Assembly: GCA_001314905.1 (NCBI GenBank)
Contig: LJZT01000011.1
Location: forward strand, 1 to 64,000
Length of the DNA: 64,000 bases
From: Phormidium sp. OSCR
GTDB lineage: Bacteria > Cyanobacteriota > Cyanobacteriia > Cyanobacteriales > Geitlerinemataceae
Reading direction: 5' to 3'
A program made the position numbers and the translations under genes. Of the stretch, positions 1-64,000 are shown one piece after another (position 1 is the stretch's first letter; every line of letters begins with the position of its first letter). Under the pieces are notes generated by a model. It searched no databases. It worked only from the letters and a program-made list of their open reading frames with translations, and was not told the origin of the DNA.

Positions 1-145
1 GACTCGGCGCTGTGGGGAGTTGTCTGAGGAGCAGCGGCAACGGGTTAAAGGACTATCAGCACCTCAGCGGCAGGCCCTGGCGGAGGCGTTGTTGGAGTTT
101 ACGGGGATGGAGGATTTTGAGGCTTGGTTGGCGGGTTTGGCTTAA
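1..145 (+). CDS. C-terminal tail of a DUF4351-containing Rpn-type nuclease (5' end outside window)
   Basis: The frame beginning at base 2 reads about 47 residues (TRRCGELSEEQ near the start, MEDFEAWLAGLA at the end) and stops at TAA 143-145. This matches the DUF4351 tail found at the C-terminus of cyanobacterial DUF2887/Rpn recombination-promoting nuclease-like proteins. The tail of the gene at 2116-2959 is nearly identical in protein and DNA, so the two are paralogous copies. Similarity continues past the stop into the non-coding DNA, which points to segmental duplication. The catalytic part lies upstream of the window, so nothing can be said about its integrity. Family assignment rests on the match to the nearby full-length copy. 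Confidence 0.75.
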   Translation, partial: TRRCGELSEEQRQRVKGLSAPQRQALAEALLEFTGMEDFEAWLAGLA

Positions 146-560
146 GGGTTGGCTGTCGATTTTTTCCCCTGTGTTATGGCTAGGGTGGGCGAGTCTGCTG
201 CGATCGCCCCCCCCAGAGATATAAAGGAACCCCGGCGCGTTCCCCCAGAGGTGTGGCGGAACCCCGGACGATCGCCCCCCCAGAGGTATAAAGGAACCCC
301 AGCGCGTTCCCAAGTTCTGCTGGGTGGGCTGGGTTGTGGGGGCTAGACACTCGGTGTTATAAGTGTTCTCCATGAGTCCGAGTTGCGACGGTATTCGACA
401 TCCCCGTTTCCCTCTCCTGTTATGGCTGTGCCATGACCGGCTCCGGCGGTGGCTCTGTCGCTTGATAGAGTGGGGGAGTCTCGCCGGTGTTGTCTCAGGG
501 GGCGGGGACGGAAAATACTCGTCGGCTGTTCATGATCGCTTGGCCGCTGCTGGTACAATG
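146..560. repeat. Mosaic of short dispersed intergenic repeats
   Basis: No credible gene is seen here. The DNA is assembled from blocks that recur elsewhere in the window. One block is the post-DUF4351 segment (GGGTTGGCTGTCGATTTTTT), also at about 2960. A second is HIP1 plus a C-run (GCGATCGCCCCCCC) followed by an AGAGGTATAAAGGAACCCC-type stretch; it recurs at about 1825 and 3055-3420. A third is a segment with GGGGGCTAGACAC and CTCCATGAGTCCGAG, also at 3450-3510. The fourth is a block around 419-482 with CCATGACCGGCTCCGG, also at about 2040 and 2990. A TACAAT hexamer at 555-560 could be a -10 element for the next gene. Confidence 0.8.
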
Positions 561-604
561 AAAATGTGAGTTCATCCCTCCAACAAATCGCCGAATCATT
601 GACC

Positions 605-880
605 ATGCTAAACATTCGTTTAACGACTCATATCGGAGAAGATGGAATCTTGAAGGTACAGATGCCTTCGGATGTCAAGAACACTGAACTCGACGTTTTG
701 GTGCTATTCCAAGCGACGACCTCTCCAGGACAAGAGCAAGTCGCTAAAGACCACAAGTGGCCGTCAGATTTCTTTGAAAAAACTTGGGGAAGCTGTGCGG
801 ATGCTCCCATTATCATTGATGAAGAAGGCGTTTCTACGGAATTAGATGATCCGCCAGAAGACTTGTTCGCCGGGCTTTGA
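605..880 (+). CDS. Orphan antitoxin-like protein (cyanobacterial small protein with N-terminal beta-strand domain)
   Basis: This is a protein of about 91 residues from ATG 605; a GTG at 566 would add 13 residues. The N-terminus (LTTHIGEDGILKVQMP) resembles small cyanobacterial proteins that pair with PIN toxins and resemble AbrB-like antitoxins. The C-terminal half has WPSDFFEKTWGS and an acidic end, as in that family. I chose ATG 605 because the family signature begins there. No toxin gene directly follows: the next 200 bases hold only repeat sequence before a different TA pair at 1081. The gene may be a solitary antitoxin whose partner was lost, or a free-standing regulator. Function is inferred from sequence style only. 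Confidence 0.6.
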   Translation: MLNIRLTTHIGEDGILKVQMPSDVKNTELDVLVLFQATTSPGQEQVAKDHKWPSDFFEKTWGSCADAPIIIDEEGVSTELDDPPEDLFAGL

Positions 881-1080
881 TCCAAAACAGTCCCTCCTGC
901 TGATTGAGTGGGGGGAGTCGGTTGCGATCGCCCCCCAGGGGTACCGTTGAGTCTTTCTGAGAGGGGATGGATTTGGAGAGGGACGTTGAACGTGAGGATT
1001 ACGATAGCCAGTGACCTCAGCGGTTAAGGCTAAGGATGTTAGTTGCATTTGAGGACTAGGTTCAACAGGAAAATCTAATC

Positions 1081-1314
1081 ATGAATCAGCGTACGTTACA
1101 GCTCAATTTGCCTAATACAATTGAACAAAGTGATGAAGAATTGCGGTTATTGATAGCAGCTAAACTGTATGAAAATGGAACATTGACGTCAGGGCAAGCC
1201 GCTGATTTGGCGAATTTAAGCAAAAGAGACTTTATTGGACGTATTGGTGATTATAATGTGTCGTTGTTTAGCACGTTAGTTGAGGATTTAGAATCGGATA
1301 TCGCCAATGCCTAA
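1081..1314 (+). CDS. UPF0175 family antitoxin
   Basis: This 77-residue protein begins NQRTLQLNLPNTI, then EELRLLIAAKLYENGTLTSGQAADLANLSKRDF. That is the typical layout of UPF0175: a short strand followed by a helix-turn-helix-like segment with a G-x-A-A motif. UPF0175 proteins in cyanobacteria are commonly encoded just upstream of a DUF3368 PIN-like gene and act as the presumed antitoxin. The downstream gene starts before this one ends (8-base overlap), so the two are translationally coupled. HTH-containing antitoxins usually repress their own operon; that is family knowledge and not shown here. Confidence 0.88.
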   Translation: MNQRTLQLNLPNTIEQSDEELRLLIAAKLYENGTLTSGQAADLANLSKRDFIGRIGDYNVSLFSTLVEDLESDIANA

Positions 1315-1765
1315 TGTTGTTATTTCTGATGCGAGTTGCTTGATCGTACTCAGTAAAATTGGGGAATTAGAGCTGCTGTATCTGCTTTATGGTCAGGTTT
1401 ATATCACTCCTGAGATAGCAAGGGAATTTGGAGAAGATTATCCTAGTTGGATTATTGTTGAGACGGTTCAAGATAAAGCTTGTCAAAAAAGTCTTGAAAC
1501 AAGATTAGACGTTGGAGAAGCCTCGGCAATTGCTTTGGCGATAGAAAAGACAGATTCGCTGGTTATTTTAGATGATTTAAAGGCCAGAAAATTTGCAAGA
1601 AAACTTGATTTAGCTTTAACAGGAACTCTGGGAGTGGTTAGTAAAGCGAAAGAGCGGGGATATTGCGATAAAATTAAACCAATTATTGAAAAAATTGGAC
1701 AAAGCAATTTTCGGATTTCTCAGCAGGTTATCAATAATTTATTGTCGAGATATGGAGAGGATTAA
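1307..1765 (+). CDS. DUF3368 PIN-like toxin (putative ribonuclease)
   Basis: This 152-residue protein opens with VVISDASCLIVLSKI, carrying the first PIN-domain acidic residue. It continues with VYITPEIAREFG, then LDVGEASAIALA and LVILDDLKARKFA, which give the remaining acidic metal-binding positions. This order is characteristic of DUF3368, a PIN-fold family thought to be the RNA-cleaving toxin partner of UPF0175. The start overlaps the end of the antitoxin gene by 8 bases. Length is normal and the gene looks intact. The RNA target cannot be told from sequence. Repeat-rich DNA follows directly after the stop. Confidence 0.88.
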   Translation: MPNVVISDASCLIVLSKIGELELLYLLYGQVYITPEIAREFGEDYPSWIIVETVQDKACQKSLETRLDVGEASAIALAIEKTDSLVILDDLKARKFARKLDLALTGTLGVVSKAKERGYCDKIKPIIEKIGQSNFRISQQVINNLLSRYGED

Positions 1766-1794
1766 GCTCGATTCCTGTCTTTTGTCTTTAGACC

Positions 1795-2115
1795 GGGGTG
1801 AGCTAGGGTGGGCGAGTCTGCTGCGATCGCCCCCCCAGAGGTATAAAGCAACCCCAGCGCGTTCCCACAGGGGTCTGGGCAGGCACAAGGCACTGCCCCT
1901 AAGCCTTGGTATTGGTGCGGAACCCCGGACGATCGCCCCCGCTGAGGTATAAAGGAACCCCGGCGCCTTCCCAAGTTCCACTGGGTTGGCTGGATCGCCT
2001 CTAGTGTCCCTCGTCCTTCCCCTCCTGTCCCCCTCGTGTCTTGGCTCTGCCATGACCGGCTCCGGGGGTGGCTCTGCCGCCTGATAGAGTGGGGGGAGTC
2101 TGCTGTGATTGAGTG
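1795..2115. repeat. Dispersed repeat mosaic between the TA pair and the DUF2887 gene
   Basis: No gene is seen in this stretch. It contains two HIP1/C-run units (about 1823 and 1930) followed by AGGTATAAAG and AACCCC. Between them lies a CACAGGGGTCTGGGCAGGC segment that recurs at about 3100 and 3250. The block at about 2040-2100 (CCATGACCGGCTCCGG, GATAGAGTGGGG) is another copy of the element at 419-482. Bases 1994-2017 are identical to 4156-4179, which spans the stop codon of the Uma2 gene. Peptides read from the minus strand here are translations of the repeat. Confidence 0.8.
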
Positions 2116-2959
2116 ATGAAAACCGATAAACTTTTTTACCGCATTTTCCTGTTGGAACCGAACTTGGTGGCGGAGTTAATACCGGGCCTGCCTCCCGACT
2201 GTCGCTTCGATTATGTTGCCCCAGTCCTGAAGGAACGGGAACGACGCTTGGATGGGGTGTTGCTGCCGTTGGGGGATGACCCGAGTTTACCTCTGGTGTT
2301 TCTGGAGGCGCAGATGCAAGGTGACCCTGGTTTTTATCGCCGTTTTTTTGCTCAGGTGTTTCTCTATCTGGAACAGTATCAGGTGATACGGCCTTGGCGA
2401 GGTCTGTTGTTGTTCCCTAGGCGAACCTTGAATTTTGGGGAGGAAGACCCCTATCAAGGGGTGTTGGCGACGCAGGTGGAACGGTTTTATCTGGAAGATT
2501 TGATTCCCTTGCAGGAGTTGACGCCGAATTTGGCTCTGTTGCGATTGTTGGTGTTGTCGGACGAGGAGGCGCCGGAAAATGCTCGTCGGCTGTTGGCGCA
2601 GGGGGGGACGGAACGGGAGTTTGAGCGGCGGCTGGATTTGGTCGAGAGTATAATGGTCAGCAGGTTCCCTAATTTGAGTTTGGAGGCAATCCGGGAGATG
2701 TTGGATATTACTCAGGTGCGTGTTCAGGATACGCAGTTTTATAAGGACGTGTTCGAGAAGGGACAGGAGCAGGGTTTGGAGCAGGGGAGAGTCTGACCTG
2801 TTGCTGCGTCAGTTGACTCGGCGCTGTGGGGAGTTGTCTGAGGAGCAGTGGCAACGGGTTAAGGACTTGTCGGCGTCGCAGCGGCAGGCCCTGGCGGAGG
2901 CGTTGTTGGAGTTCACGGGGATGGAGGATTTTGAGGCTTGGTTGGCGGGTCTGGCTTAA
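2116..2959 (+). pseudogene. DUF2887-DUF4351 Rpn-family nuclease-like gene, frameshifted
   Basis: The first frame (ATG 2116; a GTG lies directly before it) encodes MKTDKLFYRIFLLEPNLVAEL and a DUF2887 domain of about 210 residues, with conserved FDYVAPVLKERERRLDGVLLP and LVFLEAQMQ. The D and E-x-Q belong to the PD-(D/E)XK-like core expected of Rpn recombination-promoting nuclease/transposase-like proteins. After GQEQGLEQG the frame hits a stop at 2794-2796. The DUF4351 tail (LLLRQLTRRCGEL through FEAWLAGLA) continues one frame over to TAA 2957-2959. A +1 shift, or one inserted base near 2775-2795, restores a normal full-length protein. The nuclease part may still be made alone, so inactivation is not certain. 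The tail has a near-identical copy at 1-145. Confidence 0.8.
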
Positions 2960-3513
2960 GGGTTGGCTGTCGATTTTTTCCCCTGTGTTATGGCTGTGGT
3001 ATGACACGCTCCGGGGGCGACTCTGCTGTCTGAATAGGGTGGGGGAGTCTGCTGTGATCGCCCCCCCAGAGAGATAAAGGAACCCCGACGCGTTCCCACA
3101 GGGGTCTGGGCAGGCACAAGGCACTGCCCCTACGAATTACGAATCGGTATGGGAATCGGGTAGGGGCGAACCCTTGTGGTCGCCCAGGGGGGTGGAGGAA
3201 CCCCGGCGATCGCCCCCCCAGAGAGATAAAGGAACCCCAGCGCGTTCCCACAGGGGTCTGGGCAGGCACAAGGCACTGCCCCTACGCCTTGGTATTGGTA
3301 TGGAAACGTGGTCGTACCCTTGCGGTCGGTGAGCGATAGCCGAACCGTGGTCGCCCTCAGAGCTATGGCGGAACCCCGGACGATCGCCCCCCCAGAGGTA
3401 TGAAGGAACCCCGGCCCGTTCCCAAGTTCTGCTGGGTGGGCTGGGTTGTGGGGGCTAGACACCCCGTGTCACAAGTTTTCTCCATGAGTCCGAGTTGCGA
3501 CGGCTCATGAGCT
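2960..3513. repeat. Long mosaic of dispersed intergenic repeats
   Basis: No gene is supported. The block holds the post-DUF4351 segment shared with 146-185, the CCGGGGGCGACTCTG element, and at least three HIP1/C-run units with the AGAGATAAAGGAACCCC follow-up (about 3055, 3210 and 3382). There are two copies of the CACAGGGGTCTGGGCAGGC-to-ACTGCCCCTACG segment (about 3098 and 3249). A GTAGGGGCGAACCC / TGTGGTCGCCC inverted-repeat unit lies near 3160-3185, followed by the GGGGGCTAGACAC block near 3450, as at 341. Such units are common between genes in filamentous cyanobacteria. They look non-autonomous, and no transposase is nearby. Confidence 0.8.
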
Positions 3514-3596
3514 GGGGCGATCGCAGGCCGGACATTAGCCGTTCGGGCGATCGCAGGGATAGAATTAGGCATCCGGGCGATCGCAGAGATAGAAGT
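3514..3596 (+). repeat. HIP1-centred tandem repeat upstream of the Uma2 gene
   Basis: Three imperfect units of about 28-30 bases each contain GGGCGATCGCAG followed by a short variable stretch; the third unit ends just before the ATG at 3597. If translated in the Uma2 frame they read GDRRD-like repeats without a stop, so an N-terminal extension back to about 3495 is open. I do not treat it as coding, because the normal Uma2 N-terminus begins at 3597. Confidence 0.7.
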
Positions 3597-4166
3597 ATGG
3601 CAACACAAACGGCACAACAACAGCTTTATTCTGTCGAAGAATACCTCGAACTGGAAACTCGGGCCAGCGAACGTCATGAGTATAGTAATGGGGCAATTAT
3701 TCCAATGGCTGGGGGGTCTCCAAGACACAACCGAATCAAGGTCAATTTAATAGTTGCCCTTGGGGTTGCGCTCCAAGATACCCCGTATCAGGTCTTTGAT
3801 AGTGACCAGCGGCTGTGGATTCGGGAAACTCGTACGTTTACCTATGCGGATGTGGTTGTGGTTCGAGAACCGATTATTACTGCCGATCACGATACGACCG
3901 CGATTACCAATCCGAAACTGATTGTCGAAGTTCTGTCTGACTCGACTGGCAACGATGACCGCAGCCAAAAGTTTGTCACCTATCGGAGTCTGCCCAGCGT
4001 TCAAGACTATCTCCTTATTGAACAAAATAGCGTTCAAGTTGAACAGTACATGAAGCAAGGCGATCGCCACGGGTTACTGGCGATTCACGGCGATCGCCAT
4101 GCTACAATCCCTTTGGCTTCGATTCCTGTTGAGATGGCGATCGCCGACCTCTATCATCGCCTCTAG
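3597..4166 (+). CDS. Uma2 family (DUF820) restriction endonuclease-like protein
   Basis: This protein of about 189 residues has the standard Uma2 layout. The start is YSVEEYLELETRASERHEY with NGAIIPMAGGSPRHNRI. Next come the D-rich core TFTYADVVVV and LIVEVLSDSTGNDDRSQKF, then YLLIEQNSVQVEQY. The D in YADV and the E-V-L-S segment match the PD-(D/E)XK-type active-site region; the later K is in the QKF position. These genes are highly amplified in cyanobacteria and are assumed to be mobile or host-genome nucleases, with substrate unknown. I start at ATG 3597 because upstream sequence is a HIP1 repeat. The sequence across its stop codon is copied at 1994-2017. Confidence 0.88.
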   Translation: MATQTAQQQLYSVEEYLELETRASERHEYSNGAIIPMAGGSPRHNRIKVNLIVALGVALQDTPYQVFDSDQRLWIRETRTFTYADVVVVREPIITADHDTTAITNPKLIVEVLSDSTGNDDRSQKFVTYRSLPSVQDYLLIEQNSVQVEQYMKQGDRHGLLAIHGDRHATIPLASIPVEMAIADLYHRL

Positions 4167-4374
4167 TGTCCCTCGTCCTCCCCATTCGACATCCCCGTTC
4201 GGTGGAGGCGGTTGGGGCTTTGGCCCGTTGGTGGGGGGCTACGGGTTTTTCGGGGTTGGTATTGGAGGTGAAGGCACTGTTGGTGGGGGAGATGGGGCCG
4301 GTTTTGAGGCGGTGGCAGGCAGGGTTGGAGTGGTGAGAATTGCGATATTGCCTGAATGCCGCGACGCGATTACG
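4167..4374 (+). other. Intergenic DNA with a possible decayed coding remnant
   Basis: After the Uma2 stop there is a repeat junction (CATTCGACATCCCCGTT, also at about 392). It is followed by GC-rich DNA in which one frame stays open for about 45 codons (reading GALARWWGATGFSGLVLEV) before a TGA near 4335. I do not recognise it. It could be the tail of a lost gene. Confidence 0.3.
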
Positions 4375-4515
4375 CAGCAATTCTCATTTTGACCCGCATC
4401 CTGTAAAAGATGGTCGAAGATGCCCAGTCTTGAACGAAGGAATGGGGCTTTCAAGAATCACTATTGAGAATAGCCTCAATAAGCTAAGACCAAAGTTCCA
4501 TAATGAGAATTGCTG
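4375..4515. mobile_element. MITE-like element with 14-bp perfect terminal inverted repeats
   Basis: CAGCAATTCTCATT at 4375-4388 is the exact reverse complement of AATGAGAATTGCTG at 4502-4515, giving a 141-bp unit. The interior has no transposase, and a partial third copy of the arm (GAGAATTGCG) lies at about 4335. Size and structure fit a miniature inverted-repeat element or the remains of an IS. No clear target-site duplication is visible. The assignment is structural only. Confidence 0.45.
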
Positions 4516-4720
4516 GCGATTAGGATAGTTGGTTGACAGTTAAGACGAGTCGGTGATAAGATAAGCGACCGAGGACTCGTAGCCTGTCTCAGGTGCGATC
4601 AGGGGTGGAACTTTTATAGGTGTTGGAGAGCCTAAATAACCTAAGCCTGTCAGCGGGGCCGGAATTTGATAAGTTAGTAGTTTAGTAGAGCGACTACGGG
4701 AAAGGATTCTCGGTTTTGGG
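4516..4720. other. Intergenic DNA with no recognised feature
   Basis: I see no gene, RNA or clear promoter. Composition moves here from GC-rich upstream DNA to the AT-rich glycan island downstream. Confidence 0.5.
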
Positions 4721-4806
4721 GTTTTGCCCGCAGAGCGCTGGTTTTGCCCGCAGAGCGCTGTTTTACGCTGCACTCTATCTGAATTTTACGCTGCACTCTA
4801 TCTGAA
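4721..4806. repeat. Two adjacent perfect tandem duplications (20 bp x2 and 23 bp x2)
   Basis: GTTTTGCCCGCAGAGCGCTG occurs at 4721-4740 and again at 4741-4760. Immediately after, a 23-base unit (starting TTTTACGCTGCACTC, ending ATCTGAA) occurs at 4761-4783 and 4784-4806. All four copies are exact. The array ends 25 bases before the first gene of the glycan cluster, so it lies within its likely promoter/leader region. Confidence 0.95.
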
Positions 4807-4831
4807 TAAATAATCAATAGTCCAAAATATT

Positions 4832-5602
4832 ATGAACATACCTTTTTCAGAACAGGACTGGCGAGCTACTCCCCCCTCCGTACAAAACTACATTAGATGT
4901 GTGTTTCAGGAAGACCAAAAAAATAAAAACTTCAAGCGGAATTTAATTCAAAATCTTAAAAAGCGCTATTGGCCAGACTCTAATTTTGTTGGTCCTTTCG
5001 AGAAAGCTGGTCATGTAATATGTGTTTGTGAAGATCAGTGGTTGTGGGAGCATCGTAATTTTATTAGGGGTGTAGTACTAGATATGTCTACTCCTAAATA
5101 CTGGCATAGCTATGTGTACGACCTGCCTAACGTCAGTCAAGTTTTAATAAGTGATTTGGATTCAGATACAGTTGAAAAAAGTGGTATAGCTTCCAAGGTT
5201 GATGTAGTTGGTGATTTTTGTGCAACGCCGCCACCGATGCCTTATGAATCAGTCGATACAGTTCTTTGTATCAGCATCCTTGAACACTGTGAAGATCCTG
5301 TTGCGATGATCCGTAATTTGGCAAATATCTTAAGGGCGGATGGGTATTTACTTTGTGCTTGTCCATTTGCCTATATTGATGGACATATGTATCCTGATTA
5401 CTGGAGGTTTTGTCGTGATGGCTACGTTTTCATGGCTCAGAAAGCAGGACTTGAGGTAGTTGACACAGGTCAGTTTGTAGAATTAGGAAAATATGCTGCT
5501 TTTGAGTTTGGCGAGGACTATTCTGCCAATTCTTGGCACAGGGGGATTCCTTCAGGCAATTGGATGATTGCTAGGAAGGCAACTACCAGGGCTTCCTTCT
5601 AA
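4832..5602 (+). CDS. Class I SAM-dependent methyltransferase of the glycan cluster
   Basis: This is a 256-residue protein. The central part has VLISDLDSDT, then VDVVGDFCATPPPMPYESVDTVLCISILEHCEDP around residues 125-155. That gives the acidic end of motif II, the motif-III/IV region and the LEH motif typical of Methyltransf_11-type enzymes. It continues LRADGYLLCACPFAY, matching post-motif strands. No G-x-G-x-G loop is obvious at the expected first position (FIRGVVLDMS is the nearest). It opens the AT-rich part of the cluster and lies directly downstream of the tandem duplications. The substrate is probably a sugar of the surface polysaccharide, judged from context only. Confidence 0.75.
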   Translation: MNIPFSEQDWRATPPSVQNYIRCVFQEDQKNKNFKRNLIQNLKKRYWPDSNFVGPFEKAGHVICVCEDQWLWEHRNFIRGVVLDMSTPKYWHSYVYDLPNVSQVLISDLDSDTVEKSGIASKVDVVGDFCATPPPMPYESVDTVLCISILEHCEDPVAMIRNLANILRADGYLLCACPFAYIDGHMYPDYWRFCRDGYVFMAQKAGLEVVDTGQFVELGKYAAFEFGEDYSANSWHRGIPSGNWMIARKATTRASF

Positions 5603-5627
5603 AATTAGAGTATCTGCATTATCGGCA

Positions 5628-5810
5628 ATGACAACCGTTAACGAGCAAGAACGGCAGGAACAAATTAAGCGACTTTCTGGGTATGTAAATATAAACTCTA
5701 GAAATTATGTCGATATAAGGCTTGGGGCAAAGCGGATGAGCCAAGATAAAGTTCAATTTGATGCTTCATCTATGGTGATAGTCGCAGCTAAAACGTTTTC
5801 TTCCATATAG
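5628..5810 (+). CDS. Small hypothetical protein
   Basis: An open frame of 60 residues from ATG 5628 (MTTVNEQERQEQIKRLSGYV) lies between two cluster genes. I recognise no domain. It may be a remnant of a longer cluster gene, since the AT-rich composition matches its neighbours and the N-terminus reads like a charged helix. No good ribosome site is visible. Treat as uncertain. Confidence 0.25.
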   Translation: MTTVNEQERQEQIKRLSGYVNINSRNYVDIRLGAKRMSQDKVQFDASSMVIVAAKTFSSI

Positions 5811-5846
5811 TTGTCTGCTTTACATTAAATGTTCATTGGTGTTGAA

Positions 5847-6539
5847 ATGGGGAAAAAAGTTGCTATTCTTCAATCAAACTATATTCCTTGGAAAGGATAC
5901 TTCGACCTTATAGCCTCCGTAGATGAGTTTATACTCTATGACGATATGCAATATACAAGAAGAGACTGGCGAAATCGCAATAAAATCAAAACACCTCATG
6001 GACTCCAATGGCTCACCATACCGGTTAAAGTTAGAGGTAGATACTACCAGAAGATCAGGGATACTGAAATTGATGGTACATCTTGGGCAGAGTCTCACTG
6101 GAAGGCATTGTACCAAAATTATCGACGATCACCCTGCTTCTCGGAAGTTGCTGATTATTTAGAAGACTTGCTTTTAGGGACTGAGTACTCGCACTTACAT
6201 GTCATCAACAAAAAACTTATTGAGTGGATTTGTTCTTTTCTTAGTATAGAAGTTAAGATAAGTTGTTCGTGGGATTACAATCTAATTGGGGATAAAAATG
6301 AGAGGCTGGTGAACTTGTGTACACAAGCGGGTGGAACCGAATACATTTCCGGACTGGCTGCTAAGACTTACATTGACGAGTCTGTCTTTTCTAGTTATGG
6401 AATCAAATTGACCTGGTTTAACTATAACGGTTATCCTGAATACCCTCAACTATGGGGCAATTTTGTTCATGAAGTGAGCATACTTGATTTGTTGTTTAAC
6501 TGCGGCTATGATTCTAGAAGATATCTAAGATATACATAA
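5847..6539 (+). CDS. WbqC-like family protein
   Basis: This protein of about 230 residues starts KKVAILQSNYIPWKGYFDLI and continues EFILYDDMQYTRRDWRNRNKIKTPHG, the hallmark of the WbqC family. Later it has LTIPVKVRG and GTEYISG near the end. WbqC-like proteins occur in O-antigen and capsule loci. Their biochemical role is not settled; they often sit beside amino-sugar transferase and methyltransferase genes, as here. I chose ATG 5847 rather than 5829 because family members begin near KKVAILQSNY. The next gene starts 4 bases after its stop, suggesting an operon. Low GC and absence of HIP1 sites match the rest of the island. Confidence 0.88.
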   Translation: MGKKVAILQSNYIPWKGYFDLIASVDEFILYDDMQYTRRDWRNRNKIKTPHGLQWLTIPVKVRGRYYQKIRDTEIDGTSWAESHWKALYQNYRRSPCFSEVADYLEDLLLGTEYSHLHVINKKLIEWICSFLSIEVKISCSWDYNLIGDKNERLVNLCTQAGGTEYISGLAAKTYIDESVFSSYGIKLTWFNYNGYPEYPQLWGNFVHEVSILDLLFNCGYDSRRYLRYT

Positions 6540-6543
6540 AGAC

Positions 6544-7179
6544 ATGATTCAAAATCCCTCATTTAACTCAATCCAAAAGAAAGTTGCTTCCTATTATTCA
6601 GGAAAAATTGGAAAATACGGCTCTACCCCCCTTGGTGTTGACTGGAATAGTTGGGAAAGCCAGAAAACACGTTTTGACCAACTCACTCGAGTTATACAAA
6701 AGATGGATTTTTTTTCCATAAATGATTTAGGATGTGGGTATGGTGCATTTTTGGAATATTTAAAATCCAGATACCAGAGTTTTTCCTATGAAGGCTATGA
6801 TATTTCAGATTCTATGATCTCAGCAGCTCGGTCAAAATATTTTACAGAAAAAGAAAACTTTAAGAATACGTATTCACCTTCTAGGGTTGCGGACTATAGC
6901 ATAGCTAGTGGTATTTTTAGCGTCTGCCTTGATATTGATAAGGTATTATGGGAGTCGTATCTCTACGATTACTTGGACATTCTAAATTCACATAGCCGCC
7001 ATGGATTTGCGTTTAACTGCTTGACTTCTTACTCTGATCGAGAAAAGATGAAGAATTACCTGTTTTATGCTGATCCATGTAAAATCTTTTCTCATTGTAA
7101 GGAGAGGTATTCCCATGAAGTAGCTTTGCTACATGACTATGGACTGTACGAGTTTACGATTATAGTCCGAAAAAGTTAA
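6544..7179 (+). CDS. Class I SAM-dependent methyltransferase
   Basis: This 211-residue protein has a clear SAM-binding loop, INDLGCGYGAFLEYL, at about residues 59-73, then YEGYDISDSMISAAR with the motif-II acidic residue (D). The N-terminus (KKVASYYSGKIGKYGSTPLGVDWNSWESQKTRF) is shared by small methyltransferases found next to WbqC genes in O-antigen clusters. It follows the WbqC gene by 4 bases and is 19 bases from the next gene, so the three are likely cotranscribed. The acceptor could be an amino or hydroxyl group of a sugar; this cannot be resolved from sequence. Confidence 0.82.
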   Translation: MIQNPSFNSIQKKVASYYSGKIGKYGSTPLGVDWNSWESQKTRFDQLTRVIQKMDFFSINDLGCGYGAFLEYLKSRYQSFSYEGYDISDSMISAARSKYFTEKENFKNTYSPSRVADYSIASGIFSVCLDIDKVLWESYLYDYLDILNSHSRHGFAFNCLTSYSDREKMKNYLFYADPCKIFSHCKERYSHEVALLHDYGLYEFTIIVRKS

Positions 7180-7198
7180 TAATAAATGGAGCTTGAAC

Positions 7199-7861
7199 AT
7201 GAATTCTCTAGTTATATTTGGCACAAGTGAGTTGGCAGAGGTTGCGTACTACTACTTCTCACATGATACCGACTATGAAATTGCTGCTTTTACTGTAGAT
7301 GCTGATTACTTAACTGAAGACTCCTTCTGTGGCTTGCCAGTTCTTCCATTTGAAGAAATTAGCCATATTCATCCAGCAGAAAGTAGCGATCTGTTTGTTG
7401 CAGTTAGCTACACTAAGCTCAACAGAGTTCGGCGGGATAAATATTTAGCAGCAAAGAATCTTGGATATAAGCTTCCAAGCTACATTAGTTCTCATGCTAC
7501 AGTTTTGAATAACTTTAACTTTGGCGAAAATTGTTTAGTATTGGAAGATAATACAATTCAACCCTATGCTGTTATCGGTAATAACGTTACTTTGTGGAGT
7601 GGAAATCATATCGGTCATCATGCTAAGATAAGAGATCACTGCTTTATCTCTTCTCATGTTGTCGTATCTGGTGGCGTCGAAATTTCAGAATCCTGTTTTA
7701 TTGGTGTAAACGCCACCCTACGGGATCACATTAAGATTGGACAAAGATGTGTAATTGGTGCAGGGGCGTTAATTCTTGCGGATACTGAACCTGATGGAGT
7801 GTATCTACAACGGGCATCTGAACGTTCTAAAGTGCCTAGTACACGGCTGCGTAAAATATAG
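7199..7861 (+). CDS. PglD/NeuD-like sugar O/N-acyltransferase (hexapeptide repeat)
   Basis: This protein of about 220 residues has two parts. Residues 1-85 form a small Rossmann-like domain (SLVIFGTSELAEVAYYYF) that binds the sugar nucleotide in PglD-type enzymes. From about residue 100 a left-handed beta-helix of hexapeptide repeats follows (NTIQPYAVIGNNVTLWSGNHIGHHAKI; IGQRCVIGAGALIL). The paired His in IGHHAKI are at the position of the catalytic His in PglD. Enzymes of this type acetylate 4-amino groups of nucleotide sugars. With WecE- and WecF-like genes nearby, it may supply dTDP-Fuc4NAc. I use ATG 7199; a purine-rich ATGGAGC site lies just upstream. Confidence 0.82.
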   Translation: MNSLVIFGTSELAEVAYYYFSHDTDYEIAAFTVDADYLTEDSFCGLPVLPFEEISHIHPAESSDLFVAVSYTKLNRVRRDKYLAAKNLGYKLPSYISSHATVLNNFNFGENCLVLEDNTIQPYAVIGNNVTLWSGNHIGHHAKIRDHCFISSHVVVSGGVEISESCFIGVNATLRDHIKIGQRCVIGAGALILADTEPDGVYLQRASERSKVPSTRLRKI

Positions 7862-7881
7862 ATTTTATTCTTAAAGTAACT

Positions 7882-8784
7882 ATGAAATGGAAGAAATTAG
7901 GTAGGGTTTTTTGTCCAGATCGCAACTTTCCCTGGATGCTCACACACGCTTCTGTACCCGTTGTTCAGCATGTGTCAGGAGATGATTACAAGATTTATTT
8001 TAGCTGTCGCGATTCTCAAAATAGATCTCATGCAGGTTGGGTTTACATCAACTTATTAAATCCATGTAAAATACTCGACATGTCGTCGTCTCCAATTCTC
8101 AAGCCTGGAGAGCTTGGCACTTTTGATGATAGTGGAGTTATGCCAACTTGGTTAGTCAGATCTAATCAGTACTTCTATATGTATTATATTGGCTGGAACT
8201 TAGGCGTTACTGTCCCCTTTAGAAATTCGGTAGGTTTGGCCTTAAGTACTGATGGAATAAATTATAAACGCTATGCACCTGGTCCAATCCTTGATAGGAC
8301 TTCAGCAGAGCCCCATTTTTGTGCTTCTTGTTGTGTTATTCCAGACGAAAATATTTGGAAGATGTGGTACTTATCTTGTACTAAATGGGTGATTAGTGAT
8401 GGAAACCCTCAACACTATTACCATATTAAATATGCAGAATCTACTGATGGAATAAATTGGAATAGGAATGGACAAGTAGCCATTGATTTTTCTGGTTCTA
8501 ATGAATATGCAATTTCTCGACCCACAGTTATTAGGGACAGTAATTTATGGAGAATCTGGTACTCATACCGTGGGAGTGCCTATAAAATAGGTTATGCAGA
8601 ATCAGAGAACGGAATTACTTGGCACAGAATGGATGACAAATCAGGCATTCATTCATCTAGTTCTGGGTGGGATTCTGAAATGATTGAATATCCCTTAGTT
8701 TTTGATCACAATGGTCAGCGGTTTATGGCTTACAATGGCAATGAATATGGAAAAACTGGCTTCGGAATAGCTGTATTGGAATGA
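7882..8784 (+). CDS. Five-bladed beta-propeller (GH43/GH32-like) protein of glycan clusters
   Basis: This 300-residue protein has blade repeats with the recurring pattern of a Y/W-rich strand then ESTDGINWNR or AESENGITWHRM. Others are FYMYYIGWN, WKMWYLSC, WRIWYSYRG and RFMAYNGNEYG. This is the signature of GH43/GH32/GH62-type five-bladed propellers, which are often encoded in O-antigen loci without proven hydrolase activity. There is no signal peptide, so it is likely cytoplasmic. That argues for a role in sugar transfer or recognition rather than polysaccharide breakdown. It ends 25 bases from the convergent WecF-like gene. Function is unknown. Confidence 0.65.
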   Translation: MKWKKLGRVFCPDRNFPWMLTHASVPVVQHVSGDDYKIYFSCRDSQNRSHAGWVYINLLNPCKILDMSSSPILKPGELGTFDDSGVMPTWLVRSNQYFYMYYIGWNLGVTVPFRNSVGLALSTDGINYKRYAPGPILDRTSAEPHFCASCCVIPDENIWKMWYLSCTKWVISDGNPQHYYHIKYAESTDGINWNRNGQVAIDFSGSNEYAISRPTVIRDSNLWRIWYSYRGSAYKIGYAESENGITWHRMDDKSGIHSSSSGWDSEMIEYPLVFDHNGQRFMAYNGNEYGKTGFGIAVLE

Positions 8785-8809
8785 CTGTTTAATTAAAAGT
8801 GCTTGTTGC

Positions 8810-9922
8810 CTAGGATAGAAGTTTTTGCCAGTTTAATGTTAGTTCTTTTTTGGAATAAGTACAATTAGAGACAGTATCAAAGTTGGTGAGAGCTGACAAT
8901 TCACTTATTGGGGCTAGTAAGGAAAAAGGCGATTTTTTTAAATCTTCATACTCCAGAATATTGCAACCTTTGTGAATTAGAGTGCGAAAGTCGCTAGATT
9001 GCAAATTTTCCCTGTTAAGATACACTCTAGAGCCGCACATTATTAGGTACGATATAACACCAAATCCTGAAGTTTGCGTCAGATTAAAAACGGCAGCATC
9101 AATATCTCGAAGCTTCTGTGCATATTCTTTTGGGCTTAAATATTCATCCCATAAACAAACCTTGTCCCCAAATATTGATTTACCTAATTCATAAACTTTC
9201 CGGCGATAAGCAGAATCGACATGATATGCCATTGGCAATACAAGTTGAACATCATATTGAGCTAGAGGAGCTATTTGTTTAAGGGTAGAAATATGGTTAT
9301 TGTTAGTAGAACATGAGTGTCCTATCATGATTCTAAAAGGAGTCACTGTTTGAGAAAACTTTTGTTTGACAAAAATTTCTAGTTCCCTGGTATTTTGGGG
9401 CTGTAAAGGTTGCGCAACAATTGGATGAAGCTCATAGAAGTTGCACCATTCGCTCTGAAAATTCTTGAAAAATTTTGATCGTATTTCTCGATATTTTGGA
9501 GGAACAACCCAATTTTTAATTTTCTGTAAAGCAACGACCTGAGGATGATCAGACGAGCCATTTTCGATATATTTTATAGCTAACTGAACATCACCATCAT
9601 AAGGAATAAAGTAGATTCGATCAAAAGTTGAAGGATCTGTTTTATTTAAAAGAGCATGTATTAAGCTAGAATGGTACATTCCGTGTATAAATATCTTATC
9701 AAAACGACGTAACCATTCGTCCGTAAATCTTGCATAGAATTGAGGGTGATCTGGAGATATGGCTAAAACTTCTTCCTTTAACTCTTCAAGGATGGAATAC
9801 TGATTAGATGAACCCGAACCACGCATCATTATAAATATATGGGATGAGGAATTTTTGATTTCTTTTAAGATTTTGGCGGTTTCGAGGCTGTAATAGCTGT
9901 CTATAACAATGTGAAGAAACAT
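8810..9922 (-). CDS. wecF: WecF-like TDP-Fuc4NAc:lipid-linked sugar 4-acetamido-4,6-dideoxygalactosyltransferase (GT56)
   Basis: This 370-residue protein has the GT56 pattern. The N-terminus is FLHIVIDSYYSLE, the mid-region contains FIHGMYHSSLIHALL, and a central FRIMIGHSCSTNNNHISTL corresponds to the GNSGDxSNNH-type loop of WecF. It then has YDVQLVLPMAYHVDSAYRRKV and AVFNLTQTSGFGVISYLIMCGSRVYL. In enterobacteria WecF adds Fuc4NAc from dTDP-Fuc4NAc to lipid-linked precursor of common antigen. Here it is transcribed with the WecE-like gene just upstream (86-base gap), which supports the same sugar. Acceptor identity in a cyanobacterium is unknown. AT-rich composition and lack of HIP1 suggest transfer. 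Confidence 0.8.
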   Translation of the reverse strand: MFLHIVIDSYYSLETAKILKEIKNSSSHIFIMMRGSGSSNQYSILEELKEEVLAISPDHPQFYARFTDEWLRRFDKIFIHGMYHSSLIHALLNKTDPSTFDRIYFIPYDGDVQLAIKYIENGSSDHPQVVALQKIKNWVVPPKYREIRSKFFKNFQSEWCNFYELHPIVAQPLQPQNTRELEIFVKQKFSQTVTPFRIMIGHSCSTNNNHISTLKQIAPLAQYDVQLVLPMAYHVDSAYRRKVYELGKSIFGDKVCLWDEYLSPKEYAQKLRDIDAAVFNLTQTSGFGVISYLIMCGSRVYLNRENLQSSDFRTLIHKGCNILEYEDLKKSPFSLLAPISELSALTNFDTVSNCTYSKKELTLNWQKLLS

Positions 9923-10008
9923 AGTTTGATTTTGAGTTATATTTTCGATTGGCCAATTATACCCAGTTTTCCAGGTTGGATATAGTCAAAGCGTGTTTAA
10001 TCTTGATG

Positions 10009-11154
10009 CTATTTAATACTGTTATTTAATTCCTTTAATCCCTTCCTTAAAACTCTTAAGACATCGTGTGGGTCTAAACCTAACCAAAGAGGCAAGCGAA
10101 GTAATCTAGATGATATACCATCAGTAACAGACATCTTTCCATGGACTTTACCATACTTTCTGCCAGCAGGAGAGGAGTGAAGGGGAACATAATGAAAAAC
10201 CGAGTTTATTTCATGTAATTTAAAAAAATCTATGATGAAATTTCTTTCATTCTCACTTCTTGCTATTAAGTAGTACATGTGTGCATTATGCTGACAGTAG
10301 TCAGGAATCACCGGTATTTTCAAAATTCTATTTTTCTCATATTCTTGAAGTGCTTGGTGATAAATATTCCATACATTTAATCGATTTTGAGTGATTTCTT
10401 TTGTCTGAAGGAGTTGTGCGTATAAAAAAGCCGAAATAATTTCACCTGGCAAATAACTAGAACCTATATCTACCCAAGTATACTTATCGACCTCTCCCCT
10501 AAAAAACTGACTTCGATTAGTACCCTTCTCTCTAATGATTTCTGCTCTTTTAACCAAAGTGGGATTATTGACTAACAAGGCTCCCCCTTCTCCAGAAATT
10601 ACGTTTTTGGTCTCGTGAAAACTGATTGTAGCTAGATCTCCAATGCTTCCTAACACACTTTCTCGATAAGTGGACATCATCGCTTGTGCTGCATCTTCAA
10701 TCAGTAGCAATCCATACTCTTTAGCTAAGGCTTTTAACTTATCCATCTCACAAGCTACACCTGCATAATGCACGGCTACAATTGCTTTGGTTTGCGAAGA
10801 AATTGCAGCTTCTACTAAAGACTCATCAAGATTTAGAGTATCCTCTCTAATGTCTACGAAAACCGGTACCCCACCTCTTAAAACAAAAGCATTGGCTGTA
10901 GATACAAAGGTATAAGAAGGCATAATAACCTCATCTCCAGGCTGAATATCAGCTAGGATCGCACACATTTCGAGCGCTGCCGTACAAGAATGAGTCAGCA
11001 AAGCTTTTTTACATCCTGAGTATTTTTGCAGCCAATCATGACACTTCTGTGTAAATTCACCGTCTCCAGCTAGACGCCCTAACTGATGCGCTAACTGAAT
11101 ATTGTTTATTTCCTGACCCGTCATGTATGGACGGTTAAACGGTATATCTGCCAT
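10009..11154 (-). CDS. wecE: dTDP-4-amino-4,6-dideoxygalactose transaminase
   Basis: This 381-residue PLP aminotransferase of the DegT/DnrJ/EryC1 family closely follows WecE/RffA: IPFNRPYMTGQEINNI, GRLAGDGEFTQKC, GDEVIMPSYTFVSTANAFVLRGG, AVHYAGVACEMD, and IIREKGTNRSQFFRG. The PLP-linking Lys is in SFHETKN at residue 183. It makes dTDP-Fuc4N from dTDP-4-keto-6-deoxyglucose, the step before acetylation and WecF transfer. The start leaves a 62-base divergent spacer to the oxidoreductase gene at 11217. RmlA and RmlB, needed for the substrate, are not in this window. Assignment is by motif conservation along the full length and is strong. Confidence 0.9.
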   Translation of the reverse strand: MADIPFNRPYMTGQEINNIQLAHQLGRLAGDGEFTQKCHDWLQKYSGCKKALLTHSCTAALEMCAILADIQPGDEVIMPSYTFVSTANAFVLRGGVPVFVDIREDTLNLDESLVEAAISSQTKAIVAVHYAGVACEMDKLKALAKEYGLLLIEDAAQAMMSTYRESVLGSIGDLATISFHETKNVISGEGGALLVNNPTLVKRAEIIREKGTNRSQFFRGEVDKYTWVDIGSSYLPGEIISAFLYAQLLQTKEITQNRLNVWNIYHQALQEYEKNRILKIPVIPDYCQHNAHMYYLIARSENERNFIIDFFKLHEINSVFHYVPLHSSPAGRKYGKVHGKMSVTDGISSRLLRLPLWLGLDPHDVLRVLRKGLKELNNSIK

Positions 11155-11216
11155 CGGATATCATTTACCTACTATGCTTTAAAGAACAATTAATATCTTC
11201 AGCCAACTCCATTTAA

Positions 11217-12311
11217 ATGAAAACAAGCAAAATGAAGAATCTACAATTTTTACCAATTAAAGTTGCCCTGATGGGTTGTGGCCGCATCACCAAACGCCAT
11301 GCCGAACTCCTCGGCAACGGCATGATACAAGGCGCAACCCTAGCCGCAGTCTGCGACCCCGATCGCACCCGCGCCCAAGCCTACGGAGATAAATTTCAAG
11401 TTCCAGTATATACCGACATGGACAGCTTGATGCAACAAGAAGACATTGACCTCGTCTCCATCCTCACCCCCAGCGGACTCCATGGTCAGCATATCCAACA
11501 ACTCGCCCCCTACGGCAAACATCTCATCGTCGAGAAACCCATGGCCCTCACTCTAGACGATGCCGATGCCGCGATCGCCGCATGCGATCGCCATGGCTGT
11601 AAACTCTTCGTCGTCAAACAAAACCGCTTCAACGTTCCCGTCGTGAAACTCCGTCAAGCCCTAGAGGCCGGCCGGTTCGGCAAACTGGTCATGGGAACCG
11701 TCCGCGTGCGCTGGTGTCGTCCCCAAGCCTACTACGACCAAGACCCCTGGCGAGGAACCTGGGCCATGGATGGGGGAGTCCTCACCAACCAAGCCAGCCA
11801 TCATATCGACCTCCTGCAATGGATGCTAGGCGACGTGGAATCGGTGATGGCCATGAGTCGCACCGCCCTAGTGGATATCGAAGCCGAAGACACCGCCGTG
11901 GTAATTCTCCGCTTCCGCAACGGGGCTTTGGGAGTCATCGAAGCCACCACTGCTACTCGCCCCAAAGACCTAGAAGGCTCCCTCTCCATCCTCGGGGAAA
12001 AGGGGTCCGTAGAAATTGGCGGCTTTGCCGTTAACCAGATGAAAGTCTGGAATTTTGCCGCTCCCCATCCTGATGATGAGGATGTCCTCCAGAACTATTC
12101 TGTGAACCCCCCCAACGTTTACGGTTACGGACACCAAGCTTATTATGAGCATGTCATCGACTCAATCCAGAATAACAGTCAACAACTGGTCGATGGCCTA
12201 GAGGGACGGCGCAGCCTGGAACTGATTAACGCCATCTACGAGTCTATCGAAACGGGGCGAGAGGTTTACCTACGCTTCCGTCCCAAGTACAGTCGTCTGG
12301 GACGGGAATAG
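11217..12311 (+). CDS. Gfo/Idh/MocA family sugar-nucleotide oxidoreductase, WlbA-like
   Basis: This 364-residue NAD-dependent oxidoreductase has a Rossmann loop MGCGRITKRH at residues 19-28 and the family catalytic Lys in IVEKPMAL (about residues 104-111). The VKQNRFNVPVVKLR and LTNQASHHIDLLQWM segments are like WlbA-type UDP-GlcNAcA 3-dehydrogenases. In those pathways oxidation at C3 is followed by a DegT aminotransferase, and such a gene lies two positions downstream. The formyltransferase in between is 19 bases away, with a GAGGAGG ribosome site. The first gene after the AT-rich island, it has normal GC and several HIP1 sites. Exact substrate is inferred. Confidence 0.85.
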   Translation: MKTSKMKNLQFLPIKVALMGCGRITKRHAELLGNGMIQGATLAAVCDPDRTRAQAYGDKFQVPVYTDMDSLMQQEDIDLVSILTPSGLHGQHIQQLAPYGKHLIVEKPMALTLDDADAAIAACDRHGCKLFVVKQNRFNVPVVKLRQALEAGRFGKLVMGTVRVRWCRPQAYYDQDPWRGTWAMDGGVLTNQASHHIDLLQWMLGDVESVMAMSRTALVDIEAEDTAVVILRFRNGALGVIEATTATRPKDLEGSLSILGEKGSVEIGGFAVNQMKVWNFAAPHPDDEDVLQNYSVNPPNVYGYGHQAYYEHVIDSIQNNSQQLVDGLEGRRSLELINAIYESIETGREVYLRFRPKYSRLGRE

Positions 12312-12330
12312 AACTGAGGAGGATGTAATC

Positions 12331-13065
12331 ATGTCTGTTCGGATAATTTTCCTAGGAGCTAAGTCGATCGGCTTCCACTGCTTAGATGAATTGCTGAATC
12401 GTTCTAACGACTTGGATGCAAAGGTTTTGGCGGTTGGAACGAATCCTAGGGGGGCCAAAGTCAAAGAGCTTGCTGAAGCGCAGGCAATCCCCCTGATTCA
12501 CAACCCTCTGGAACTCCACGACTTTGAATACGATTTATTGATTTCTGTCCAGTACCATGCAATACTCAAGGCTCCCGAAATTCAAACAGCCCAGCGAATG
12601 GCGGTGAACTTACACATGGCGCCTCTACCAGAATACCGAGGCTGTAACCAGTTTTCATTTGCCATCGTGAATGGAGATGAAGAGTTTGGGACAACATTGC
12701 ATGTGATGAATGCTGGGGTTGACACAGGAGATATTTTGGCAGAACGACGATTCCCCATTCCCAAAGATGTATTTGTTGGGGAGTTGTTTAAACTCACAGA
12801 GGATTATTCCTTACAACTGTTTCGGGAAGAACTAGAACCCTTGATTTCTGGTCATCTGAGTCCGAAGCCACAAACGGAGTTCACCAACCGAAAACCTCCT
12901 CAGTTTCACTATCGCAAGGAGATCGAGACTCTGAAGCGGATTGATCCCAATTGGTCAGCAGACCAAATTGATCGCCATATTCGGGCAACAACGATGGCAG
13001 GATTTGCCCCTCCCTACTTAGATTTTGGAAATTATCGTGTCAGTCTAAACCTCATCGACTCTTGA
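12331..13065 (+). CDS. Sugar N-formyltransferase (formyl_trans_N family)
   Basis: This 244-residue protein has the formyltransferase catalytic triad. N93 and H95 are in VNLHMAPLPEYRG, and D131 is in NAGVDTGDIL. H-to-D spacing is 36, as in ArnA. It lacks the tRNA-binding C-terminal domain of Fmt and is too short for ArnA, so it fits a nucleotide-amino-sugar N-formyltransferase using 10-formyl-tetrahydrofolate. The LHVMNAGVDTGDI stretch is fully conserved. It lies between an oxidoreductase and an aminotransferase, which together could make an amino sugar for it to formylate. Lower GC than its flanks may mark a separate origin. Confidence 0.85.
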   Translation: MSVRIIFLGAKSIGFHCLDELLNRSNDLDAKVLAVGTNPRGAKVKELAEAQAIPLIHNPLELHDFEYDLLISVQYHAILKAPEIQTAQRMAVNLHMAPLPEYRGCNQFSFAIVNGDEEFGTTLHVMNAGVDTGDILAERRFPIPKDVFVGELFKLTEDYSLQLFREELEPLISGHLSPKPQTEFTNRKPPQFHYRKEIETLKRIDPNWSADQIDRHIRATTMAGFAPPYLDFGNYRVSLNLIDS

Positions 13066-13086
13066 GCCTTATAGTTGAACCTAACC

Positions 13087-14196
13087 ATGCCCGTTCCCTT
13101 CAACGACCTCTACGCCCAATATCGCTCACTCCAAGGGGAGATTGATGCGGCCATCGCCGCTGTCATCCGTGAATCCGCCTTTATTCGCGGTCACTTCGTC
13201 GAAACCTTTGAAGCCGAATTTGCCCAAGTTCTGGGGGTTCCCCATTGCATCTCCTGTGCTAATGGAACCGATGCCCTCTATATTGCCATCAAAGCCCTCG
13301 GACTCCAAGCTGGCGAAGAAGTGATCACCACCGCCCATACTTGGATTTCCACCGCTGAAACCATTAGCCAAGCCGGGGGGCGCGTTGTCTTCTGTGATAC
13401 AGAACCAGGACGATTTACCCTAGATCCTCAAGGCATCGAAGCCCGCATTGGCGATCGCACTCGGGGAATTATCGTCGTCCACCTCTACGGACAACCGGCG
13501 GATATGGATGCGATTTTGGCGATCGCCCGGAAACATAACCTGTGGGTAATTGAAGATTGTGCCCAGGCTCACCTAGCGACCTATAAAGGCAAACCCGTCG
13601 GCACTCTCGGCGATATTAGCACTTTTTCCTTCTATCCCGGCAAAAACCTAGGGGCCATGGGAGATGCCGGGGCCATTGTCACTCAAAACTGCGAACTCGC
13701 CCAATGGATGGCCCTATTTGCCCGTCATGGGGGGAAAGGACAGCATCAGATCGAGGGCATCAACAGCCGTATGGATGGTCTACAAGCCGCTATCCTCAGC
13801 GTTAAACTCCCCCATCTGCCCCAATGGAACCAAGCCCGCCGTCAAATCGCCCAGTGGTATCAAGACCACCTCGCCGAGATTCCCCAACTTCAGCTGCCTC
13901 AAGTCCGCCCCGACGTGGAACCGGTGTATCATCTCTACGTCGTGCAAGTTCAGGAAGGCGATCGCGATCGCCTGCGTCAGCAACTCCAGCAAGAGGGAAT
14001 CGCCACCGGCATCCACTACCCGATTCCCCTCCACGAACAACCGGCTTACGCCTATTTGGGAATGGCCCCCGAGTCCCTTCCCGTCGCCCACCAATCTGCC
14101 CGTCGCATCCTCTCCCTACCCATCTATCCAGAAATGACCGGTGAACAGGTTGAATGGGTTAGCACCGCACTCCATAAATACCTCAAATCCTCATAA
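13087..14196 (+). CDS. DegT/DnrJ/EryC1 family sugar aminotransferase
   Basis: This PLP enzyme of about 369 residues has PVPFNDLYAQYRSLQ at the start, ISCANGTDALYIAIKALGL (cofactor phosphate binding), HLYGQPADMD, VIEDCAQAH and TFSFYPGKNLGAMGDAGA. The Schiff-base Lys is residue 186. The pattern matches WlbC/DesV/FdtB-type enzymes that aminate 3-keto sugar nucleotides, consistent with the WlbA-like dehydrogenase upstream. I use ATG 13087; a TTG 12 bases upstream has no support. The gap to the formyltransferase gene is 21 bases. Whether the amino group is later formylated by the neighbour is an inference. Confidence 0.87.
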   Translation: MPVPFNDLYAQYRSLQGEIDAAIAAVIRESAFIRGHFVETFEAEFAQVLGVPHCISCANGTDALYIAIKALGLQAGEEVITTAHTWISTAETISQAGGRVVFCDTEPGRFTLDPQGIEARIGDRTRGIIVVHLYGQPADMDAILAIARKHNLWVIEDCAQAHLATYKGKPVGTLGDISTFSFYPGKNLGAMGDAGAIVTQNCELAQWMALFARHGGKGQHQIEGINSRMDGLQAAILSVKLPHLPQWNQARRQIAQWYQDHLAEIPQLQLPQVRPDVEPVYHLYVVQVQEGDRDRLRQQLQQEGIATGIHYPIPLHEQPAYAYLGMAPESLPVAHQSARRILSLPIYPEMTGEQVEWVSTALHKYLKSS

Positions 14197-14214
14197 AATC
14201 CCCTTAACATATCC

Positions 14215-15585
14215 ATGAAATTTTTGCAGATTCACGTTTTTTACGAACAGTATCTCCAGATATTTTATCAAAATAATCCACAACTAAAAACAGCTTCTTA
14301 CGCCCAACAAATTCAAGCCCTGATTGGCGATGGTTTTTCGGCTGGACATATTTATGCCCCCTACATGGGAGAATTTGGCTATGAGACTGAGCTAATTATT
14401 GCCAACAATCCTTATAGTCAAAAGCAATGGGCAATTGAACAGGGAAGCCTCGCACTTGCCCAGGGATTTCTTGATATTGTATGTCAACAAATCGAGACAT
14501 TTAAGCCCGACATTCTCCATGTAGGGCATCCCATGCCCCCCTTTGATAGTCAACTGCTAAATCGTCTATCCTGGCAGCCCAAACTCGTCACCGGTTGGCG
14601 GGCGGCACCCATCTCTAAAACCACAGATTGGTCTCGTTATGACGTTATCTTATCCAGTTCAACCCCCTGCCGAGAACAGGCATTACAACTAGGAGCAAAA
14701 GCCACTGAAGTCTTCTTTCCTGGAATCCCCAGCTTTATCGCCGATGCTGTTGAACACCAACCTCAACATTGGGATGTCGTATTTTCTGGACAATGGTCAC
14801 AACTTCATGGTAAACGAAACCAATATCTCCAGGCGATCGCCAAAGCACCCCTAGGGTTTGGGGGAGAGTTTTCGATTGGCTATTTTCTATCTGCTAATCC
14901 TCAAACGCTTCCAGCCGGAGTTTCCATGCACAACCAAGGTTCCCGTTGGGGACTTGAGATGTATCGCGCCCTCAAAAGCGGTAAAATCATTATCAATGGA
15001 GCCATTGATATGGCTAAAGGAGAAGGGCCAAACATGAGGCTATTTGAAGCCACCGCAACGGGGTCTTTTTTATTAACCGAGTCCCAGTATAACCTGGGTC
15101 AATTCTTTGAAATTGGCAAAGAAATTGATGTGTTTACGACCCAAGACGAAGCCATTGAAAAAATTTATTACTATCTCAAAAACCCTGATAAGCGGGAGGC
15201 GATCGCCCGTCGAGGACAGGAGCGCTGCTTACGCGATTACTCCATGCAACGACGGGCTAACGCTTTAGAAACAATCATCCAAAAATATCTAAAACTATCC
15301 TCAAAAACCGCCTCAACCCAACCCCTACATCCTCACCCTCAAAACTCCCCTCAAACCCCATTAAAACAGGACAATCTCAGTCAAGCATTTCAAGATAGCC
15401 TCACCAAAATTATAGAGTCCCCCCACAATCCCGAAAATTACCGCACCCTAGCCGCAATTTTGCAACAGCAAGGTAAGTCCGAATCTGCCCTGCGAGCCTA
15501 TAACCAAGCCTTAGCCTGTGAGTCCAACTCGCCCCAATCTCAAGCAAAATCAGACGGAAGCCTTCAGCCCAAACCTGCACAGTAA
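14215..15585 (+). CDS. CgeB-like glycosyltransferase (GT-B) with C-terminal TPR-like tail
   Basis: This 456-residue protein has an N-terminal domain starting KFLQIHVFYEQYLQIFYQ. From about residue 180 a GT-B second domain follows, with DVVFSGQWSQLHGKRNQYL, then GLEMYRALKSGKIIINGAIDMAKGEG and NMRLFEATATGSFLLTE, and REAIARRGQERCLRDYSM near residue 340. This is the Glyco_trans_1_2 pattern of CgeB-like transferases. The last 70 residues contain one TPR-like unit (NYRTLAAILQQQGKSESALR). It sits 18 bases after the aminotransferase and 21 bases before rfbF, so it is probably in the same operon. Donor sugar is unknown. Confidence 0.78.
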   Translation: MKFLQIHVFYEQYLQIFYQNNPQLKTASYAQQIQALIGDGFSAGHIYAPYMGEFGYETELIIANNPYSQKQWAIEQGSLALAQGFLDIVCQQIETFKPDILHVGHPMPPFDSQLLNRLSWQPKLVTGWRAAPISKTTDWSRYDVILSSSTPCREQALQLGAKATEVFFPGIPSFIADAVEHQPQHWDVVFSGQWSQLHGKRNQYLQAIAKAPLGFGGEFSIGYFLSANPQTLPAGVSMHNQGSRWGLEMYRALKSGKIIINGAIDMAKGEGPNMRLFEATATGSFLLTESQYNLGQFFEIGKEIDVFTTQDEAIEKIYYYLKNPDKREAIARRGQERCLRDYSMQRRANALETIIQKYLKLSSKTASTQPLHPHPQNSPQTPLKQDNLSQAFQDSLTKIIESPHNPENYRTLAAILQQQGKSESALRAYNQALACESNSPQSQAKSDGSLQPKPAQ

Positions 15586-15606
15586 CACTCCCTCAACATC
15601 CTAACC

Positions 15607-16377
15607 ATGAAAGTCATCATCCTTGCCGGAGGACTCGGAACGCGCCTCCAAGAAGAAACCACCGTCAAACCCAAACCCATGGTGTCCATCGGTGGAAAAC
15701 CCGTCCTCTGGCATATCATGAAAATCTACGCCAGCTATGGATTTAACGAATTTGCGATCGCCCTCGGATATAAAGGAGAAGTTATCAAAGACTACTTCCT
15801 CAACTACCGCTATCGAACCAGTAGCCTCACCATCCAACTCCTCACCGGGGACGTATCCATCCGCCAAGACCGAGCCGAAGACTGGACCGTCCATCTCCTC
15901 GACACCGGCGAAACCACCCAAACCGGAGGACGCATCCGCCGAGTTATCCAGTCCCTGAACCCCAAAGAACCCGTCATGCTCACCTACGGCGATGGCGTCG
16001 CCAACCTAGACCTACAAAAACTCCTAGACTTTCACAAAAGTCACGGGAAACTCGCAACCATTACCGCCGTCCGTCCCCCCGCTCGCTTCGGGGACATCGC
16101 CTTCGACGGCAACCTCGTCACCCAATTCGAGGAAAAACCGCAAAGTGGCGGCGGTTGGATTAACGGCGGTTTCCTCATCCTCGAACCCGGCGTCATAGAC
16201 TACATCGACGCAGACAGCACCCTGTTTGAACAAGAACCCTTAGAGCGACTGGCCGCAGACCGACAATTAGCCGCCTACAAACACGAAGGGTTTTGGCAAT
16301 GTATGGACACCCTCCGCGACGTGCGGCTCCTAGAAAGCCTCTGGAACAGCGACCATGCACCCTGGAAAGTGTGGTGA
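15607..16377 (+). CDS. rfbF: Glucose-1-phosphate cytidylyltransferase
   Basis: This 256-residue nucleotidyltransferase makes CDP-glucose, the entry to CDP-3,6-dideoxyhexoses. The signature KVIILAGGLGTRLQEETTVK is at residues 2-21, followed by KPMVSIGGKPVLWHIMK. Later it has MLTYGDGVANLD and a WINGGFLILEPGV stretch, then FWQCMDTLRD near the end. The E-E-T-T-V-K-P-K-P segment separates RfbF from GalU or RmlA. It is immediately upstream of the other three pathway genes. Complete and of normal length. Confidence 0.95.
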   Translation: MKVIILAGGLGTRLQEETTVKPKPMVSIGGKPVLWHIMKIYASYGFNEFAIALGYKGEVIKDYFLNYRYRTSSLTIQLLTGDVSIRQDRAEDWTVHLLDTGETTQTGGRIRRVIQSLNPKEPVMLTYGDGVANLDLQKLLDFHKSHGKLATITAVRPPARFGDIAFDGNLVTQFEEKPQSGGGWINGGFLILEPGVIDYIDADSTLFEQEPLERLAADRQLAAYKHEGFWQCMDTLRDVRLLESLWNSDHAPWKVW

Positions 16378-16415
16378 CACCCAAGCCCCCTCACCTCCCC
16401 TAGACCGTCCTGATA

Positions 16416-17429
16416 ATGGTAGACTGTCGGAGGCAACCTAAAGACCGAATCCCCTTGACCCATCCATTCTGGCAAGACAGACCCACCCTAGTCACCGGAG
16501 CAACCGGCCTAGTGGGCAGCTGGCTCGTTAAGCGCCTGTTATCCGTAGGCGCCGATGTCCTGTGTTTAGTGCGTGACGACGTTCCCCAGTCAGAATTAGT
16601 CCGTTCTGGAGCCATCGCCCAGGTCAAACTCGTCCGGGGAGACCTCTGTGACCAGAGTACAATGGAGCGGGCTTTAGGGGAGTATGAAATCCAAACCGTC
16701 TTTCACCTTGCCGCGCAAACCATTGTCGGCATCGCCAATCGCAATCCCATCTCCACCTTTGAAAGTAACATCCAGGGAACTTGGAGTTTACTTGAAGCCT
16801 GTCGTCGCAGTCCCACCGTCCGTCAGATTGTCATTGCCTCCTCCGACAAAGCCTATGGAACAGCTCCCCAACTTCCCTATGACGAAACCTGTCCTCTCCA
16901 AGGCGAACATCCCTATGACGTTAGCAAATCCTGTGCTGACCTCATCGCTCGCAGCTATGCCGTCACCTACAATCTTCCAGTGACAATCACCCGTTGTGGG
17001 AACTTTTACGGCGGTGGTGACCTCAACTGGAATCGCATTGTTCCTGGAACCATTCGCTCCATCCTCCGTCAGCAACGGCCAGTCATCCGTTCTGACGGTC
17101 AGTACATCCGGGACTACTTCTATGTTGAAGATGGAGCAGCCGCTTATATGTTGTTAGCCGAGAAAATGTCCGACCATCCTGAATTCTATGGTGAAGCCTT
17201 TAACTTCTCTAATGAGATTCAAGTCACCGTGCTGCAACTGGTAGAACAAATCCTCTCGTTAATGGACTCCGAGCTAACCCCCGACGTTCGCAATGAAGCC
17301 AGTCATGAGATTCGGCATCAGTACCTCAGTGCCGCCAAAGCTCGTCATCAGTTGAATTGGTCGCCGTTATTTGACTTGCAGTCCGGTTTACAGAAAACAG
17401 TGGATTGGTATCGTGAATTTCTCAAGTAG
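16416..17429 (+). CDS. rfbG: CDP-glucose 4,6-dehydratase
   Basis: This 337-residue extended short-chain dehydrogenase has an NAD loop [15 protein letters not shown] at about residues 24-38 and [17 protein letters not shown]. The catalytic SSDKAYG and [11 protein letters not shown] hold the acid/base residues and the Y-x-x-x-K pair. RfbG converts CDP-glucose to CDP-4-keto-6-deoxyglucose. It follows rfbF by 38 bases. Its 3' end overlaps the start of the next gene by 17 bases, indicating translational coupling. Distinction from GDP-mannose dehydratases rests on the DKAYG motif and on the rfbF/rfbH neighbours. Confidence 0.9.
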
Positions 17430-18393
17430 TTCAGCTATCTCTAGCTTCGAGAATAAGTCTGTATTGGTGACTGGTGGCACTGGTTTCATCGGCTCACATT
17501 TGGTTCATGCGCTAGTCAACCTAGGTGCAAAAACGTTTGTCTTGACGCAGAAAAAATCCGACGTTTGGCGACTATCGGATATCCAAGATAAGATAACTTT
17601 TATTTATGGAAACCTTTGCGACTTAGACCTTGACGATTTTGCTAAACTGGAGACCTTAGATGTTGTTTTTCACTTAGCTGCCGCTGGTGTTAACCCGAAG
17701 CATAACTCATCAGCTGAACTGACTCAAGTGAACGTTTTAGGAACAGTGAAAATCCTTGATATTGCTAAGCATTTTCAGGTAGGTCGTTTTGTCTATTGTG
17801 GGTCTTGTTTCGAGTATGGTTCAGGTCAAAACTTGAAGGAAACTCAACCCCTGGTTCCCATGTCAGAATATGCCGCATCTAAGTCATCAGGCTGGTTGAT
17901 GACCCAGAGTTTCTCTCACCGCTATCATCTCCCCACGGTCTCCCTGCGTCCCTTCACAGTGTATGGTGCTTTTGAGTCTCCTCATCGTTTGATACCACAA
18001 ACTATAGTGTCAGCCCTAGCTCACGCAGATATTCAACTGACAGGAGGAGAGCAAACACGAGATTTTGTTTTTGTCGAGGATGTTGTGCGTGGCTTTCTGC
18101 AAGCTGCAACCGAATCAGAAGCCATCGGTGGAACCTTTAACTTGTGTAGTGGGACAGAGACGTCAGTAAAGACATTGGTTTCTCATATTATCGAACTAAC
18201 CAACAGTCAGTCCAAGCCAAGATTTGGTGCTTACCCTTACCGAGACACTGAACTGTGGGAGTTGTCCGGCAATCCCAAACTATCTGAATCTGTCCTGGGC
18301 TGGCGAGCTTCAATAAGCTTAGAACAGGGTCTCTCGAAGACAATAGCGTGGTTTCAAAAAAATCAAAATCGATATCCAGCTTACAACCTCTAA
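17413..18393 (+). CDS. CDP-abequose/paratose synthase-like NAD-dependent reductase (RfbJ/RfbS type)
   Basis: This protein of about 326 residues is an extended SDR starting at GTG 17413. It has [19 protein letters not shown] (residues 17-35), [27 protein letters not shown] and [11 protein letters not shown] with the Y-x-x-x-K catalytic pair, and LRPFTVYG. In CDP-3,6-dideoxyhexose pathways such an enzyme reduces the 4-keto group to give abequose or paratose. Which epimer is formed here cannot be read from sequence. I choose the GTG because the frame has no ATG before the glycine-rich loop other than one far upstream inside rfbG. Composition drops to AT-rich from here to 19.75 kb. Confidence 0.82.
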
Positions 18394-18398
18394 ACATC

Positions 18399-19712
18399 AT
18401 GGTTAACAATCAAAATCTACGAGCAGAAATACTCTCACTTGTTAAGAAATTTCACGAACGCGAATTTTCTAATCCAGAGTTTATACCGGGTCAGACTCCC
18501 ATTCCCGTTTCAGGCAAAGTATTTGATGCCGAGGAACTTTCATACCTCGTTGATGCGTCCCTAGATTTCTGGCTAACAACCGGCCGCTATGCTGAACAAT
18601 TTGAACGAGAATTTGCTGACTTTTTTAGTCTTCGTCATGCCCTACTTTGTAACTCAGGGTCATCAGCCAATCTCCTAGCCCTCTCTGCCCTCACATCCCC
18701 AGAACTGGGTGAAAGACGGTTGAAACCCGGCGATGAAATTATCACAGTAGCTGCTGGATTTCCAACAACCATCAACCCAGCCATCCAAAACCAACTGGTT
18801 CCAGTGTTTTTGGATATTGAGTTAGGAACGTATAACGTAGATGTTAGTCAGCTTGAAGAAGCGATTAGTGAACGAACCAAAGGAATTATTTTAGCACATA
18901 CCCTAGGTAATCCCTTTAACCTAGAAGCTGTCAAGAAAATTGCTGACAAGTATCAGCTTTGGCTAATTGAAGATAACTGTGATGCTCTTGGTTCTCAATA
19001 CAATCAACAGCTAACAGGCACCTTTGGTGACCTTTCGACATTAAGTTTTTATCCAGCTCATCACATAACGATGGGGGAAGGAGGTTGTGTCTTGACAAAT
19101 TCAGCTAAATTGAAGGTTTTAGTTGAGTCATTCAGAGATTGGGGACGTTCTTGTTGGTGTCCACCCGGTCAAGACAATACCTGTGGTAAACGTTTTGGCT
19201 GGCAGTTGGGAGAGTTGCCCCCAGGTTACGACCACAAATACATCTATTCCCATGTTGGCTACAATCTGAAACTCACAGATATGCAGGCTGCCGTAGGGCT
19301 TGCACAATTGAAAAAGCTCCCTAGTTTTATAACAGCGCGAAAGCAAAACTGGCATCATCTTCGCCAAGGTCTTCATGACTTGCAAGATTTATTTGTATTA
19401 CCAGAAGCCACCCAAAATAGTAACCCTAGCTGGTTTGGCTTTCCTATTTCTGTGCGTAATACGGCTCCCTTTTCTCGAAGAGATCTCATTAGTCACCTGG
19501 AACATAGGCGAATTGCTACCCGATTACTATTTGGTGGTAATATCCTACGCCAACCAGCCTACACCGATTTGAACTACAGGATTGTGGGAGAATTAAAAAA
19601 CACAGACTTTGTAATGAATCAAACTTTTTGGATTGGAGTTTATCCTGGACTAAACTCACAGATGTTAGACTATGTGGTAGAAAGCTTTTATGATTTTGCC
19701 AAAAAACTATAG
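18399..19712 (+). CDS. rfbH: CDP-4-dehydro-6-deoxyglucose 3-dehydratase (E1)
   Basis: This protein of about 437 residues belongs to the PMP-dependent, iron-sulfur dehydratase branch of the DegT fold. The usual Schiff-base Lys is replaced by His in [14 protein letters not shown] (H221), the hallmark of E1/RfbH/DdhC, whose His220 abstracts the proton. The Cys-rich stretch [19 protein letters not shown] supplies [2Fe-2S] ligands. It removes the C3 hydroxyl of CDP-4-keto-6-deoxyglucose, together with an NADH-dependent E3 reductase (RfbI) that is not visible in this window. I chose ATG 18399, 5 bases after the previous stop. Confidence 0.95.
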
Positions 19713-19790
19713 TCAAATCAAAAAGCTTTAACTTAGAGCTTTGCTGTACTCAATTTGTTGACTCAATTCATCTAAAACTATTACAAAATA

Positions 19791-22481
19791 ATGAAGACAC
19801 CATTAGTTACCCTTTTAGTTCCTGTCTATAATCGTAAACACCTAATTGGTGAGTGCTTAGATTCAGCACTTCGCCAAACAATGCCTAACCTTGAAGTAGT
19901 TATTACAGATAATGCCAGTACAGATGGAACTTGGGAAATCTGCCAGAATTATGCCAAGCGTGATTCTCGAATTCGGCTCTTTCGGAATGATACAAATCTC
20001 GGTCCCGTCAAAAACTGGATGCGAGGTCTAGAAGAAGCTAGGGGTCAATATGCCAAGTTCCTTTATTCCGACGACCTCATCAGTCCCACCTTTCTAGAAA
20101 AAACCCTACCCTATCTACAAAACGACCCAGAAATTGGCTTCGTCTATACCGGTGCAGAAGTCGGAAGCGCTCCTGGTCAAGGCAAAATCTACTACATTCG
20201 CGGTGAACAGCCCAGCATTTTCTCAACCCAAGACTATATTACCCATTCCCTCTACTACCAGGGTCATGTTATGCCCAACTCCCCTGGAGCTTCCCTATTT
20301 CGCCTAAAAGACTTAAAAGAGAACGTCCTTCTCGAAGTTCCCTCCCCCACCATCCATGACTTTCCCGACCATGCCATGGGAACCGACGTTCTGCTGTACC
20401 TCCTCACCTGCCACCGCTACCCCAAAGTCGCCCATATTCCCGAATGCCTTGCCTTTTTCCGCGCCCATAGCGGTTCCGTCACCACCTTTAACCTCACCCA
20501 CCAACCCGACCTCTGGAGCCTTTGCTACCAACAAGTCAAAATCTGGTTTGCCCAACAGTATCAAGACCATGCTACCCTGCAAACCCTACTGGCGATCGAG
20601 TGGGTTCGTGACTTTCATAAACACAAAAAATGGTCTCCCCTACAAGAGGTCGCTTCCCGATACCTCTATAACATCGAACAATGGGTTCCCTCACGACCCC
20701 ACCCCGACCACCTAGCCAGCGACCTCTCTCACGTCCGCTACCATACCGCCCAAGTCTGGTTAAACCTAAAATCCTCTGACCAAGTTTTTGCCGGATTCAT
20801 GGGCTACCTTGGACTCATCAACCGTACCCTCTTCAGCACGAACCTACGAGACGAACCCCTCACCCCTCAAGACCGTAGCCTCATCGCCCAAATCAGCCAA
20901 ACCCTCAGCCAAGGACTGAACCGCCCCGGTGCCATCCAGGCCCTACTTGCCGCCACCCTCTACGGCTACCCCCACCAATTCAACATCCAGTACCACAACG
21001 CCCCCATCCCCAACTGGATGACCGAACTCTACCTCACCTATATGTTCCAAGTTCCCCATCTCCTCAAAGACCTGGGAGAACTAGACCATTGCGTCCAATA
21101 CCTGAACCAGTGGCTCAACTACCTGCATCAAAAACTCCTGAGCCAACCCAACTCACCCAGCCACCAACTCCTCAGCAAAGCCCTCATCAACCTCAGCGAC
21201 CTCACCCCCCTACTGCTGAGCAAACATCCCCAAAAACCCGTTCTCCATCAACGGGCGCAAATCCTAGAACAGTTCCTACAGCAGCAAGGCTTTCCCCTCG
21301 ACCATCAATTCCCCCCCCGTCCCCAAAACCGTCCCATCCAGCTCGGTATCCTCTGTCAAAACTACCAATCCTCCCCAGATATCGCCCGTCTCCTTCCTCT
21401 CCTGCACCACCTAGACCGTGACCAGTTCCACATCCACCTCTACGCCCTAGACGACAGCCAACATCCCAACCAAAACTACTGTCGTCAACAGGCCGACCAA
21501 TTCACCCTCCTCTCCAACAGTCACCTCGGAGCCAGCATCAACCGTATCCGCAGCCATGACCTCGACTGTCTGCTCATCAGCGGTCCTCTCAGCCAACGCT
21601 CCCATTCCCTCACCCTGCTGAGTCTACATCGCCTAGCCCGCATCCAAGCCACCGGACTCACCACCCCCACCACCACCGGGATGCGTAACCTAGACATCTA
21701 CATCGGCGGCTCCCTCACCGCCACCAACCCCGACCATTACAGCGAGCAACTCGTCACCATCGAGGGGTCAGGACTCTGCTTCCAATTTCCCCCCAACAAC
21801 GACCGCCCTACCCTTAACCTGCACCGTTCCAACTGGGGACTCCCCGAAGACACCACCATTTTCATCTCCGGGGCCAACTTCCGCAAAATCACCCCAGAAC
21901 TCCGCCACACCTGGGCCAAACTTCTAGCGAGAGTTCCCAACGCCATCCTTGTCCTTTACCCCTTCAGTCCCCACTGGGGACAACCTCCCCAAATCGAGCA
22001 GCCCTTCTTCCGCCAGATGCAAGCTGCCCTCATACAAGAAAACGTAGACCCCAAACGGCTGCTACTCATCAAACCCCTAGCCAATCGCCCTGATGTCCAT
22101 CACCTCCTACAACAAGCCGACATCTATCTCGACTCCTTCCCCTACTGCGGTTCCGCCTCAGTCCTCGACCCCCTACAAGTCGGACTCCCCGTCGTCGCCC
22201 TAGAGGGGTCAGAACTCCGATTCCGCCAATCCGCCGCCCTGCTACAAGAGCTGGGCCTCCCCCACCTTATTGCCAACAGCGAAGCCAGCTACCTAAACCT
22301 CGCAGTCGAACTGGCCAACCAGCCCCAATGGCGGCACAGCCAATCCCAACAGATTCAACAGGCCATGGCCCAAACCCCCCCCTTCCTCGACGGTCGTGCC
22401 TTCGCCGCTAAAATGAGCCTTCTCCTACAACAGCTCGTGCAACAACTCTCTCAACCTCAAGTCAGCTATGTTGAATTTTAA
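19791..22481 (+). CDS. Bifunctional GT2 / GT41 (SPINDLY-like) glycosyltransferase
   Basis: This 896-residue protein has three parts. Residues 1-240 are a GT-A family 2 domain (TLLVPVYNRKHLIGECLDSAL; ITDNASTDGTWEI; FLYSDDLISPTF with acidic metal ligands at 94-95). Residues 300-425 are a helical module also present five times in the 25531-31971 protein (LYGYPHQFNIQYHNAPIPNW). Residues 505-880 resemble the GT41 catalytic domain of O-GlcNAc transferase and SPINDLY: TTTGMRNLDIYIGG, YSEQLVTIEGSGLCF, FISGANFRKITPELRHTWAKLL, DPKRLLLIKPL, ADIYLDSFPYCGSASVLDPL. No TPR array is present. It may transfer two sugars in sequence or glycosylate a protein; acceptor unknown. Confidence 0.85.
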   Translation: MKTPLVTLLVPVYNRKHLIGECLDSALRQTMPNLEVVITDNASTDGTWEICQNYAKRDSRIRLFRNDTNLGPVKNWMRGLEEARGQYAKFLYSDDLISPTFLEKTLPYLQNDPEIGFVYTGAEVGSAPGQGKIYYIRGEQPSIFSTQDYITHSLYYQGHVMPNSPGASLFRLKDLKENVLLEVPSPTIHDFPDHAMGTDVLLYLLTCHRYPKVAHIPECLAFFRAHSGSVTTFNLTHQPDLWSLCYQQVKIWFAQQYQDHATLQTLLAIEWVRDFHKHKKWSPLQEVASRYLYNIEQWVPSRPHPDHLASDLSHVRYHTAQVWLNLKSSDQVFAGFMGYLGLINRTLFSTNLRDEPLTPQDRSLIAQISQTLSQGLNRPGAIQALLAATLYGYPHQFNIQYHNAPIPNWMTELYLTYMFQVPHLLKDLGELDHCVQYLNQWLNYLHQKLLSQPNSPSHQLLSKALINLSDLTPLLLSKHPQKPVLHQRAQILEQFLQQQGFPLDHQFPPRPQNRPIQLGILCQNYQSSPDIARLLPLLHHLDRDQFHIHLYALDDSQHPNQNYCRQQADQFTLLSNSHLGASINRIRSHDLDCLLISGPLSQRSHSLTLLSLHRLARIQATGLTTPTTTGMRNLDIYIGGSLTATNPDHYSEQLVTIEGSGLCFQFPPNNDRPTLNLHRSNWGLPEDTTIFISGANFRKITPELRHTWAKLLARVPNAILVLYPFSPHWGQPPQIEQPFFRQMQAALIQENVDPKRLLLIKPLANRPDVHHLLQQADIYLDSFPYCGSASVLDPLQVGLPVVALEGSELRFRQSAALLQELGLPHLIANSEASYLNLAVELANQPQWRHSQSQQIQQAMAQTPPFLDGRAFAAKMSLLLQQLVQQLSQPQVSYVEF

Positions 22482-22531
22482 GAGCTGTCCCCGGTCTGGC
22501 CCTGCCTCATCCCTCGCCCCCTTTCAAGACC

Positions 22532-23227
22532 ATGGCCCAACTATCCCCCCTAGCCCAAGCCATCAAACAACAGCACCTCACCTATCTCTCCGAGCAAAAA
22601 TTACATCATCGTCTTAAACAGATTCAACAGAATCAAACCCCCGGCGATATCATCGAAACCGGAGTAGCCCTGAGAGGTTCAGCGATTCTCCTCGCCCGTC
22701 TCATGCCCCCCACCGCCGAATTTCATGGTTACGATGTCTTCGGCATGATTCCGCCCCCCTCCCCTAACGATGACCCAAAATCCCATCAACGGTATCAAAT
22801 CATCGCCCAGGGAGCCTCTCCCGGACTAGGGGGACATCGCTACTATGGCTATGAACCCAACCTCTATCAGAAAGTCCTCGACCATTTCCAAGCCTTTGGT
22901 CTCCACCCCAACAACCCTCGCCTCCATCTTCATCGCGGCTACTTTGAAGACACCTTAACATTCCGGCCCGACCAAACCATTGCCCTAGCTCATCTCGACT
23001 GTGACTGGTACAAATCCGTCAAAACCTGCCTCACACGAATTTATCCCGCCCTCAGTCCCGGTGGCTATCTTATCCTAGATGACTATTATGACTACGGAGG
23101 CTGTCGCCAGGCAACCGATGAATTCCTAGCCCAACATTCAGACCTCCAGGTAGTCATCTCCCAAGAAAACCTAGTTCTACAAAAAAGCCCTCGCGCGTCT
23201 GCGAAATCTCAGCCAACTATCTTTTAA
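22532..23227 (+). CDS. TylF/MycF-like O-methyltransferase (macrocin O-methyltransferase family)
   Basis: This 231-residue protein has GDIIETGVALRGSAILLARL (SAM-binding region, about residues 39-58) and FHGYDVFGMIPPPSPND. It also has HLHRGYFEDTL and the metal-binding IALAHLDCDWYKSVKTCL, then GGYLILDDYYDYGGCRQA with the paired acidic residues. This is typical of the TylF/MycF family of Mg-dependent sugar O-methyltransferases. It lies 50 bases after the GT2/GT41 gene. It probably methylates a hydroxyl of the polysaccharide or its precursor. Confidence 0.87.
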   Translation: MAQLSPLAQAIKQQHLTYLSEQKLHHRLKQIQQNQTPGDIIETGVALRGSAILLARLMPPTAEFHGYDVFGMIPPPSPNDDPKSHQRYQIIAQGASPGLGGHRYYGYEPNLYQKVLDHFQAFGLHPNNPRLHLHRGYFEDTLTFRPDQTIALAHLDCDWYKSVKTCLTRIYPALSPGGYLILDDYYDYGGCRQATDEFLAQHSDLQVVISQENLVLQKSPRASAKSQPTIF

Positions 23228-23330
23228 ATCCACAAACGTAGGGGCAATCCCTTGTGGTTGCCCAATCCAGGGGGCAATCTTGCGGTTGCCCAATCTGCAA
23301 ACGTAGGGGCAATCGATATCTTCAGCGAAA
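23228..23330. repeat. GTAGGGGCAATC / GGTTGCCC dispersed repeat units
   Basis: AAACGTAGGGGCAATC occurs twice (about 23236 and 23299), with GTGGTTGCCCAATC and GCGGTTGCCCAATC between. The GGGGCAA and TTGCCC arms can pair into hairpins. Similar units (GTAGGGGCGAACCC, GTGGTCGCCC) are at about 3160-3185, and a partial one at 34531. The frame of the next gene stays open through this block, but I treat it as non-coding repeat. Confidence 0.8.
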
Positions 23331-23335
23331 CAGTA

Positions 23336-24370
23336 ATGACGTCAAATCGAACAGAACTCTATCAGACATTTCTCTCCGCCCTCAGCCCCCTCAAAGATAT
23401 CAAAACTTGCATCCTAATCGACTGTCCCAACCATCTCAACATCGGCGACCATCTCATTTGGCTAGGAACACTCCTCTACCTGCAAGACATTAGCAAAACC
23501 CACATCACCCAAATTACCACCTCCGACGACCTCAACCCCGACCACCTCTCCCAAACCCCTCACCAGCCAATTCTCTTTCATGGCGGCGGCAACCTCGGTG
23601 ACTTATGGCAGCATTACCAACAAATCCGAGAAACCGTTATCAGCCAAAACAAACATCGACCCATTTACATCCTCCCCCAAACCATCTACTTTCGTGACCC
23701 CCAGAACCTAGACATCGCCAAACAGGCCTTCAACGCCCATCCCAACCTTACCCTCTTTTGTCGGGACTCCATCAGTTATACCCTAGCCCAACAGCATTTT
23801 TATAACTGTAAACTTATCCTCGCTCCCGATATGGCCTTACAACTACTTAACCCAACGTATCAACTTTCTGACCTATATCATCCAACTCAATCTCCGTACC
23901 CCTTATATCTGAAACGGCGAGACCAAGAAGACACCCAAACCCTATCCAACATCCTCACCAACGCCCTCTCTCAACACTGCCAAATCGAAGATTGGACCAG
24001 CCTCAACCTCAAAAGCCCCTTCCTCCTTATCCGTAAAGTTCTCTCCCACGCCCCCCTACCCGACATCAGCCGTCATCCCATTTACCGTAAAATCCAACAT
24101 CTCCCGACCCCCAGCCAACAAAACCTCACCGCCAATCTTCTCTATCTCGGGATTCAGCAGTTTTCCCAATATCCCCTAATTATCACCAACCGCCTTCACG
24201 GTCACATTCTCTCACTACTGCTCCAACGACCGAATATCCTTCTCCCCAACTCCTACCCCAAAAACCAAGCCTTTTACAACACCTGGACGCACCCAGACCC
24301 AGACAGTCACTTTTGTGAAACTCCCGAACAACTCCTGCAATCCCTAAACATCTCGACCCCAAGCATCTAA
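23336..24370 (+). CDS. Polysaccharide pyruvyl transferase family protein
   Basis: This protein of about 344 residues has ILIDCPNHLNIGDHLIWLG (residues 25-43) and ILFHGGGNLGDLWQHY. It also has IYILPQTIYF, LTLFCRDSISYTLA and the C-terminal IITNRLHGHILSLLL. These are the motifs of PF04230, which adds pyruvate ketals to sugars in exopolysaccharides, or in some members acts on related glycans. I choose ATG 23336; 28 extra in-frame residues upstream are translated repeat DNA. It is part of the run of closely spaced plus-strand genes. Confidence 0.87.
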   Translation: MTSNRTELYQTFLSALSPLKDIKTCILIDCPNHLNIGDHLIWLGTLLYLQDISKTHITQITTSDDLNPDHLSQTPHQPILFHGGGNLGDLWQHYQQIRETVISQNKHRPIYILPQTIYFRDPQNLDIAKQAFNAHPNLTLFCRDSISYTLAQQHFYNCKLILAPDMALQLLNPTYQLSDLYHPTQSPYPLYLKRRDQEDTQTLSNILTNALSQHCQIEDWTSLNLKSPFLLIRKVLSHAPLPDISRHPIYRKIQHLPTPSQQNLTANLLYLGIQQFSQYPLIITNRLHGHILSLLLQRPNILLPNSYPKNQAFYNTWTHPDPDSHFCETPEQLLQSLNISTPSI

Positions 24371-24385
24371 GTCCCTCCCACCACC

Positions 24386-25534
24386 ATGACCCCCTCTCCC
24401 CAACCCGGAATTGCCGTCATCAGTTGCTGCATGAACCGCAACGACAACCTCAAGCAAGCCCTCAGCAACTGGCTTCAATTTCCCAATATCAAAGAAATCA
24501 TTATCGTAGACTGGTCCTCCGAGATACCCGTCTCCCAAACCCTCGCCCACCTAACAGACCCTCGCCTCAACATCATACGAGTCGAAGGAGAACAGCATTG
24601 GATATTATCCTACGCCTTCAACCTTGCCGCCAGTCTCACCACTGAGCCAACCCTACTCAAACTGGACGCCGACGTTCTGCTGCACCCCAATTTCTTTCAA
24701 CAGCACCCCCTTCCCCCCAATCACTACTGGGCCGGAAATTGGCAAACCGCCAAAGCCGGATGTCTAAGTGGCGTCCTCTACATTCATCGTCACGACTTTT
24801 TTGCCGTCAATGGGTACAACGAATTTATCCGTACCTACGGCTGGGACGATATGGACCTTTATCAGCGACTTGACCGTCAGCCCCATCTCCGCCGAGGTGA
24901 CTTAGATAGCCACAGTACCTCCGTCTTAGAACATTCACCAACACTCTCCTTCTCCAAACAGTCGTTACAGGTCGCCCACCCCGACTTAAAACAGCATCTA
25001 ACTCGACATTTACTGGTCAAAGAACGAGAATTCCAAAACAGGAAAAATAAATATATCAGCGAGGCCTTGCCCTGGGGACCTCACTATCAGCGAGCCAACT
25101 ACCAAGACCATGGACCCTACCTAACCCGCCTCAAACAGCAAGAACCCCCCATTCCCGACGCACTGTTAGCCCAAGCAGAAACACAAGCCCTCTGTGACTG
25201 CCTCAGATTTACCTACAGCGTTCTTCCCTCCTTCGAACCATCATCCCTATCGACCCAACTGAATCAGTATCTCCATCAAATTTTGCAAACTCTCCAGACC
25301 ACCGGTCAACTTCCTGAAAGCATCAATGTCAGTCCTGAGGAAGAAAAACAGTTTTATTACCATGCCCTGCAACACTCTCCCCATGCTTCCTACCTCTATG
25401 CCGCACTCGGTCAACTCTTCCATCAACAAAACCAACCAGAATTAGAACTAAGGGCAAATCGCTATGCCCTACAATATAACCCCACACAGGAACAGCTCTA
25501 TCACGTCCTGTTTAAACAGCTTTCGCCCCCATGA
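24386..25534 (+). CDS. GT2-like glycosyltransferase (galactosyltransferase-type GT-A)
   Basis: This 382-residue protein starts GIAVISCCMNRNDNLKQALSNWL, then EIIIVDWSSEIP. It has the metal-binding segment LLKLDADVLLHPNFF at about residues 91-105 (D-A-D). Later GVLYIHRHDFFAVNGYNE and YGWDDMDLYQRL match the Glyco_transf_7C acceptor-binding part. The last 130 residues are helical and may hold TPR-like units (YLYAALGQLFHQQNQPELELRAN). Its stop overlaps the start of the giant downstream gene in an ATGA arrangement, so translation of the two is coupled. Donor and acceptor are unknown. Confidence 0.85.
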   Translation: MTPSPQPGIAVISCCMNRNDNLKQALSNWLQFPNIKEIIIVDWSSEIPVSQTLAHLTDPRLNIIRVEGEQHWILSYAFNLAASLTTEPTLLKLDADVLLHPNFFQQHPLPPNHYWAGNWQTAKAGCLSGVLYIHRHDFFAVNGYNEFIRTYGWDDMDLYQRLDRQPHLRRGDLDSHSTSVLEHSPTLSFSKQSLQVAHPDLKQHLTRHLLVKEREFQNRKNKYISEALPWGPHYQRANYQDHGPYLTRLKQQEPPIPDALLAQAETQALCDCLRFTYSVLPSFEPSSLSTQLNQYLHQILQTLQTTGQLPESINVSPEEEKQFYYHALQHSPHASYLYAALGQLFHQQNQPELELRANRYALQYNPTQEQLYHVLFKQLSPP

Positions 25535-28500
25535 CATCTTGGACTCTTAACACTCCCGTCATCCTGCTCATCTTCAACCGCCCCGATACCACCCGACAGG
25601 TGTTTGAAGCCATCCGACAAGCCCAACCCCCTACACTTCTCGTCATCGCCGACGGCCCCCGTCCCAACCGTCCCGGCGAAGCCGAGCAATGTGCCGCCGC
25701 TCGCCAGATTATCAACAGCATCGATTGGAACTGCGACCTTCTCACCCATTACTCAGACCAGAACCTCGGCTGTCGCCGTCGCGTCTCCAGTGGCTTAACC
25801 TGGGCATTTGAGAAAGTTGAAGAAGCCATCATCCTAGAAGATGACTGTCTCCCCCATCCCAGCTTCTTCCGGTTTTGCCAAGAACTCCTAGAAAAATATC
25901 GCCATACCCCGGAAATCATGGCGATTTCCGGTGACAACTTCCAAAACCAACCCCGCAGCCCTTACTCCTACTACTTTTCCCGCTACAGTCACGTGTGGGG
26001 CTGGGCGACCTGGCGACGCACCTGGCAGCTCTATGACCGAGACCTCCAAGCTTGGCCCCACCTCAAAAGCTCAGACTGGCTGCAACAGAAACTGCAACAT
26101 CCCGACCTCATTAACTACTGGAAACAGACCTTTGACAAAGCCTACCAAGGCTTCGACACCTGGGATTATTCCCTCCTGTTCACCTGTTGGCAGCATAACG
26201 GTCTCACCATCCTCCCCAATGTGAACCTCATCACCAACATTGGCTTTGGCCAGGACGCCACCCATACCAAAACCCCAAGTCCCTTCGCCAACCTGCCCCA
26301 GCAAGCCATCTCCTTCCCCCTAGCTCATCCTCCCCACATCCGGCGTCACCAACTCGCCGATGCCTATAGCGAAGCCATTATGTTCAGTAAAGTCCCCCTT
26401 GAGCAACAACAGCCCTCTGCCCCAATCGCTGCCACCTCAGCCTCTCATTCCTGTCACATTTGCCAATCCCCATCCCACCCCTTCGCCCAGCATCAACTCC
26501 TCAATCGCTACCTTGTTCAATACTTCCAATGTTCTCACTGTGGCTTCGTGCAAACCGAAGACCCCTACTGGCTTGAAGAAGCCTATAGCTCTGCCATCGC
26601 CAACAGTGATATCGGTTTAGTGACCCGCAACTTAAACTTCGCCAAACTCACCCAACAAATCATCTTCAAACAGTTCAATCCCGATGGCGAGTTCTTAGAT
26701 TATGGAGCCGGCTACGGATTATTTGTACGCTTAATGCGCGATAGAGGACTCAACTTTTACTGGCATGACAAATATGCCGAGAACTTATTTGCCAAAGGGG
26801 TGGAAGTTGAGAGCGGAGAGTCCCGTCAATTTGAACTTCTGACCGCCTTTGAAGTCTTTGAACATTTCACCAATCCCCAGGAGGAAATCCCCAAACTCTT
26901 AGCCTGGTCCCGCAACATTTTATTTAGCACAGAACTGCTACCGCCGAGTCATCCCAAACCCGGAGACTGGTGGTACTACGCCCCTGAAGAAGGACAACAT
27001 ATCTCTCTCTATACCCATAAATCCCTAACTATCCTCGCCCAGCAAAACCACCTCAACCTTTATAGCAATGGTCGCTCCCTTCATTTACTGACCGAGAAAC
27101 AACTCACCCCTGCCGAAGTCAAGAGTCTTTTCACCCTAGATTCCCGATTAGAAACCCTACAAAAACCCTCCCTACTTCAGCACGACTACCAACACCTGTT
27201 AGCTCAGTCTATGACATCCAAGAAACCTGAAACTACCCCCCTAAAAATTGTTATCGACGCCGTATTTTTTCAAATCCACCAAACTGGAATTGCTCGACTC
27301 TGGCAATCCCTTTTAGAAGAATGGTCTAAGACCGACTTTGCCCGTAACCTAGTTGTCCTAGACCGCGCTCATACAGCTCCTAAAATTGCCAACATCCGCT
27401 ACCTAAATACTTCCAAATACGACTATAACAATACCGAAGCAGACCGCCAACTGCTGCAAAACATCTGTGACCAAGAACAAGCCCAGCTTTTCATCTCTAG
27501 CTACTACACAACTCCCCTATCCACCCCATCCATCTTCATGGCCTATGACCTAATCCCAGAACGCTTCAACTACGACTTCAACAAACCCATGTGGCGAGAA
27601 AAAGCCCGCGCGGCTCAACAAGCCAGCGGCTACATTTGTATCTCCCAAAACACCGCCCAAGACCTGCAAGCCTATTACCCACAATCCCATCAGAAACCCA
27701 TCAAAATTGCCCTCTGTGGCAACAGTCCCCAATTCCACCCCGCCCCGAGTTCCGACATCGAGGCCTTCAAACGCCAATTCAACATCCGCAAACCCTACTT
27801 TCTCCTCAGTGGCTTGCGGTCCAAATACAAAAATCCCGAACTCTTCTTTCAAGCCTTCGCCCAACTCCCCAACAAACAAGACTTTGAAATCGTTTGCACC
27901 GGCGGCGGTTCCCAACTCGAAGCCGAACTACAACCCTACGTCCAAGACACCCAAATTCACCTCCTCTACCTCACCGACGACGGACTCAGAAACGCCTACT
28001 CCGGCGCCACTGCCCTCGTCTTCCCCTCCCAATACGAAGGCTTTGGACTCCCCGTCCTCGAAGCCATGGCCTGCGGCTGTCCCGTCATCACCTCCCCCAC
28101 CTCCTCCCTCCCCGAAGTCGCCGGACAAGCCGCCCTCTACGTCCAACCCAACGACCTTGAGGGAATGCTCAACGCCCTCCAAAACATTCAAAACCCCCAA
28201 CTCCGTCAACACCTGAAAAACTTAGGCTTACAACAGTCCCAGACCTTCTCATGGGGTAGGATGGCAACAGACATTCGTTCGTTTTTGATAGAGATGGCAC
28301 ACCAAGAGAGTCCCACCGCCCAGTCCACCCCCATGTCCACCCCTCCCACCACTCTCGACAACCCCCGCCAACTCCGCGCCACCGTCGCCCAACAGTGGCT
28401 CAACCTCCCCAACGACCAACTCGAAACCCACTTCACCGGCCAACTCGGGCAACTCCACAAAGCTCTCTGGCAAAGCGGCCTCAAAAACGAACCCCCCACC

Positions 28501-31500
28501 CCAGACGACCAAACCACCATCGCCCAACTGCGGCAAACCCTCAGCCAAGGCCTCCAGGCCCCCGGCGCCCTGCAAGCATTTCTCTGCGCCACCCTCTACG
28601 GCTACCCCCACCAATTCAACATCCAGTACCACAACGCCCCCATCCCCAACTGGATGACCGAACTCTACCTCACCTATCTCTTCGAGTCCCCCCGCCTCTT
28701 CAAAGACCTCACAGAAGTCGACCAATACCACCAATACTTCACGGACTGGACCCACTACCTCCAGCAAAAATGCCTCAGCCAACCCAATAGCCCCGCCAGC
28801 CAACTCCTGGCCAAAGCCTACGCCAACCTCGCCAACCTCACCCCCCTCTGCTTCAGCCGCCGCGACTCACGCCGCGTCCAAGAAACCCGAGCCGCCCTCC
28901 TCGAACAATACCTCGAACAACAAGGGGCCCAACTCGACTATAGCTTCCCCCCCCGGCCCGAGCGGCGACCCATCCGTTTCGGCATCCTCTGCCTCAACAC
29001 TCTCCCCAGTGCCGAAACCTTCACCACCCTCCCCGCCTTCCAACACCTGGACCGCAGCCAATTCCACATCTACCTCTACACCCTGCAAACCACCGGCCAT
29101 CCCTACGAACGCCATTGTCAAGACTGCGCCGACCAAGTTCGCACCCTCCCCGCCGATAACCTGCAAGCCATGGTCAACCAAGTCCGGGCCGACGACCTGG
29201 ACGTGCTGCTCATCGGCACGAACATCACCGCCCGCTCCTACCCCCTGACCCTCCTGAGTCTGCACCGCCTCGCCCGCATCCAAGCCACCGGCCTCTCCGC
29301 CCCCACCACCACCGGGATGCGCAACCTCGATATCTACATCGGCGGCTCCCTCACCGCCACCAACCCCGACCAGTACAGCGAACAACTGGTCACCGTCGAA
29401 GGGTCCGGCCTCTGCTTCCAATTCCCCAGCGACGACGACCGCCCCAGCATCAGCCTCGACCGAGCCAACTGGGGACTCGCCCCCGACACCACCGTCTTCA
29501 TCTCCGGGGCCAACTTCCGCAAAATCAACCCCGAACTGCGAGACAGCTGGGCCAAACTCCTGGCACAAGTCCCCAACAGTATTCTCGTCCTCTACCCCTT
29601 CGGTCCCAACTGGGGGCGACATCCCCAACTCGAACGCCCCTTCTTCCAACAGATGCAACAGGCCCTAGTCCGCCACAACGTGGACCCCAAACGGCTCCTG
29701 CTCATCAAAACCCTACCCAACCGTGCCGACGTGCGCCTGGCCCTGCAACAAGCAGATATCTATCTCGACTCCTTCCCCTACTCCGGCGCCGCCTCGGTCC
29801 TCGACCCCCTGCGCGTCGGACTGCCCATCGTCGCCCTAGAGGGGTCGGAACTGCGCTTCCGCCAATCAGCGGCCCTACTGCGGGAACTGGGACAACCGGA
29901 CCTCATCGCCCAAACCGAGGCCGACTATCGACAACTAGCGGCCCAACTGGCCCATAACCCGCAACAACGACAAGCCAAACGGCAACAGATTCAGGCCGCC
30001 ATGGCCCAAACCCCGCCCTTCCTCGACAGTCGCAGCTTCAGCGCCAAAATCGGCACTCTATTGCAGCAACTGGTGGCCGGGGACTTGCCCACCGCCACTG
30101 ACTCCAGCCCCCTGCCGCCCCCAGAGGAGCAACATCCCACCAGCCAAGCCTTCATCAACCGCACCATCGGCTGTTGCAATATCTACTACATCGACCCCAG
30201 CGAGCAGCCCATCATCGAGGAACTGCGACAACTGCGGCGACAACTGGTAGATTACTGGCTCACCCTCCCGGGCGACCAACTGCCCTTAGCATACAACAGC
30301 GAAATTGGCAAGGCATTTAAAGCCCTCCTCAAAAGCGACCTGCGCCAAGAACCCCTCACCCCCGAGGAAGAGACCTATCGCCAACAGCTCACCGAGCAAG
30401 GCGCAGGCCTGGTGAAACCCCAAGCCCTCAACGCCCTCATGGGGGCCATGCTCTACTACCCCGTCGAGCAAATGAAAGTCCGGGATGCCCAAACCCGTCT
30501 CCCAGACTGGCTCTATCCCGACTATGCCGCCGTCTTCGAGGCCCCAGCCCCCGAGCCTGAACCGCCAGCCCCCGTTCCCACCCCCAGCGCCGCCGTCGGG
30601 GCCACAGCCCCCCAAGCCTTCGCCCCTAACTTCCTCCAAGACTTAGAAGCGGCCCTGAACCAGTACAGCGCCGATACCAGCAACGCCGACATCATCCTGA
30701 AGCTGCGAAACCTCCGCCACCAACTGATTCTCACCCTCGCCAGTCAGCCCTTAGAAGCCGTCGCCCAACAGTACCGAGGTGAATTTGGTCGGGTGTATAA
30801 GAAACTCTTACGTAGTGGCTTCCAGAAACAGCCCCTAGCGGACATTGAAGTGCAAACCCGAGCTAAGCTGAGCGAGGCCTGGAAAAACCGCCATCATCAG
30901 GCAGTCAATGCCATGATGGGCCTCTTCCTCTACTTCCCACCGGGAACGATGAAAATCCAAGAGCCAACCACCCGGCTACCGAACTGGTTATTGCCAGACT
31001 ACCGGGAGGTGTTTGAAGCCGCCCTACCGGCAGATGGCGTTCCCAAAGCCGTCTCCAGCGAGCAGCTTCCCCCGCCCCCCTCAGACACCACAACCCCCTC
31101 GCTCCCCGATGAACCGGTACCCAGTGCCAGTTTCCTCAATCGCCTCCTAGGAACGGTGAATCTCTACCAAATTGACCCCAACGATGCCACCATCCTGGCA
31201 GAATTGCGCCAGATTCGCCGTCGCTTTGCGGACCATTGGCTGACGATTCCCCAAGGGGAGTTGGAGCGAATTTATTACGAAGATTTGGGACGGGGCTATC
31301 GGATTTTGCTCACCAGTGGCATTCAGAAGCAACCCCTCACCCCCGAAGAAACCGAATATCGGCAACAGTTAACCCAGAAGGGAGCCGGGTTAACGGAACC
31401 CCAGTCCTTGAATGCCCTGATGGGAGCCATGTTGTACTATCCCACGGACCAGTTACGGGTCCAGGATGCAGCAACACGGCTCCCGAGTTGGTTACTGCCG

Positions 31501-31971
31501 GATTATGAAGCGGTGTTTGAGGGCAAAGCGCAGCAGCAGCCCTCGGTGCAACCCCCCAGTCCTGAGTTTGGGCAACAGGTGGCGACGTTGATTGAGCGAT
31601 TGCGGCAGAATCCCAATGATGGAGCGGCGTTGGTGCTGTTACGGCAGGCGCGGCAGAGTCTTTGTCAGTATTGGTTAAGTTTACCGGCGGAGCAGTTACC
31701 GGGGGCCTATGGAGGTCCCATGGGTGAGGTGCAGCGTCAGTTGATGAGCTGTGGTTTACGAGGGTTGCCTCGGACGGGGGCGGAACAGTCGTTATTTGAG
31801 CAGTTGCGTGGGGAGTTATCTCAAGGGATGAGCCGTCCCAAGTCCCTGCAATGTTTCTTGGCGGCGATGTTGCTCTGTGCGCCGGACCAGTTGCGGTTGA
31901 GTAGTGCTCATGGGTTGTTGCCCACTTGGTTGGTGGGGGATTATGAGCGGGTGTTTTTGGTGACGGGTTAG
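25531..31971 (+). CDS. Giant multidomain glycosyltransferase: GT-A, zinc-ribbon methyltransferase, GT4, GT41 and five helical modules
   Basis: This 2146-residue chain reads through several enzymes. Residues 1-290 are a GT-A domain (PVILLIFNRPDTTRQVFEAI; AIILEDDCLPHPSFF). Residues 305-520 start with a Cys-rich zinc ribbon (CHICQ, then CSHCGF) and a SAM domain (FLDYGAGYGLFVRLM; FEVFEHF). Residues 570-925 are a GT4 domain (TALVFPSQYEGFGLPVLEAM). Residues 946-1053 hold helical module 1, and 1075-1520 a GT41/SPINDLY-like domain (FISGANFRKINPELRDSW). Modules 2-5 follow at about 1539-1672, 1700-1831, 1867-1998 and 2013-2146, separated by Pro-rich linkers. Each module ends in a P-x-W-L-x-x-D-Y-x-x-V-F pattern. 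It is the last gene of the glycan cluster and probably an assembly enzyme for one multi-sugar unit. Confidence 0.88.
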   Translation: MTSWTLNTPVILLIFNRPDTTRQVFEAIRQAQPPTLLVIADGPRPNRPGEAEQCAAARQIINSIDWNCDLLTHYSDQNLGCRRRVSSGLTWAFEKVEEAIILEDDCLPHPSFFRFCQELLEKYRHTPEIMAISGDNFQNQPRSPYSYYFSRYSHVWGWATWRRTWQLYDRDLQAWPHLKSSDWLQQKLQHPDLINYWKQTFDKAYQGFDTWDYSLLFTCWQHNGLTILPNVNLITNIGFGQDATHTKTPSPFANLPQQAISFPLAHPPHIRRHQLADAYSEAIMFSKVPLEQQQPSAPIAATSASHSCHICQSPSHPFAQHQLLNRYLVQYFQCSHCGFVQTEDPYWLEEAYSSAIANSDIGLVTRNLNFAKLTQQIIFKQFNPDGEFLDYGAGYGLFVRLMRDRGLNFYWHDKYAENLFAKGVEVESGESRQFELLTAFEVFEHFTNPQEEIPKLLAWSRNILFSTELLPPSHPKPGDWWYYAPEEGQHISLYTHKSLTILAQQNHLNLYSNGRSLHLLTEKQLTPAEVKSLFTLDSRLETLQKPSLLQHDYQHLLAQSMTSKKPETTPLKIVIDAVFFQIHQTGIARLWQSLLEEWSKTDFARNLVVLDRAHTAPKIANIRYLNTSKYDYNNTEADRQLLQNICDQEQAQLFISSYYTTPLSTPSIFMAYDLIPERFNYDFNKPMWREKARAAQQASGYICISQNTAQDLQAYYPQSHQKPIKIALCGNSPQFHPAPSSDIEAFKRQFNIRKPYFLLSGLRSKYKNPELFFQAFAQLPNKQDFEIVCTGGGSQLEAELQPYVQDTQIHLLYLTDDGLRNAYSGATALVFPSQYEGFGLPVLEAMACGCPVITSPTSSLPEVAGQAALYVQPNDLEGMLNALQNIQNPQLRQHLKNLGLQQSQTFSWGRMATDIRSFLIEMAHQESPTAQSTPMSTPPTTLDNPRQLRATVAQQWLNLPNDQLETHFTGQLGQLHKALWQSGLKNEPPTPDDQTTIAQLRQTLSQGLQAPGALQAFLCATLYGYPHQFNIQYHNAPIPNWMTELYLTYLFESPRLFKDLTEVDQYHQYFTDWTHYLQQKCLSQPNSPASQLLAKAYANLANLTPLCFSRRDSRRVQETRAALLEQYLEQQGAQLDYSFPPRPERRPIRFGILCLNTLPSAETFTTLPAFQHLDRSQFHIYLYTLQTTGHPYERHCQDCADQVRTLPADNLQAMVNQVRADDLDVLLIGTNITARSYPLTLLSLHRLARIQATGLSAPTTTGMRNLDIYIGGSLTATNPDQYSEQLVTVEGSGLCFQFPSDDDRPSISLDRANWGLAPDTTVFISGANFRKINPELRDSWAKLLAQVPNSILVLYPFGPNWGRHPQLERPFFQQMQQALVRHNVDPKRLLLIKTLPNRADVRLALQQADIYLDSFPYSGAASVLDPLRVGLPIVALEGSELRFRQSAALLRELGQPDLIAQTEADYRQLAAQLAHNPQQRQAKRQQIQAAMAQTPPFLDSRSFSAKIGTLLQQLVAGDLPTATDSSPLPPPEEQHPTSQAFINRTIGCCNIYYIDPSEQPIIEELRQLRRQLVDYWLTLPGDQLPLAYNSEIGKAFKALLKSDLRQEPLTPEEETYRQQLTEQGAGLVKPQALNALMGAMLYYPVEQMKVRDAQTRLPDWLYPDYAAVFEAPAPEPEPPAPVPTPSAAVGATAPQAFAPNFLQDLEAALNQYSADTSNADIILKLRNLRHQLILTLASQPLEAVAQQYRGEFGRVYKKLLRSGFQKQPLADIEVQTRAKLSEAWKNRHHQAVNAMMGLFLYFPPGTMKIQEPTTRLPNWLLPDYREVFEAALPADGVPKAVSSEQLPPPPSDTTTPSLPDEPVPSASFLNRLLGTVNLYQIDPNDATILAELRQIRRRFADHWLTIPQGELERIYYEDLGRGYRILLTSGIQKQPLTPEETEYRQQLTQKGAGLTEPQSLNALMGAMLYYPTDQLRVQDAATRLPSWLLPDYEAVFEGKAQQQPSVQPPSPEFGQQVATLIERLRQNPNDGAALVLLRQARQSLCQYWLSLPAEQLPGAYGGPMGEVQRQLMSCGLRGLPRTGAEQSLFEQLRGELSQGMSRPKSLQCFLAAMLLCAPDQLRLSSAHGLLPTWLVGDYERVFLVTG

Positions 31972-31985
31972 GTCTGTTGGGGGTG

Positions 31986-32019
31986 AGAAACCGGGTGTCT
32001 TCGGAGACACTCGGTTTCT
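31986..32019. terminator. Palindromic hairpin between convergent genes
   Basis: AGAAACCGGGTGTCT (31986-32000) pairs with AGACACTCGGTTTCT (32005-32019) around a TCGG loop, with one mismatch. It lies 15 bases after the giant gene's stop and 25 bases before the end of the convergent HigA-like gene, so it could stop transcription from both sides. A near-copy is at 32473-32506. No long T-tract follows. Confidence 0.6.
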
Positions 32020-32044
32020 GGTTTTGGGGCTGAGTGGTTAGGTG

Positions 32045-32440
32045 CTATAAAAAGACGCTGGGGGAGAGGTTAAATCGCGCTCCTAGTGCTTTGGCTTGTG
32101 CCTTACTAATGCTCCGTTTGCGATTGAAAACCTCCGAAGCAATACCTTTGGAGCCGAAGATATCTAATAAATCCTTTTGACGCAGTTGATGAGCGGTGAC
32201 TAACTCATCTAAAACATCATGAGGACTAGCGGTATTGGGCATTGGGGTGGTTTTTGTTTCATAGTCCTCAATCAAAATTGCCAGTAATTCCAGCATTGAG
32301 GCTTCTTCGTCACTGAGTTGAGAGTCCTCAATTTCCATCAACCGCTCTAATTCAGAGAGCATCGCTTCGTAATCGCTTGGGGACTGGATGGGTCTGGGTT
32401 GAATTTGAGTGAGGAGTTGGTTGTAGGTTAGGGACATCAT
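32045..32440 (-). CDS. HigA-like antitoxin / transcriptional regulator, unpaired
   Basis: This protein of about 131 residues has an acidic helical N-terminal part (YEAMLSELERLMEIEDSQLSDEEASML). The C-terminal HTH of the HigA/XRE type is HDVLDELVTAHQLRQKDLLDIFGSKGIASEVFNRKRSISKAQAKALG. The layout matches cyanobacterial HigA-family antitoxins that normally follow a HigB mRNA interferase gene. No HigB-like gene is seen upstream (to 32773) or downstream. Hairpin repeats lie on both sides. I use the ATG at 32440 (a second ATG follows at once). It may be a solitary regulator. Confidence 0.8.
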   Translation of the reverse strand: MMSLTYNQLLTQIQPRPIQSPSDYEAMLSELERLMEIEDSQLSDEEASMLELLAILIEDYETKTTPMPNTASPHDVLDELVTAHQLRQKDLLDIFGSKGIASEVFNRKRSISKAQAKALGARFNLSPSVFL

Positions 32441-32472
32441 GATTATGAATCTCCGCTGGTCTGTGGGGGTTG

Positions 32473-32506
32473 AGAAACTCGGTGTCTTTGGAGACACCGG
32501 GTTTCT
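32473..32506. repeat. Second copy of the AGAAAC-palindrome
   Basis: AGAAACTCGGTGTCT (32473-32487) pairs with AGACACCGGGTTTCT (32492-32506) around a TTGG loop. It is the same repeat family as 31986-32019 and lies upstream of the HigA-like gene on its 5' side, so here it is not a simple terminator of that gene. Confidence 0.8.
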
Positions 32507-32658
32507 GGGTTGCTGGGGGCGGTGCCTTCGGGCAAGTTTGGAGATTGGGGTCGGGGTCAGGGCTTGATGGATGCCGAAACAGATCCTACGATAATGGCGT
32601 TGGTTTATTAATCGGAGCAGCGAGGAAATCGGGAAACCACAAGGATTCTACATTGATT

Positions 32659-32765
32659 TCTGTTCTCTGTTCCCTGTTCCCTGTTCCCTTCCCCTCCTGG
32701 GAGGGGCCAGGGGTGGGTTATCCCTGTTCCCTGTTCCCTGTTCCCTGTTCCCTGTTCCCTTTCTT
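32659..32765. repeat. TTCCCTG heptamer arrays around a GC-rich hairpin
   Basis: Runs of TTCCCTG lie at about 32659-32688 and 32720-32765. They flank CCCCTCCTGGGAGGGG at 32691-32706, a near-perfect 7-bp stem. Such heptamer arrays are typical cyanobacterial short tandem repeats. The second array ends 9 bases before the next gene and contains no conventional ribosome site. Another short array is at 33579-33609. The rest of the 32507-32658 gap shows no recognised feature. Confidence 0.85.
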
Positions 32766-32773
32766 TTATTGCT

Positions 32774-33508
32774 ATGTCTGTATCATCTGAATGGGTTAAG
32801 GTCAAGAATAATGGTTTGGCCATTGATGCCTATCTGGCCCAGCCGACGGGGGATGGCCCCTATCCAGGAATTGTGGTGTTCCAAGAGATTTTCGGGGTCA
32901 ATGCCCATATCCGGGAGGTGACAGAACGGATTGCGGCCCAGGGCTATGTGGCGATCGCCCCCGCATTATACCAACGCCTCGAACCGGGATTCGAGGTGGG
33001 CTACAGTGACGAGGACTTAGCCAAGGGACGGGAGTATAAAGTCCAAACCAAGGCCAGCCAACTCCTCGGCGATACCCAAGCCAGTCTGGACTATCTCAAA
33101 GGATTACCCAACACCACAGACCATTTTGGCTGTATTGGCTTCTGTTTTGGCGGTCATGTGGCCTACCTCGCCGCCACCCTCCCCGATATTCAGGTGACAG
33201 CCTCCTGTTACGGGGCCGGGATTGCCCAGATGTGTCCCGGCCAGGACGTGGGGACCACCTGCGATCGCACCCCCGCCATTTCCGGCACAATATACGCCTT
33301 TTTCGGCACAGAAGACCCCCTCATCCCCTTAGACGACGTTGACACCATCGAACAGGCGTTACAGGAGCATAACATCGACCATAAAGTCTTCCGCTACGAC
33401 GGAGCCACCCATGGTTTCCTCTGTGACCAGCGGGACAGTTACCATCCCGAAGTGGCCAAACAAGCCTGGGGCGAGATTTGGCAGTTGTTCAGTCAGTTGA
33501 ACGATTAA
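32774..33508 (+). CDS. Dienelactone hydrolase family protein
   Basis: This 244-residue alpha/beta hydrolase has a Cys nucleophile in GCIGFCFGGHV (C124), Asp in FFGTEDPLIP (D181) and His in DGATHGFLC (H213), the catalytic triad of dienelactone hydrolases. The N-terminus (VKVKNNGLAIDAYLAQPTG) and VVFQEIFGVNAHIREV are typical. These enzymes hydrolyse lactones or small esters in the cytoplasm; in cyanobacteria the physiological substrate is unclear. It is followed by a heptamer-repeat gap and the S1-domain gene, so it may be transcribed alone. Confidence 0.93.
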   Translation: MSVSSEWVKVKNNGLAIDAYLAQPTGDGPYPGIVVFQEIFGVNAHIREVTERIAAQGYVAIAPALYQRLEPGFEVGYSDEDLAKGREYKVQTKASQLLGDTQASLDYLKGLPNTTDHFGCIGFCFGGHVAYLAATLPDIQVTASCYGAGIAQMCPGQDVGTTCDRTPAISGTIYAFFGTEDPLIPLDDVDTIEQALQEHNIDHKVFRYDGATHGFLCDQRDSYHPEVAKQAWGEIWQLFSQLND

Positions 33509-33578
33509 ACAACTTGGCTTGGTGTATCGTGGTTAGAGGGAGAAGCCCATTGCTAGCTTGCCGATCGCCTCTCTCCCC

Positions 33579-33609
33579 CCTGTTCCCTATTCCCTGTTCC
33601 CTGTTCCCT
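33579..33609. repeat. Short TTCCCTG heptamer array
   Basis: About four heptamers (one degenerate, TTCCCTA) lie just ahead of the S1-domain gene, as they do ahead of 32774. The frame is open through the array, but the protein normally starts at ATG 33621. Confidence 0.8.
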
Positions 33610-33620
33610 TCTTCATTCCT

Positions 33621-34532
33621 ATGACTGCTCAATCTCGCTCTAATCGGGACATGCCGTTCTCTATGGAGGACTTCGCCAAAGCCCTGGAGGGCCACGATAC
33701 GATTCCGGAAACGGGACAGTTGGTGACCGGAAAGGTGTTTGAACATGATGCCAATGGGGTGTATGTGGATATTGGCGGTAAGTCCCATGGCTTTTTGCCC
33801 CTCAAGGAAATCTCAGCGGAGTTGGTGACAAACCTCGAAGAAGCCCTCCCCCTCAATGAAGAACGGGAGTTTCTGGTGATTCGTGGGGCCAACGCCGATG
33901 GACAAGTGACCCTCTCGATTCGTCAGATTGAGATTAAGGAAACTTGGGACAAACTGGCGGAATTTCAGGAGTCTGGGGAGACGGTTGAGGTGGAAGTCAC
34001 GGGAACCAACCGAGGCGGTGTAGTCGTCGATGTGCGGGGCTTGCGGGGCTTTATTCCGCGATCGCACCTGGTAGACCGCCATAACCTAGATGCCCTGGTG
34101 GGACAACATCTCACGGTCACCCTACTGGAAGTTAACGCCGATGAGGATAAGTTGGTTTGTTCCCACCGTCAGGCGGCGAAAGCCAGTCGGATGCGGTATC
34201 TCGTGGCTGGGGAGTTAGTCGAGGGAACCGTCGCCAACATTAAACCCTATGGGGTGTTTGTGGAACTCGGTGGCGTGACGGGACTGCTGCATATTAAACA
34301 GATTAGTAAGGCCCGGATTCCCGATTTAGAAACCCTGTTTGAAGAAGGACAACCCTTAAAGGTGATTATCACGGAGATTGATGAGTGGAAAAACCGCATC
34401 TCTCTGTCGATGAAGGAATTAGAAAGTTATCCCGGTGAGGTGTTGGAGAAATTCCAAGACGTGATGGATAACGCCGAGGAACGGTTTAGTCATCATCAGA
34501 CGGAGGAGGAGTCCCCGGAAACCAATCCGTAG
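33621..34532 (+). CDS. Three-S1-domain RNA-binding protein (ribosomal protein S1 homologue)
   Basis: This protein of about 303 residues has three S1 motifs. The first covers residues 30-100 (GQLVTGKVFEHDANGVYVDIGGKSHGFLPL). The second, 115-185 (GETVEVEVTGTNRGGVVVDVRGLRGFIPRSHL), is more degenerate. The third, 195-270 (GELVEGTVANIKPYGVFVELGGVTGLLHIKQIS), is the best conserved. Length fits the short cyanobacterial S1 proteins and not the six-domain E. coli S1. It likely helps mRNA binding at the 30S subunit. ATG 33621 was chosen because upstream codons are repeat DNA. Confidence 0.9.
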   Translation: MTAQSRSNRDMPFSMEDFAKALEGHDTIPETGQLVTGKVFEHDANGVYVDIGGKSHGFLPLKEISAELVTNLEEALPLNEEREFLVIRGANADGQVTLSIRQIEIKETWDKLAEFQESGETVEVEVTGTNRGGVVVDVRGLRGFIPRSHLVDRHNLDALVGQHLTVTLLEVNADEDKLVCSHRQAAKASRMRYLVAGELVEGTVANIKPYGVFVELGGVTGLLHIKQISKARIPDLETLFEEGQPLKVIITEIDEWKNRISLSMKELESYPGEVLEKFQDVMDNAEERFSHHQTEEESPETNP

Positions 34533-34565
34533 GGGCGAACGGCCCCACAGGGAGGTAATCTGCCG

Positions 34566-35402
34566 ATGACGATGGCTGCTTTATATCTGGTGGGAACACC
34601 AATTGGCAATTTGCAGGATATGACCTTGCGGGCCATCCAAACCCTCAAGGACGTGGATTTGATTGCCGCCGAGGATACTCGTCATACAGGGAAACTGTTG
34701 CAGCATTTCCAGATTGACACGCCTCTGATGAGTTATCACCACCATAACCGCCAGGAACGGTTGGGGGAATTGCTGTCTCGCCTTCAGGGAGGGACGGCGA
34801 TCGCCCTCGTTACCGATGCCGGAATGCCGGGGATTTCTGACCCTGGCTATGAACTCGTCGAGGCCTGTGCAGCGGCGGGAATTAGCGTCATCCCCATTCC
34901 GGGGGTAAGTGCTTGTGTCACAGCCGTGAGTGTCGCCGGGATTGAGGGCGATCGCTTCTGTTTTGAAGGCTTCCTCCCCGTCAAAGGCAAAGAACGCCAA
35001 CAACGCCTCGAACAGTTGCAAACGGACCCCCGCCTGTTGGTGTTCTATGAAGCCCCCCATCGGCTGAAACAGACCCTTGAGGATTTACAAACAGTCCTAG
35101 GGGGCGATCGCCGCGTCACCCTAGGCCGGGAATTGACGAAACGCTTTGAGGAGATTTGGCGGGGAACCCTGGCCGGGGCGATCGCCTATTATCAAGACCA
35201 TGACCCCAAGGGAGAATATACCCTAGTCATTGGTGGTGATTCCTCCCCCAGTCGTCAACTCTCCGAAGCCGCCCTAAAATCCGAGTTACAGGCCCTGATG
35301 AACCAAGGTCACTCGCGATCGCAGGCCAGCCGTCTCCTGGCACAATCGACCCCCCTATCCCGTCGTGACCTCTATCAACTTGCCTTAACCCTAACCGATT
35401 AG
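34566..35402 (+). CDS. rsmI: 16S rRNA (cytidine(1402)-2'-O)-methyltransferase
   Basis: This 278-residue SAM enzyme of the TP-methylase fold begins LYLVGTPIGNLQDMTLRAI, with AAEDTRHTGKLLQHF, VTDAGMPGISDPGYELV and IPIPGVSACVTAVSVAG. This is the invariant set of RsmI motifs. It methylates the ribose of C1402 in the decoding centre. A partial GTAGGGGCGAAC repeat lies just upstream. The start could be the ATG at 34566 or 34572. The C-terminal 40 residues (SELQALMNQGHSRSQASRLLAQ) form the usual helical tail. Confidence 0.95.
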   Translation: MTMAALYLVGTPIGNLQDMTLRAIQTLKDVDLIAAEDTRHTGKLLQHFQIDTPLMSYHHHNRQERLGELLSRLQGGTAIALVTDAGMPGISDPGYELVEACAAAGISVIPIPGVSACVTAVSVAGIEGDRFCFEGFLPVKGKERQQRLEQLQTDPRLLVFYEAPHRLKQTLEDLQTVLGGDRRVTLGRELTKRFEEIWRGTLAGAIAYYQDHDPKGEYTLVIGGDSSPSRQLSEAALKSELQALMNQGHSRSQASRLLAQSTPLSRRDLYQLALTLTD

Positions 35403-35425
35403 GCAACCTCTCGTGATGTAAACCT

Positions 35426-36154
35426 GTGAACAGTCCTTGGCGTTGGCTTTTAGCGTTTGTCCTCTCCCTCACCCTGATTGTTCTCCCCTGGATGAGTCAA
35501 CCGGGGGAGACGTTGATTCCCTGTGAACTGCGATCGCGCATCGAAGACGAAACACACCTAGAGATTGAATTTCCCCGGCCCTGTCTCGACCAAAAACTCC
35601 ATCTCGATCGCTTTCTCGATCAAGCACGACAAGACATCAACAACGACGAATTTTTCCCCTTCACCATTCGTCGAATGCGCTACCAACTCCTCAATGAAGG
35701 ATTCCGTATTCTGGGCAATCTAGCCATCGACTATCCCGTCATTGGCTTGGTGGATTTTGAACTGTCACAAACGGTCTTTGTCAACCTCCATCAAGGGTCT
35801 CTTAATATGGAAGCCGGAGAAACCCAAGTACGAGTCAACGTGCCGTTTATCAACAGTAATGACCTCAGTCCTCTATTAAACCAAATGGTCAATACTCAAC
35901 TGCAAATTTTTAATCAAAAGCAGCTCCAAGACTTCCTCCAAGACACAGAACTTGACCAGAGAATGGCACAGGAAACGGGACTAACAGTTGAGGCTATTAA
36001 TTTCCTGGTTCAAGGGATTCAAGACCACTTTAGCGCCCAAATTACCGAGGATTCGGTGATTGTTTCGATTGAGGTGGCCAATGGGAATGAGGATAACCCT
36101 GAGGAGAGTCCCAGTCCAGCCACAATACAGTCTCTACAAGCCCTGTTACGGTGA
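35426..36154 (+). CDS. Exported or membrane-anchored protein of unknown function
   Basis: This 242-residue protein starts at GTG. The first 25 residues contain a hydrophobic stretch (WRWLLAFVLSLTLIVLPWM) after a short positive N-terminus, a signal peptide or anchor. The rest is soluble. It contains RFLDQARQDINNDEFFPFTIRRMRYQLL, then mixed strands (VGLVDFELSQTVFVNLHQGS), and ends in a Pro-rich tail. I recognise no family. It overlaps the lnt start (its TGA lies in GTGATG), so the two are coupled and it may act in the envelope. Confidence 0.6.
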   Translation: MNSPWRWLLAFVLSLTLIVLPWMSQPGETLIPCELRSRIEDETHLEIEFPRPCLDQKLHLDRFLDQARQDINNDEFFPFTIRRMRYQLLNEGFRILGNLAIDYPVIGLVDFELSQTVFVNLHQGSLNMEAGETQVRVNVPFINSNDLSPLLNQMVNTQLQIFNQKQLQDFLQDTELDQRMAQETGLTVEAINFLVQGIQDHFSAQITEDSVIVSIEVANGNEDNPEESPSPATIQSLQALLR

Positions 36155-37689
36155 TGGGACGGATTGTGTCGGTTCTCATGAGTCTCCTCAGCGGTATCCT
36201 GATGGGCTGTACCGTGGCCCCCTTGGAATGGTGGGGTTTGGGGTGGTTCGCCCTGGCCCCGCTGTGGTGGCTGATTGGGCAAAAAAACACTCCTGCTTGG
36301 CGCTTGGGGGCCGCTTGGGGTGCGGGATTTCATGGAACCGCCATGTTTTGGATTACCGGAGTTCATCCCATGACTTGGATGGGGGTTCCTTGGTTGGCCA
36401 GTCTAGCCATTGCGATCGCCTGTTGGCTATTCATCATCGTCTGGGGTGGCCTTCTCGTCGCCCTCTGGGCGCATCTCCAACAATGGAGTCCCAAACCTTG
36501 GGGGGCGAGGATTTTGATGGGTGTGGCCAGTTGGTGTCTCTTGGAAGTGTTGTGGCGATCGCTCCCCCTCTGGTGGTCCTCTCTCGCCTACAGCCAAAGT
36601 CCCCATAACTTGCCCATTTTACACCTGGGGCAACTCTCAGGAACCACCACCATTACCGCCGTCCTAGTGGCTGTTAACGGCTGTTGGGCGGCAGCCTTTG
36701 ACTCATTTGACCTATCTCGTCAAAAAGTCCGTCTCCCGGCGATTTTAGCCGCCGTTATCCTTCTGGGACTCTCCCAAGGACTGGGGGGCTATCTCTACAG
36801 CCGTCCCCTCAACGACGACCTCGAACAGCGTCTCACTGTGGGAATTATCCAGGGCAACATCCCCAACGAAATTAAACTCTATCCCGAAGGATTACGACAA
36901 GCCCTCGAAGGCTATACCCGAGGCTATGAAGAACTCAGTGATGCTGGAGTGGATGTAGTGATGACCCCCGAGACGGCGTTACCCGTGTTGTGGCAGGGCG
37001 ATCGCCTCCAATATAGTAATAGTCCCGCCGGGCATTTCTATCAAGCCCTTCGCGATCGCGGCGTTCCCGCCTGGCTAGGAACCTCACGGGGAACCCCAAG
37101 CCACTACACCAACAGCCTGTTAAGCCTCAGCGGAACCGGGGAAACCCTCAGTTACTACGACAAAGCGATTCTCGTCCCCCTCGGGGAATATATCCCCTTT
37201 GAATCAGTCTTAGGAGGAGTTATTAGTCGCCTGTCGCCCCTACAAGCTCAAATGATACCGGGTTCGGGGGACCAACTTCTACAGACTCCCTTCGGACCCG
37301 CCATTGTCAGCATTTGCTACGAATCCGCCTTTCCACAGCACCTCCAAGCTCAGGCCCAGCGGGGAGGTGAATTTTTCCTCAGTGCCGCCAACAACGCCCA
37401 TTATGCCCCCTCAATGCCCCGCCAACATCACGCTCAGGATGTGATGCGGGCCATTGAACTCGATCGCTGGGCCGTCCGGGCCACCAATACCGGCTATTCC
37501 GCCTTTGTCAATCCCCATGGCGAGACCCTTTGGATCTCGCCAATAAACCAGTACGCCACCCACAGCGAGAGGATTTATCGCCGCCAACGTCAAACCCTCT
37601 ATGTGCGTTGGGGAGATTGGCTAGTTTGGCTCTTAATCCTGGCGAGTCTCCCCAGTCTCTGGCCTCGCTCAAAAAAACCGCTCACATAA
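36154..37689 (+). CDS. lnt: Apolipoprotein N-acyltransferase
   Basis: This protein of about 511 residues has an N-terminal membrane part with several helices (LLSGILMGCTVAPLEWWGLGWF and following). From about residue 230 a nitrilase-fold domain follows. The catalytic triad is E273 (MTPETALP), K337 (YYDKAILVPLGEYIPFE) and C388 (SICYESAFP). A final membrane helix is near the end (WLVWLLILASLPSL). It acylates the N-terminal Cys of lipoproteins in the plasma membrane. It starts within the stop of the previous gene. Its 3' end overlaps the convergent AAA/WD40 gene by 21 bases. Confidence 0.95.
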   Translation: MGRIVSVLMSLLSGILMGCTVAPLEWWGLGWFALAPLWWLIGQKNTPAWRLGAAWGAGFHGTAMFWITGVHPMTWMGVPWLASLAIAIACWLFIIVWGGLLVALWAHLQQWSPKPWGARILMGVASWCLLEVLWRSLPLWWSSLAYSQSPHNLPILHLGQLSGTTTITAVLVAVNGCWAAAFDSFDLSRQKVRLPAILAAVILLGLSQGLGGYLYSRPLNDDLEQRLTVGIIQGNIPNEIKLYPEGLRQALEGYTRGYEELSDAGVDVVMTPETALPVLWQGDRLQYSNSPAGHFYQALRDRGVPAWLGTSRGTPSHYTNSLLSLSGTGETLSYYDKAILVPLGEYIPFESVLGGVISRLSPLQAQMIPGSGDQLLQTPFGPAIVSICYESAFPQHLQAQAQRGGEFFLSAANNAHYAPSMPRQHHAQDVMRAIELDRWAVRATNTGYSAFVNPHGETLWISPINQYATHSERIYRRQRQTLYVRWGDWLVWLLILASLPSLWPRSKKPLT

Positions 37690-40600
37690 CCCCTCAGTCC
37701 CCATCCGCTCCTGCGAATGCTGCAAATAATCCCGAATGCGATCGCAGCCAGCCTCCATCAAATCCACCGAAAGAATACTCTCTAAATCCCAGTGAATCGC
37801 CACACTATCCTGGCCCCCAGACACTAATCCCTGACCATCAGGACTAAACCCCAGCGTCAGCACCTCCGACGCATGACCCACCAGACTGATGACAAACTCT
37901 CCCTCCGGGGTATAAAGGTCAATCTTGCCATCCACCCGGCCCACCGCCAGCCAACGACCATCCCGACTCCAATCTAGGCGCGTTAATCCCTGGTCTTGAG
38001 CCAGATTCACCTGTGTCACGGCCTCCCCCTGTCGATTCCAGATGGTCAACCAGCCATCACGAGTAGTGGTCGCAATCTGTTGATGGTCAGGACTCACCGC
38101 AATCCCCCAAATTGCCCCCTGTTGACTATCAATCGTGACCCTTGGCGTTGCCTCAAAGCCAGACCGGCCCCCATCCGGGTCCAATCCCAACTCCCAGATT
38201 TTAATCACCCCATCGAGACTCCCCGAGACGAAATAAGACCCATCAGGACTAAACCTCAAGGCCCAAACCTGATCCTGATGGCCTTCAAGTTGACGGTGTA
38301 GCCGGTACTCCCCAGACTCATCGCGAGTCCAGACCTTCAGAGGAAACGAGACCCCACCGGAGACGAGCCAGCGTCCATCGGGACTATAATCCAACGCCAT
38401 AATTCCCACCCCATCCCCTTGCCAAGAGCGAGTGGACTCAGCCGCCAAATCCACCTGAATCATCTCTCCCCCCGAGGTTCCTGCCACAAGCCGTGGCTCT
38501 TGGGGATGAACCGCTAAACTATAGAAACGTCGGGAATTTAACTGTTGCCACTGATTGAGCCTCTCTCCTTGCGAGTCCCAAAGCTGAACATCTAACCCAG
38601 ACACCGTCACCAATTGTGGGTTAAGAGGCGAGGATTGAGGCAGATAGTCCGCTCCCCAAACTACATCCCCATGGCCTTGCAACACCTGACGAAAGGGATT
38701 TCCCACTTGCCATCGATTCAACATCCCATCTTCCCCGATACTGCCCACCTCAGTGCCCTCAGGACTAAAGGCGACACGCCGCAAATGGCTATCATGACCC
38801 TTTAACTGGTTTAACAGCGTTCCCTGACGGGACCAAATCTTCAGTTCCCGATCAACCCCAGCCGAGGCAAACCGCTGGCCATCAGGACTAAAGGCGACTG
38901 TGGTGACTTCCGCCTCATGATGAGTGAGAGTCTTGAGCAAACCCCGTTCAGGATGCCATAGACGGACTTGATGATCCGCGTACCCGGCGACAATTACCTC
39001 ACCATCCGGACTGTAGGCGATCGCCAACCCCGGTGCATCCACCTCATCAAAGCTTTGCAATAACTGGCCATCGGTTCCCCAGATTTTTAAGGTTCCATCG
39101 ACACTCAGGGAGGCGAACTGATGGCCCTGGGGATGAAAATCCACGGTTCGCGAGAAGGTTTCATGACCCTCTAGGACCTGTAACAGTTCTCCATCTTCAA
39201 CAGACCATAATCGTACCTTCACATCCCGGCCCACCGAGACCAGTTGACGACCATCCGGACTCCAGGCCACCTCTCCCACTTCGGCCCGATGATCCTTCAG
39301 CGTCTTCTCCAGAGTGCCGTCGACCGACCAAATGTAAATGGTCCCCTCAAAGGTGGCCACCGCTAAGAATTGACTGTCGGGGCTAAATTTGATGCTTTGT
39401 ACCGTCGAGGTATGGGGAAGAGTGTGCAGAAGGGTTCCATCTCGCCGCCAAATTTTAGCGGTTTGGTCAATGCTTGAGGTGGCGAAGAATTGACCGTCGG
39501 CACTGAAATCTAAGCCCAAGCTTAACTCGCTGTGGGCCTGAAGGCGGTGAAATTGATGATTGCCATACAAGGCTCGCTGTAAGCTTTCCTGAGTCTGTCG
39601 GTCTAAGTCCTGGCTCACCCCAGGGGGGATAAACTGGAGTTGTTGATAGTTCTCTCGCGCTTGTAAGGCTTGAATGAGGGCATCAAGTTGTTGATTGGAG
39701 GCAAAACTCCCTTCGGACGCGGCCATCATCGCCTTAACTTCACTCACCGCCGCCTGTTGATAGGCGCGGAAAGTCCCCATTCCCAGGGCGATCGCCCCCA
39801 CTAGGGCCACTGTTAACCCAGCCAATAAGCGACGTTGACGGCGCACACTTTGCCGCTCAATTTCCAGCCGCGCTTCGGCTTCTTCTAACCGCGCACGTTC
39901 GAGTTTTTCTTGAATGTCTCGCTGTTCTAAATCTTGGCTCGCACTGAGATAGCGATAATCTAAATCTCCGAGACCTTTCTGTTGCGTCCAGTTGAGGGCT
40001 TCTTGCAGGGCTTTGCCCCGTAACAATCGCGATTCATCTTGATAGTCAGATTCAATCCAAGCATTGAGCAATGAGGCATAGGGACGCAGACGATTGAGCT
40101 GTTCATCAACCCAATCTCGGTTAAAAACTTGATAGTAAATAGGGTTTTTGACCCGTAGATAGCCGTCTCGTTTTTCCACAATCCCCGAGAGAATCAACTC
40201 CGTTTGCGTGGGAGATTCCATAGCCGCAATCGAGGGCGCTTCCGAGGGAGACTGTTCTGAGCGCCACACTTGACGATAGAGACTCAGCAATTCTCCGACT
40301 CGTTTTTCGTCGTAGAGGAGGCGATCGCGAATAGTTTTAAGATGTTCCGGTTCGTCTTGGGCTTCCCAATGATGCAGGATTTTTTCTTGAACACAGGTAT
40401 CAATAAATGTTTGTGTTTCTTGTGCTTTAATCTGTCGTAAATAAGGCTTTTCTTGATATAAAATAAGTAGTAATTGACAGAGTTTTTGCATCAAAAATGG
40501 CTGTCCCCCTGTCCAATACAAAATATGCTCCAATGCCGCCATGGGTTGAGAAAACGTTGTAGCCAATCCCTCCACTAGAGGCGTCGCTTCTTGCCGCTTA

Positions 40601-41235
40601 AACCCCTGGAGAGCAATTCCTCGCCCGATATTAAAAGGAGTGCGATTTTTATCGGCAATTAATTCTCCCGGTGTCGCCACTCCAAAGAGAGCAAAACTCA
40701 AACGGCAATAGTCCGGGTTATCCGCTCGACGATTGTAGCAGCTACGAATTAGGGCAAAAAAATCATCCGTGGCGAATTTTAAAGCCAAAATACTATCAAT
40801 TTCATCAATTAAAATCACGACTGGCTGTTGAGTTTCTGCCAGCAGGACCTCCTCAATAAATTCTCCCAAACGAGCCGATGGTGGTAACTCCAGGCGATCG
40901 CGCCACCATGGTCGGAGATTCGTTTTAAGCTGAAACTGTTTACTGAGAATGGCGGCGATCGCCCCATACCATTGTTCCACATTGACCTGTTGCGTACCAA
41001 TGGCCGTCAAATCCAAAGCCCCCGGTATCACTCCCGCCTCCCGTAAGCGGGCCATCACCTGTACTCGCAAGCTGGATTTGCCCATCTGACGGGCATTAAA
41101 AACATAGCAAAACTCCCCAGCCAGCAGTCCCTGAAGCAGATTATCATCCGCCTGTCGCCGCACATAGGTTTGTGACGCAGGGGGAACACTGCCGCCTACA
41201 TGATAATTAAACCGAGGCTCAAGGGAAGACATCAC
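37669..41235 (-). CDS. AAA-like ATPase with membrane helix and C-terminal WD40 repeats (copy 2)
   Basis: This 1188-residue protein has an N-terminal AAA-like (AAA_35) domain. The glycine-rich FNARQMGKSSLRVQV is Walker A (about residues 47-54), and VVILIDEIDSILALKFATDDFF is Walker B (about 136-146). SFALFGVATPGELI and FNIGRG follow. A charged helical linker (LEQRDIQEKLERARLEEAEARLEIERQ) leads to one predicted membrane helix at about 467-490. From about 570 to 1160 there are many WD40 units (LDFSADGQFFATSSIDQTAK, LRFSPDGSYFVSGSLDG). With a single helix the ATPase and the propellers would lie on opposite sides of the membrane. It is paralogous to the next gene upstream, 40 bases away. Confidence 0.88.
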   Translation of the reverse strand: MMSSLEPRFNYHVGGSVPPASQTYVRRQADDNLLQGLLAGEFCYVFNARQMGKSSLRVQVMARLREAGVIPGALDLTAIGTQQVNVEQWYGAIAAILSKQFQLKTNLRPWWRDRLELPPSARLGEFIEEVLLAETQQPVVILIDEIDSILALKFATDDFFALIRSCYNRRADNPDYCRLSFALFGVATPGELIADKNRTPFNIGRGIALQGFKRQEATPLVEGLATTFSQPMAALEHILYWTGGQPFLMQKLCQLLLILYQEKPYLRQIKAQETQTFIDTCVQEKILHHWEAQDEPEHLKTIRDRLLYDEKRVGELLSLYRQVWRSEQSPSEAPSIAAMESPTQTELILSGIVEKRDGYLRVKNPIYYQVFNRDWVDEQLNRLRPYASLLNAWIESDYQDESRLLRGKALQEALNWTQQKGLGDLDYRYLSASQDLEQRDIQEKLERARLEEAEARLEIERQSVRRQRRLLAGLTVALVGAIALGMGTFRAYQQAAVSEVKAMMAASEGSFASNQQLDALIQALQARENYQQLQFIPPGVSQDLDRQTQESLQRALYGNHQFHRLQAHSELSLGLDFSADGQFFATSSIDQTAKIWRRDGTLLHTLPHTSTVQSIKFSPDSQFLAVATFEGTIYIWSVDGTLEKTLKDHRAEVGEVAWSPDGRQLVSVGRDVKVRLWSVEDGELLQVLEGHETFSRTVDFHPQGHQFASLSVDGTLKIWGTDGQLLQSFDEVDAPGLAIAYSPDGEVIVAGYADHQVRLWHPERGLLKTLTHHEAEVTTVAFSPDGQRFASAGVDRELKIWSRQGTLLNQLKGHDSHLRRVAFSPEGTEVGSIGEDGMLNRWQVGNPFRQVLQGHGDVVWGADYLPQSSPLNPQLVTVSGLDVQLWDSQGERLNQWQQLNSRRFYSLAVHPQEPRLVAGTSGGEMIQVDLAAESTRSWQGDGVGIMALDYSPDGRWLVSGGVSFPLKVWTRDESGEYRLHRQLEGHQDQVWALRFSPDGSYFVSGSLDGVIKIWELGLDPDGGRSGFEATPRVTIDSQQGAIWGIAVSPDHQQIATTTRDGWLTIWNRQGEAVTQVNLAQDQGLTRLDWSRDGRWLAVGRVDGKIDLYTPEGEFVISLVGHASEVLTLGFSPDGQGLVSGGQDSVAIHWDLESILSVDLMEAGCDRIRDYLQHSQERMGTEGLCERFF

Positions 41236-41275
41236 AATTGAGAATCAAAGCTTAACCTTAAGCTAACGCCTGAAA

Positions 41276-44200
41276 TCAGTAATCCTGACATAATGACGAA
41301 GTTAAATTAATCTCAGCACTGGTATGTAAATAATCTTGAACTCGCCGACAGCCATACTCCAATAGATTAACCGAGAGAACAGAATCTAAATTCCAACGGA
41401 TGGCTAAACGGTCTTCACTACCCGAGACCAAGAAGCGACCCTCGGGACTGAACGCCACGCTTAAGACGAGCGCCTCATGGCCAGTCAAGCGGCTGACAAA
41501 CACACCGGCTTCAGTATACAGATCGATATGATTATCCGTACGACCAACCGCAAGCAACTGACCATCGGGACTCCAAGCCACCCGCGTTAAGCCGTTGTTT
41601 TCCGAGAGCGTCAAGGTAAACACCTCCTCTCCTTGTCGCGTCCAGACCTTGAGGAGACCATTGCGGCTGGCCGAGACGATGCGATCGCCATCCGGACTCA
41701 CCGCCACCCCCCACACATCACTCTGATCCCCTCGTAACACCCGTTCGGGAACCTCAAGAAAGCGCCGATTTTCCTCAGCCAAGTCCGACTCCCACCCCCA
41801 AATCCTCGCCGTTCCATCTAAACTGCCGGAGACCAAATACGAGCCATCAGGACTAAAGGCCAAATCCCAAACCCTGGCCTGATGACCCTCCAGAATCTGA
41901 TGGAGGACGTAGGCCCCTGACGTATCCTCCCTCCAAACCTGAATCTGCTTATTATCCCCACCAGAAACTAACCAACGTCCATCAGGACTGATATCCAGGG
42001 CAAAAAGCGAGAACTCATCCTCTTGCCCTTGTCGGGTGATCGTATTGTTGGTTAAGTCAATTTGATGAATCTCTCCCCCAGCATCACTTACAAATACCTG
42101 AGGTCGATGGGGGTGAAACACGACATCATACAACGCCTGATCGGCTAGATTGCTAAATTCCTGGATTAACCGGCCTCGCTCATCCCACAGATATAGATCT
42201 TGTCTCGATAGGCTAGCCAATTGGGAGGCGATGGGGGACGAACTCGGGGCATAGGCGACCCCCCAGATCACATTACGATGGCGCGGTAGCTTTTGCCGAA
42301 AGGCATTCTCCACCTGCCACAACCGCACCAGTCCATCGTCCCCAGCACTGGCCACCTCCGTCCCCTCGGGGCTAAAGGCAACCCCCCGTAGGCCACTGTG
42401 ATGACCCTGCAAACTGGTGATTGGCGTTCCATCTCGGGACCATAGCTTCAGTTGGCGGTCGGCAGACCCCGAGGCAAATTGGGAGCCATCGGGACTAAAG
42501 GCCACGGCTACCACTTCCGACTCATGTTCACTCAGGCTCCGCAGTAACTGGCCATCCCGCCGCCAAATTCGCACCCGATTATCGCTATAGCTACCGATGA
42601 GTTCCTCGCCATCGGGACTATAGGCAACGGACCAACCGGAACTGGAGTTATCTTCTAAGCTACGACGTAAGGTTCCGTCGGTTCCCCAGAGTTTAATCTG
42701 TCCATCGAGACTAATTGAGGCAAATTCCTCCCCTTGCGGATGAAAATCTACATCCCACACGGGGGCTTGATGGCCCGTTAGCGTCCGCAGAAGTTCCCCA
42801 TCCCGAGACCAGAGCCTGACGGTTTTATCGCTGCTGGCCGAGACCAGTTGCCCTCCATCGGGACTCCAAGCCAGACGCCAAATGGGTCCGTCATGGCCCC
42901 GGAGGGTTCGTTGCCATTCCCCCGTCACCGACCAAAGATGAATCTGACCATCGAGGGTGGGAATGGCCAGCAACTGACTATCGGGACTAAATTGGACGCT
43001 GTAGATGCTAACGCCATACTCAAAGGTCTCCACCAGGGTTCCGTCTCGTCGCCAAAGTTTGGCCGTCCCATCGGTTCCGGAACTGGCAAGCCATTGTCCA
43101 TCCCGGCTGTAGTCAACGCCTAACGCGCCCCCGGCATGGGCCTGCAATCGATTAAATTCATGGTTGCCCTGGATGGCTTTTTCGAGGGCTTGGCGGCTGT
43201 CCTGGTCGAGTTCTTGGCGAACATCATCGCTGATGAACCGCAGTTGTTTAAAATTATGGCGCCCTTGCAGGGCCTGAACTAAGGCATCGAGCCGTTGGTT
43301 GGAGGCGTAACTGCCTTTGGAAGCGGCCAGGACAGCTCGAACTTCACTAAGGGCAGCTCGTTGATAGGCGACAAAGGTGACACTACCTAAGCCAATGGCC
43401 CCGATGAGGGCAACGGTTAAGACCCCTAAGAATTGTCGCTGACGGCGGACATTCTGTTCTTGAAGTTTTAAGAGTTGTTGGGTTTCAACGAGACGTTCTT
43501 GTTCGAGTTTCCGTTGGGCTTCTTGCCGCTCAAACTTGAGGTTTTGTTGGATTTCTTGTTGTTCGAGGTCTTGACTGGCGGTGAGATAGCGATAGTCGAG
43601 ATCGCCGAGGCTTTTGCGTTGGGTCCAGTCGAGGGCTTCTCGCAGGGCTTGACCTCGCAACAGTCGCGATTGATCTTGGTAGTTGGAGTCGACCCAGGCG
43701 TTGAGGAGTGGGGCGTAGGGACGCAGGTGATCGAGTTGGTAGTCAATCCAAGCGAGGTCAAAGACTCGTTCGTAGATGGGGTTTTTGACCCGTAGGTAGC
43801 TGTCGCGTTTTTCGACGACTCCTGAGAGGAGAAGTTCGGTTTGGGTCGGGGATTCGTTGGCGGGAATGAGGGGATGTTGGGATTGGACTTGTTCGGCTTG
43901 CCAAACTTGACGGTAGAGGGTTAGGAGTTGGCCGACTTTGCGTTCATCATAGAGGAGGCGATCGCGGATGGTTTTGAGATGCTCGGGTTCGTCTTGGGCT
44001 TCCCAGTGATGCAAAATGTGTTTGTGAACACAGAGGTCGATGAGGTTTTCGATGCAGTTGGGGTCATCGGTATCGAGGAGTTTTTGGCCGTCATAGTGAC
44101 TGACGACTAGGTTACAGAGTTTTTGCATGAGAAAGGGTTGCCCCCCCGTCCAATGGAGAATCCGCTCTAAGACCTGTTGGGGATGAGGGATGATTCCCAT

Positions 44201-44887
44201 GAGTCCGGCGGCTAATGGGGCGGCTTCTTGGGCTTGAAATCCGTCGAGGTAGATGCCCCGTCCGATGTTGAAGGGGGTGCGGGTTTTGTCGGCGATGAGT
44301 TCGCCGGGAGTGGTGACGCCAAAGAGGGCAAAGCTCAACCGCCGACACGCAGGACAGTCGGCTCGCTGGTTATAGATGTTGCGGATGAGGGCAAAAAAGT
44401 CATCGGTGGCAAATTTTAGGGCCAGGATGCTATCAATTTCATCGATGAGAATGACTAGGGGGGCTTGGGTTTCGCTGAGGAGGACATCTTCGATAAATGA
44501 GCTTAGACGAGCAGCCGGTGGCAGGTCTAAATGCTCTCGCCACCATTGGCGGAAATTGGTTTTAAGCTGAAACTGTTTGCTGAGAATCGCCGCGATCGCC
44601 GCATACCATTGTTCGACGTTGACTTGCTGGGTGCCGATGGCGGTCAGATCTAAGCCGCCGCATTGCACTCCCGCTTGACGCAGTTGAGCCATGACCTGCA
44701 CCCGCAGGCTCGATTTGCCCATTTGTCGGGAGTTGAAGACGTAGCAAAACTCTCCGTCGAGAAGTGCTTGCAAAAGATTGTCATCGGCCGGTCGCCGCAC
44801 ATAGGTCTGAGATTCAGGCGGGAGAGACCCCCCCACTTGATAGCTGAATTGGTGTTGCGGTGAGGGTTGGCTTGGAGTTAGGGTCAT
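41276..44887 (-). CDS. AAA-like ATPase with membrane helix and C-terminal WD40 repeats (copy 1)
   Basis: This 1203-residue paralogue of the downstream gene has the same plan. Walker A is in FNSRQMGKSS (residues 51-60) and Walker B is LVILIDEIDSILAL (about 144-155). A conserved SFALFGVTTPGELI comes next, then a Gln/Glu-rich coiled linker. One membrane helix (LGVLTVALIGAIGLGSVTFVAYQ) lies at about 484-506, with WD40 repeats from about 585 to the end (VAFSPDGSQFASGSADRQLK). The start is 3 bases after the stop of the HTH-AAA gene, so they form one operon. Two near-equal copies in tandem suggest duplication with possible division of sensing specificity. Confidence 0.88.
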   Translation of the reverse strand: MTLTPSQPSPQHQFSYQVGGSLPPESQTYVRRPADDNLLQALLDGEFCYVFNSRQMGKSSLRVQVMAQLRQAGVQCGGLDLTAIGTQQVNVEQWYAAIAAILSKQFQLKTNFRQWWREHLDLPPAARLSSFIEDVLLSETQAPLVILIDEIDSILALKFATDDFFALIRNIYNQRADCPACRRLSFALFGVTTPGELIADKTRTPFNIGRGIYLDGFQAQEAAPLAAGLMGIIPHPQQVLERILHWTGGQPFLMQKLCNLVVSHYDGQKLLDTDDPNCIENLIDLCVHKHILHHWEAQDEPEHLKTIRDRLLYDERKVGQLLTLYRQVWQAEQVQSQHPLIPANESPTQTELLLSGVVEKRDSYLRVKNPIYERVFDLAWIDYQLDHLRPYAPLLNAWVDSNYQDQSRLLRGQALREALDWTQRKSLGDLDYRYLTASQDLEQQEIQQNLKFERQEAQRKLEQERLVETQQLLKLQEQNVRRQRQFLGVLTVALIGAIGLGSVTFVAYQRAALSEVRAVLAASKGSYASNQRLDALVQALQGRHNFKQLRFISDDVRQELDQDSRQALEKAIQGNHEFNRLQAHAGGALGVDYSRDGQWLASSGTDGTAKLWRRDGTLVETFEYGVSIYSVQFSPDSQLLAIPTLDGQIHLWSVTGEWQRTLRGHDGPIWRLAWSPDGGQLVSASSDKTVRLWSRDGELLRTLTGHQAPVWDVDFHPQGEEFASISLDGQIKLWGTDGTLRRSLEDNSSSGWSVAYSPDGEELIGSYSDNRVRIWRRDGQLLRSLSEHESEVVAVAFSPDGSQFASGSADRQLKLWSRDGTPITSLQGHHSGLRGVAFSPEGTEVASAGDDGLVRLWQVENAFRQKLPRHRNVIWGVAYAPSSSPIASQLASLSRQDLYLWDERGRLIQEFSNLADQALYDVVFHPHRPQVFVSDAGGEIHQIDLTNNTITRQGQEDEFSLFALDISPDGRWLVSGGDNKQIQVWREDTSGAYVLHQILEGHQARVWDLAFSPDGSYLVSGSLDGTARIWGWESDLAEENRRFLEVPERVLRGDQSDVWGVAVSPDGDRIVSASRNGLLKVWTRQGEEVFTLTLSENNGLTRVAWSPDGQLLAVGRTDNHIDLYTEAGVFVSRLTGHEALVLSVAFSPEGRFLVSGSEDRLAIRWNLDSVLSVNLLEYGCRRVQDYLHTSAEINLTSSLCQDY

Positions 44888-44890
44888 CGG

Positions 44891-46216
44891 CTAGTCCGCA
44901 AAGTATTGGCGATAGAGTTCGCAACTGGGGACGGCCAGACGTTCTTTGAGGGTGATGGCCCCAAGGCCTTGAAGGCGATAGGCACTCTGATGGGGCAGTT
45001 CAATGCCGGCGGGGTTACGGGCCACCTGTTGCATGGCTTCGAGGAGACCTGGGTTCTGTTCCATCAGTTGCAGTTGTCGTCTCAGGTAGCTCCTGAAAAT
45101 TCTGTTGTGGGCGATCGCCTCGCTGGATAAGTCCTCGATGCTCAACTCGCCCTGAGCCAGATAAAACAAACAGAGTTGGCTTAAGTAAGGATGACCCCCG
45201 ACGAGGGTAAACATGGCCTGACTATAGGCTCCGGGAGGATTGAGACCGTAGCGACTGGTGAGTTGTTCAACTTCGACGAGGTTAAAGTTCGGTAATTCCA
45301 CCAGTAAGCCCACGTTAAAGGGGGATTGATGCAAGGTTAAGGGCAGCCAGACTTCGGTGGAGTGGATAATCGCTAACCGCAGGTTGGTCCAGATGGCTCG
45401 TTGTTCGAGGCCGTAACGCCCTTGTTCGTACCACGATCGCAGCATCCCAAAGAAGTCTGTGGCCACCTCTGGGTACGCAAACAGTTCGTCGAGTTCTTCG
45501 ATGACCAGTAATAATGGGGTTGGCGCGGCGGGTAACAGATAGGTTTCAAAGTAGTCTGAACAACTGTAACTGCTGCCAAATAAGTCATCCCAACGACTGG
45601 CGAGTTCGTTGGGCAGACCTAAGTCTTTGGCGACTACGGCACAGAACCATTGCAAAAACCGATCTGGGTCTTGCAGGACTTGACAATCTAAGCCCTGGAG
45701 GTTAACAACGGAAGTACGCAGGCCGCGATCGCGGGCATGACTCAGGGTTTGCGCCATCAATGAGGTTTTGCCGAATTGACGGGGAGCCTTGATGCGAATT
45801 AGCGCTCCCGGTTTGAGGATTTCTTGGGCGCATACTTGTTCGATCTCACTACGGTATATGTAAAAGGGTGAGTCCACGGGTAATTGTCCTTTTAGCGGTG
45901 CTTGTTGTAAGGCCGCAAAATCGGTTTCTGGAGAGTTTTGCTCCGGGTTGATGACATCGTGGTGACCCATTTTGAGGTTAAATGCCTCAAAATAGGAGTC
46001 TAAGGTTTGCCAATCGACGGGCTTCTGCCGACGACGGAGTTTGGTCAAGGTGTTCGAACTTAGTCCGGTTCGTTCTCCGAGTTGTTCTAAGGTGTAGGGC
46101 TTCCCCTGGTTGTCCTGGATACATGATAAATGCTCAGCTGCCTGTAACCGCTGCCAGCCCTGGGAGCTAAGAATTAAACCACGTCTTCGTTTGTTGGGAT
46201 GCGATCGTTCCACCAT
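44891..46216 (-). CDS. HTH-containing AAA-like ATPase, first gene of the AAA/WD40 operon
   Basis: This 441-residue protein has an N-terminal helix-turn-helix-like part at about residues 41-80 (YTLEQLGERTGLSSNTLTKLRRRQKP). The AAA-like (AAA_35) domain follows, with Walker A IKAPRQFGKTSLM at residues 142-154 and Walker B LLLVIEELDELFAY at about 237-250. It has LRLAIIHSTEVW and GGHPYLSQLCL motifs as in the two WD40 partners. It lacks the membrane helix and WD40 part. The usual interpretation for such HTH-AAA genes is a regulator or adapter for the linked AAA proteins; that is inference. Its upstream region carries four 10-bp repeats and a repeated TTAAGATA motif. Confidence 0.85.
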   Translation of the reverse strand: MVERSHPNKRRRGLILSSQGWQRLQAAEHLSCIQDNQGKPYTLEQLGERTGLSSNTLTKLRRRQKPVDWQTLDSYFEAFNLKMGHHDVINPEQNSPETDFAALQQAPLKGQLPVDSPFYIYRSEIEQVCAQEILKPGALIRIKAPRQFGKTSLMAQTLSHARDRGLRTSVVNLQGLDCQVLQDPDRFLQWFCAVVAKDLGLPNELASRWDDLFGSSYSCSDYFETYLLPAAPTPLLLVIEELDELFAYPEVATDFFGMLRSWYEQGRYGLEQRAIWTNLRLAIIHSTEVWLPLTLHQSPFNVGLLVELPNFNLVEVEQLTSRYGLNPPGAYSQAMFTLVGGHPYLSQLCLFYLAQGELSIEDLSSEAIAHNRIFRSYLRRQLQLMEQNPGLLEAMQQVARNPAGIELPHQSAYRLQGLGAITLKERLAVPSCELYRQYFAD

Positions 46217-46672
46217 GATAGGTCTTCAAAGATGTCAGGTTTTACACTGAAGGGTCGGGACCCCATTCTATATCTTAACAAGCCTGATTTATCTCTTATC
46301 TTGAGTCTGGGGGGTTGATTAAGATACGTTACTGCTCACTCCTGAATCTCGCCTGAACTTAAAATTCAAGGATTCTATAGCAAGCGAAGGTTCAGTTAAG
46401 ATACTCTTTGTTCGGCAAGGTTAGGCAAGGTTAGGCAAGGTCAGGCAAGAGCAACCACGAGGGATTACCCCTAAGTCTGTGTCCTAGGTGTCCCTGCTAT
46501 GACTCTAGTTCCCATTAGCGGATCGCCTCGGGTGGAACAACCTTTCTTGACACCTCATCTCTAAATTTTACCAAGTCACAGATTTCAGAAAATCCCTGAA
46601 TATTATGACTAAGTTTCCTGACAATTGGGATTAAGCTGCTTTCTTAAGTTGATATCGTTACTAGACTCAGTT
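46217..46672. promoter_or_regulatory. Upstream region of the AAA/WD40 operon with phased 10-bp repeats
   Basis: No gene is seen. Four 10-bp units lie in tandem at 46411-46450 (TTCGGCAAGG, TTAGGCAAGG twice, TCAGGCAAGA). They are spaced at one helical turn, so the same face is presented each time. TTAAGATA occurs at 46319-46326 and 46396-46403, and inverted at 46271-46278. These could be protein-binding sites for the HTH-AAA protein or another regulator; this is an inference. Confidence 0.5.
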
Positions 46673-46701
46673 TTGCAGTATGTAATACAATAGCGTATAT
46701 A
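46673..46701 (+). promoter_or_regulatory. Sigma70-like promoter
   Basis: TTGCAG (46673-46678) and TATATA (46696-46701) are separated by 17 bases, close to the bacterial consensus on the plus strand. It would start transcription near 46708, ahead of the doubtful 46721 frame and on toward the kinase gene at 47380. Confidence 0.55.
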
Positions 46702-46720
46702 GTTATTCATGTAAACCCAG

Positions 46721-47110
46721 ATGACTATTCTTACAGAATGTTTACCGGAGATAGCACGCAAAAGAACTCAGGTAAGAAGCGGTACAAACAGAACGTTTCA
46801 GGGGCTTGGATTGCCAAAAACCTTAGAGAATCTTATCGCGACCCAGATGCAGCATCGCCCTTCAATTCGCCATCGGTATGGTGGAGACGATCATCGTTTG
46901 TTAGTCCCGACTCAGGTCAACCCACATTGTCCAACGCAGACGAATCATCATCAGGACCAAGAGCGAGAGTCTCAGGAGCATTCAGAGACTGACCTGAGGA
47001 GCGATCGCTCTCAAGGGCCAACGATCTTTGCGAACATCACCAATCTAGTTTCTGAAGTTTTTGCCCTTGAAACACCCCAATCCTGTCTTTTAGTCGGGCT
47101 AATCCAATGA
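46721..47110 (+). CDS. Doubtful hypothetical protein or transcribed leader
   Basis: An open frame of 129 residues (MTILTECLPEIARKRTQVRS) follows a good promoter match. A second frame overlaps at 46738-46992, and the composition (many H, Q, T, R) is not that of a normal soluble protein. No ribosome site precedes the ATG. I recognise no domain. The segment could instead be a non-coding leader or RNA. From 47111 to 47379 I see no feature. Confidence 0.2.
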   Translation: MTILTECLPEIARKRTQVRSGTNRTFQGLGLPKTLENLIATQMQHRPSIRHRYGGDDHRLLVPTQVNPHCPTQTNHHQDQERESQEHSETDLRSDRSQGPTIFANITNLVSEVFALETPQSCLLVGLIQ

Positions 47111-47379
47111 TGTATCCCATATAACTCTCAATCATGGAATAGATGTCAACATGGTACTTAAACGCACAACTTGGGGCTGATGTGCCTTATCCATCTCCCC
47201 CATAGACTTAGAAGGTGACCAGGCTTAATCATCTTCAAATCAGCTAGGGTTTAGAATGATCACAGGGTCAGGAACACGACGAGGATCATCTCCGTGAACT
47301 CCTTAGGCTTTATCCCAGTCTATTACGTCTGAGGTGGATTCTCTCCAAGCCGATCGTTTAATAAGCCATAACGAAACAA

Positions 47380-49896
47380 ATGTGGGACATTTTTAAGCAA
47401 CTGATACAAACCATCTTTTCACCCAGTCAGAGCTATATGCCTCATGGCCACTGTTATCTCTGGCAAACCCCCTTGGTGGGTCTTCATGTCGTGAGTGATG
47501 CTCTGATTGCTTTAGCTTACTTCTCGATTCCCATTCTCTTGATTTACTTCGTGGCCCAGCGTCGAGATATTCCCTTCCTAAGGGTGTTCTACCTGTTTGG
47601 TGCATTTATTGTCCTCTGTGGTCTGGGACATCTCTTAGAAATTTGGACCCTCTGGTATCCGGCCTATTGGTTGTCAGGAGTTGAACAGGCGCTCACCGCT
47701 GTGGTCTCCTGCTATACGGCTGTTTCTCTGGTGACACTGCTGCCTCAGTTTCTGTCTCTGAAAACCCCGCAACAATTGGAAACGGTCAATTCAGTCTTGC
47801 AAGCGGAAGTTGAGCGTCGGCGAGAGATTGAAGATGAACTGCGACAGGCGAATCAATCCTTAGAAGCGCGAGTGCAGGCCCGTACCGCTGAACTCGAAGC
47901 CAGTCAGGCCCAATTGCAAGAGGCGCAACGGATTGCCCATATTGGCAGTATTGATTATGATCCCCATAGCGGTGAAATTCACGCCTCAGAGGAGATTCGC
48001 CGCATCTATCGCCTCGATGATACAGGCGATCGCCCCTTACGGCTCAAAGACTTCCTCAAGACCATCCATCGGAGCGATCGCGCCGCCTGGTGGCAGGCCC
48101 AGCACCGATTACTCGATAGCGGTGAATCCCTGCACCTAGAACATCGCTTGCAGTTCCCCGATGGGGAAATTCGCTATTTAGACATCAAAGGGGAAGCCCA
48201 ACGAAGTCCCTCGGGTGAGGTGGTTCAACTGTATGGGGTGGCGATCGATATTACCGAACAAAAACGGGCAAAACAGCGGTTAGAACGACAGATGCAACGC
48301 ATCCAACTCGTGGCCAAAACCTTGAAACAAGTCTGGTCTTCTCTCAACTTTGAGGAGGTCATGCAAGTCATTGTCGATGAGGTTCGTCAGTTCCTCAACA
48401 TTGAGCGAGTTGTGATTTACCGCTTTCAACCCGACTGGAGTGGGTATGTCGTGGTTGAGTCCGTGTCAGACTCCAATTTAGCCATCCTCGGTCGACATTT
48501 TGAGGATGACTGTTTCCGTCACGACTATATCCACCAGTACCAACGGGGACGCATTCGAGGCATTGAGAACGTCGCTACCAGCAACCTCCCCGACTGTCAC
48601 AAGGCCTTACTGAAGGGGATTCAGGTCAAAGCCAATTTAGTCTTACCGCTGCTGTGGCACCCCCACTCCTTTGACGATGAACCGGAACTGTGGGGCCTGT
48701 TGATTGCTCATTCTTGTCAGCAAACCCGGCCCTGGCCCGAGCCGGAAGTGGAGGTGTTGCAACAACTGACGGTGCAACTCGGTATCGCCTTGCGTCAGCA
48801 TAATCTGATTAGATCCCTGAAAAGCGAATTAGCAGAACGCCACCAGATTGAAGCGGCGTTGCGGGATTCCGAAGCCGCTGAACGCCAAAAAGCTGACAGA
48901 CTCCATCGAACGCTGCAAACCCTACAACAAACTCAGGCAAAACTCGTGCAATCAGAAAAAATGGCCTCGTTAGGACAACTTGTGGGAGGTCTGGCCCATG
49001 AAATTAATAATCCCATCAGCTTTATTTACGGTAATATCAGTCATGCTCGTGATTATAGTGAGCAGTTGTTGGACTTGATTTATCTCTATCAGACCTATTA
49101 CCCGGAAACCCATGAGGCGATCGCCGATCTCCTCGAAGCTATAGATTTAGATTTTGTCCGGGAAGATTTCCCGCAACTACTCGATTCGATGGCAGTCGGT
49201 GCCGATCGCATTCGGGATATTATCCTCTCCTTGCGCAATTTCTCTCGTTTAGATGAGTCAGAGCAGAAAGTCGCCGATATTAACGCCAGTATCGAGAGTA
49301 CCCTAACCATGATTCAGGCTCGTCTGTCTCAAGCCGCGTCGCGATCGTCGATTGAGATGATCAAGGAATATGGAGACTTACCAAAAATTCGGTGTTATCC
49401 AGGACAACTCAATCAGGCGCTGTTTAATATCCTCAATAATGCCATTGATGCCTTAGAAGACCGTCTAAGACAAGAGCCGACCTTTAAGCCAGAATTACGG
49501 GTGACAACGGAGTTTTTGGCATCTCGAAGCCACGATGAAACAGTGAAGATGGAAGGGATTGAAGGAGGCCAGCCGCAGCTGCATGAAAAAGCGCTTGAGG
49601 GGGCGATCGTGCGGATTAAAATCACCGACAACGGTCTGGGAATCCCCCAGGATTTAGTTGAACGCATCTTCGACCCTTTCTTCACCACAAAACCCATTGG
49701 CAAAGGGACGGGACTGGGGCTATCAAATGCCTATCAAATTATTGTAGAACAACATCAAGGAGCATTTTACTGTCAACCCCATTCTCCCTCAGGCACTCAG
49801 TTTATCATCGAGTTACCGGCCCACCAATTCTCATCAGATTCTGAGGAGTTGAATGATCTTCGTGACCGGTTAGCCCAATTACAGCAGTCTGGGTAA
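47380..49896 (+). CDS. Ethylene-receptor-like sensor histidine kinase (ethylene-binding domain, PAS, GAF, HisKA, HATPase)
   Basis: This is an 838-residue protein. Residues 25-125 hold membrane helices with the ethylene-binding signature: D40, Y47, I50, P51, I77, C80 and H84 (in FIVLCGLGHL). Each equals the Arabidopsis ETR1 residues D25, Y32, I35, P36, I62, C65 and H69 with a constant offset of 15; C65 and H69 bind copper there. A coiled segment follows, then a PAS domain (about 185-300, ending GVAIDITEQKRA). A phytochrome-type GAF domain (about 310-475) comes next, then a HisKA domain with H540 in LAHEINNPISF and an ATPase domain ending TDNGLGIP and GKGTGLGLS. No receiver domain or response regulator is adjacent. 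It likely senses ethylene or a related small ligand. Confidence 0.9.
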   Translation: MWDIFKQLIQTIFSPSQSYMPHGHCYLWQTPLVGLHVVSDALIALAYFSIPILLIYFVAQRRDIPFLRVFYLFGAFIVLCGLGHLLEIWTLWYPAYWLSGVEQALTAVVSCYTAVSLVTLLPQFLSLKTPQQLETVNSVLQAEVERRREIEDELRQANQSLEARVQARTAELEASQAQLQEAQRIAHIGSIDYDPHSGEIHASEEIRRIYRLDDTGDRPLRLKDFLKTIHRSDRAAWWQAQHRLLDSGESLHLEHRLQFPDGEIRYLDIKGEAQRSPSGEVVQLYGVAIDITEQKRAKQRLERQMQRIQLVAKTLKQVWSSLNFEEVMQVIVDEVRQFLNIERVVIYRFQPDWSGYVVVESVSDSNLAILGRHFEDDCFRHDYIHQYQRGRIRGIENVATSNLPDCHKALLKGIQVKANLVLPLLWHPHSFDDEPELWGLLIAHSCQQTRPWPEPEVEVLQQLTVQLGIALRQHNLIRSLKSELAERHQIEAALRDSEAAERQKADRLHRTLQTLQQTQAKLVQSEKMASLGQLVGGLAHEINNPISFIYGNISHARDYSEQLLDLIYLYQTYYPETHEAIADLLEAIDLDFVREDFPQLLDSMAVGADRIRDIILSLRNFSRLDESEQKVADINASIESTLTMIQARLSQAASRSSIEMIKEYGDLPKIRCYPGQLNQALFNILNNAIDALEDRLRQEPTFKPELRVTTEFLASRSHDETVKMEGIEGGQPQLHEKALEGAIVRIKITDNGLGIPQDLVERIFDPFFTTKPIGKGTGLGLSNAYQIIVEQHQGAFYCQPHSPSGTQFIIELPAHQFSSDSEELNDLRDRLAQLQQSG

Positions 49897-49923
49897 CTAT
49901 CGGCTAGGCTAACCGGAGTATCC

Positions 49924-49945
49924 AGACAATGTGCAGACAATGTGC
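49924..49945. repeat. 11-bp tandem duplication
   Basis: AGACAATGTGC occurs twice in a row between the kinase gene and the convergent exported-protein gene. No other feature is seen in the 49897-50013 gap apart from a GGCTAGGCTAACC segment that could form a weak hairpin. Confidence 0.85.
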
Positions 49946-50013
49946 AAAGAATGGAGCCAAGGGATTGCCCACCTGTTTGTTAGCTGTGTTTTGTCAACCG
50001 TTTTTATCAAAAA

Positions 50014-50622
50014 TTAACGTAAATTAAATGAGCTTAAAAAGCGTTGAGCATTCTCAGTCCAATTGCCTGAATTGCCACTTTTAGACGTGACCATCACTTG
50101 ATAAAGCCGGTCATTGACCAAATAGAAATGAGCATAGCCCGCCGCACCATCCGGGGTCATATATTCAACCACTAACCCCGGATAGCCCTGTAAGCGGCGG
50201 GACTGAGTTACCACATCCTCGGCCTGAACTCCCCCGAGAAACCCCTCTTTCACCGCATCGAGGAACTCTGACGGCTCACCAATGCGGCTAATAAACTCTT
50301 GAGGATAATCAGCATAACTAATCAGATAATCAGCCGAAGCATCCTCACAGGCAAAAGAATATAAGGGAATCGACTCTCCCGGCAAATCAAGCATCTGTTG
50401 CATCCGTTCAGGAGGCTTCGGTAACATCACCTCAAACCGCCCTTCAGTCGATTCAAAGGCTCGCCAGGCTGTTGAGGCTTGCGCGAGGGGGCTAACATCA
50501 GAGCTAACGTTAGAGTGAACATCAGAGCTAAGGGACCATCCTTGAGCCTGTCGAGCCAGACTCGGAGATAGGCTCACCAGTAGCGTGCAACATGAGATCA
50601 GTAAGAGCCGATTGGCGTTCAT
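50014..50622 (-). CDS. Exported protein of unknown function
   Basis: This protein of about 202 residues has a signal peptide at the start (NANRLLLISCCTLLVSLSPSLARQAQGW). The mature part starts WRAFESTEGRFEVMLPKPPERM. It continues with YLISYADYPQEF and EYMTPDGAAGYAHFYLVNDRLYQVMV, ending WTENAQRFLSSFNLR. Cyanobacteria have many small exported proteins with this W-x-x-F-x-S-x-E-G-x-F-x-V-x-x-P pattern, distantly like PsbP-type folds, but I cannot assign a role. I start at 50622 because the nine upstream residues precede the natural signal peptide. It lies downstream of parA on the same strand. Confidence 0.7.
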   Translation of the reverse strand: MNANRLLLISCCTLLVSLSPSLARQAQGWSLSSDVHSNVSSDVSPLAQASTAWRAFESTEGRFEVMLPKPPERMQQMLDLPGESIPLYSFACEDASADYLISYADYPQEFISRIGEPSEFLDAVKEGFLGGVQAEDVVTQSRRLQGYPGLVVEYMTPDGAAGYAHFYLVNDRLYQVMVTSKSGNSGNWTENAQRFLSSFNLR

Positions 50623-50641
50623 GAGATGGGTAGAATTGGAT

Positions 50642-50680
50642 AAACACAAGGGGGGACAAACACAAGGGGGGACTCCCCCT
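50642..50680. repeat. Tandem AAACACAAGGGGGGAC repeat with a short hairpin
   Basis: A 16-base unit occurs twice in succession (from about 50642). AGGGGG (50665-50670) and CCCCCT (50675-50680) can pair across GACT. It lies between parA and the downstream exported-protein gene. No T-run follows on the minus strand, so a terminator role is unproven. Confidence 0.6.
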
Positions 50681-50708
50681 CAGGGATAGGGGCCGTCTTA
50701 CCTTGCTT

Positions 50709-51635
50709 TCATTCTAATTTGGATAAGCGGACGCTGCGGGCGGCGGGTGTCAAGGTTTGTAACTTTTGTAAGAGTTCGTTGGTGACGGTACGGAAGGCTT
50801 TGGAACCGGCGGAGTTGGGATCACTCAGGACTACAGGTTTAAAGCTATCAACAGCCCGTGAGACGCTTACATCCATGGGAATGGAGGTTTTAAAGATTTG
50901 GGCTTCGTTAAACTCCTGACGAACTCGCTTCATCACTTGTTTGTAGTAGCGTCCCGCCAAGATACTGCGAGACATGGTAAAGACAATACCAATCAGTTGG
51001 GTTTGGACTTTTTTCTCGATTTGATGAATTTCAATCAGCTTTTTCACCTGTCGTTCGAGAAGCTGCATCCCAATGTAGGAGAGCGGTTCAGGCTTAGCGG
51101 GAATCAGGTAGAAGTCACTACAGACGAGACTGCTGCGGGTGACGAGGTTGTAACTCGGGGCGCAGTCGAGGAGGATGAAGTCATAGTCATCGACGACGGG
51201 TTTGAGAATCCCGCGCATTAGGGAGTCTTCAAAGGTATTCCAAACGCCCTCGAAGTTTCGTTCTGGGTTGCGAATGGCTTTGCGATAGAGGACTTCGGAG
51301 ACGAGGAAGTCGTTATAGAGGTCGATGTCTCCGGGAAGGACATCAATTCCTTGCAGATTACCGCCATAGGGACGAATGATATCCCGAACGGGACTTTCGG
51401 TGAGATCGCCGGTGATGGCTTTTTGTAGGAGATGTTTGAGAGTTCCTTTGTCTTTACGGATTTTCGCGAAATCCGTGGGGGACATCAGGGACAAGGTGGC
51501 ACTGACTTGGGGATCGAGATCCACCACCAGCACCCGTTGGCGGTGTTCTTTAGCTAAACACGCGGCCATATTGACGGTGAGGGTGGTTTTCCCTACACCG
51601 CCTTTCATGTTTGTTGTGGCAATTAGATAACCCAT
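50709..51635 (-). CDS. ParA family ATPase
   Basis: This 308-residue protein has a deviant Walker A (ATTNMKGGVGKTTLTVNMA, residues 6-24) and VLVVDLDPQVSATLSL for the A' box. It also has FILLDCAPSYNLVT (Walker B) and LVCSDFYLIPAKPEPLS. These mark a ParA/MinD-type positioning ATPase. No ParB or centromere-like repeat is next to it, so it may position something other than DNA, as some cyanobacterial ParA proteins do. No McdB-like partner is visible either. It ends just before the short repeat at 50642-50680. Confidence 0.9.
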   Translation of the reverse strand: MGYLIATTNMKGGVGKTTLTVNMAACLAKEHRQRVLVVDLDPQVSATLSLMSPTDFAKIRKDKGTLKHLLQKAITGDLTESPVRDIIRPYGGNLQGIDVLPGDIDLYNDFLVSEVLYRKAIRNPERNFEGVWNTFEDSLMRGILKPVVDDYDFILLDCAPSYNLVTRSSLVCSDFYLIPAKPEPLSYIGMQLLERQVKKLIEIHQIEKKVQTQLIGIVFTMSRSILAGRYYKQVMKRVRQEFNEAQIFKTSIPMDVSVSRAVDSFKPVVLSDPNSAGSKAFRTVTNELLQKLQTLTPAARSVRLSKLE

Positions 51636-51710
51636 CCGTCAGTACACCGATTGCTGTTCGCACTTCAATCTAACAGATCGGCGATCGCCTCATCTTATTT
51701 CTGTGGCAGT

Positions 51711-53381
51711 TCACAACTGGTTGGGGCGATCGCGACTGATTTGCCAGCTTAGGACAACCACGGGAATCATGCCGATGACCATTAAGGCCAGGGCCGGGCC
51801 GGAGGCTTCGGCCAGACGCTCATCGGAGGCGAGGTTGTAGACATGGATCGCGAGGGTGTCTAGGTTAAACGGACGAATGATCAAAGTCGCGGGGAGTTCC
51901 TTCATCACATCCACGAAGAGAATCATGGCGGCGGTGAGAATCCCTCGCCAGAGCAGGGGGATATGGATTTGAGTTAGGGTAGCCAGAGGGCTATGGCCGA
52001 GACTGCGGGAGGCTTCGTCGAGGTTGGGGGAAATTTTAGCCAAGCTCGATTGGATGCTACCAAGAGAGACGGCCAGATAGCGGACGAGATAAGCGAAAAT
52101 CAGCACCGTCATGGTTCCACTGAAGAGCAGGCCCGTAGAGACGTTGAAGGTGGCTTGTAGCCAACGGTCAATGGCGTTGTCTAAGGCTCCGACGGGGACG
52201 AGGATGCCGACGGCGATCGCCGAACCGGGGACGGCGTACCCCATGCCAGAAATGCGAGCGGCGGTTTTCATGAGTTGGGAGGGGTTCAGACGCACGCCAT
52301 AGGCCAGAATCAGGGTGATGATCACGCCGATGAAGGCGGTGAGGCCCGCCAGGAGCAGACTGTTACGGGCAAAGTCCCAAAAGCGCGGCCCGAAGGTATC
52401 TTGGGCATGATTGACGGCCATCTGTAGCAGTACAGCGGCGGGAATGAGGAAGCCTAGGGTAATCGGGAGGAGACAAACGCCGGCGGCCAGGAGTCCTCGA
52501 CTCCCGTCTAGGGTATAGCGAGCGGGGGGTTGGGAGTTGGCCGAGGGTTCGTAGTATTGGGCTTGACGACGCGATCGCTGTTCGAGCCAGAGCAGGGCAA
52601 AGACAAAGATCAACAGAACCGCGGCCAGTTGACTGGCGGCCATGCGTTCTCCGAAGCCGAACCAGGTGCGGTAAATGCCGGTGGTGAAGGTGTCGACGCT
52701 GAAATATTGCACGGTTCCGAAGTCGTTTAGAGTCTCCATGAGGGCCAGGGCTGTGCCTGCGGCGATGGCGGGACGAGCTAGGGGCAGGCCGACGGAGAAG
52801 AAACTCTGCCAGGGATTGGCCCCGAGAACGCGACTAGCTTCGATGGTGCAGATGGATTGTTCGAGGAAGGCGACGCGGCTGAGGAGATAGACGTAGGGAT
52901 AGAGCGTTAGGCTCAGTAGGGCGATCGCCCCCCAAAGGGAGCGGATATTGGGAAACCAATAGTCGTCAAACCCCCAACCGGTGAGAGTCCGCAGGCTGGT
53001 TTGTACGGGACCAGCAAAGTCGAGAAATTCCGTATAGGTGTAGGCCAGCACATACGCGGGGGCCGCCAGGGGAAGTAACAGGCCCCATTCCAAGATTCGC
53101 CGTCCAGTAAACTCACAGGCGGCCACCAACCAGGCACTGGCAACTCCCATGATGATGACGAGAAAACCTACCCCCATCATGAGGATGAAGGTGTTTTCGA
53201 TGTAGCGAAACAGGACTGTGGCAATGAGATGCTCCCAAATTTCTCGGGAGTCATGCACAAAACTACCTAGGATAAAGAAGACGGGAGTGGCGACGGCCAA
53301 AGCAATGGCGATCGCCACTCCTGTCCAGAGTGACCCAGCCAGATTCAAGCTAGGGAAACATTTGCGAACAGTTTGCAACAT
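51711..53381 (-). CDS. futB: Iron(III) ABC transporter permease
   Basis: This 556-residue integral membrane protein has about 12 helices and two copies of the permease core. The EAA-type loops are EASRVLGANPWQSFFSVGLPLARPA (about residues 183-207) and EASRSLGHSPLATLTQIHIPLL in the second half. This two-domain layout is that of FutB/FbpB/SfuB permeases, which move Fe3+ brought by FutA with ATP from FutC. Neither gene is adjacent here, as is usual in cyanobacteria, where fut genes are scattered. A GCGATCGC lies just after its start. Gene symbol by family likeness. Confidence 0.85.
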   Translation of the reverse strand: MLQTVRKCFPSLNLAGSLWTGVAIAIALAVATPVFFILGSFVHDSREIWEHLIATVLFRYIENTFILMMGVGFLVIIMGVASAWLVAACEFTGRRILEWGLLLPLAAPAYVLAYTYTEFLDFAGPVQTSLRTLTGWGFDDYWFPNIRSLWGAIALLSLTLYPYVYLLSRVAFLEQSICTIEASRVLGANPWQSFFSVGLPLARPAIAAGTALALMETLNDFGTVQYFSVDTFTTGIYRTWFGFGERMAASQLAAVLLIFVFALLWLEQRSRRQAQYYEPSANSQPPARYTLDGSRGLLAAGVCLLPITLGFLIPAAVLLQMAVNHAQDTFGPRFWDFARNSLLLAGLTAFIGVIITLILAYGVRLNPSQLMKTAARISGMGYAVPGSAIAVGILVPVGALDNAIDRWLQATFNVSTGLLFSGTMTVLIFAYLVRYLAVSLGSIQSSLAKISPNLDEASRSLGHSPLATLTQIHIPLLWRGILTAAMILFVDVMKELPATLIIRPFNLDTLAIHVYNLASDERLAEASGPALALMVIGMIPVVVLSWQISRDRPNQL

Positions 53382-53455
53382 TGAGGGTATAGATAATTCC
53401 CAATTCCCCGAATAAGGGACGATGGTTTATGAGCATCGCCACTTATTTTTGCAGA

Positions 53456-56400
53456 TTATCGGAAAGTAATCTCATTAACCTGCTCTAACCCCACATCCAC
53501 CAAAATGGCAATAGTTTGGCCATTGCGTTGCAGGAGAGTTTGTCCATCGCGGCTGTCGAAGTTCAAGTCCTCCCGTGTGATGCCGTCAAAGAGAACAAAG
53601 GCATCCTGAGTGAGATCGAAGTCCAGGATAATGTTATTTTCCACCTCATTGCTGATGGCAAAACCGTTTTGACCACCGCCGCCGATGAGGGTATCGTTGC
53701 CCCGTTGTCCAAACAGAAGGTCATCGCCCAAATCGCCAAAGAGGCGGGAATTGCCCCGACCACTATAGAGGGTATCGTCGCCCTGGCCACCATAGAGAGT
53801 ATTGTCACCGGCATTGCCAAAGAGAACATCATTCCCTTGGCCGCCATGAACCAGAGAACTATCATTACCGCCGGCCAGGGTATCATTGCCCCGTTGACCG
53901 AAGATGACGTTATTGCCGCGTTCACCAAAGACAATGACATCACCACTGCCGCCAAAGATGGTGTCGTTGCCTAACCCCCCTTGGAACGTATCTTGGCCCC
54001 CATTACCGAACATGACGTTATTCCCCGCCGCGCCAATGAGAAGATTATCGCCCGTGGCGGGGTCATTGGGGTTGCCGTTCCCGGCCACGAGGGTATCATC
54101 ACCGCCACCACCACAGAGGGTATCATCGCCATAATCTCCAAAGAGCAGGTCATCACCGGGATCACCCCAAATCATGTCATTACCACGGCCACCACGAACC
54201 GTGTCATTACCTTCGTTCCCGATGAGGCTATCATTGCCCGAGCCACCGAGGATGAGGTCTTCACCGTCACCGGCAAAAATGAGGTTATTGCCATCATTCT
54301 CCCGGACGAGGGGGTTGCCGTTAGCGGCCACGAGGGTGTCGTTGCCACCACTGCCGTCGATGGTATCATCGCCGCGATCGCCGAAGATGAGGTCTTCGCC
54401 ATCACCGCCAAAGACCCGATCATTGTTATCCCCCCCATAGACGGTATCCCCCCCCTGGCCGGTCAGGATAACGTCATTGCCCTTATTGCCACTAAGAAGA
54501 TTTCCCACAGCCGCCTCTGTCGAGAGACTACGGGGACTGCCAAGTAAGGTATCGTCGCCAAACTCCCCTTTGAGGGTATCAGAGCCTTGCCCCCCATACA
54601 TGAGGTCGTTGCTCTGACCACCGAAGGCTAGGTTATTGCCATTTCCCGTAGAGATGGTGTCATCGCCTCGGTTGCCGAGAATCAGATCATTGCCAATGCC
54701 GCCATAGAGGAGGTCGGGGCCATCTTCGTCAATCATGGCCGGGTCGAGGGAACCGCCGACGAGGGTATTGTTCCCCTGATTGCCGTAGAGGGTGTCACTG
54801 CCGCGATCGCCGAACAGTAGGTCATCGGCTGACCCGCCATCAAGCCAATCGTTGTCATCCCCCCCAAACAGGCTATCACCGCCCGCTCCGCCAAAGAGGA
54901 CATCATCGCCATCATTACCTGAGAGGAGATCACCCTCACTGATGGGTTCCGGAGTCGGTTCTGGGGTCGGTTCTGGGGTCGGTTCTGGAGTGGGTTCCGG
55001 AGTCGGTTCCGGGGTCGGTTGCGAGTCCTCCGTCTCGGTCTCCGTCGCCGCTTCACGGGGGTCATCTAACCCCGCCAAAGACTCCAACGTGAGTTCTTGA
55101 GGAGTGAACGCCTCAGCATCCTCAAGCCGCTCCTCATCGGCGACATCCTCATCCACCACATCTTCGGCAGCGACGGCTTCGATGGTATCAGGACTGCCAA
55201 TCAGGGTATCGTTGCCGAACTCCCCTTTGAGGGTGTCGGTACTGGCATCCCCATGAATCCGGTCATCTCCCTGACCGCCGAAAATCAGGTCATCACCATC
55301 GCCACCCGAGAGGCTATTCTGACCTAGATTGCCAAAGATGGTATCGTTGCCGCCATCTCCATAAATCAGGTCGTCACTCCCTTCAAAGTCCGGGGTGCGG
55401 TTTTGGGGACCGCCGCCGATGATGTCGTCGCCGGGGCCGCCGGAGATCGTATCGTCGCCGCGATCGCCCCAAATCACGTTATTACCACCGCGACCGAGAA
55501 TCAGGTCACTATCCCGACCCCCGTTGAGGGTATCAGCCCCCAGATGACCGAGCAGAGTATCATTGCCCTCATTGCCGGCCAGAGCGTTGTTTCCGCCCCC
55601 CGTTGCGATGAGATCATTGCCCTGACTACCCCGCAATTGATCATCTCCGAGACTGCCACGAATCTCGTCATCCCCAGATCCCCCGGTCACGATATTACCG
55701 GCGGTACTATCGAGGACGTCCACACTATCGAGTTGCTCTAAACCCTCCACCTGTAAAGCCGGCAGGGGATCAGGCATGGCCCGACGAATGTCGGGTAACT
55801 CCGGTAAATCAGGAATCTCGGGTTTTTCAGGTTTTGGAGGACAGAGGGAGTCGAAGTCGGGTTCCGGCTCAGGGTCTGGGTCTGGGTCCGGAGAAGGTGA
55901 GGGAGTCGGAGAGGGAGAGGGATCTCCACCAATATCCGAAACGGGATCATCGTCCTCATCATCATCCTCCTCATCGCCGGGAGAGGTGGTCTCATTGGTA
56001 AAGCGCACTTCACCGGGAATGGGGTCAATGGCCCCGAGGTTGTCAATAGCCGAATAGGTAAAACGAATGTCCCCGCTACCCTCTCCTACATCCAAGAAGA
56101 GGCGGTCAAGTTCATTGGGAGTCAGGATTTGCCCCTCTTCAACCGCCACCCCTCCAGCGCCAGGTCGCCCCAGGAAGAGGGTGCCTCGATTGGGAAGCGT
56201 GTTGATGACGAAGCCACTAATGTTGCCATCATCATCACTACCACCGAGTCCCGAGAGACGAATCACCTCACCCGGATCTGGCACAGGATTGGTGACATCG
56301 TCCGTGTCCGGGAAACGATTACCCACCTCTAGGGTGACTTCAGCCGGGGTGGGGTCTTCTTCACCCTCATTGTTGATCGCCGCATAGGTAAAATCACTCC

Positions 56401-59400
56401 CATTAAAGTTATTGCCAGGTAGGAAGAAGACCTCATCGATGCGGTTGGCAGGAATGGTGTCGTCTGTCCCCAAGGCCCGACCGCCATCGGCCGGATCTCC
56501 CAGGAATAGGGTTCCATTCCCCGGTGCGCGAGTAATCCGAAACTCGTCAATCTCCCCATCGGGATCATTGCCCCCTAAGCCGGTTAAACGGGTCGCCACC
56601 CCCCGTGGAATTTCACTAACACCTCCAAAAGTATTTGGGGGAACTTCAACGGTTGTCTCCTCCGTTTCCGGGGATATATTGCTGCCTTCAGTTTTGAGGA
56701 ATACTGTTCCGGGGGTCGGGTCTTCTTCACCCGTCTCGTCAATCGCAACATAGGTAAAGCTGGTATTACCGCTAAATCCCTCTGGGAAGCTAAATTCCAA
56801 GTTAGCCAGTTCGTCCGCCGTCAGCACATCCCCAGCACTGACCTCGTTTCCATCGAGGGTTAGGGTTCCCTCGCCGGGTAACTCATCAATCCTAAATTCG
56901 AGATCATCATTATCGCTTTCAATATCTGTCCCGCCGAGTCCTTCGAGGGTGACGGGTTCACCGGGTTCGATGACTTGTAAGACATCCTCGGTGTCCGGCG
57001 GTGCATTGGCTGTCCCTAACGTCACCTCCGCCGTTGGAGACTCACCCCCTTGATTGTCGATGGCGCGAAACCCAAATGTGGTCCCGCTGAATCCCGGTTC
57101 GGCTTGAAAGAACAGGCGATCGAGTTGGTCGGGGGTTAGGGTTTCCCCTTCAACCACTTCTCGTCCCCCTCGTTCGGGATCGCCGATAAAGAGGGTGCCT
57201 TGGCTCGCCGGTGGCAATTCGGCAATTTCGTAGCGATTGATGGTTCCATCGGGATCCTCGCCGCTGAAGAGATCATTGGAGAGGTTGGTAACAGTCCCGG
57301 GGGGGACATCTTCTTCGCCTCCGGTCACCTGAGGGGGACTGTTGAGCCGAACGGTTCCGGGTTCTGAAGCTTCTCCTTGATTATCAATGGCCCGATAGGT
57401 AAACTCTGAGCCATCGAAGTCATCGTTGGCATCAAACACCAACTGGTCCAACTCATCGGCGCTGATGCTCTCCCCCGGACCGATTTCACGACCATTGACT
57501 CGCAAGACGCCGCCTTCGGGGATGGTATCAATGACATACTGTTCAATTTCACCATCGTCGCTGCCAAAGAGAACATCTACCGCTGTGACTTCACCAGGGG
57601 GAGTTGTGACTAAGCCATCATCAACCTCTGGGGGTTGGTTGCCAATGTCAATCGAATCTGTTGCGGTGATTTCGGGTAGGAGGCGATCGGAATTGTCAGG
57701 ATCCACAATCCCAAATCCCGGCACTCGGACTCGGGCCGTGTTGGCAATGGCATCACCGCTCGGCAAACTGCTGACGGTGGCTTCAACTTGGTACACTGCC
57801 CGTTGGTTGGCCTCGAGGTCGAAGGTATCCGATATCGCTCCGCTGCCACTGGTGCTACTGACTACGTCGCCATCGGCATTAAGAATCTGGCGCGTCCAGC
57901 TAAAACTCTCAATGCCATCAGGAAGGGGATCTGAGACTTCGATATCGGGAATGGTCCCGTCGCTAATTTCATTGGTCTTGGGGTCGGTGATGCCCTTGTT
58001 TTCAATGGTGACTTCGTAATTGACGGTTCCTCCCGCATTGACCGGATCGGCGTCGGCATCTTTCTCTACGGTCACATTTAGGGCCACGGTGGCTTCTGGC
58101 AGGCTGGCGAAGTCCGAGATGGGAATACCTATATCTCCGATTTCCGTTGCTGGCAAGTTGTTCGTACCTCGGGCCGAGAGCTGATCACGGTCCAAGCGGT
58201 ACATGACTGAACCGGCGTTGAAGTAGAGATTATTATCGGCTCCAAAGCCTATGGCGCCTGCACTTCCGTCGATCGCCTCGTTGTCCTCATTGACAAGAAT
58301 GCCAACTTGTTGTCCAGTGGCGCTGCTGATCTGATTGTCAGCATCGAAGGATAACTCCACCCGATAGAGTTGGTAGTCATTCGATCCTTGGCGAGCGGTG
58401 ATGAAGAAAACATTCTCATTCTCTGGATCAAAGGCGATGTCACCCCCACCGCGACCAATTCCAGTAATACCGATCTCTTGGACGCCGACTTCACCATCGG
58501 TGACGTCATCAGGGTCAATGGCATAGAGAACCCGGTTCCTGAACCCCATGCCGTAGATGCGCCCATCTTGAGATTGCCCTAATTTGACAATCCGATCATT
58601 ATCGTTACTTAGGTCACCTGTGATTGGATCATCATTTCCTCGAGTTATAGGGTTAAAGCGTCCAATCGCCTCATTGTTTCCAGTCTCAAAGTCGAATTTA
58701 TAGACGGTAATCCCGTCGGCTACGGTCTCTGTGTCGGTATAAAATAAATCGCCATCACTGTTGCGAGATAAGGCAAAGCTGCTATCTGCCAGTTGACCAA
58801 TGGATTCCCGTTCAGCATTGGTGGGGTTGACTAGAAATAATTGGTCGTTATCTTCTCCCCCACTGGCATAAAAGAAGTTGGGGGTGTTAAAGCGACCGGG
58901 ATAACTTGCTAAGGTGTCGGGGTGGAAGGGAAGCCTGAGCGCATCGAGTCCCCTCGCCCTGGTTTCGGCAGAGTCTTGGCTGGATTTTGACTTGAGAATG
59001 CGGTCAAAGTGCCATTGTCCCTGACCCACCACGTGACTGGATGCGGCGATTGTGACTCCGAGCAGTTGCTGGAGATGCGTCAGAAACTGCTGTCCCAGAG
59101 TTCCGGCGCCGGTGCGACAGCCGTAGAGAACCACCGAGGCCTGAGAACTAAGAGATGTCGACCATTGACGTAGCTGACTGGCCCAGTCCGCTAGGTTGTG
59201 CTGCGTTAACCCAGTTTGACCCAACTGCAACCCTCCCGGCTGTCCGTGGGCGATCAGATGCAGGCTATCGATGCCCTGATGCTGCTCAAGATACTCGGAA
59301 ATCTGCTCAACTCCATTACGCTGGGCATCAAGTTGTAGGACTTGGGCCGTGTCGATGACCCCTCTCAGTAACTGTTCAGGCGCCTCAATGGCAGCATCAA

Positions 59401-59437
59401 GGACGATCAGGGGACGATATGGGTAGTGCAGATTCAT
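53456..59437 (-). CDS. Giant DUF4347 / Ig-like repeat / RTX calcium-binding secreted protein
   Basis: This is a 1993-residue protein. Residues 10-170 are a DUF4347 domain (HLIAHGQPGGLQLG; SVVLYGCRTGAG). From about 185 to 440 there is a predicted beta-propeller-like region (YASGGEDNDQLFLVNP). A DUF11-like domain (NYEVTIENKG) is at about 452-585. Five Ig/cadherin-like repeats of about 105 residues, each with a NxPPxT start and F-x-F-x-A-I-D-N-x-G end, cover 595-1150. A Pro/Asp-rich linker follows, then many RTX nonapeptides (GGXGXDXLX type, e.g. GNEGNDTLLG) in two blocks at about 1240-1400 and 1505-1930, separated by PTPEP repeats (six 12-base copies at 54945-55020). The end (LDFDLTQDAFVLF) resembles a type I secretion signal. 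It is probably exported and calcium-folded. No secretion genes are adjacent. Confidence 0.9.
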   Translation of the reverse strand: MNLHYPYRPLIVLDAAIEAPEQLLRGVIDTAQVLQLDAQRNGVEQISEYLEQHQGIDSLHLIAHGQPGGLQLGQTGLTQHNLADWASQLRQWSTSLSSQASVVLYGCRTGAGTLGQQFLTHLQQLLGVTIAASSHVVGQGQWHFDRILKSKSSQDSAETRARGLDALRLPFHPDTLASYPGRFNTPNFFYASGGEDNDQLFLVNPTNAERESIGQLADSSFALSRNSDGDLFYTDTETVADGITVYKFDFETGNNEAIGRFNPITRGNDDPITGDLSNDNDRIVKLGQSQDGRIYGMGFRNRVLYAIDPDDVTDGEVGVQEIGITGIGRGGGDIAFDPENENVFFITARQGSNDYQLYRVELSFDADNQISSATGQQVGILVNEDNEAIDGSAGAIGFGADNNLYFNAGSVMYRLDRDQLSARGTNNLPATEIGDIGIPISDFASLPEATVALNVTVEKDADADPVNAGGTVNYEVTIENKGITDPKTNEISDGTIPDIEVSDPLPDGIESFSWTRQILNADGDVVSSTSGSGAISDTFDLEANQRAVYQVEATVSSLPSGDAIANTARVRVPGFGIVDPDNSDRLLPEITATDSIDIGNQPPEVDDGLVTTPPGEVTAVDVLFGSDDGEIEQYVIDTIPEGGVLRVNGREIGPGESISADELDQLVFDANDDFDGSEFTYRAIDNQGEASEPGTVRLNSPPQVTGGEEDVPPGTVTNLSNDLFSGEDPDGTINRYEIAELPPASQGTLFIGDPERGGREVVEGETLTPDQLDRLFFQAEPGFSGTTFGFRAIDNQGGESPTAEVTLGTANAPPDTEDVLQVIEPGEPVTLEGLGGTDIESDNDDLEFRIDELPGEGTLTLDGNEVSAGDVLTADELANLEFSFPEGFSGNTSFTYVAIDETGEEDPTPGTVFLKTEGSNISPETEETTVEVPPNTFGGVSEIPRGVATRLTGLGGNDPDGEIDEFRITRAPGNGTLFLGDPADGGRALGTDDTIPANRIDEVFFLPGNNFNGSDFTYAAINNEGEEDPTPAEVTLEVGNRFPDTDDVTNPVPDPGEVIRLSGLGGSDDDGNISGFVINTLPNRGTLFLGRPGAGGVAVEEGQILTPNELDRLFLDVGEGSGDIRFTYSAIDNLGAIDPIPGEVRFTNETTSPGDEEDDDEDDDPVSDIGGDPSPSPTPSPSPDPDPDPEPEPDFDSLCPPKPEKPEIPDLPELPDIRRAMPDPLPALQVEGLEQLDSVDVLDSTAGNIVTGGSGDDEIRGSLGDDQLRGSQGNDLIATGGGNNALAGNEGNDTLLGHLGADTLNGGRDSDLILGRGGNNVIWGDRGDDTISGGPGDDIIGGGPQNRTPDFEGSDDLIYGDGGNDTIFGNLGQNSLSGGDGDDLIFGGQGDDRIHGDASTDTLKGEFGNDTLIGSPDTIEAVAAEDVVDEDVADEERLEDAEAFTPQELTLESLAGLDDPREAATETETEDSQPTPEPTPEPTPEPTPEPTPEPTPEPISEGDLLSGNDGDDVLFGGAGGDSLFGGDDNDWLDGGSADDLLFGDRGSDTLYGNQGNNTLVGGSLDPAMIDEDGPDLLYGGIGNDLILGNRGDDTISTGNGNNLAFGGQSNDLMYGGQGSDTLKGEFGDDTLLGSPRSLSTEAAVGNLLSGNKGNDVILTGQGGDTVYGGDNNDRVFGGDGEDLIFGDRGDDTIDGSGGNDTLVAANGNPLVRENDGNNLIFAGDGEDLILGGSGNDSLIGNEGNDTVRGGRGNDMIWGDPGDDLLFGDYGDDTLCGGGGDDTLVAGNGNPNDPATGDNLLIGAAGNNVMFGNGGQDTFQGGLGNDTIFGGSGDVIVFGERGNNVIFGQRGNDTLAGGNDSSLVHGGQGNDVLFGNAGDNTLYGGQGDDTLYSGRGNSRLFGDLGDDLLFGQRGNDTLIGGGGQNGFAISNEVENNIILDFDLTQDAFVLFDGITREDLNFDSRDGQTLLQRNGQTIAILVDVGLEQVNEITFR

Positions 59438-59949
59438 GATGGGTCTGAAAAACTTTGGGTATTTATGCTGAGGCTGGCTCCCTAGACTTAAGGGAAATCT
59501 CCTGGGCAGTCTGGAAGAACATGATAGGGGTTAGGGTTGAGCCAACTGAAGACGTGCCTGAACTATTCCCAGACAGAGGAAACCTATTCCAGACGCGTCA
59601 TGGAACTATCAACAGGATGTCCGGAAATAGAGACATCGTATTCAATCTGACTCGATGACACCCAAATAGCTGTGGCGATCGCCCTAGGGCAAGGCCATGC
59701 CTCTACACTTTATAACCTAGGCCTGGGCTATTTCCTAAGAATTCCCGACATTAATTGCAAAGATTTGATAAAGCTCTGGGATAGATTGACCTGTATCCGT
59801 AGTATTACGGATAATAACTCCGTGAGACTACGGAATTATTCGTCCGAGGAACTACAGTCAGAGCAACTCCGAGGGGCGATCGCCCCCCCAAGTCGCTAAA
59901 ATAGGGATTCCCTGAACAGTCCTGAACATCTAAACGCCAACAGATACCT
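59438..59949. promoter_or_regulatory. Intergenic region upstream of miaB with two adjoining hairpins
   Basis: No gene is supported. ATCCGT/ACGGAT (59795-59812) and AATAACTCCGT/ACGGAATTATT (59813-59840, one mismatch) form two back-to-back stem-loops about 110 bases before the miaB start. A HIP1/C-run repeat (GGCGATCGCCCCCCC) follows at about 59877. The rest shows no recognised feature. They may be a leader structure or a protein-binding palindrome set. Confidence 0.4.
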
Positions 59950-61305
59950 ATGACCGTTACCCCTCGTCGTTACCACATCACCACCTTCGGCTGTCAGATG
60001 AACAAAGCTGACTCGGAACGGATGGCCGGGATTCTCGAAACCCTAAATTTCCAAGCCACAGAGGACCCAAACCTGGCGGACTTAGTCCTCTACAACACCT
60101 GCACGATCCGCGACAACGCCGAACAAAAGGTCTATTCCTATCTCGGGAGACAGGCCAAACGCAAACAAAATGACCCCAACCTCATCCTCGCAGTGGCCGG
60201 TTGCGTGGCCCAACAGGAAGGAGAAGCCCTCATGCGACGGGTTCCGGAACTGGACTTGGTGATGGGACCGCAACACGCCAATCGCCTCGGGGATTTGCTC
60301 GAACAGGTGTTCTCTGGTAGCCAAGTGGTGGCCACGGAACCGGTGCATATTATGGAAGACATCACCAAACCCCGCCGCGATAGTGCGGTGAGTGCTTGGG
60401 TGAATGTGATTTACGGCTGCAATGAACGCTGCACCTATTGCGTGGTGCCCAATGTGCGCGGTGTGGAACAGTCCCGCACTCCGGAGGCGATTCGCGCTGA
60501 AATGGAGGAACTCGGACGACAAGGCTATAAAGAAGTGACCCTCTTGGGGCAAAATATCGATGCCTATGGGCGAGATTTGCCCGGTAGTACCCCCGAAGGA
60601 CGACATCTCCATACCCTGACGGATTTGTTATATTTCGTCCATGATGTGCCGGGAATCGAACGCATCCGCTTCGCTACGAGTCACCCCCGCTACTTCACTG
60701 AACGGCTGATTCGCGCTTGTCAGGAACTGCCTAAAGTCTGCGAACATTTCCATATTCCTTTCCAATCTGGCGATAACGAGATTCTCAAAGCGATGGCCCG
60801 GGGCTATACCCATGAGAAATATCGCCGCATTATCGACAAAATTCGTCATTATATGCCTGATGCGGCGATTAGTGCCGATGCGATTGTCGGCTTCCCCGGC
60901 GAAACTGAGGAACAGTTCCAAAAAACTCTGGATTTAACGGCCGATATTGGTTTTGATATTCTCAATACTGCTGCCTACTCTCCCCGTCCCGGAACCCCAG
61001 CGGCTCATTGGCAGAATCAACTCAGCGATGAGGTGAAACAAGACCGCTTACAACGACTCAATCACTTGGTGAGCGTGAAAGCTGCTGAACGCTCTCAACG
61101 CTATGCGAATCGTGTTGAGGAGGTGTTGGTTGAGGAACAAAATCCTAAAGATCCCACTCAAGTTATGGGACGGACACGGGGCAATCGCTTAACCTTCTTT
61201 GAGGGGAGTTTAGAGGAGTTGAAAGGAAAAACAGTGTCTGTAGAAATCTCGGAGGTTCGTCCCTTTAGTTTGACAGGACGGGTTCTGTCCTTGGTTGAGT
61301 CTTAA
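59950..61305 (+). CDS. miaB: tRNA-2-methylthio-N6-dimethylallyladenosine synthase
   Basis: This 451-residue radical-SAM methylthiotransferase has three N-terminal cluster Cys in [27 protein letters not shown] and [10 protein letters not shown]. The radical-SAM cluster is in [16 protein letters not shown]. The [22 protein letters not shown] segment is typical, and the C-terminal TRAM domain follows ([23 protein letters not shown]). It modifies i6A37 in tRNAs that read UNN codons. Complete, with a normal start. Confidence 0.97.
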
Positions 61306-61586
61306 GGAGGAACGGTGCCACTTTTCTCGGTGGTTCTCTGAAAACAGTTTTGAAGGCCTGAAAATGCTAGAATCAGTGGACTTGATGGTGCGATCGCCCC
61401 CCCAGGCGATCGTTCAACCTAAAGTCTCTCTAGGATTGACCCGAAACCACTGACGTTAACCTCTAAGTCTAACTCTCACTCTTAAACTCAACCTGATTGA
61501 TTATCGAGAGTGATGTTCTCAGCAACAGTCCTCTGACCCCCAATTTAAGGTTGAGTTGCTGTCGCGTTTTACAAGGAATCCCATTT
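61306..61586. other. Intergenic region with HIP1/C-run repeat
   Basis: A GCGATCGCCCCCCC unit with a second CGATCG follows at about 61391. Otherwise no feature is recognised. The reading frame of the next gene is open from 61497, but the extra 30 codons read as untranslated leader. Confidence 0.5.
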
Positions 61587-62831
61587 ATGGCTTCTCTACA
61601 ATCTATTGCCTTAATCTCGGTTCATGGTGATCCGGCGATCGAAATTGGTAAGGAAGAAGCTGGAGGACAAAATGTCTATGTGCGCCATGTTGGTGAAGCC
61701 TTAGCCAGTTTAGGCTGGCAGGTGGATATGTTCACCCGCCGCACAAACTCCAGCCAAGCGGATGTTGTTCAACATGGACCGAATTGTCGCACGATTCGCC
61801 TCAGGGCGGGGGCAGAACGCTTTGTTCATCGAGATCTAATTTTTGATTATCTACCTGAGTTTGTTCAGGCGTTCCATCACTATCAACGGGATTCAGGGCG
61901 ACACTATCACCTGGTTCACACCAACTACTGGCTCTCGGCTTGGGTGGGACTGCAACTGAGACAGACTCAATCCCTGGCCCAAATTCATACGCATCATTCT
62001 CTCGGTTCGGTGAAATATCGCTCGGTGCAAGCTATTCCCGATATTGCCAAAACCCGTTTGGCTACTGAAAAGCGTTGCATTGAAACGGCTGATTGTGTCA
62101 TCGCGACGAGTCCTCAGGAAGTTGAGGATATGCGGCGGGTGACGCCCCTGGGTACTATCCAAGTGGTTCCCTGTGGTACAGATGTGCATCGATTTGGTTC
62201 GATTTCTCGCTCGGCGGCCCGGAAGTTACTGGGGATTCCCCCGGAACAAAAACGTCTCTTTTATGTGGGACGCTTTGATAGTCGTAAGGGGATTGAAACC
62301 CTGATTCGGGCCGCTGGCCGATCGCAGTTCCGCCATGATCCTGATTTTAAGGTGGTGATCGGCGGTGGGGCGCGATCGGGCCATCAAGATGGAGATGAAC
62401 GCGATCGCCTCATGGCCTTAACCCAACAACTCGGCCTGGATGGCCAGGTTGAGTTCCCTGGCCGCATTGAGGATGACTTGATGAGTGCTTACTACGCCGC
62501 CGCTGATGTCTGTGTGGTTCCGAGTCACTATGAACCGTTTGGTTTGGTGGCCATTGAGGCCATGGCTTGCGGTACTCCCATCGTCGCCAGTGCGGTGGGT
62601 GGCTTACAATACTCGATTGTTCACGAACAAACGGGCTTGTTGGCCCCCGCTAAAGACGAAGCGGCCTTCGCGGCGGCCTGCGATCGCCTTCTCTCGAATC
62701 CCCAATGGCGCGATCAACTTGGCCAAGCCTCTCGCCAACGGGTTTTAGAAGAGTTCAGTTGGGAAGGGGTGGCCCAACATCTGACACAAATCTACGACGG
62801 ACTCTTGCAAGAAATGGCTATCCCCGCTTAA
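61587..62831 (+). CDS. GT4 family glycosyltransferase (sucrose-phosphate-synthase-like)
   Basis: This protein of about 414 residues begins SIALISVHGDPAIEIGKEEAGGQNVYVRHVGEAL, the sugar-binding G-x-x-x-x-G-G-Q-N-V-Y motif of sucrose-phosphate-synthase and related GT4 enzymes. The GT-B C-terminal part has LFYVGRFDSRKGIETLI, then YYAAADVCVVPSHYEPFGLVAIEAMACGTPIVAS (E-x7-E type). It lacks the phosphatase domain of bifunctional SPS. Possible roles are synthesis of a compatible solute or a glycolipid; the neighbours do not decide. ATG 61587 is preceded by AAGGAAT; alternative upstream codons lack support. Confidence 0.82.
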   Translation: MASLQSIALISVHGDPAIEIGKEEAGGQNVYVRHVGEALASLGWQVDMFTRRTNSSQADVVQHGPNCRTIRLRAGAERFVHRDLIFDYLPEFVQAFHHYQRDSGRHYHLVHTNYWLSAWVGLQLRQTQSLAQIHTHHSLGSVKYRSVQAIPDIAKTRLATEKRCIETADCVIATSPQEVEDMRRVTPLGTIQVVPCGTDVHRFGSISRSAARKLLGIPPEQKRLFYVGRFDSRKGIETLIRAAGRSQFRHDPDFKVVIGGGARSGHQDGDERDRLMALTQQLGLDGQVEFPGRIEDDLMSAYYAAADVCVVPSHYEPFGLVAIEAMACGTPIVASAVGGLQYSIVHEQTGLLAPAKDEAAFAAACDRLLSNPQWRDQLGQASRQRVLEEFSWEGVAQHLTQIYDGLLQEMAIPA

Positions 62832-62882
62832 TGGTTCAGGTCGTTACCCGTTGGCGTAACGCATTAACCATTAACGCATTAA

Positions 62883-62918
62883 AAATGGGGGTGTACTCAT
62901 AACAGTACACCCCCATTT
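62883..62918. terminator. Bidirectional intrinsic terminator
   Basis: A perfect 15-bp stem, AAATGGGGGTGTACT / AGTACACCCCCATTT, has a 6-base loop (CATAAC) and a T-rich tail on both strands. It lies between the plus-strand GT4 gene (stop at 62831) and the minus-strand ThiS/MoaD-like gene (stop at 62955), so it can end transcripts from both sides. A weaker palindrome (GTTACCCGTTGGCGTAAC) precedes it. Confidence 0.92.
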
Positions 62919-62954
62919 CTTATCAATATCTCAAACTCAAGGAGTCACGAAACC

Positions 62955-63230
62955 TCAACCTCCCGCCACGGCCGGAACAATGCTCACTTCATCACCATCA
63001 TTGAGTGTGGTTTCAGTGTTGTCCAGAAAGCGAATATCCTCACTATTGACGTAGAAATTGAGGAAGCGACGGGGTTTGCCCTGTTCATCACACAGACGAG
63101 CTTTAATCCCCGGACAAGAGCCTTCGAGAGCCTCAATTAACTCGGAAATACTGCTGGCGTCACAGTCAAGTTTGGCGCGATCGCCGGTAAACTTTTGCAG
63201 GGGGGTGGGAATAAGAACGGTAACAGACAT
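62955..63230 (-). CDS. ThiS/MoaD family sulfur-carrier-like protein
   Basis: This 91-residue ubiquitin-like protein has [17 protein letters not shown] and [36 protein letters not shown]. The C-terminal Gly-Gly needed for adenylation and thiocarboxylate formation is present. It lies 63 bases downstream of the threonine synthase gene on the same strand. ThiS/MoaD-like small proteins beside threonine synthase occur in many bacteria. They may supply sulfur for a thiol transfer or cysteine-synthesis branch; the partner here is unclear. It is not part of a molybdopterin or thiamine gene cluster. Confidence 0.9.
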
Positions 63231-63234
63231 AACA

Positions 63235-63274
63235 ACTCAAAATGACTCAAAATGACTCAACATAACTCAACACA
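63235..63274. repeat. Four 10-bp tandem repeats between thrC and the sulfur-carrier gene
   Basis: ACTCAAAATG occurs twice, followed by ACTCAACATA and ACTCAACACA, as four adjacent 10-base units. They fill most of the gap after the thrC stop and lie directly upstream of the ThiS/MoaD-like start. The period equals one helical turn, as in the array at 46411-46450, although the sequence differs. Confidence 0.9.
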
Positions 63275-63293
63275 AAGGGAAAAAACCCAAAAA

Positions 63294-64000
63294 CTAGACT
63301 AAAACTTGCTGCCATTCCAGACGGTTGAGCGTATGAGAACGCTCCAACGCCCGCTCAAAGGAATCGAGTTTCGGCTCAATGGTGAGTGGTTCACCAATAT
63401 AACCTTGAACCGCTTCTTGGGTTTTCAAGCCATTGCCAGTAATATAAACCACGGTCACTTCATCAGGGTCAATTTTGCCCGCTTCTACTAATTTTTTGAG
63501 GGTGGCGATGGTGGTTCCGCCGGCGGTTTCGGTGAAAATGCCTTCGGTTTCTGCCAATAACTTCATCCCGTCGATGATTTCAGCATCGGTGACGGATTCG
63601 ATGCTGCCATTGGTTTGGTTGGCAATATCGACGGCGTAAATACCATCAGCGGGATTGCCAATAGCAATGGATTTAGCAATGGTGTTAGGTTTGACTGGGG
63701 CGATGAAGTCCCGTTTTTCTTTATAAGCGCTGGCGATGGGAGAACAGCCTTCGGCTTGGGCACCACTGAAACGAACGGCTTTGTCTGCAACTAAGCCGGT
63801 TTCGACAAATTCGCGGAAGCCTTTATAGATTTTGGTAAATAGCGATCCCGAGGCCAGGGGGGCGACAATATGATCCGGCAGTTGCCAACCGAGTTGTTCG
63901 GCTACTTCAAAGCCTAGGGTTTTTGAACCTTCAGAATAGTAAGGACGCAGGTTGATGTTGACAAATCCCCAACCTTGGGTGTTGGCCACTTCTGAACAGA
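63294..64000 (-). CDS. thrC: Threonine synthase (C-terminal part; 5' end outside window)
   Basis: About 235 residues of a fold-type II PLP enzyme are visible, reading CSEVANTQGWGFVNINLRPY at the window edge. Then come YYSEGSKTLGFEVAEQLGW, PLASGSLFTKIYKGFRE and TETAGGTTIATLKKLVE, ending HTLNRLEWQQVLV. This matches the C-terminal two-thirds of threonine synthase, which converts O-phosphohomoserine to threonine. The N-terminal part with the PLP Lys lies beyond 64000. The ThiS/MoaD-like gene follows on the same strand. Confidence 0.92.
   Translation of the reverse strand, partial: CSEVANTQGWGFVNINLRPYYSEGSKTLGFEVAEQLGWQLPDHIVAPLASGSLFTKIYKGFREFVETGLVADKAVRFSGAQAEGCSPIASAYKEKRDFIAPVKPNTIAKSIAIGNPADGIYAVDIANQTNGSIESVTDAEIIDGMKLLAETEGIFTETAGGTTIATLKKLVEAGKIDPDEVTVVYITGNGLKTQEAVQGYIGEPLTIEPKLDSFERALERSHTLNRLEWQQVLV

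Follow-up and report, generated by a model that had tools for sequence, protein, structure and literature searches.

A two-protein, putatively membrane-spanning AAA_35 system in cyanobacteria as a possible split relative of STAND/NLR switches

RESULTS

An operon of three AAA_35 genes

The window analysed here is a stretch of 64,000 nucleotides from Phormidium sp. OSCR, in which three minus-strand genes, designated A, B1 and B2, lie in that order (Table 1), at the coordinates given by a first-pass annotation of the same DNA. The spacing also proved to be as first described, with 3 bases between A and B1 (44888-44890) and 40 bases between B1 and B2 (41236-41275). The AAA-like core that this annotation had seen in all three proteins was identified as Pfam AAA_35 (PF14516), scoring 392 bits in A, 112.5 in B1 and 110 in B2 against a cut-off of 27, and the three are the sole AAA_35 genes of the 4.69-Mb genome. 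Its assignment of a helix and propellers to the two large proteins was confirmed as well: WD40 repeats were detected by Pfam only in B1 and B2, and A lacks a helix. Downstream of the operon lies lnt, converging on it, and upstream of A is a divergent gene (47380-49896) for an ETR1-type (ethylene-receptor-like) histidine kinase (HK), which adjoins A in the sampled loci of the genus. The genome is close to those of Phormidium willei BDU 130791, Phormidium sp. SL48-SHIP and Geitlerinema sp. P-1104, all of which we take to belong to the genus Sodalinema. A and B copies occur together in 7 of 7 genomes of this genus; scattered genes were looked for and not found, and the trio thus stands as a conserved linked unit.

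Table 1. Features of the A-B1-B2 operon and its upstream region in the window
Feature	Position	Strand	Remarks
Gene A, putative output/effector-side protein	44891..46216	(-)	441 aa; HTH and full-length AAA_35 STAND-like NTPase; without membrane helix
Cro/C1-type HTH head of A, about residues 13-85	45962..46180	(-)	HTH_26 match and model helices
AAA_35 NTPase of A, residues 109-440	44897..45892	(-)	Walker A RQFGKTS, Walker B LLVIEELD, GGHP motif
Gene B1, putative membrane sensor-side protein	41276..44887	(-)	1203 aa
AAA_35 NTPase of B1, residues about 14-392	43712..44848	(-)	B subfamily; Pfam and subfamily profiles
Predicted transmembrane helix of B1, residues 489-507	43367..43423	(-)	Kyte-Doolittle 2.21; basic NVRRQRQ directly N-terminal
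WD40 propellers of B1	41393..43090	(-)	Predicted extracytoplasmic; without cysteine
C-terminal tail of B1	41276..41392	(-)	Conserved cysteine pair C1180, C1200
Gene B2, second putative membrane sensor-side protein	37669..41235	(-)	1188 aa; B1 paralogue
AAA_35 NTPase of B2, residues 9-387	40075..41211	(-)	Pfam, profiles and model
Predicted transmembrane helix of B2, residues 470-488	39772..39828	(-)	Kyte-Doolittle 2.0; RRQRR before span
WD40 propellers of B2	37786..39555	(-)	About 59 predicted strands, about 14 blades, two propellers
CTTAAGN5ANCTTAA element	46631..46648	(-)	HK-A intergenic region; kept in seven genomes; candidate operator

The HTH_26 match in A reached 21.2 bits, slightly below the Pfam cut-off of 22, and the structural model of A (mean pLDDT 83) contains four helices (residues 18-35, 43-50, 54-62 and 69-78) that fit a Cro/C1-type HTH; by clustering, this head type is common to 18 A proteins of our sample. 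The Walker A motif reads RQ[FM]GK[ST]S in A, B1 and B2. Walker B has DE in B proteins and EE in the A proteins of the genus (7 of 7 sampled; about 45494-45499 in the window). Across 80 sampled A proteins, only 4 have E as the first acidic residue of this motif. With EE in place of the usual DE, hydrolysis may be altered in the genus.

In the model of B2 (pLDDT 84.6), the NTPase is followed by a coiled-coil helix (424-462), a long helix (475-512) that contains the hydrophobic span, further helices up to residue 558 and then the propeller strands. Identity between B1 and B2 is 72% for the NTPase but drops to 50% for the propellers. The tandem duplication of the large member that had been proposed was borne out, in that B1 and B2 are paralogues and 2 to 4 B copies are found in the genus.

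A and B belong to separate AAA_35 subfamilies

AAA_35 is present in 265 of 293 genomes of the order and was absent from 14 control genomes (0/14). Plasmid records with AAA_35, among the matches listed by name, were cyanobacterial by name, and A/B pairs occur on such plasmids. Profiles for A and B, built from sampled cyanobacterial loci, divided 205 proteins into 105 of A type and 100 of B type, with a score gap of at least 87 bits for each of them. A and B share about 26-27% identity, and their profile alignment spans 325 columns, running through the winged-helix part. As judged from these profiles, A and B are two distinct, anciently separated subfamilies rather than one family with and without a propeller.

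The two types also differ in where the NTPase is placed. In 95 of 101 intact A proteins, no more than 60 residues follow AAA_35, and in 83 of 86 B proteins no more than 60 precede it; a long C-terminal part is present in 75 of these B proteins. A Pfam search of 80 A proteins detected TIR_2 (25), CHAT (7), nucleotide cyclase (7), GGDEF (3), protein kinase (3), trypsin (2), EAD1 (1) and EAD4 (1) domains, together with several LuxR, sigma-70 or Cro/C1 HTHs. In A, the HTH, TIR, CHAT or kinase domains occupy the N-terminus, and a few A proteins have a cyclase or GGDEF domain on the C-terminal side of AAA_35, as read individually in L164 and L196. WD40 propellers are present in more than half of the B proteins; GAF, CHASE2, TPR, GUN4 and COP23 domains were found in the 37 others, with kinase domains in a minority. 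We read this split as output on A and input on B, a division suggested by domain content and not absolute: one B protein (L184) has a histidine kinase core, and the N-terminal region is long in three of the sampled B genes.

The NTPase of A resembles STAND proteins

Structural comparison aligned the A model over 277-310 residues to STAND and related chains, with Z scores of 16-21. The archaeal ATPases SSO1545 (Z 20.9) and PABY2304 (20.2) matched best, and the NLR and apoptosome NTPases RPP1 (17.3), NRC4 (16.8), CED-4 (16.8), WRR4A (16.5) and Roq1 (16.1) were also found; a Foldseek search with A returned Avs3 as the second match and Roq1 as well. ORC/Cdc6 proteins also score well against the model, so that Z alone is no discriminator, and it is the GGxP motif (GG[HQ]P, nearly invariant across the sampled proteins) and the architecture that favour a STAND assignment. 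As modelled, then, A has a fold of STAND type, with a C-terminal winged-helix arrangement and the GxP motif. A sequence search of solved structures gave no relative of B, and for A only short RecA P-loop matches. The solved structures of SSO1545 and PABY2304 are single chains without membrane helix or propellers, and the function of these ATPases is uninformative for A and B.

Like Apaf-1, CED-4 and the plant NLRs, the A/B proteins combine a P-loop NTPase with a winged-helix-like C-terminal part and the GxP motif, and have an output head at one end and a repeat sensor at the other. The classical tripartite layout places head, NTPase and repeat sensor on one chain, whereas here head and putative sensor are divided between two paralogous NTPases, A and B, and the sensor is predicted to lie across a membrane.

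The helix of B behaves as a membrane span

A hydrophobic span of 19 residues (Kyte-Doolittle value of 1.6 or more over 19 residues) separates NTPase from propellers in 45 of the 51 B proteins of WD40 type, and basic residues flank it on the N side; among the six without a detected span, the L111 sequence is masked by Ns. Since proteins outside the cytoplasm tend to avoid unpaired cysteines, cysteine content was compared in 45 intact WD40-type B proteins, 40 with the helix and 5 without it. In the helix-bearing proteins, the propeller body contains 0.079 cysteines per 100 residues versus 1.50 in their own NTPase part, a 19-fold depletion. Propeller bodies are free of cysteine in 28 of these 40, and in 36 of them the tail carries a pair of cysteines about 20 residues apart, as expected for a disulphide. 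In contrast, the propeller bodies of the five proteins without the helix have 0.99 cysteines per 100 residues and 2-9 cysteines each, none being cysteine-free (Mann-Whitney p = 4e-5, a significance inflated by kinship among the 40 helix-bearing proteins). The depletion persists outside the genus (0.116 per 100 residues in 26 proteins).

The helix could instead be a buried oligomerisation helix that is not inserted, in which case A and B would all be cytoplasmic, and the five WD40-type proteins that manage without a helix would be in line with this. We consider this highly improbable, as the depletion is confined to propellers behind the helix, 28 of 40 propeller bodies there are cysteine-free and 36 of 40 proteins keep the tail pair, against 2-9 cysteines in each of the five propellers lacking the helix, and the basic residues sit on the N side of the span. 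Judged from sequence features, the helix of B is thus very probably membrane-inserted. Evidence to the contrary was looked for and not found, and helix position, charge and cysteine distribution back the earlier suggestion that sensor and ATPase lie on opposite faces of a membrane.

A and B genes are paired and their partners co-evolve

In loci chosen by A alone, a same-strand B gene lies within 1 kb after A in 17 of 40 and 27 of 42 cases (44/82), and the reverse order, B then A, in 0 and 2 of the same sets (2/82). We estimate that chance would place A and B side by side in about one percent of cases or less, since a genome of about 5 Mb has between a handful and a few dozen AAA_35 genes. No linked B was found for 33 of 102 A genes, so that linkage is common, not universal; some B genes, too, are solitary (L205-L207).

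B NTPases group in their tree by the output class of the A gene beside them: the TIR/CHAT label required 4 changes versus 17.3 when shuffled, and none of 500 shufflings was as low. Two pairs of one genome lie in different parts of the tree according to class, as seen at L183 (both pairs from G115) and at L197 and L198 (G131). In a mirror-tree comparison, cognate partners gave r = 0.86 versus 0.66 with partners swapped inside genomes, 2 of 2,000 swaps being as high; as partners were swapped only inside a genome, species history is controlled. When the genus' divergent second pair was left out, r was 0.829 versus 0.803 (26 of 2,000 as high). These data indicated that cognate A and B partners co-evolve, and matched partners are what is expected of proteins in contact. 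The helix of B was present in 16 of 19 HTH-type pairs versus 13 of 23 TIR/CHAT pairs, a trend only (p = 0.09).

The second AAA_35 pair of the genus (L192-L194, in G009, G038 and G080) is absent from the window genome. Its B protein ends in a vWA-like segment (ILIDQSATMD), for which no Pfam match was found.

Propellers are exchanged between B proteins at a fixed site

Within the genus, A occupies a fixed site with the same kinase flank, and with lnt where the locus extends that far. The number of B copies varies: the window genome and two relatives have 2 each, G080 has 3, G038 likewise has 3 (one truncated) and G009 has 4 (one broken). The broken or truncated copies are found in single-contig genomes (L189:3628-8271 and L190:6488-9553).

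Comparison of B copies revealed that identity in the NTPase and in the propeller are uncoupled. NTPase identity is 94% and propeller identity 62% between the B2 proteins of P. willei and SL48-SHIP; the corresponding values are 85% and 54% for the window B1 and the P. willei B1, and 86% and 48% for the G009 copies Bb and Bd. The opposite is seen for the P. willei B1 and G009 Bb (NTPase 71%, propeller 84%) and for G009 Bb and G080 Bb (70% and 83%). The identity steps fall near the helix, at about residues 450-540. With the NTPase data, monophyly of the two propeller classes was rejected (lnL differences of 181 and 116; AU p = 1e-7 and 4e-8), and with the propeller data that of the NTPase groups was rejected (115 and 59; 1e-4 and 1.5e-5); the groups were picked after the identities had been seen, so that the AU p-values are optimistic, the likelihood gaps being large nonetheless. 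These results demonstrate that propellers have been exchanged between B NTPases, with switch points near the helix.

Assembly errors in repeat-rich drafts could in principle mimic both the exchange and the differences in copy number, the window, P. willei and SL48-SHIP genomes all being drafts. This is very unlikely, for exchange is seen also between assemblies of one or two contigs (G009 and G080).

Two further candidates were rejected. Codon-level signs of positive selection on the propellers were absent, with dN/dS of 0.08-0.32 inside the propeller classes indicating purifying selection. The near-identical B2 propeller of the window and G009 was considered as a propeller-specific exchange, and it was found to belong to a long stretch of low divergence on the lnt side. 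In the synonymous comparison of the window with G009 (15607-37689), pS is mostly 0.07-0.31 left of B2 and 0.39-0.64 right of A, and the low-divergence tract looks like a long recombination stretch ending inside B2. Propeller exchange stands without this case, on the internal replacement in B1 and the tree conflicts.

DISCUSSION

A split, transmembrane relative of NLR/STAND switches

Topology, fold and co-evolution lead us to infer ligand sensing by B and contact between B and A, and we think it reasonably probable that the operon encodes a split, transmembrane relative of NLR/STAND proteins, with B1 and B2 as membrane sensors and A as their soluble output partner. B1 and B2 would be single-span proteins with a cytoplasmic NTPase and two seven-bladed propellers outside, in the periplasm or the thylakoid lumen. 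A ligand bound by the propellers would switch the NTPase of B, and the switched B would contact A and cluster it through matched NTPase-NTPase surfaces. Such clustering would then change the state of the A head, which is TIR, CHAT, kinase, nucleotide cyclase or GGDEF in sister systems and an HTH here. Gene regulation would be the likely output in this operon, preferred only because the A chain carries no other output. TIR-bearing A proteins also have an HTH-like segment ahead of the TIR, so the HTH could be an adaptor and not a DNA reader.

If the HTH is an adaptor, the same machinery could serve abortive infection or allorecognition, with cell death or dormancy as the output upon contact with phage or rivals. 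The TIR, CHAT, trypsin and EAD1/EAD4 domains of sister A proteins, a STAND fold near Avs3 and plant NLRs, the presence of A/B pairs on plasmids, and changes in copy number and propeller at a fixed site, which resemble recognition loci, all speak for such a role. Nevertheless, A, B1 and B2 contain no toxic domain, the propellers evolve under low dN/dS inside one class, and outward propellers would meet envelope-stage or external signals, unlike the cytoplasmic phage proteins met by Avs. Moreover, a search for defence genes near the trio, proposed in the first-pass annotation, had a negative outcome: none of 23 window neighbours matches a PADLOC family. PADLOC on A, B1 and B2 themselves gave only a WD40-driven HEAT-ARM_XIII match and a weak HTH match, with no good match to a defence family, and phage records yielded no relative of the A/B proteins. 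The few Cas12f/TnpB-like, Cas6 and restriction matches among 63 neighbours at other A/B loci lack a background rate and were not used. We therefore regard abortive infection or allorecognition as unlikely here; a conflict role for A-B1-B2 is plausible, and defence is unsupported at the locus.

The operon might also be a housekeeping sensor-regulator of envelope or environmental stress, with propellers that watch the periplasm or lumen and an A protein that regulates a few genes, with no conflict involved. The HTH head, the core locus in 7 of 7 genus genomes at the same chromosomal site between the ETR1-type kinase and lnt, purifying selection on A (dN/dS of 0.05-0.11) and the trend towards a helix in B of HTH-type pairs are all consistent with this; against it, exchange and loss of propellers would be unusual for a housekeeping sensor, and B copies are truncated in two single-contig genomes. 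On balance, we find this somewhat doubtful.

Relation to known systems

Earlier work has covered STAND proteins, sensor/helper NLR pairs and conflict systems of cyanobacteria; the two-protein AAA_35 version of NLR-type switches is widespread and apparently undescribed. In the plant NRC network (PMC9975940), two related NTPases likewise share sensing and executing, as the matched pairs would here; in contrast, A/B proteins are bacterial and predicted to be transmembrane, with no head on B and no sensor on A. Avs antiphage proteins share the STAND NTPase, but each combines effector and sensor in a single cytoplasmic protein, whereas A/B proteins have no known defence activity. The vWA-MoxR-VMAP ternary conflict systems (PMC7159879) are also multi-gene NTPase systems of cyanobacteria with HTH, TIR, EAD and peptidase-type domains; they differ in that the A-B1-B2 operon has no MoxR or vWA gene and its NTPase pair is AAA_35.

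In the open-licence papers searched, PF14516 was not found, and descriptions published elsewhere could be missed; AAA_35 was met once, as an accessory domain of sigma factors, and "AAA-like domain" with cyanobacteria returned only a variant table and unrelated papers. This literature gave no account of AAA_35 pairs, of an output/sensor division between AAA_35 paralogues or of membrane-crossing versions.

Should the pair function in the way proposed here, it would be a bacterial counterpart of sensor/helper NLR pairs in which, unlike in classical NLRs, the signal is carried across a membrane. It would also offer one framework for many cyanobacterial genes annotated merely as "AAA-like domain-containing protein", and propeller exchange makes a clear prediction on recognition specificity. 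More tentatively, cyanobacteria might possess a large and so far undescribed family of NLR-like receptors made of two proteins, with sensing (B) and output (A) assigned to separate paralogous STAND NTPases. Many of these receptors would span the membrane, and their outward propellers, exchangeable at fixed loci, would form a repertoire for recognising phage, rivals or kin.

Conserved elements upstream of A

The CTTAAG element in the HK-A intergenic region is possibly a site for A, a candidacy predicted from its conservation. The same region holds a second conserved element, the box CTTGTTARRATRTAGAAT, at about 46258-46282, some 40-65 bases upstream of the A start.
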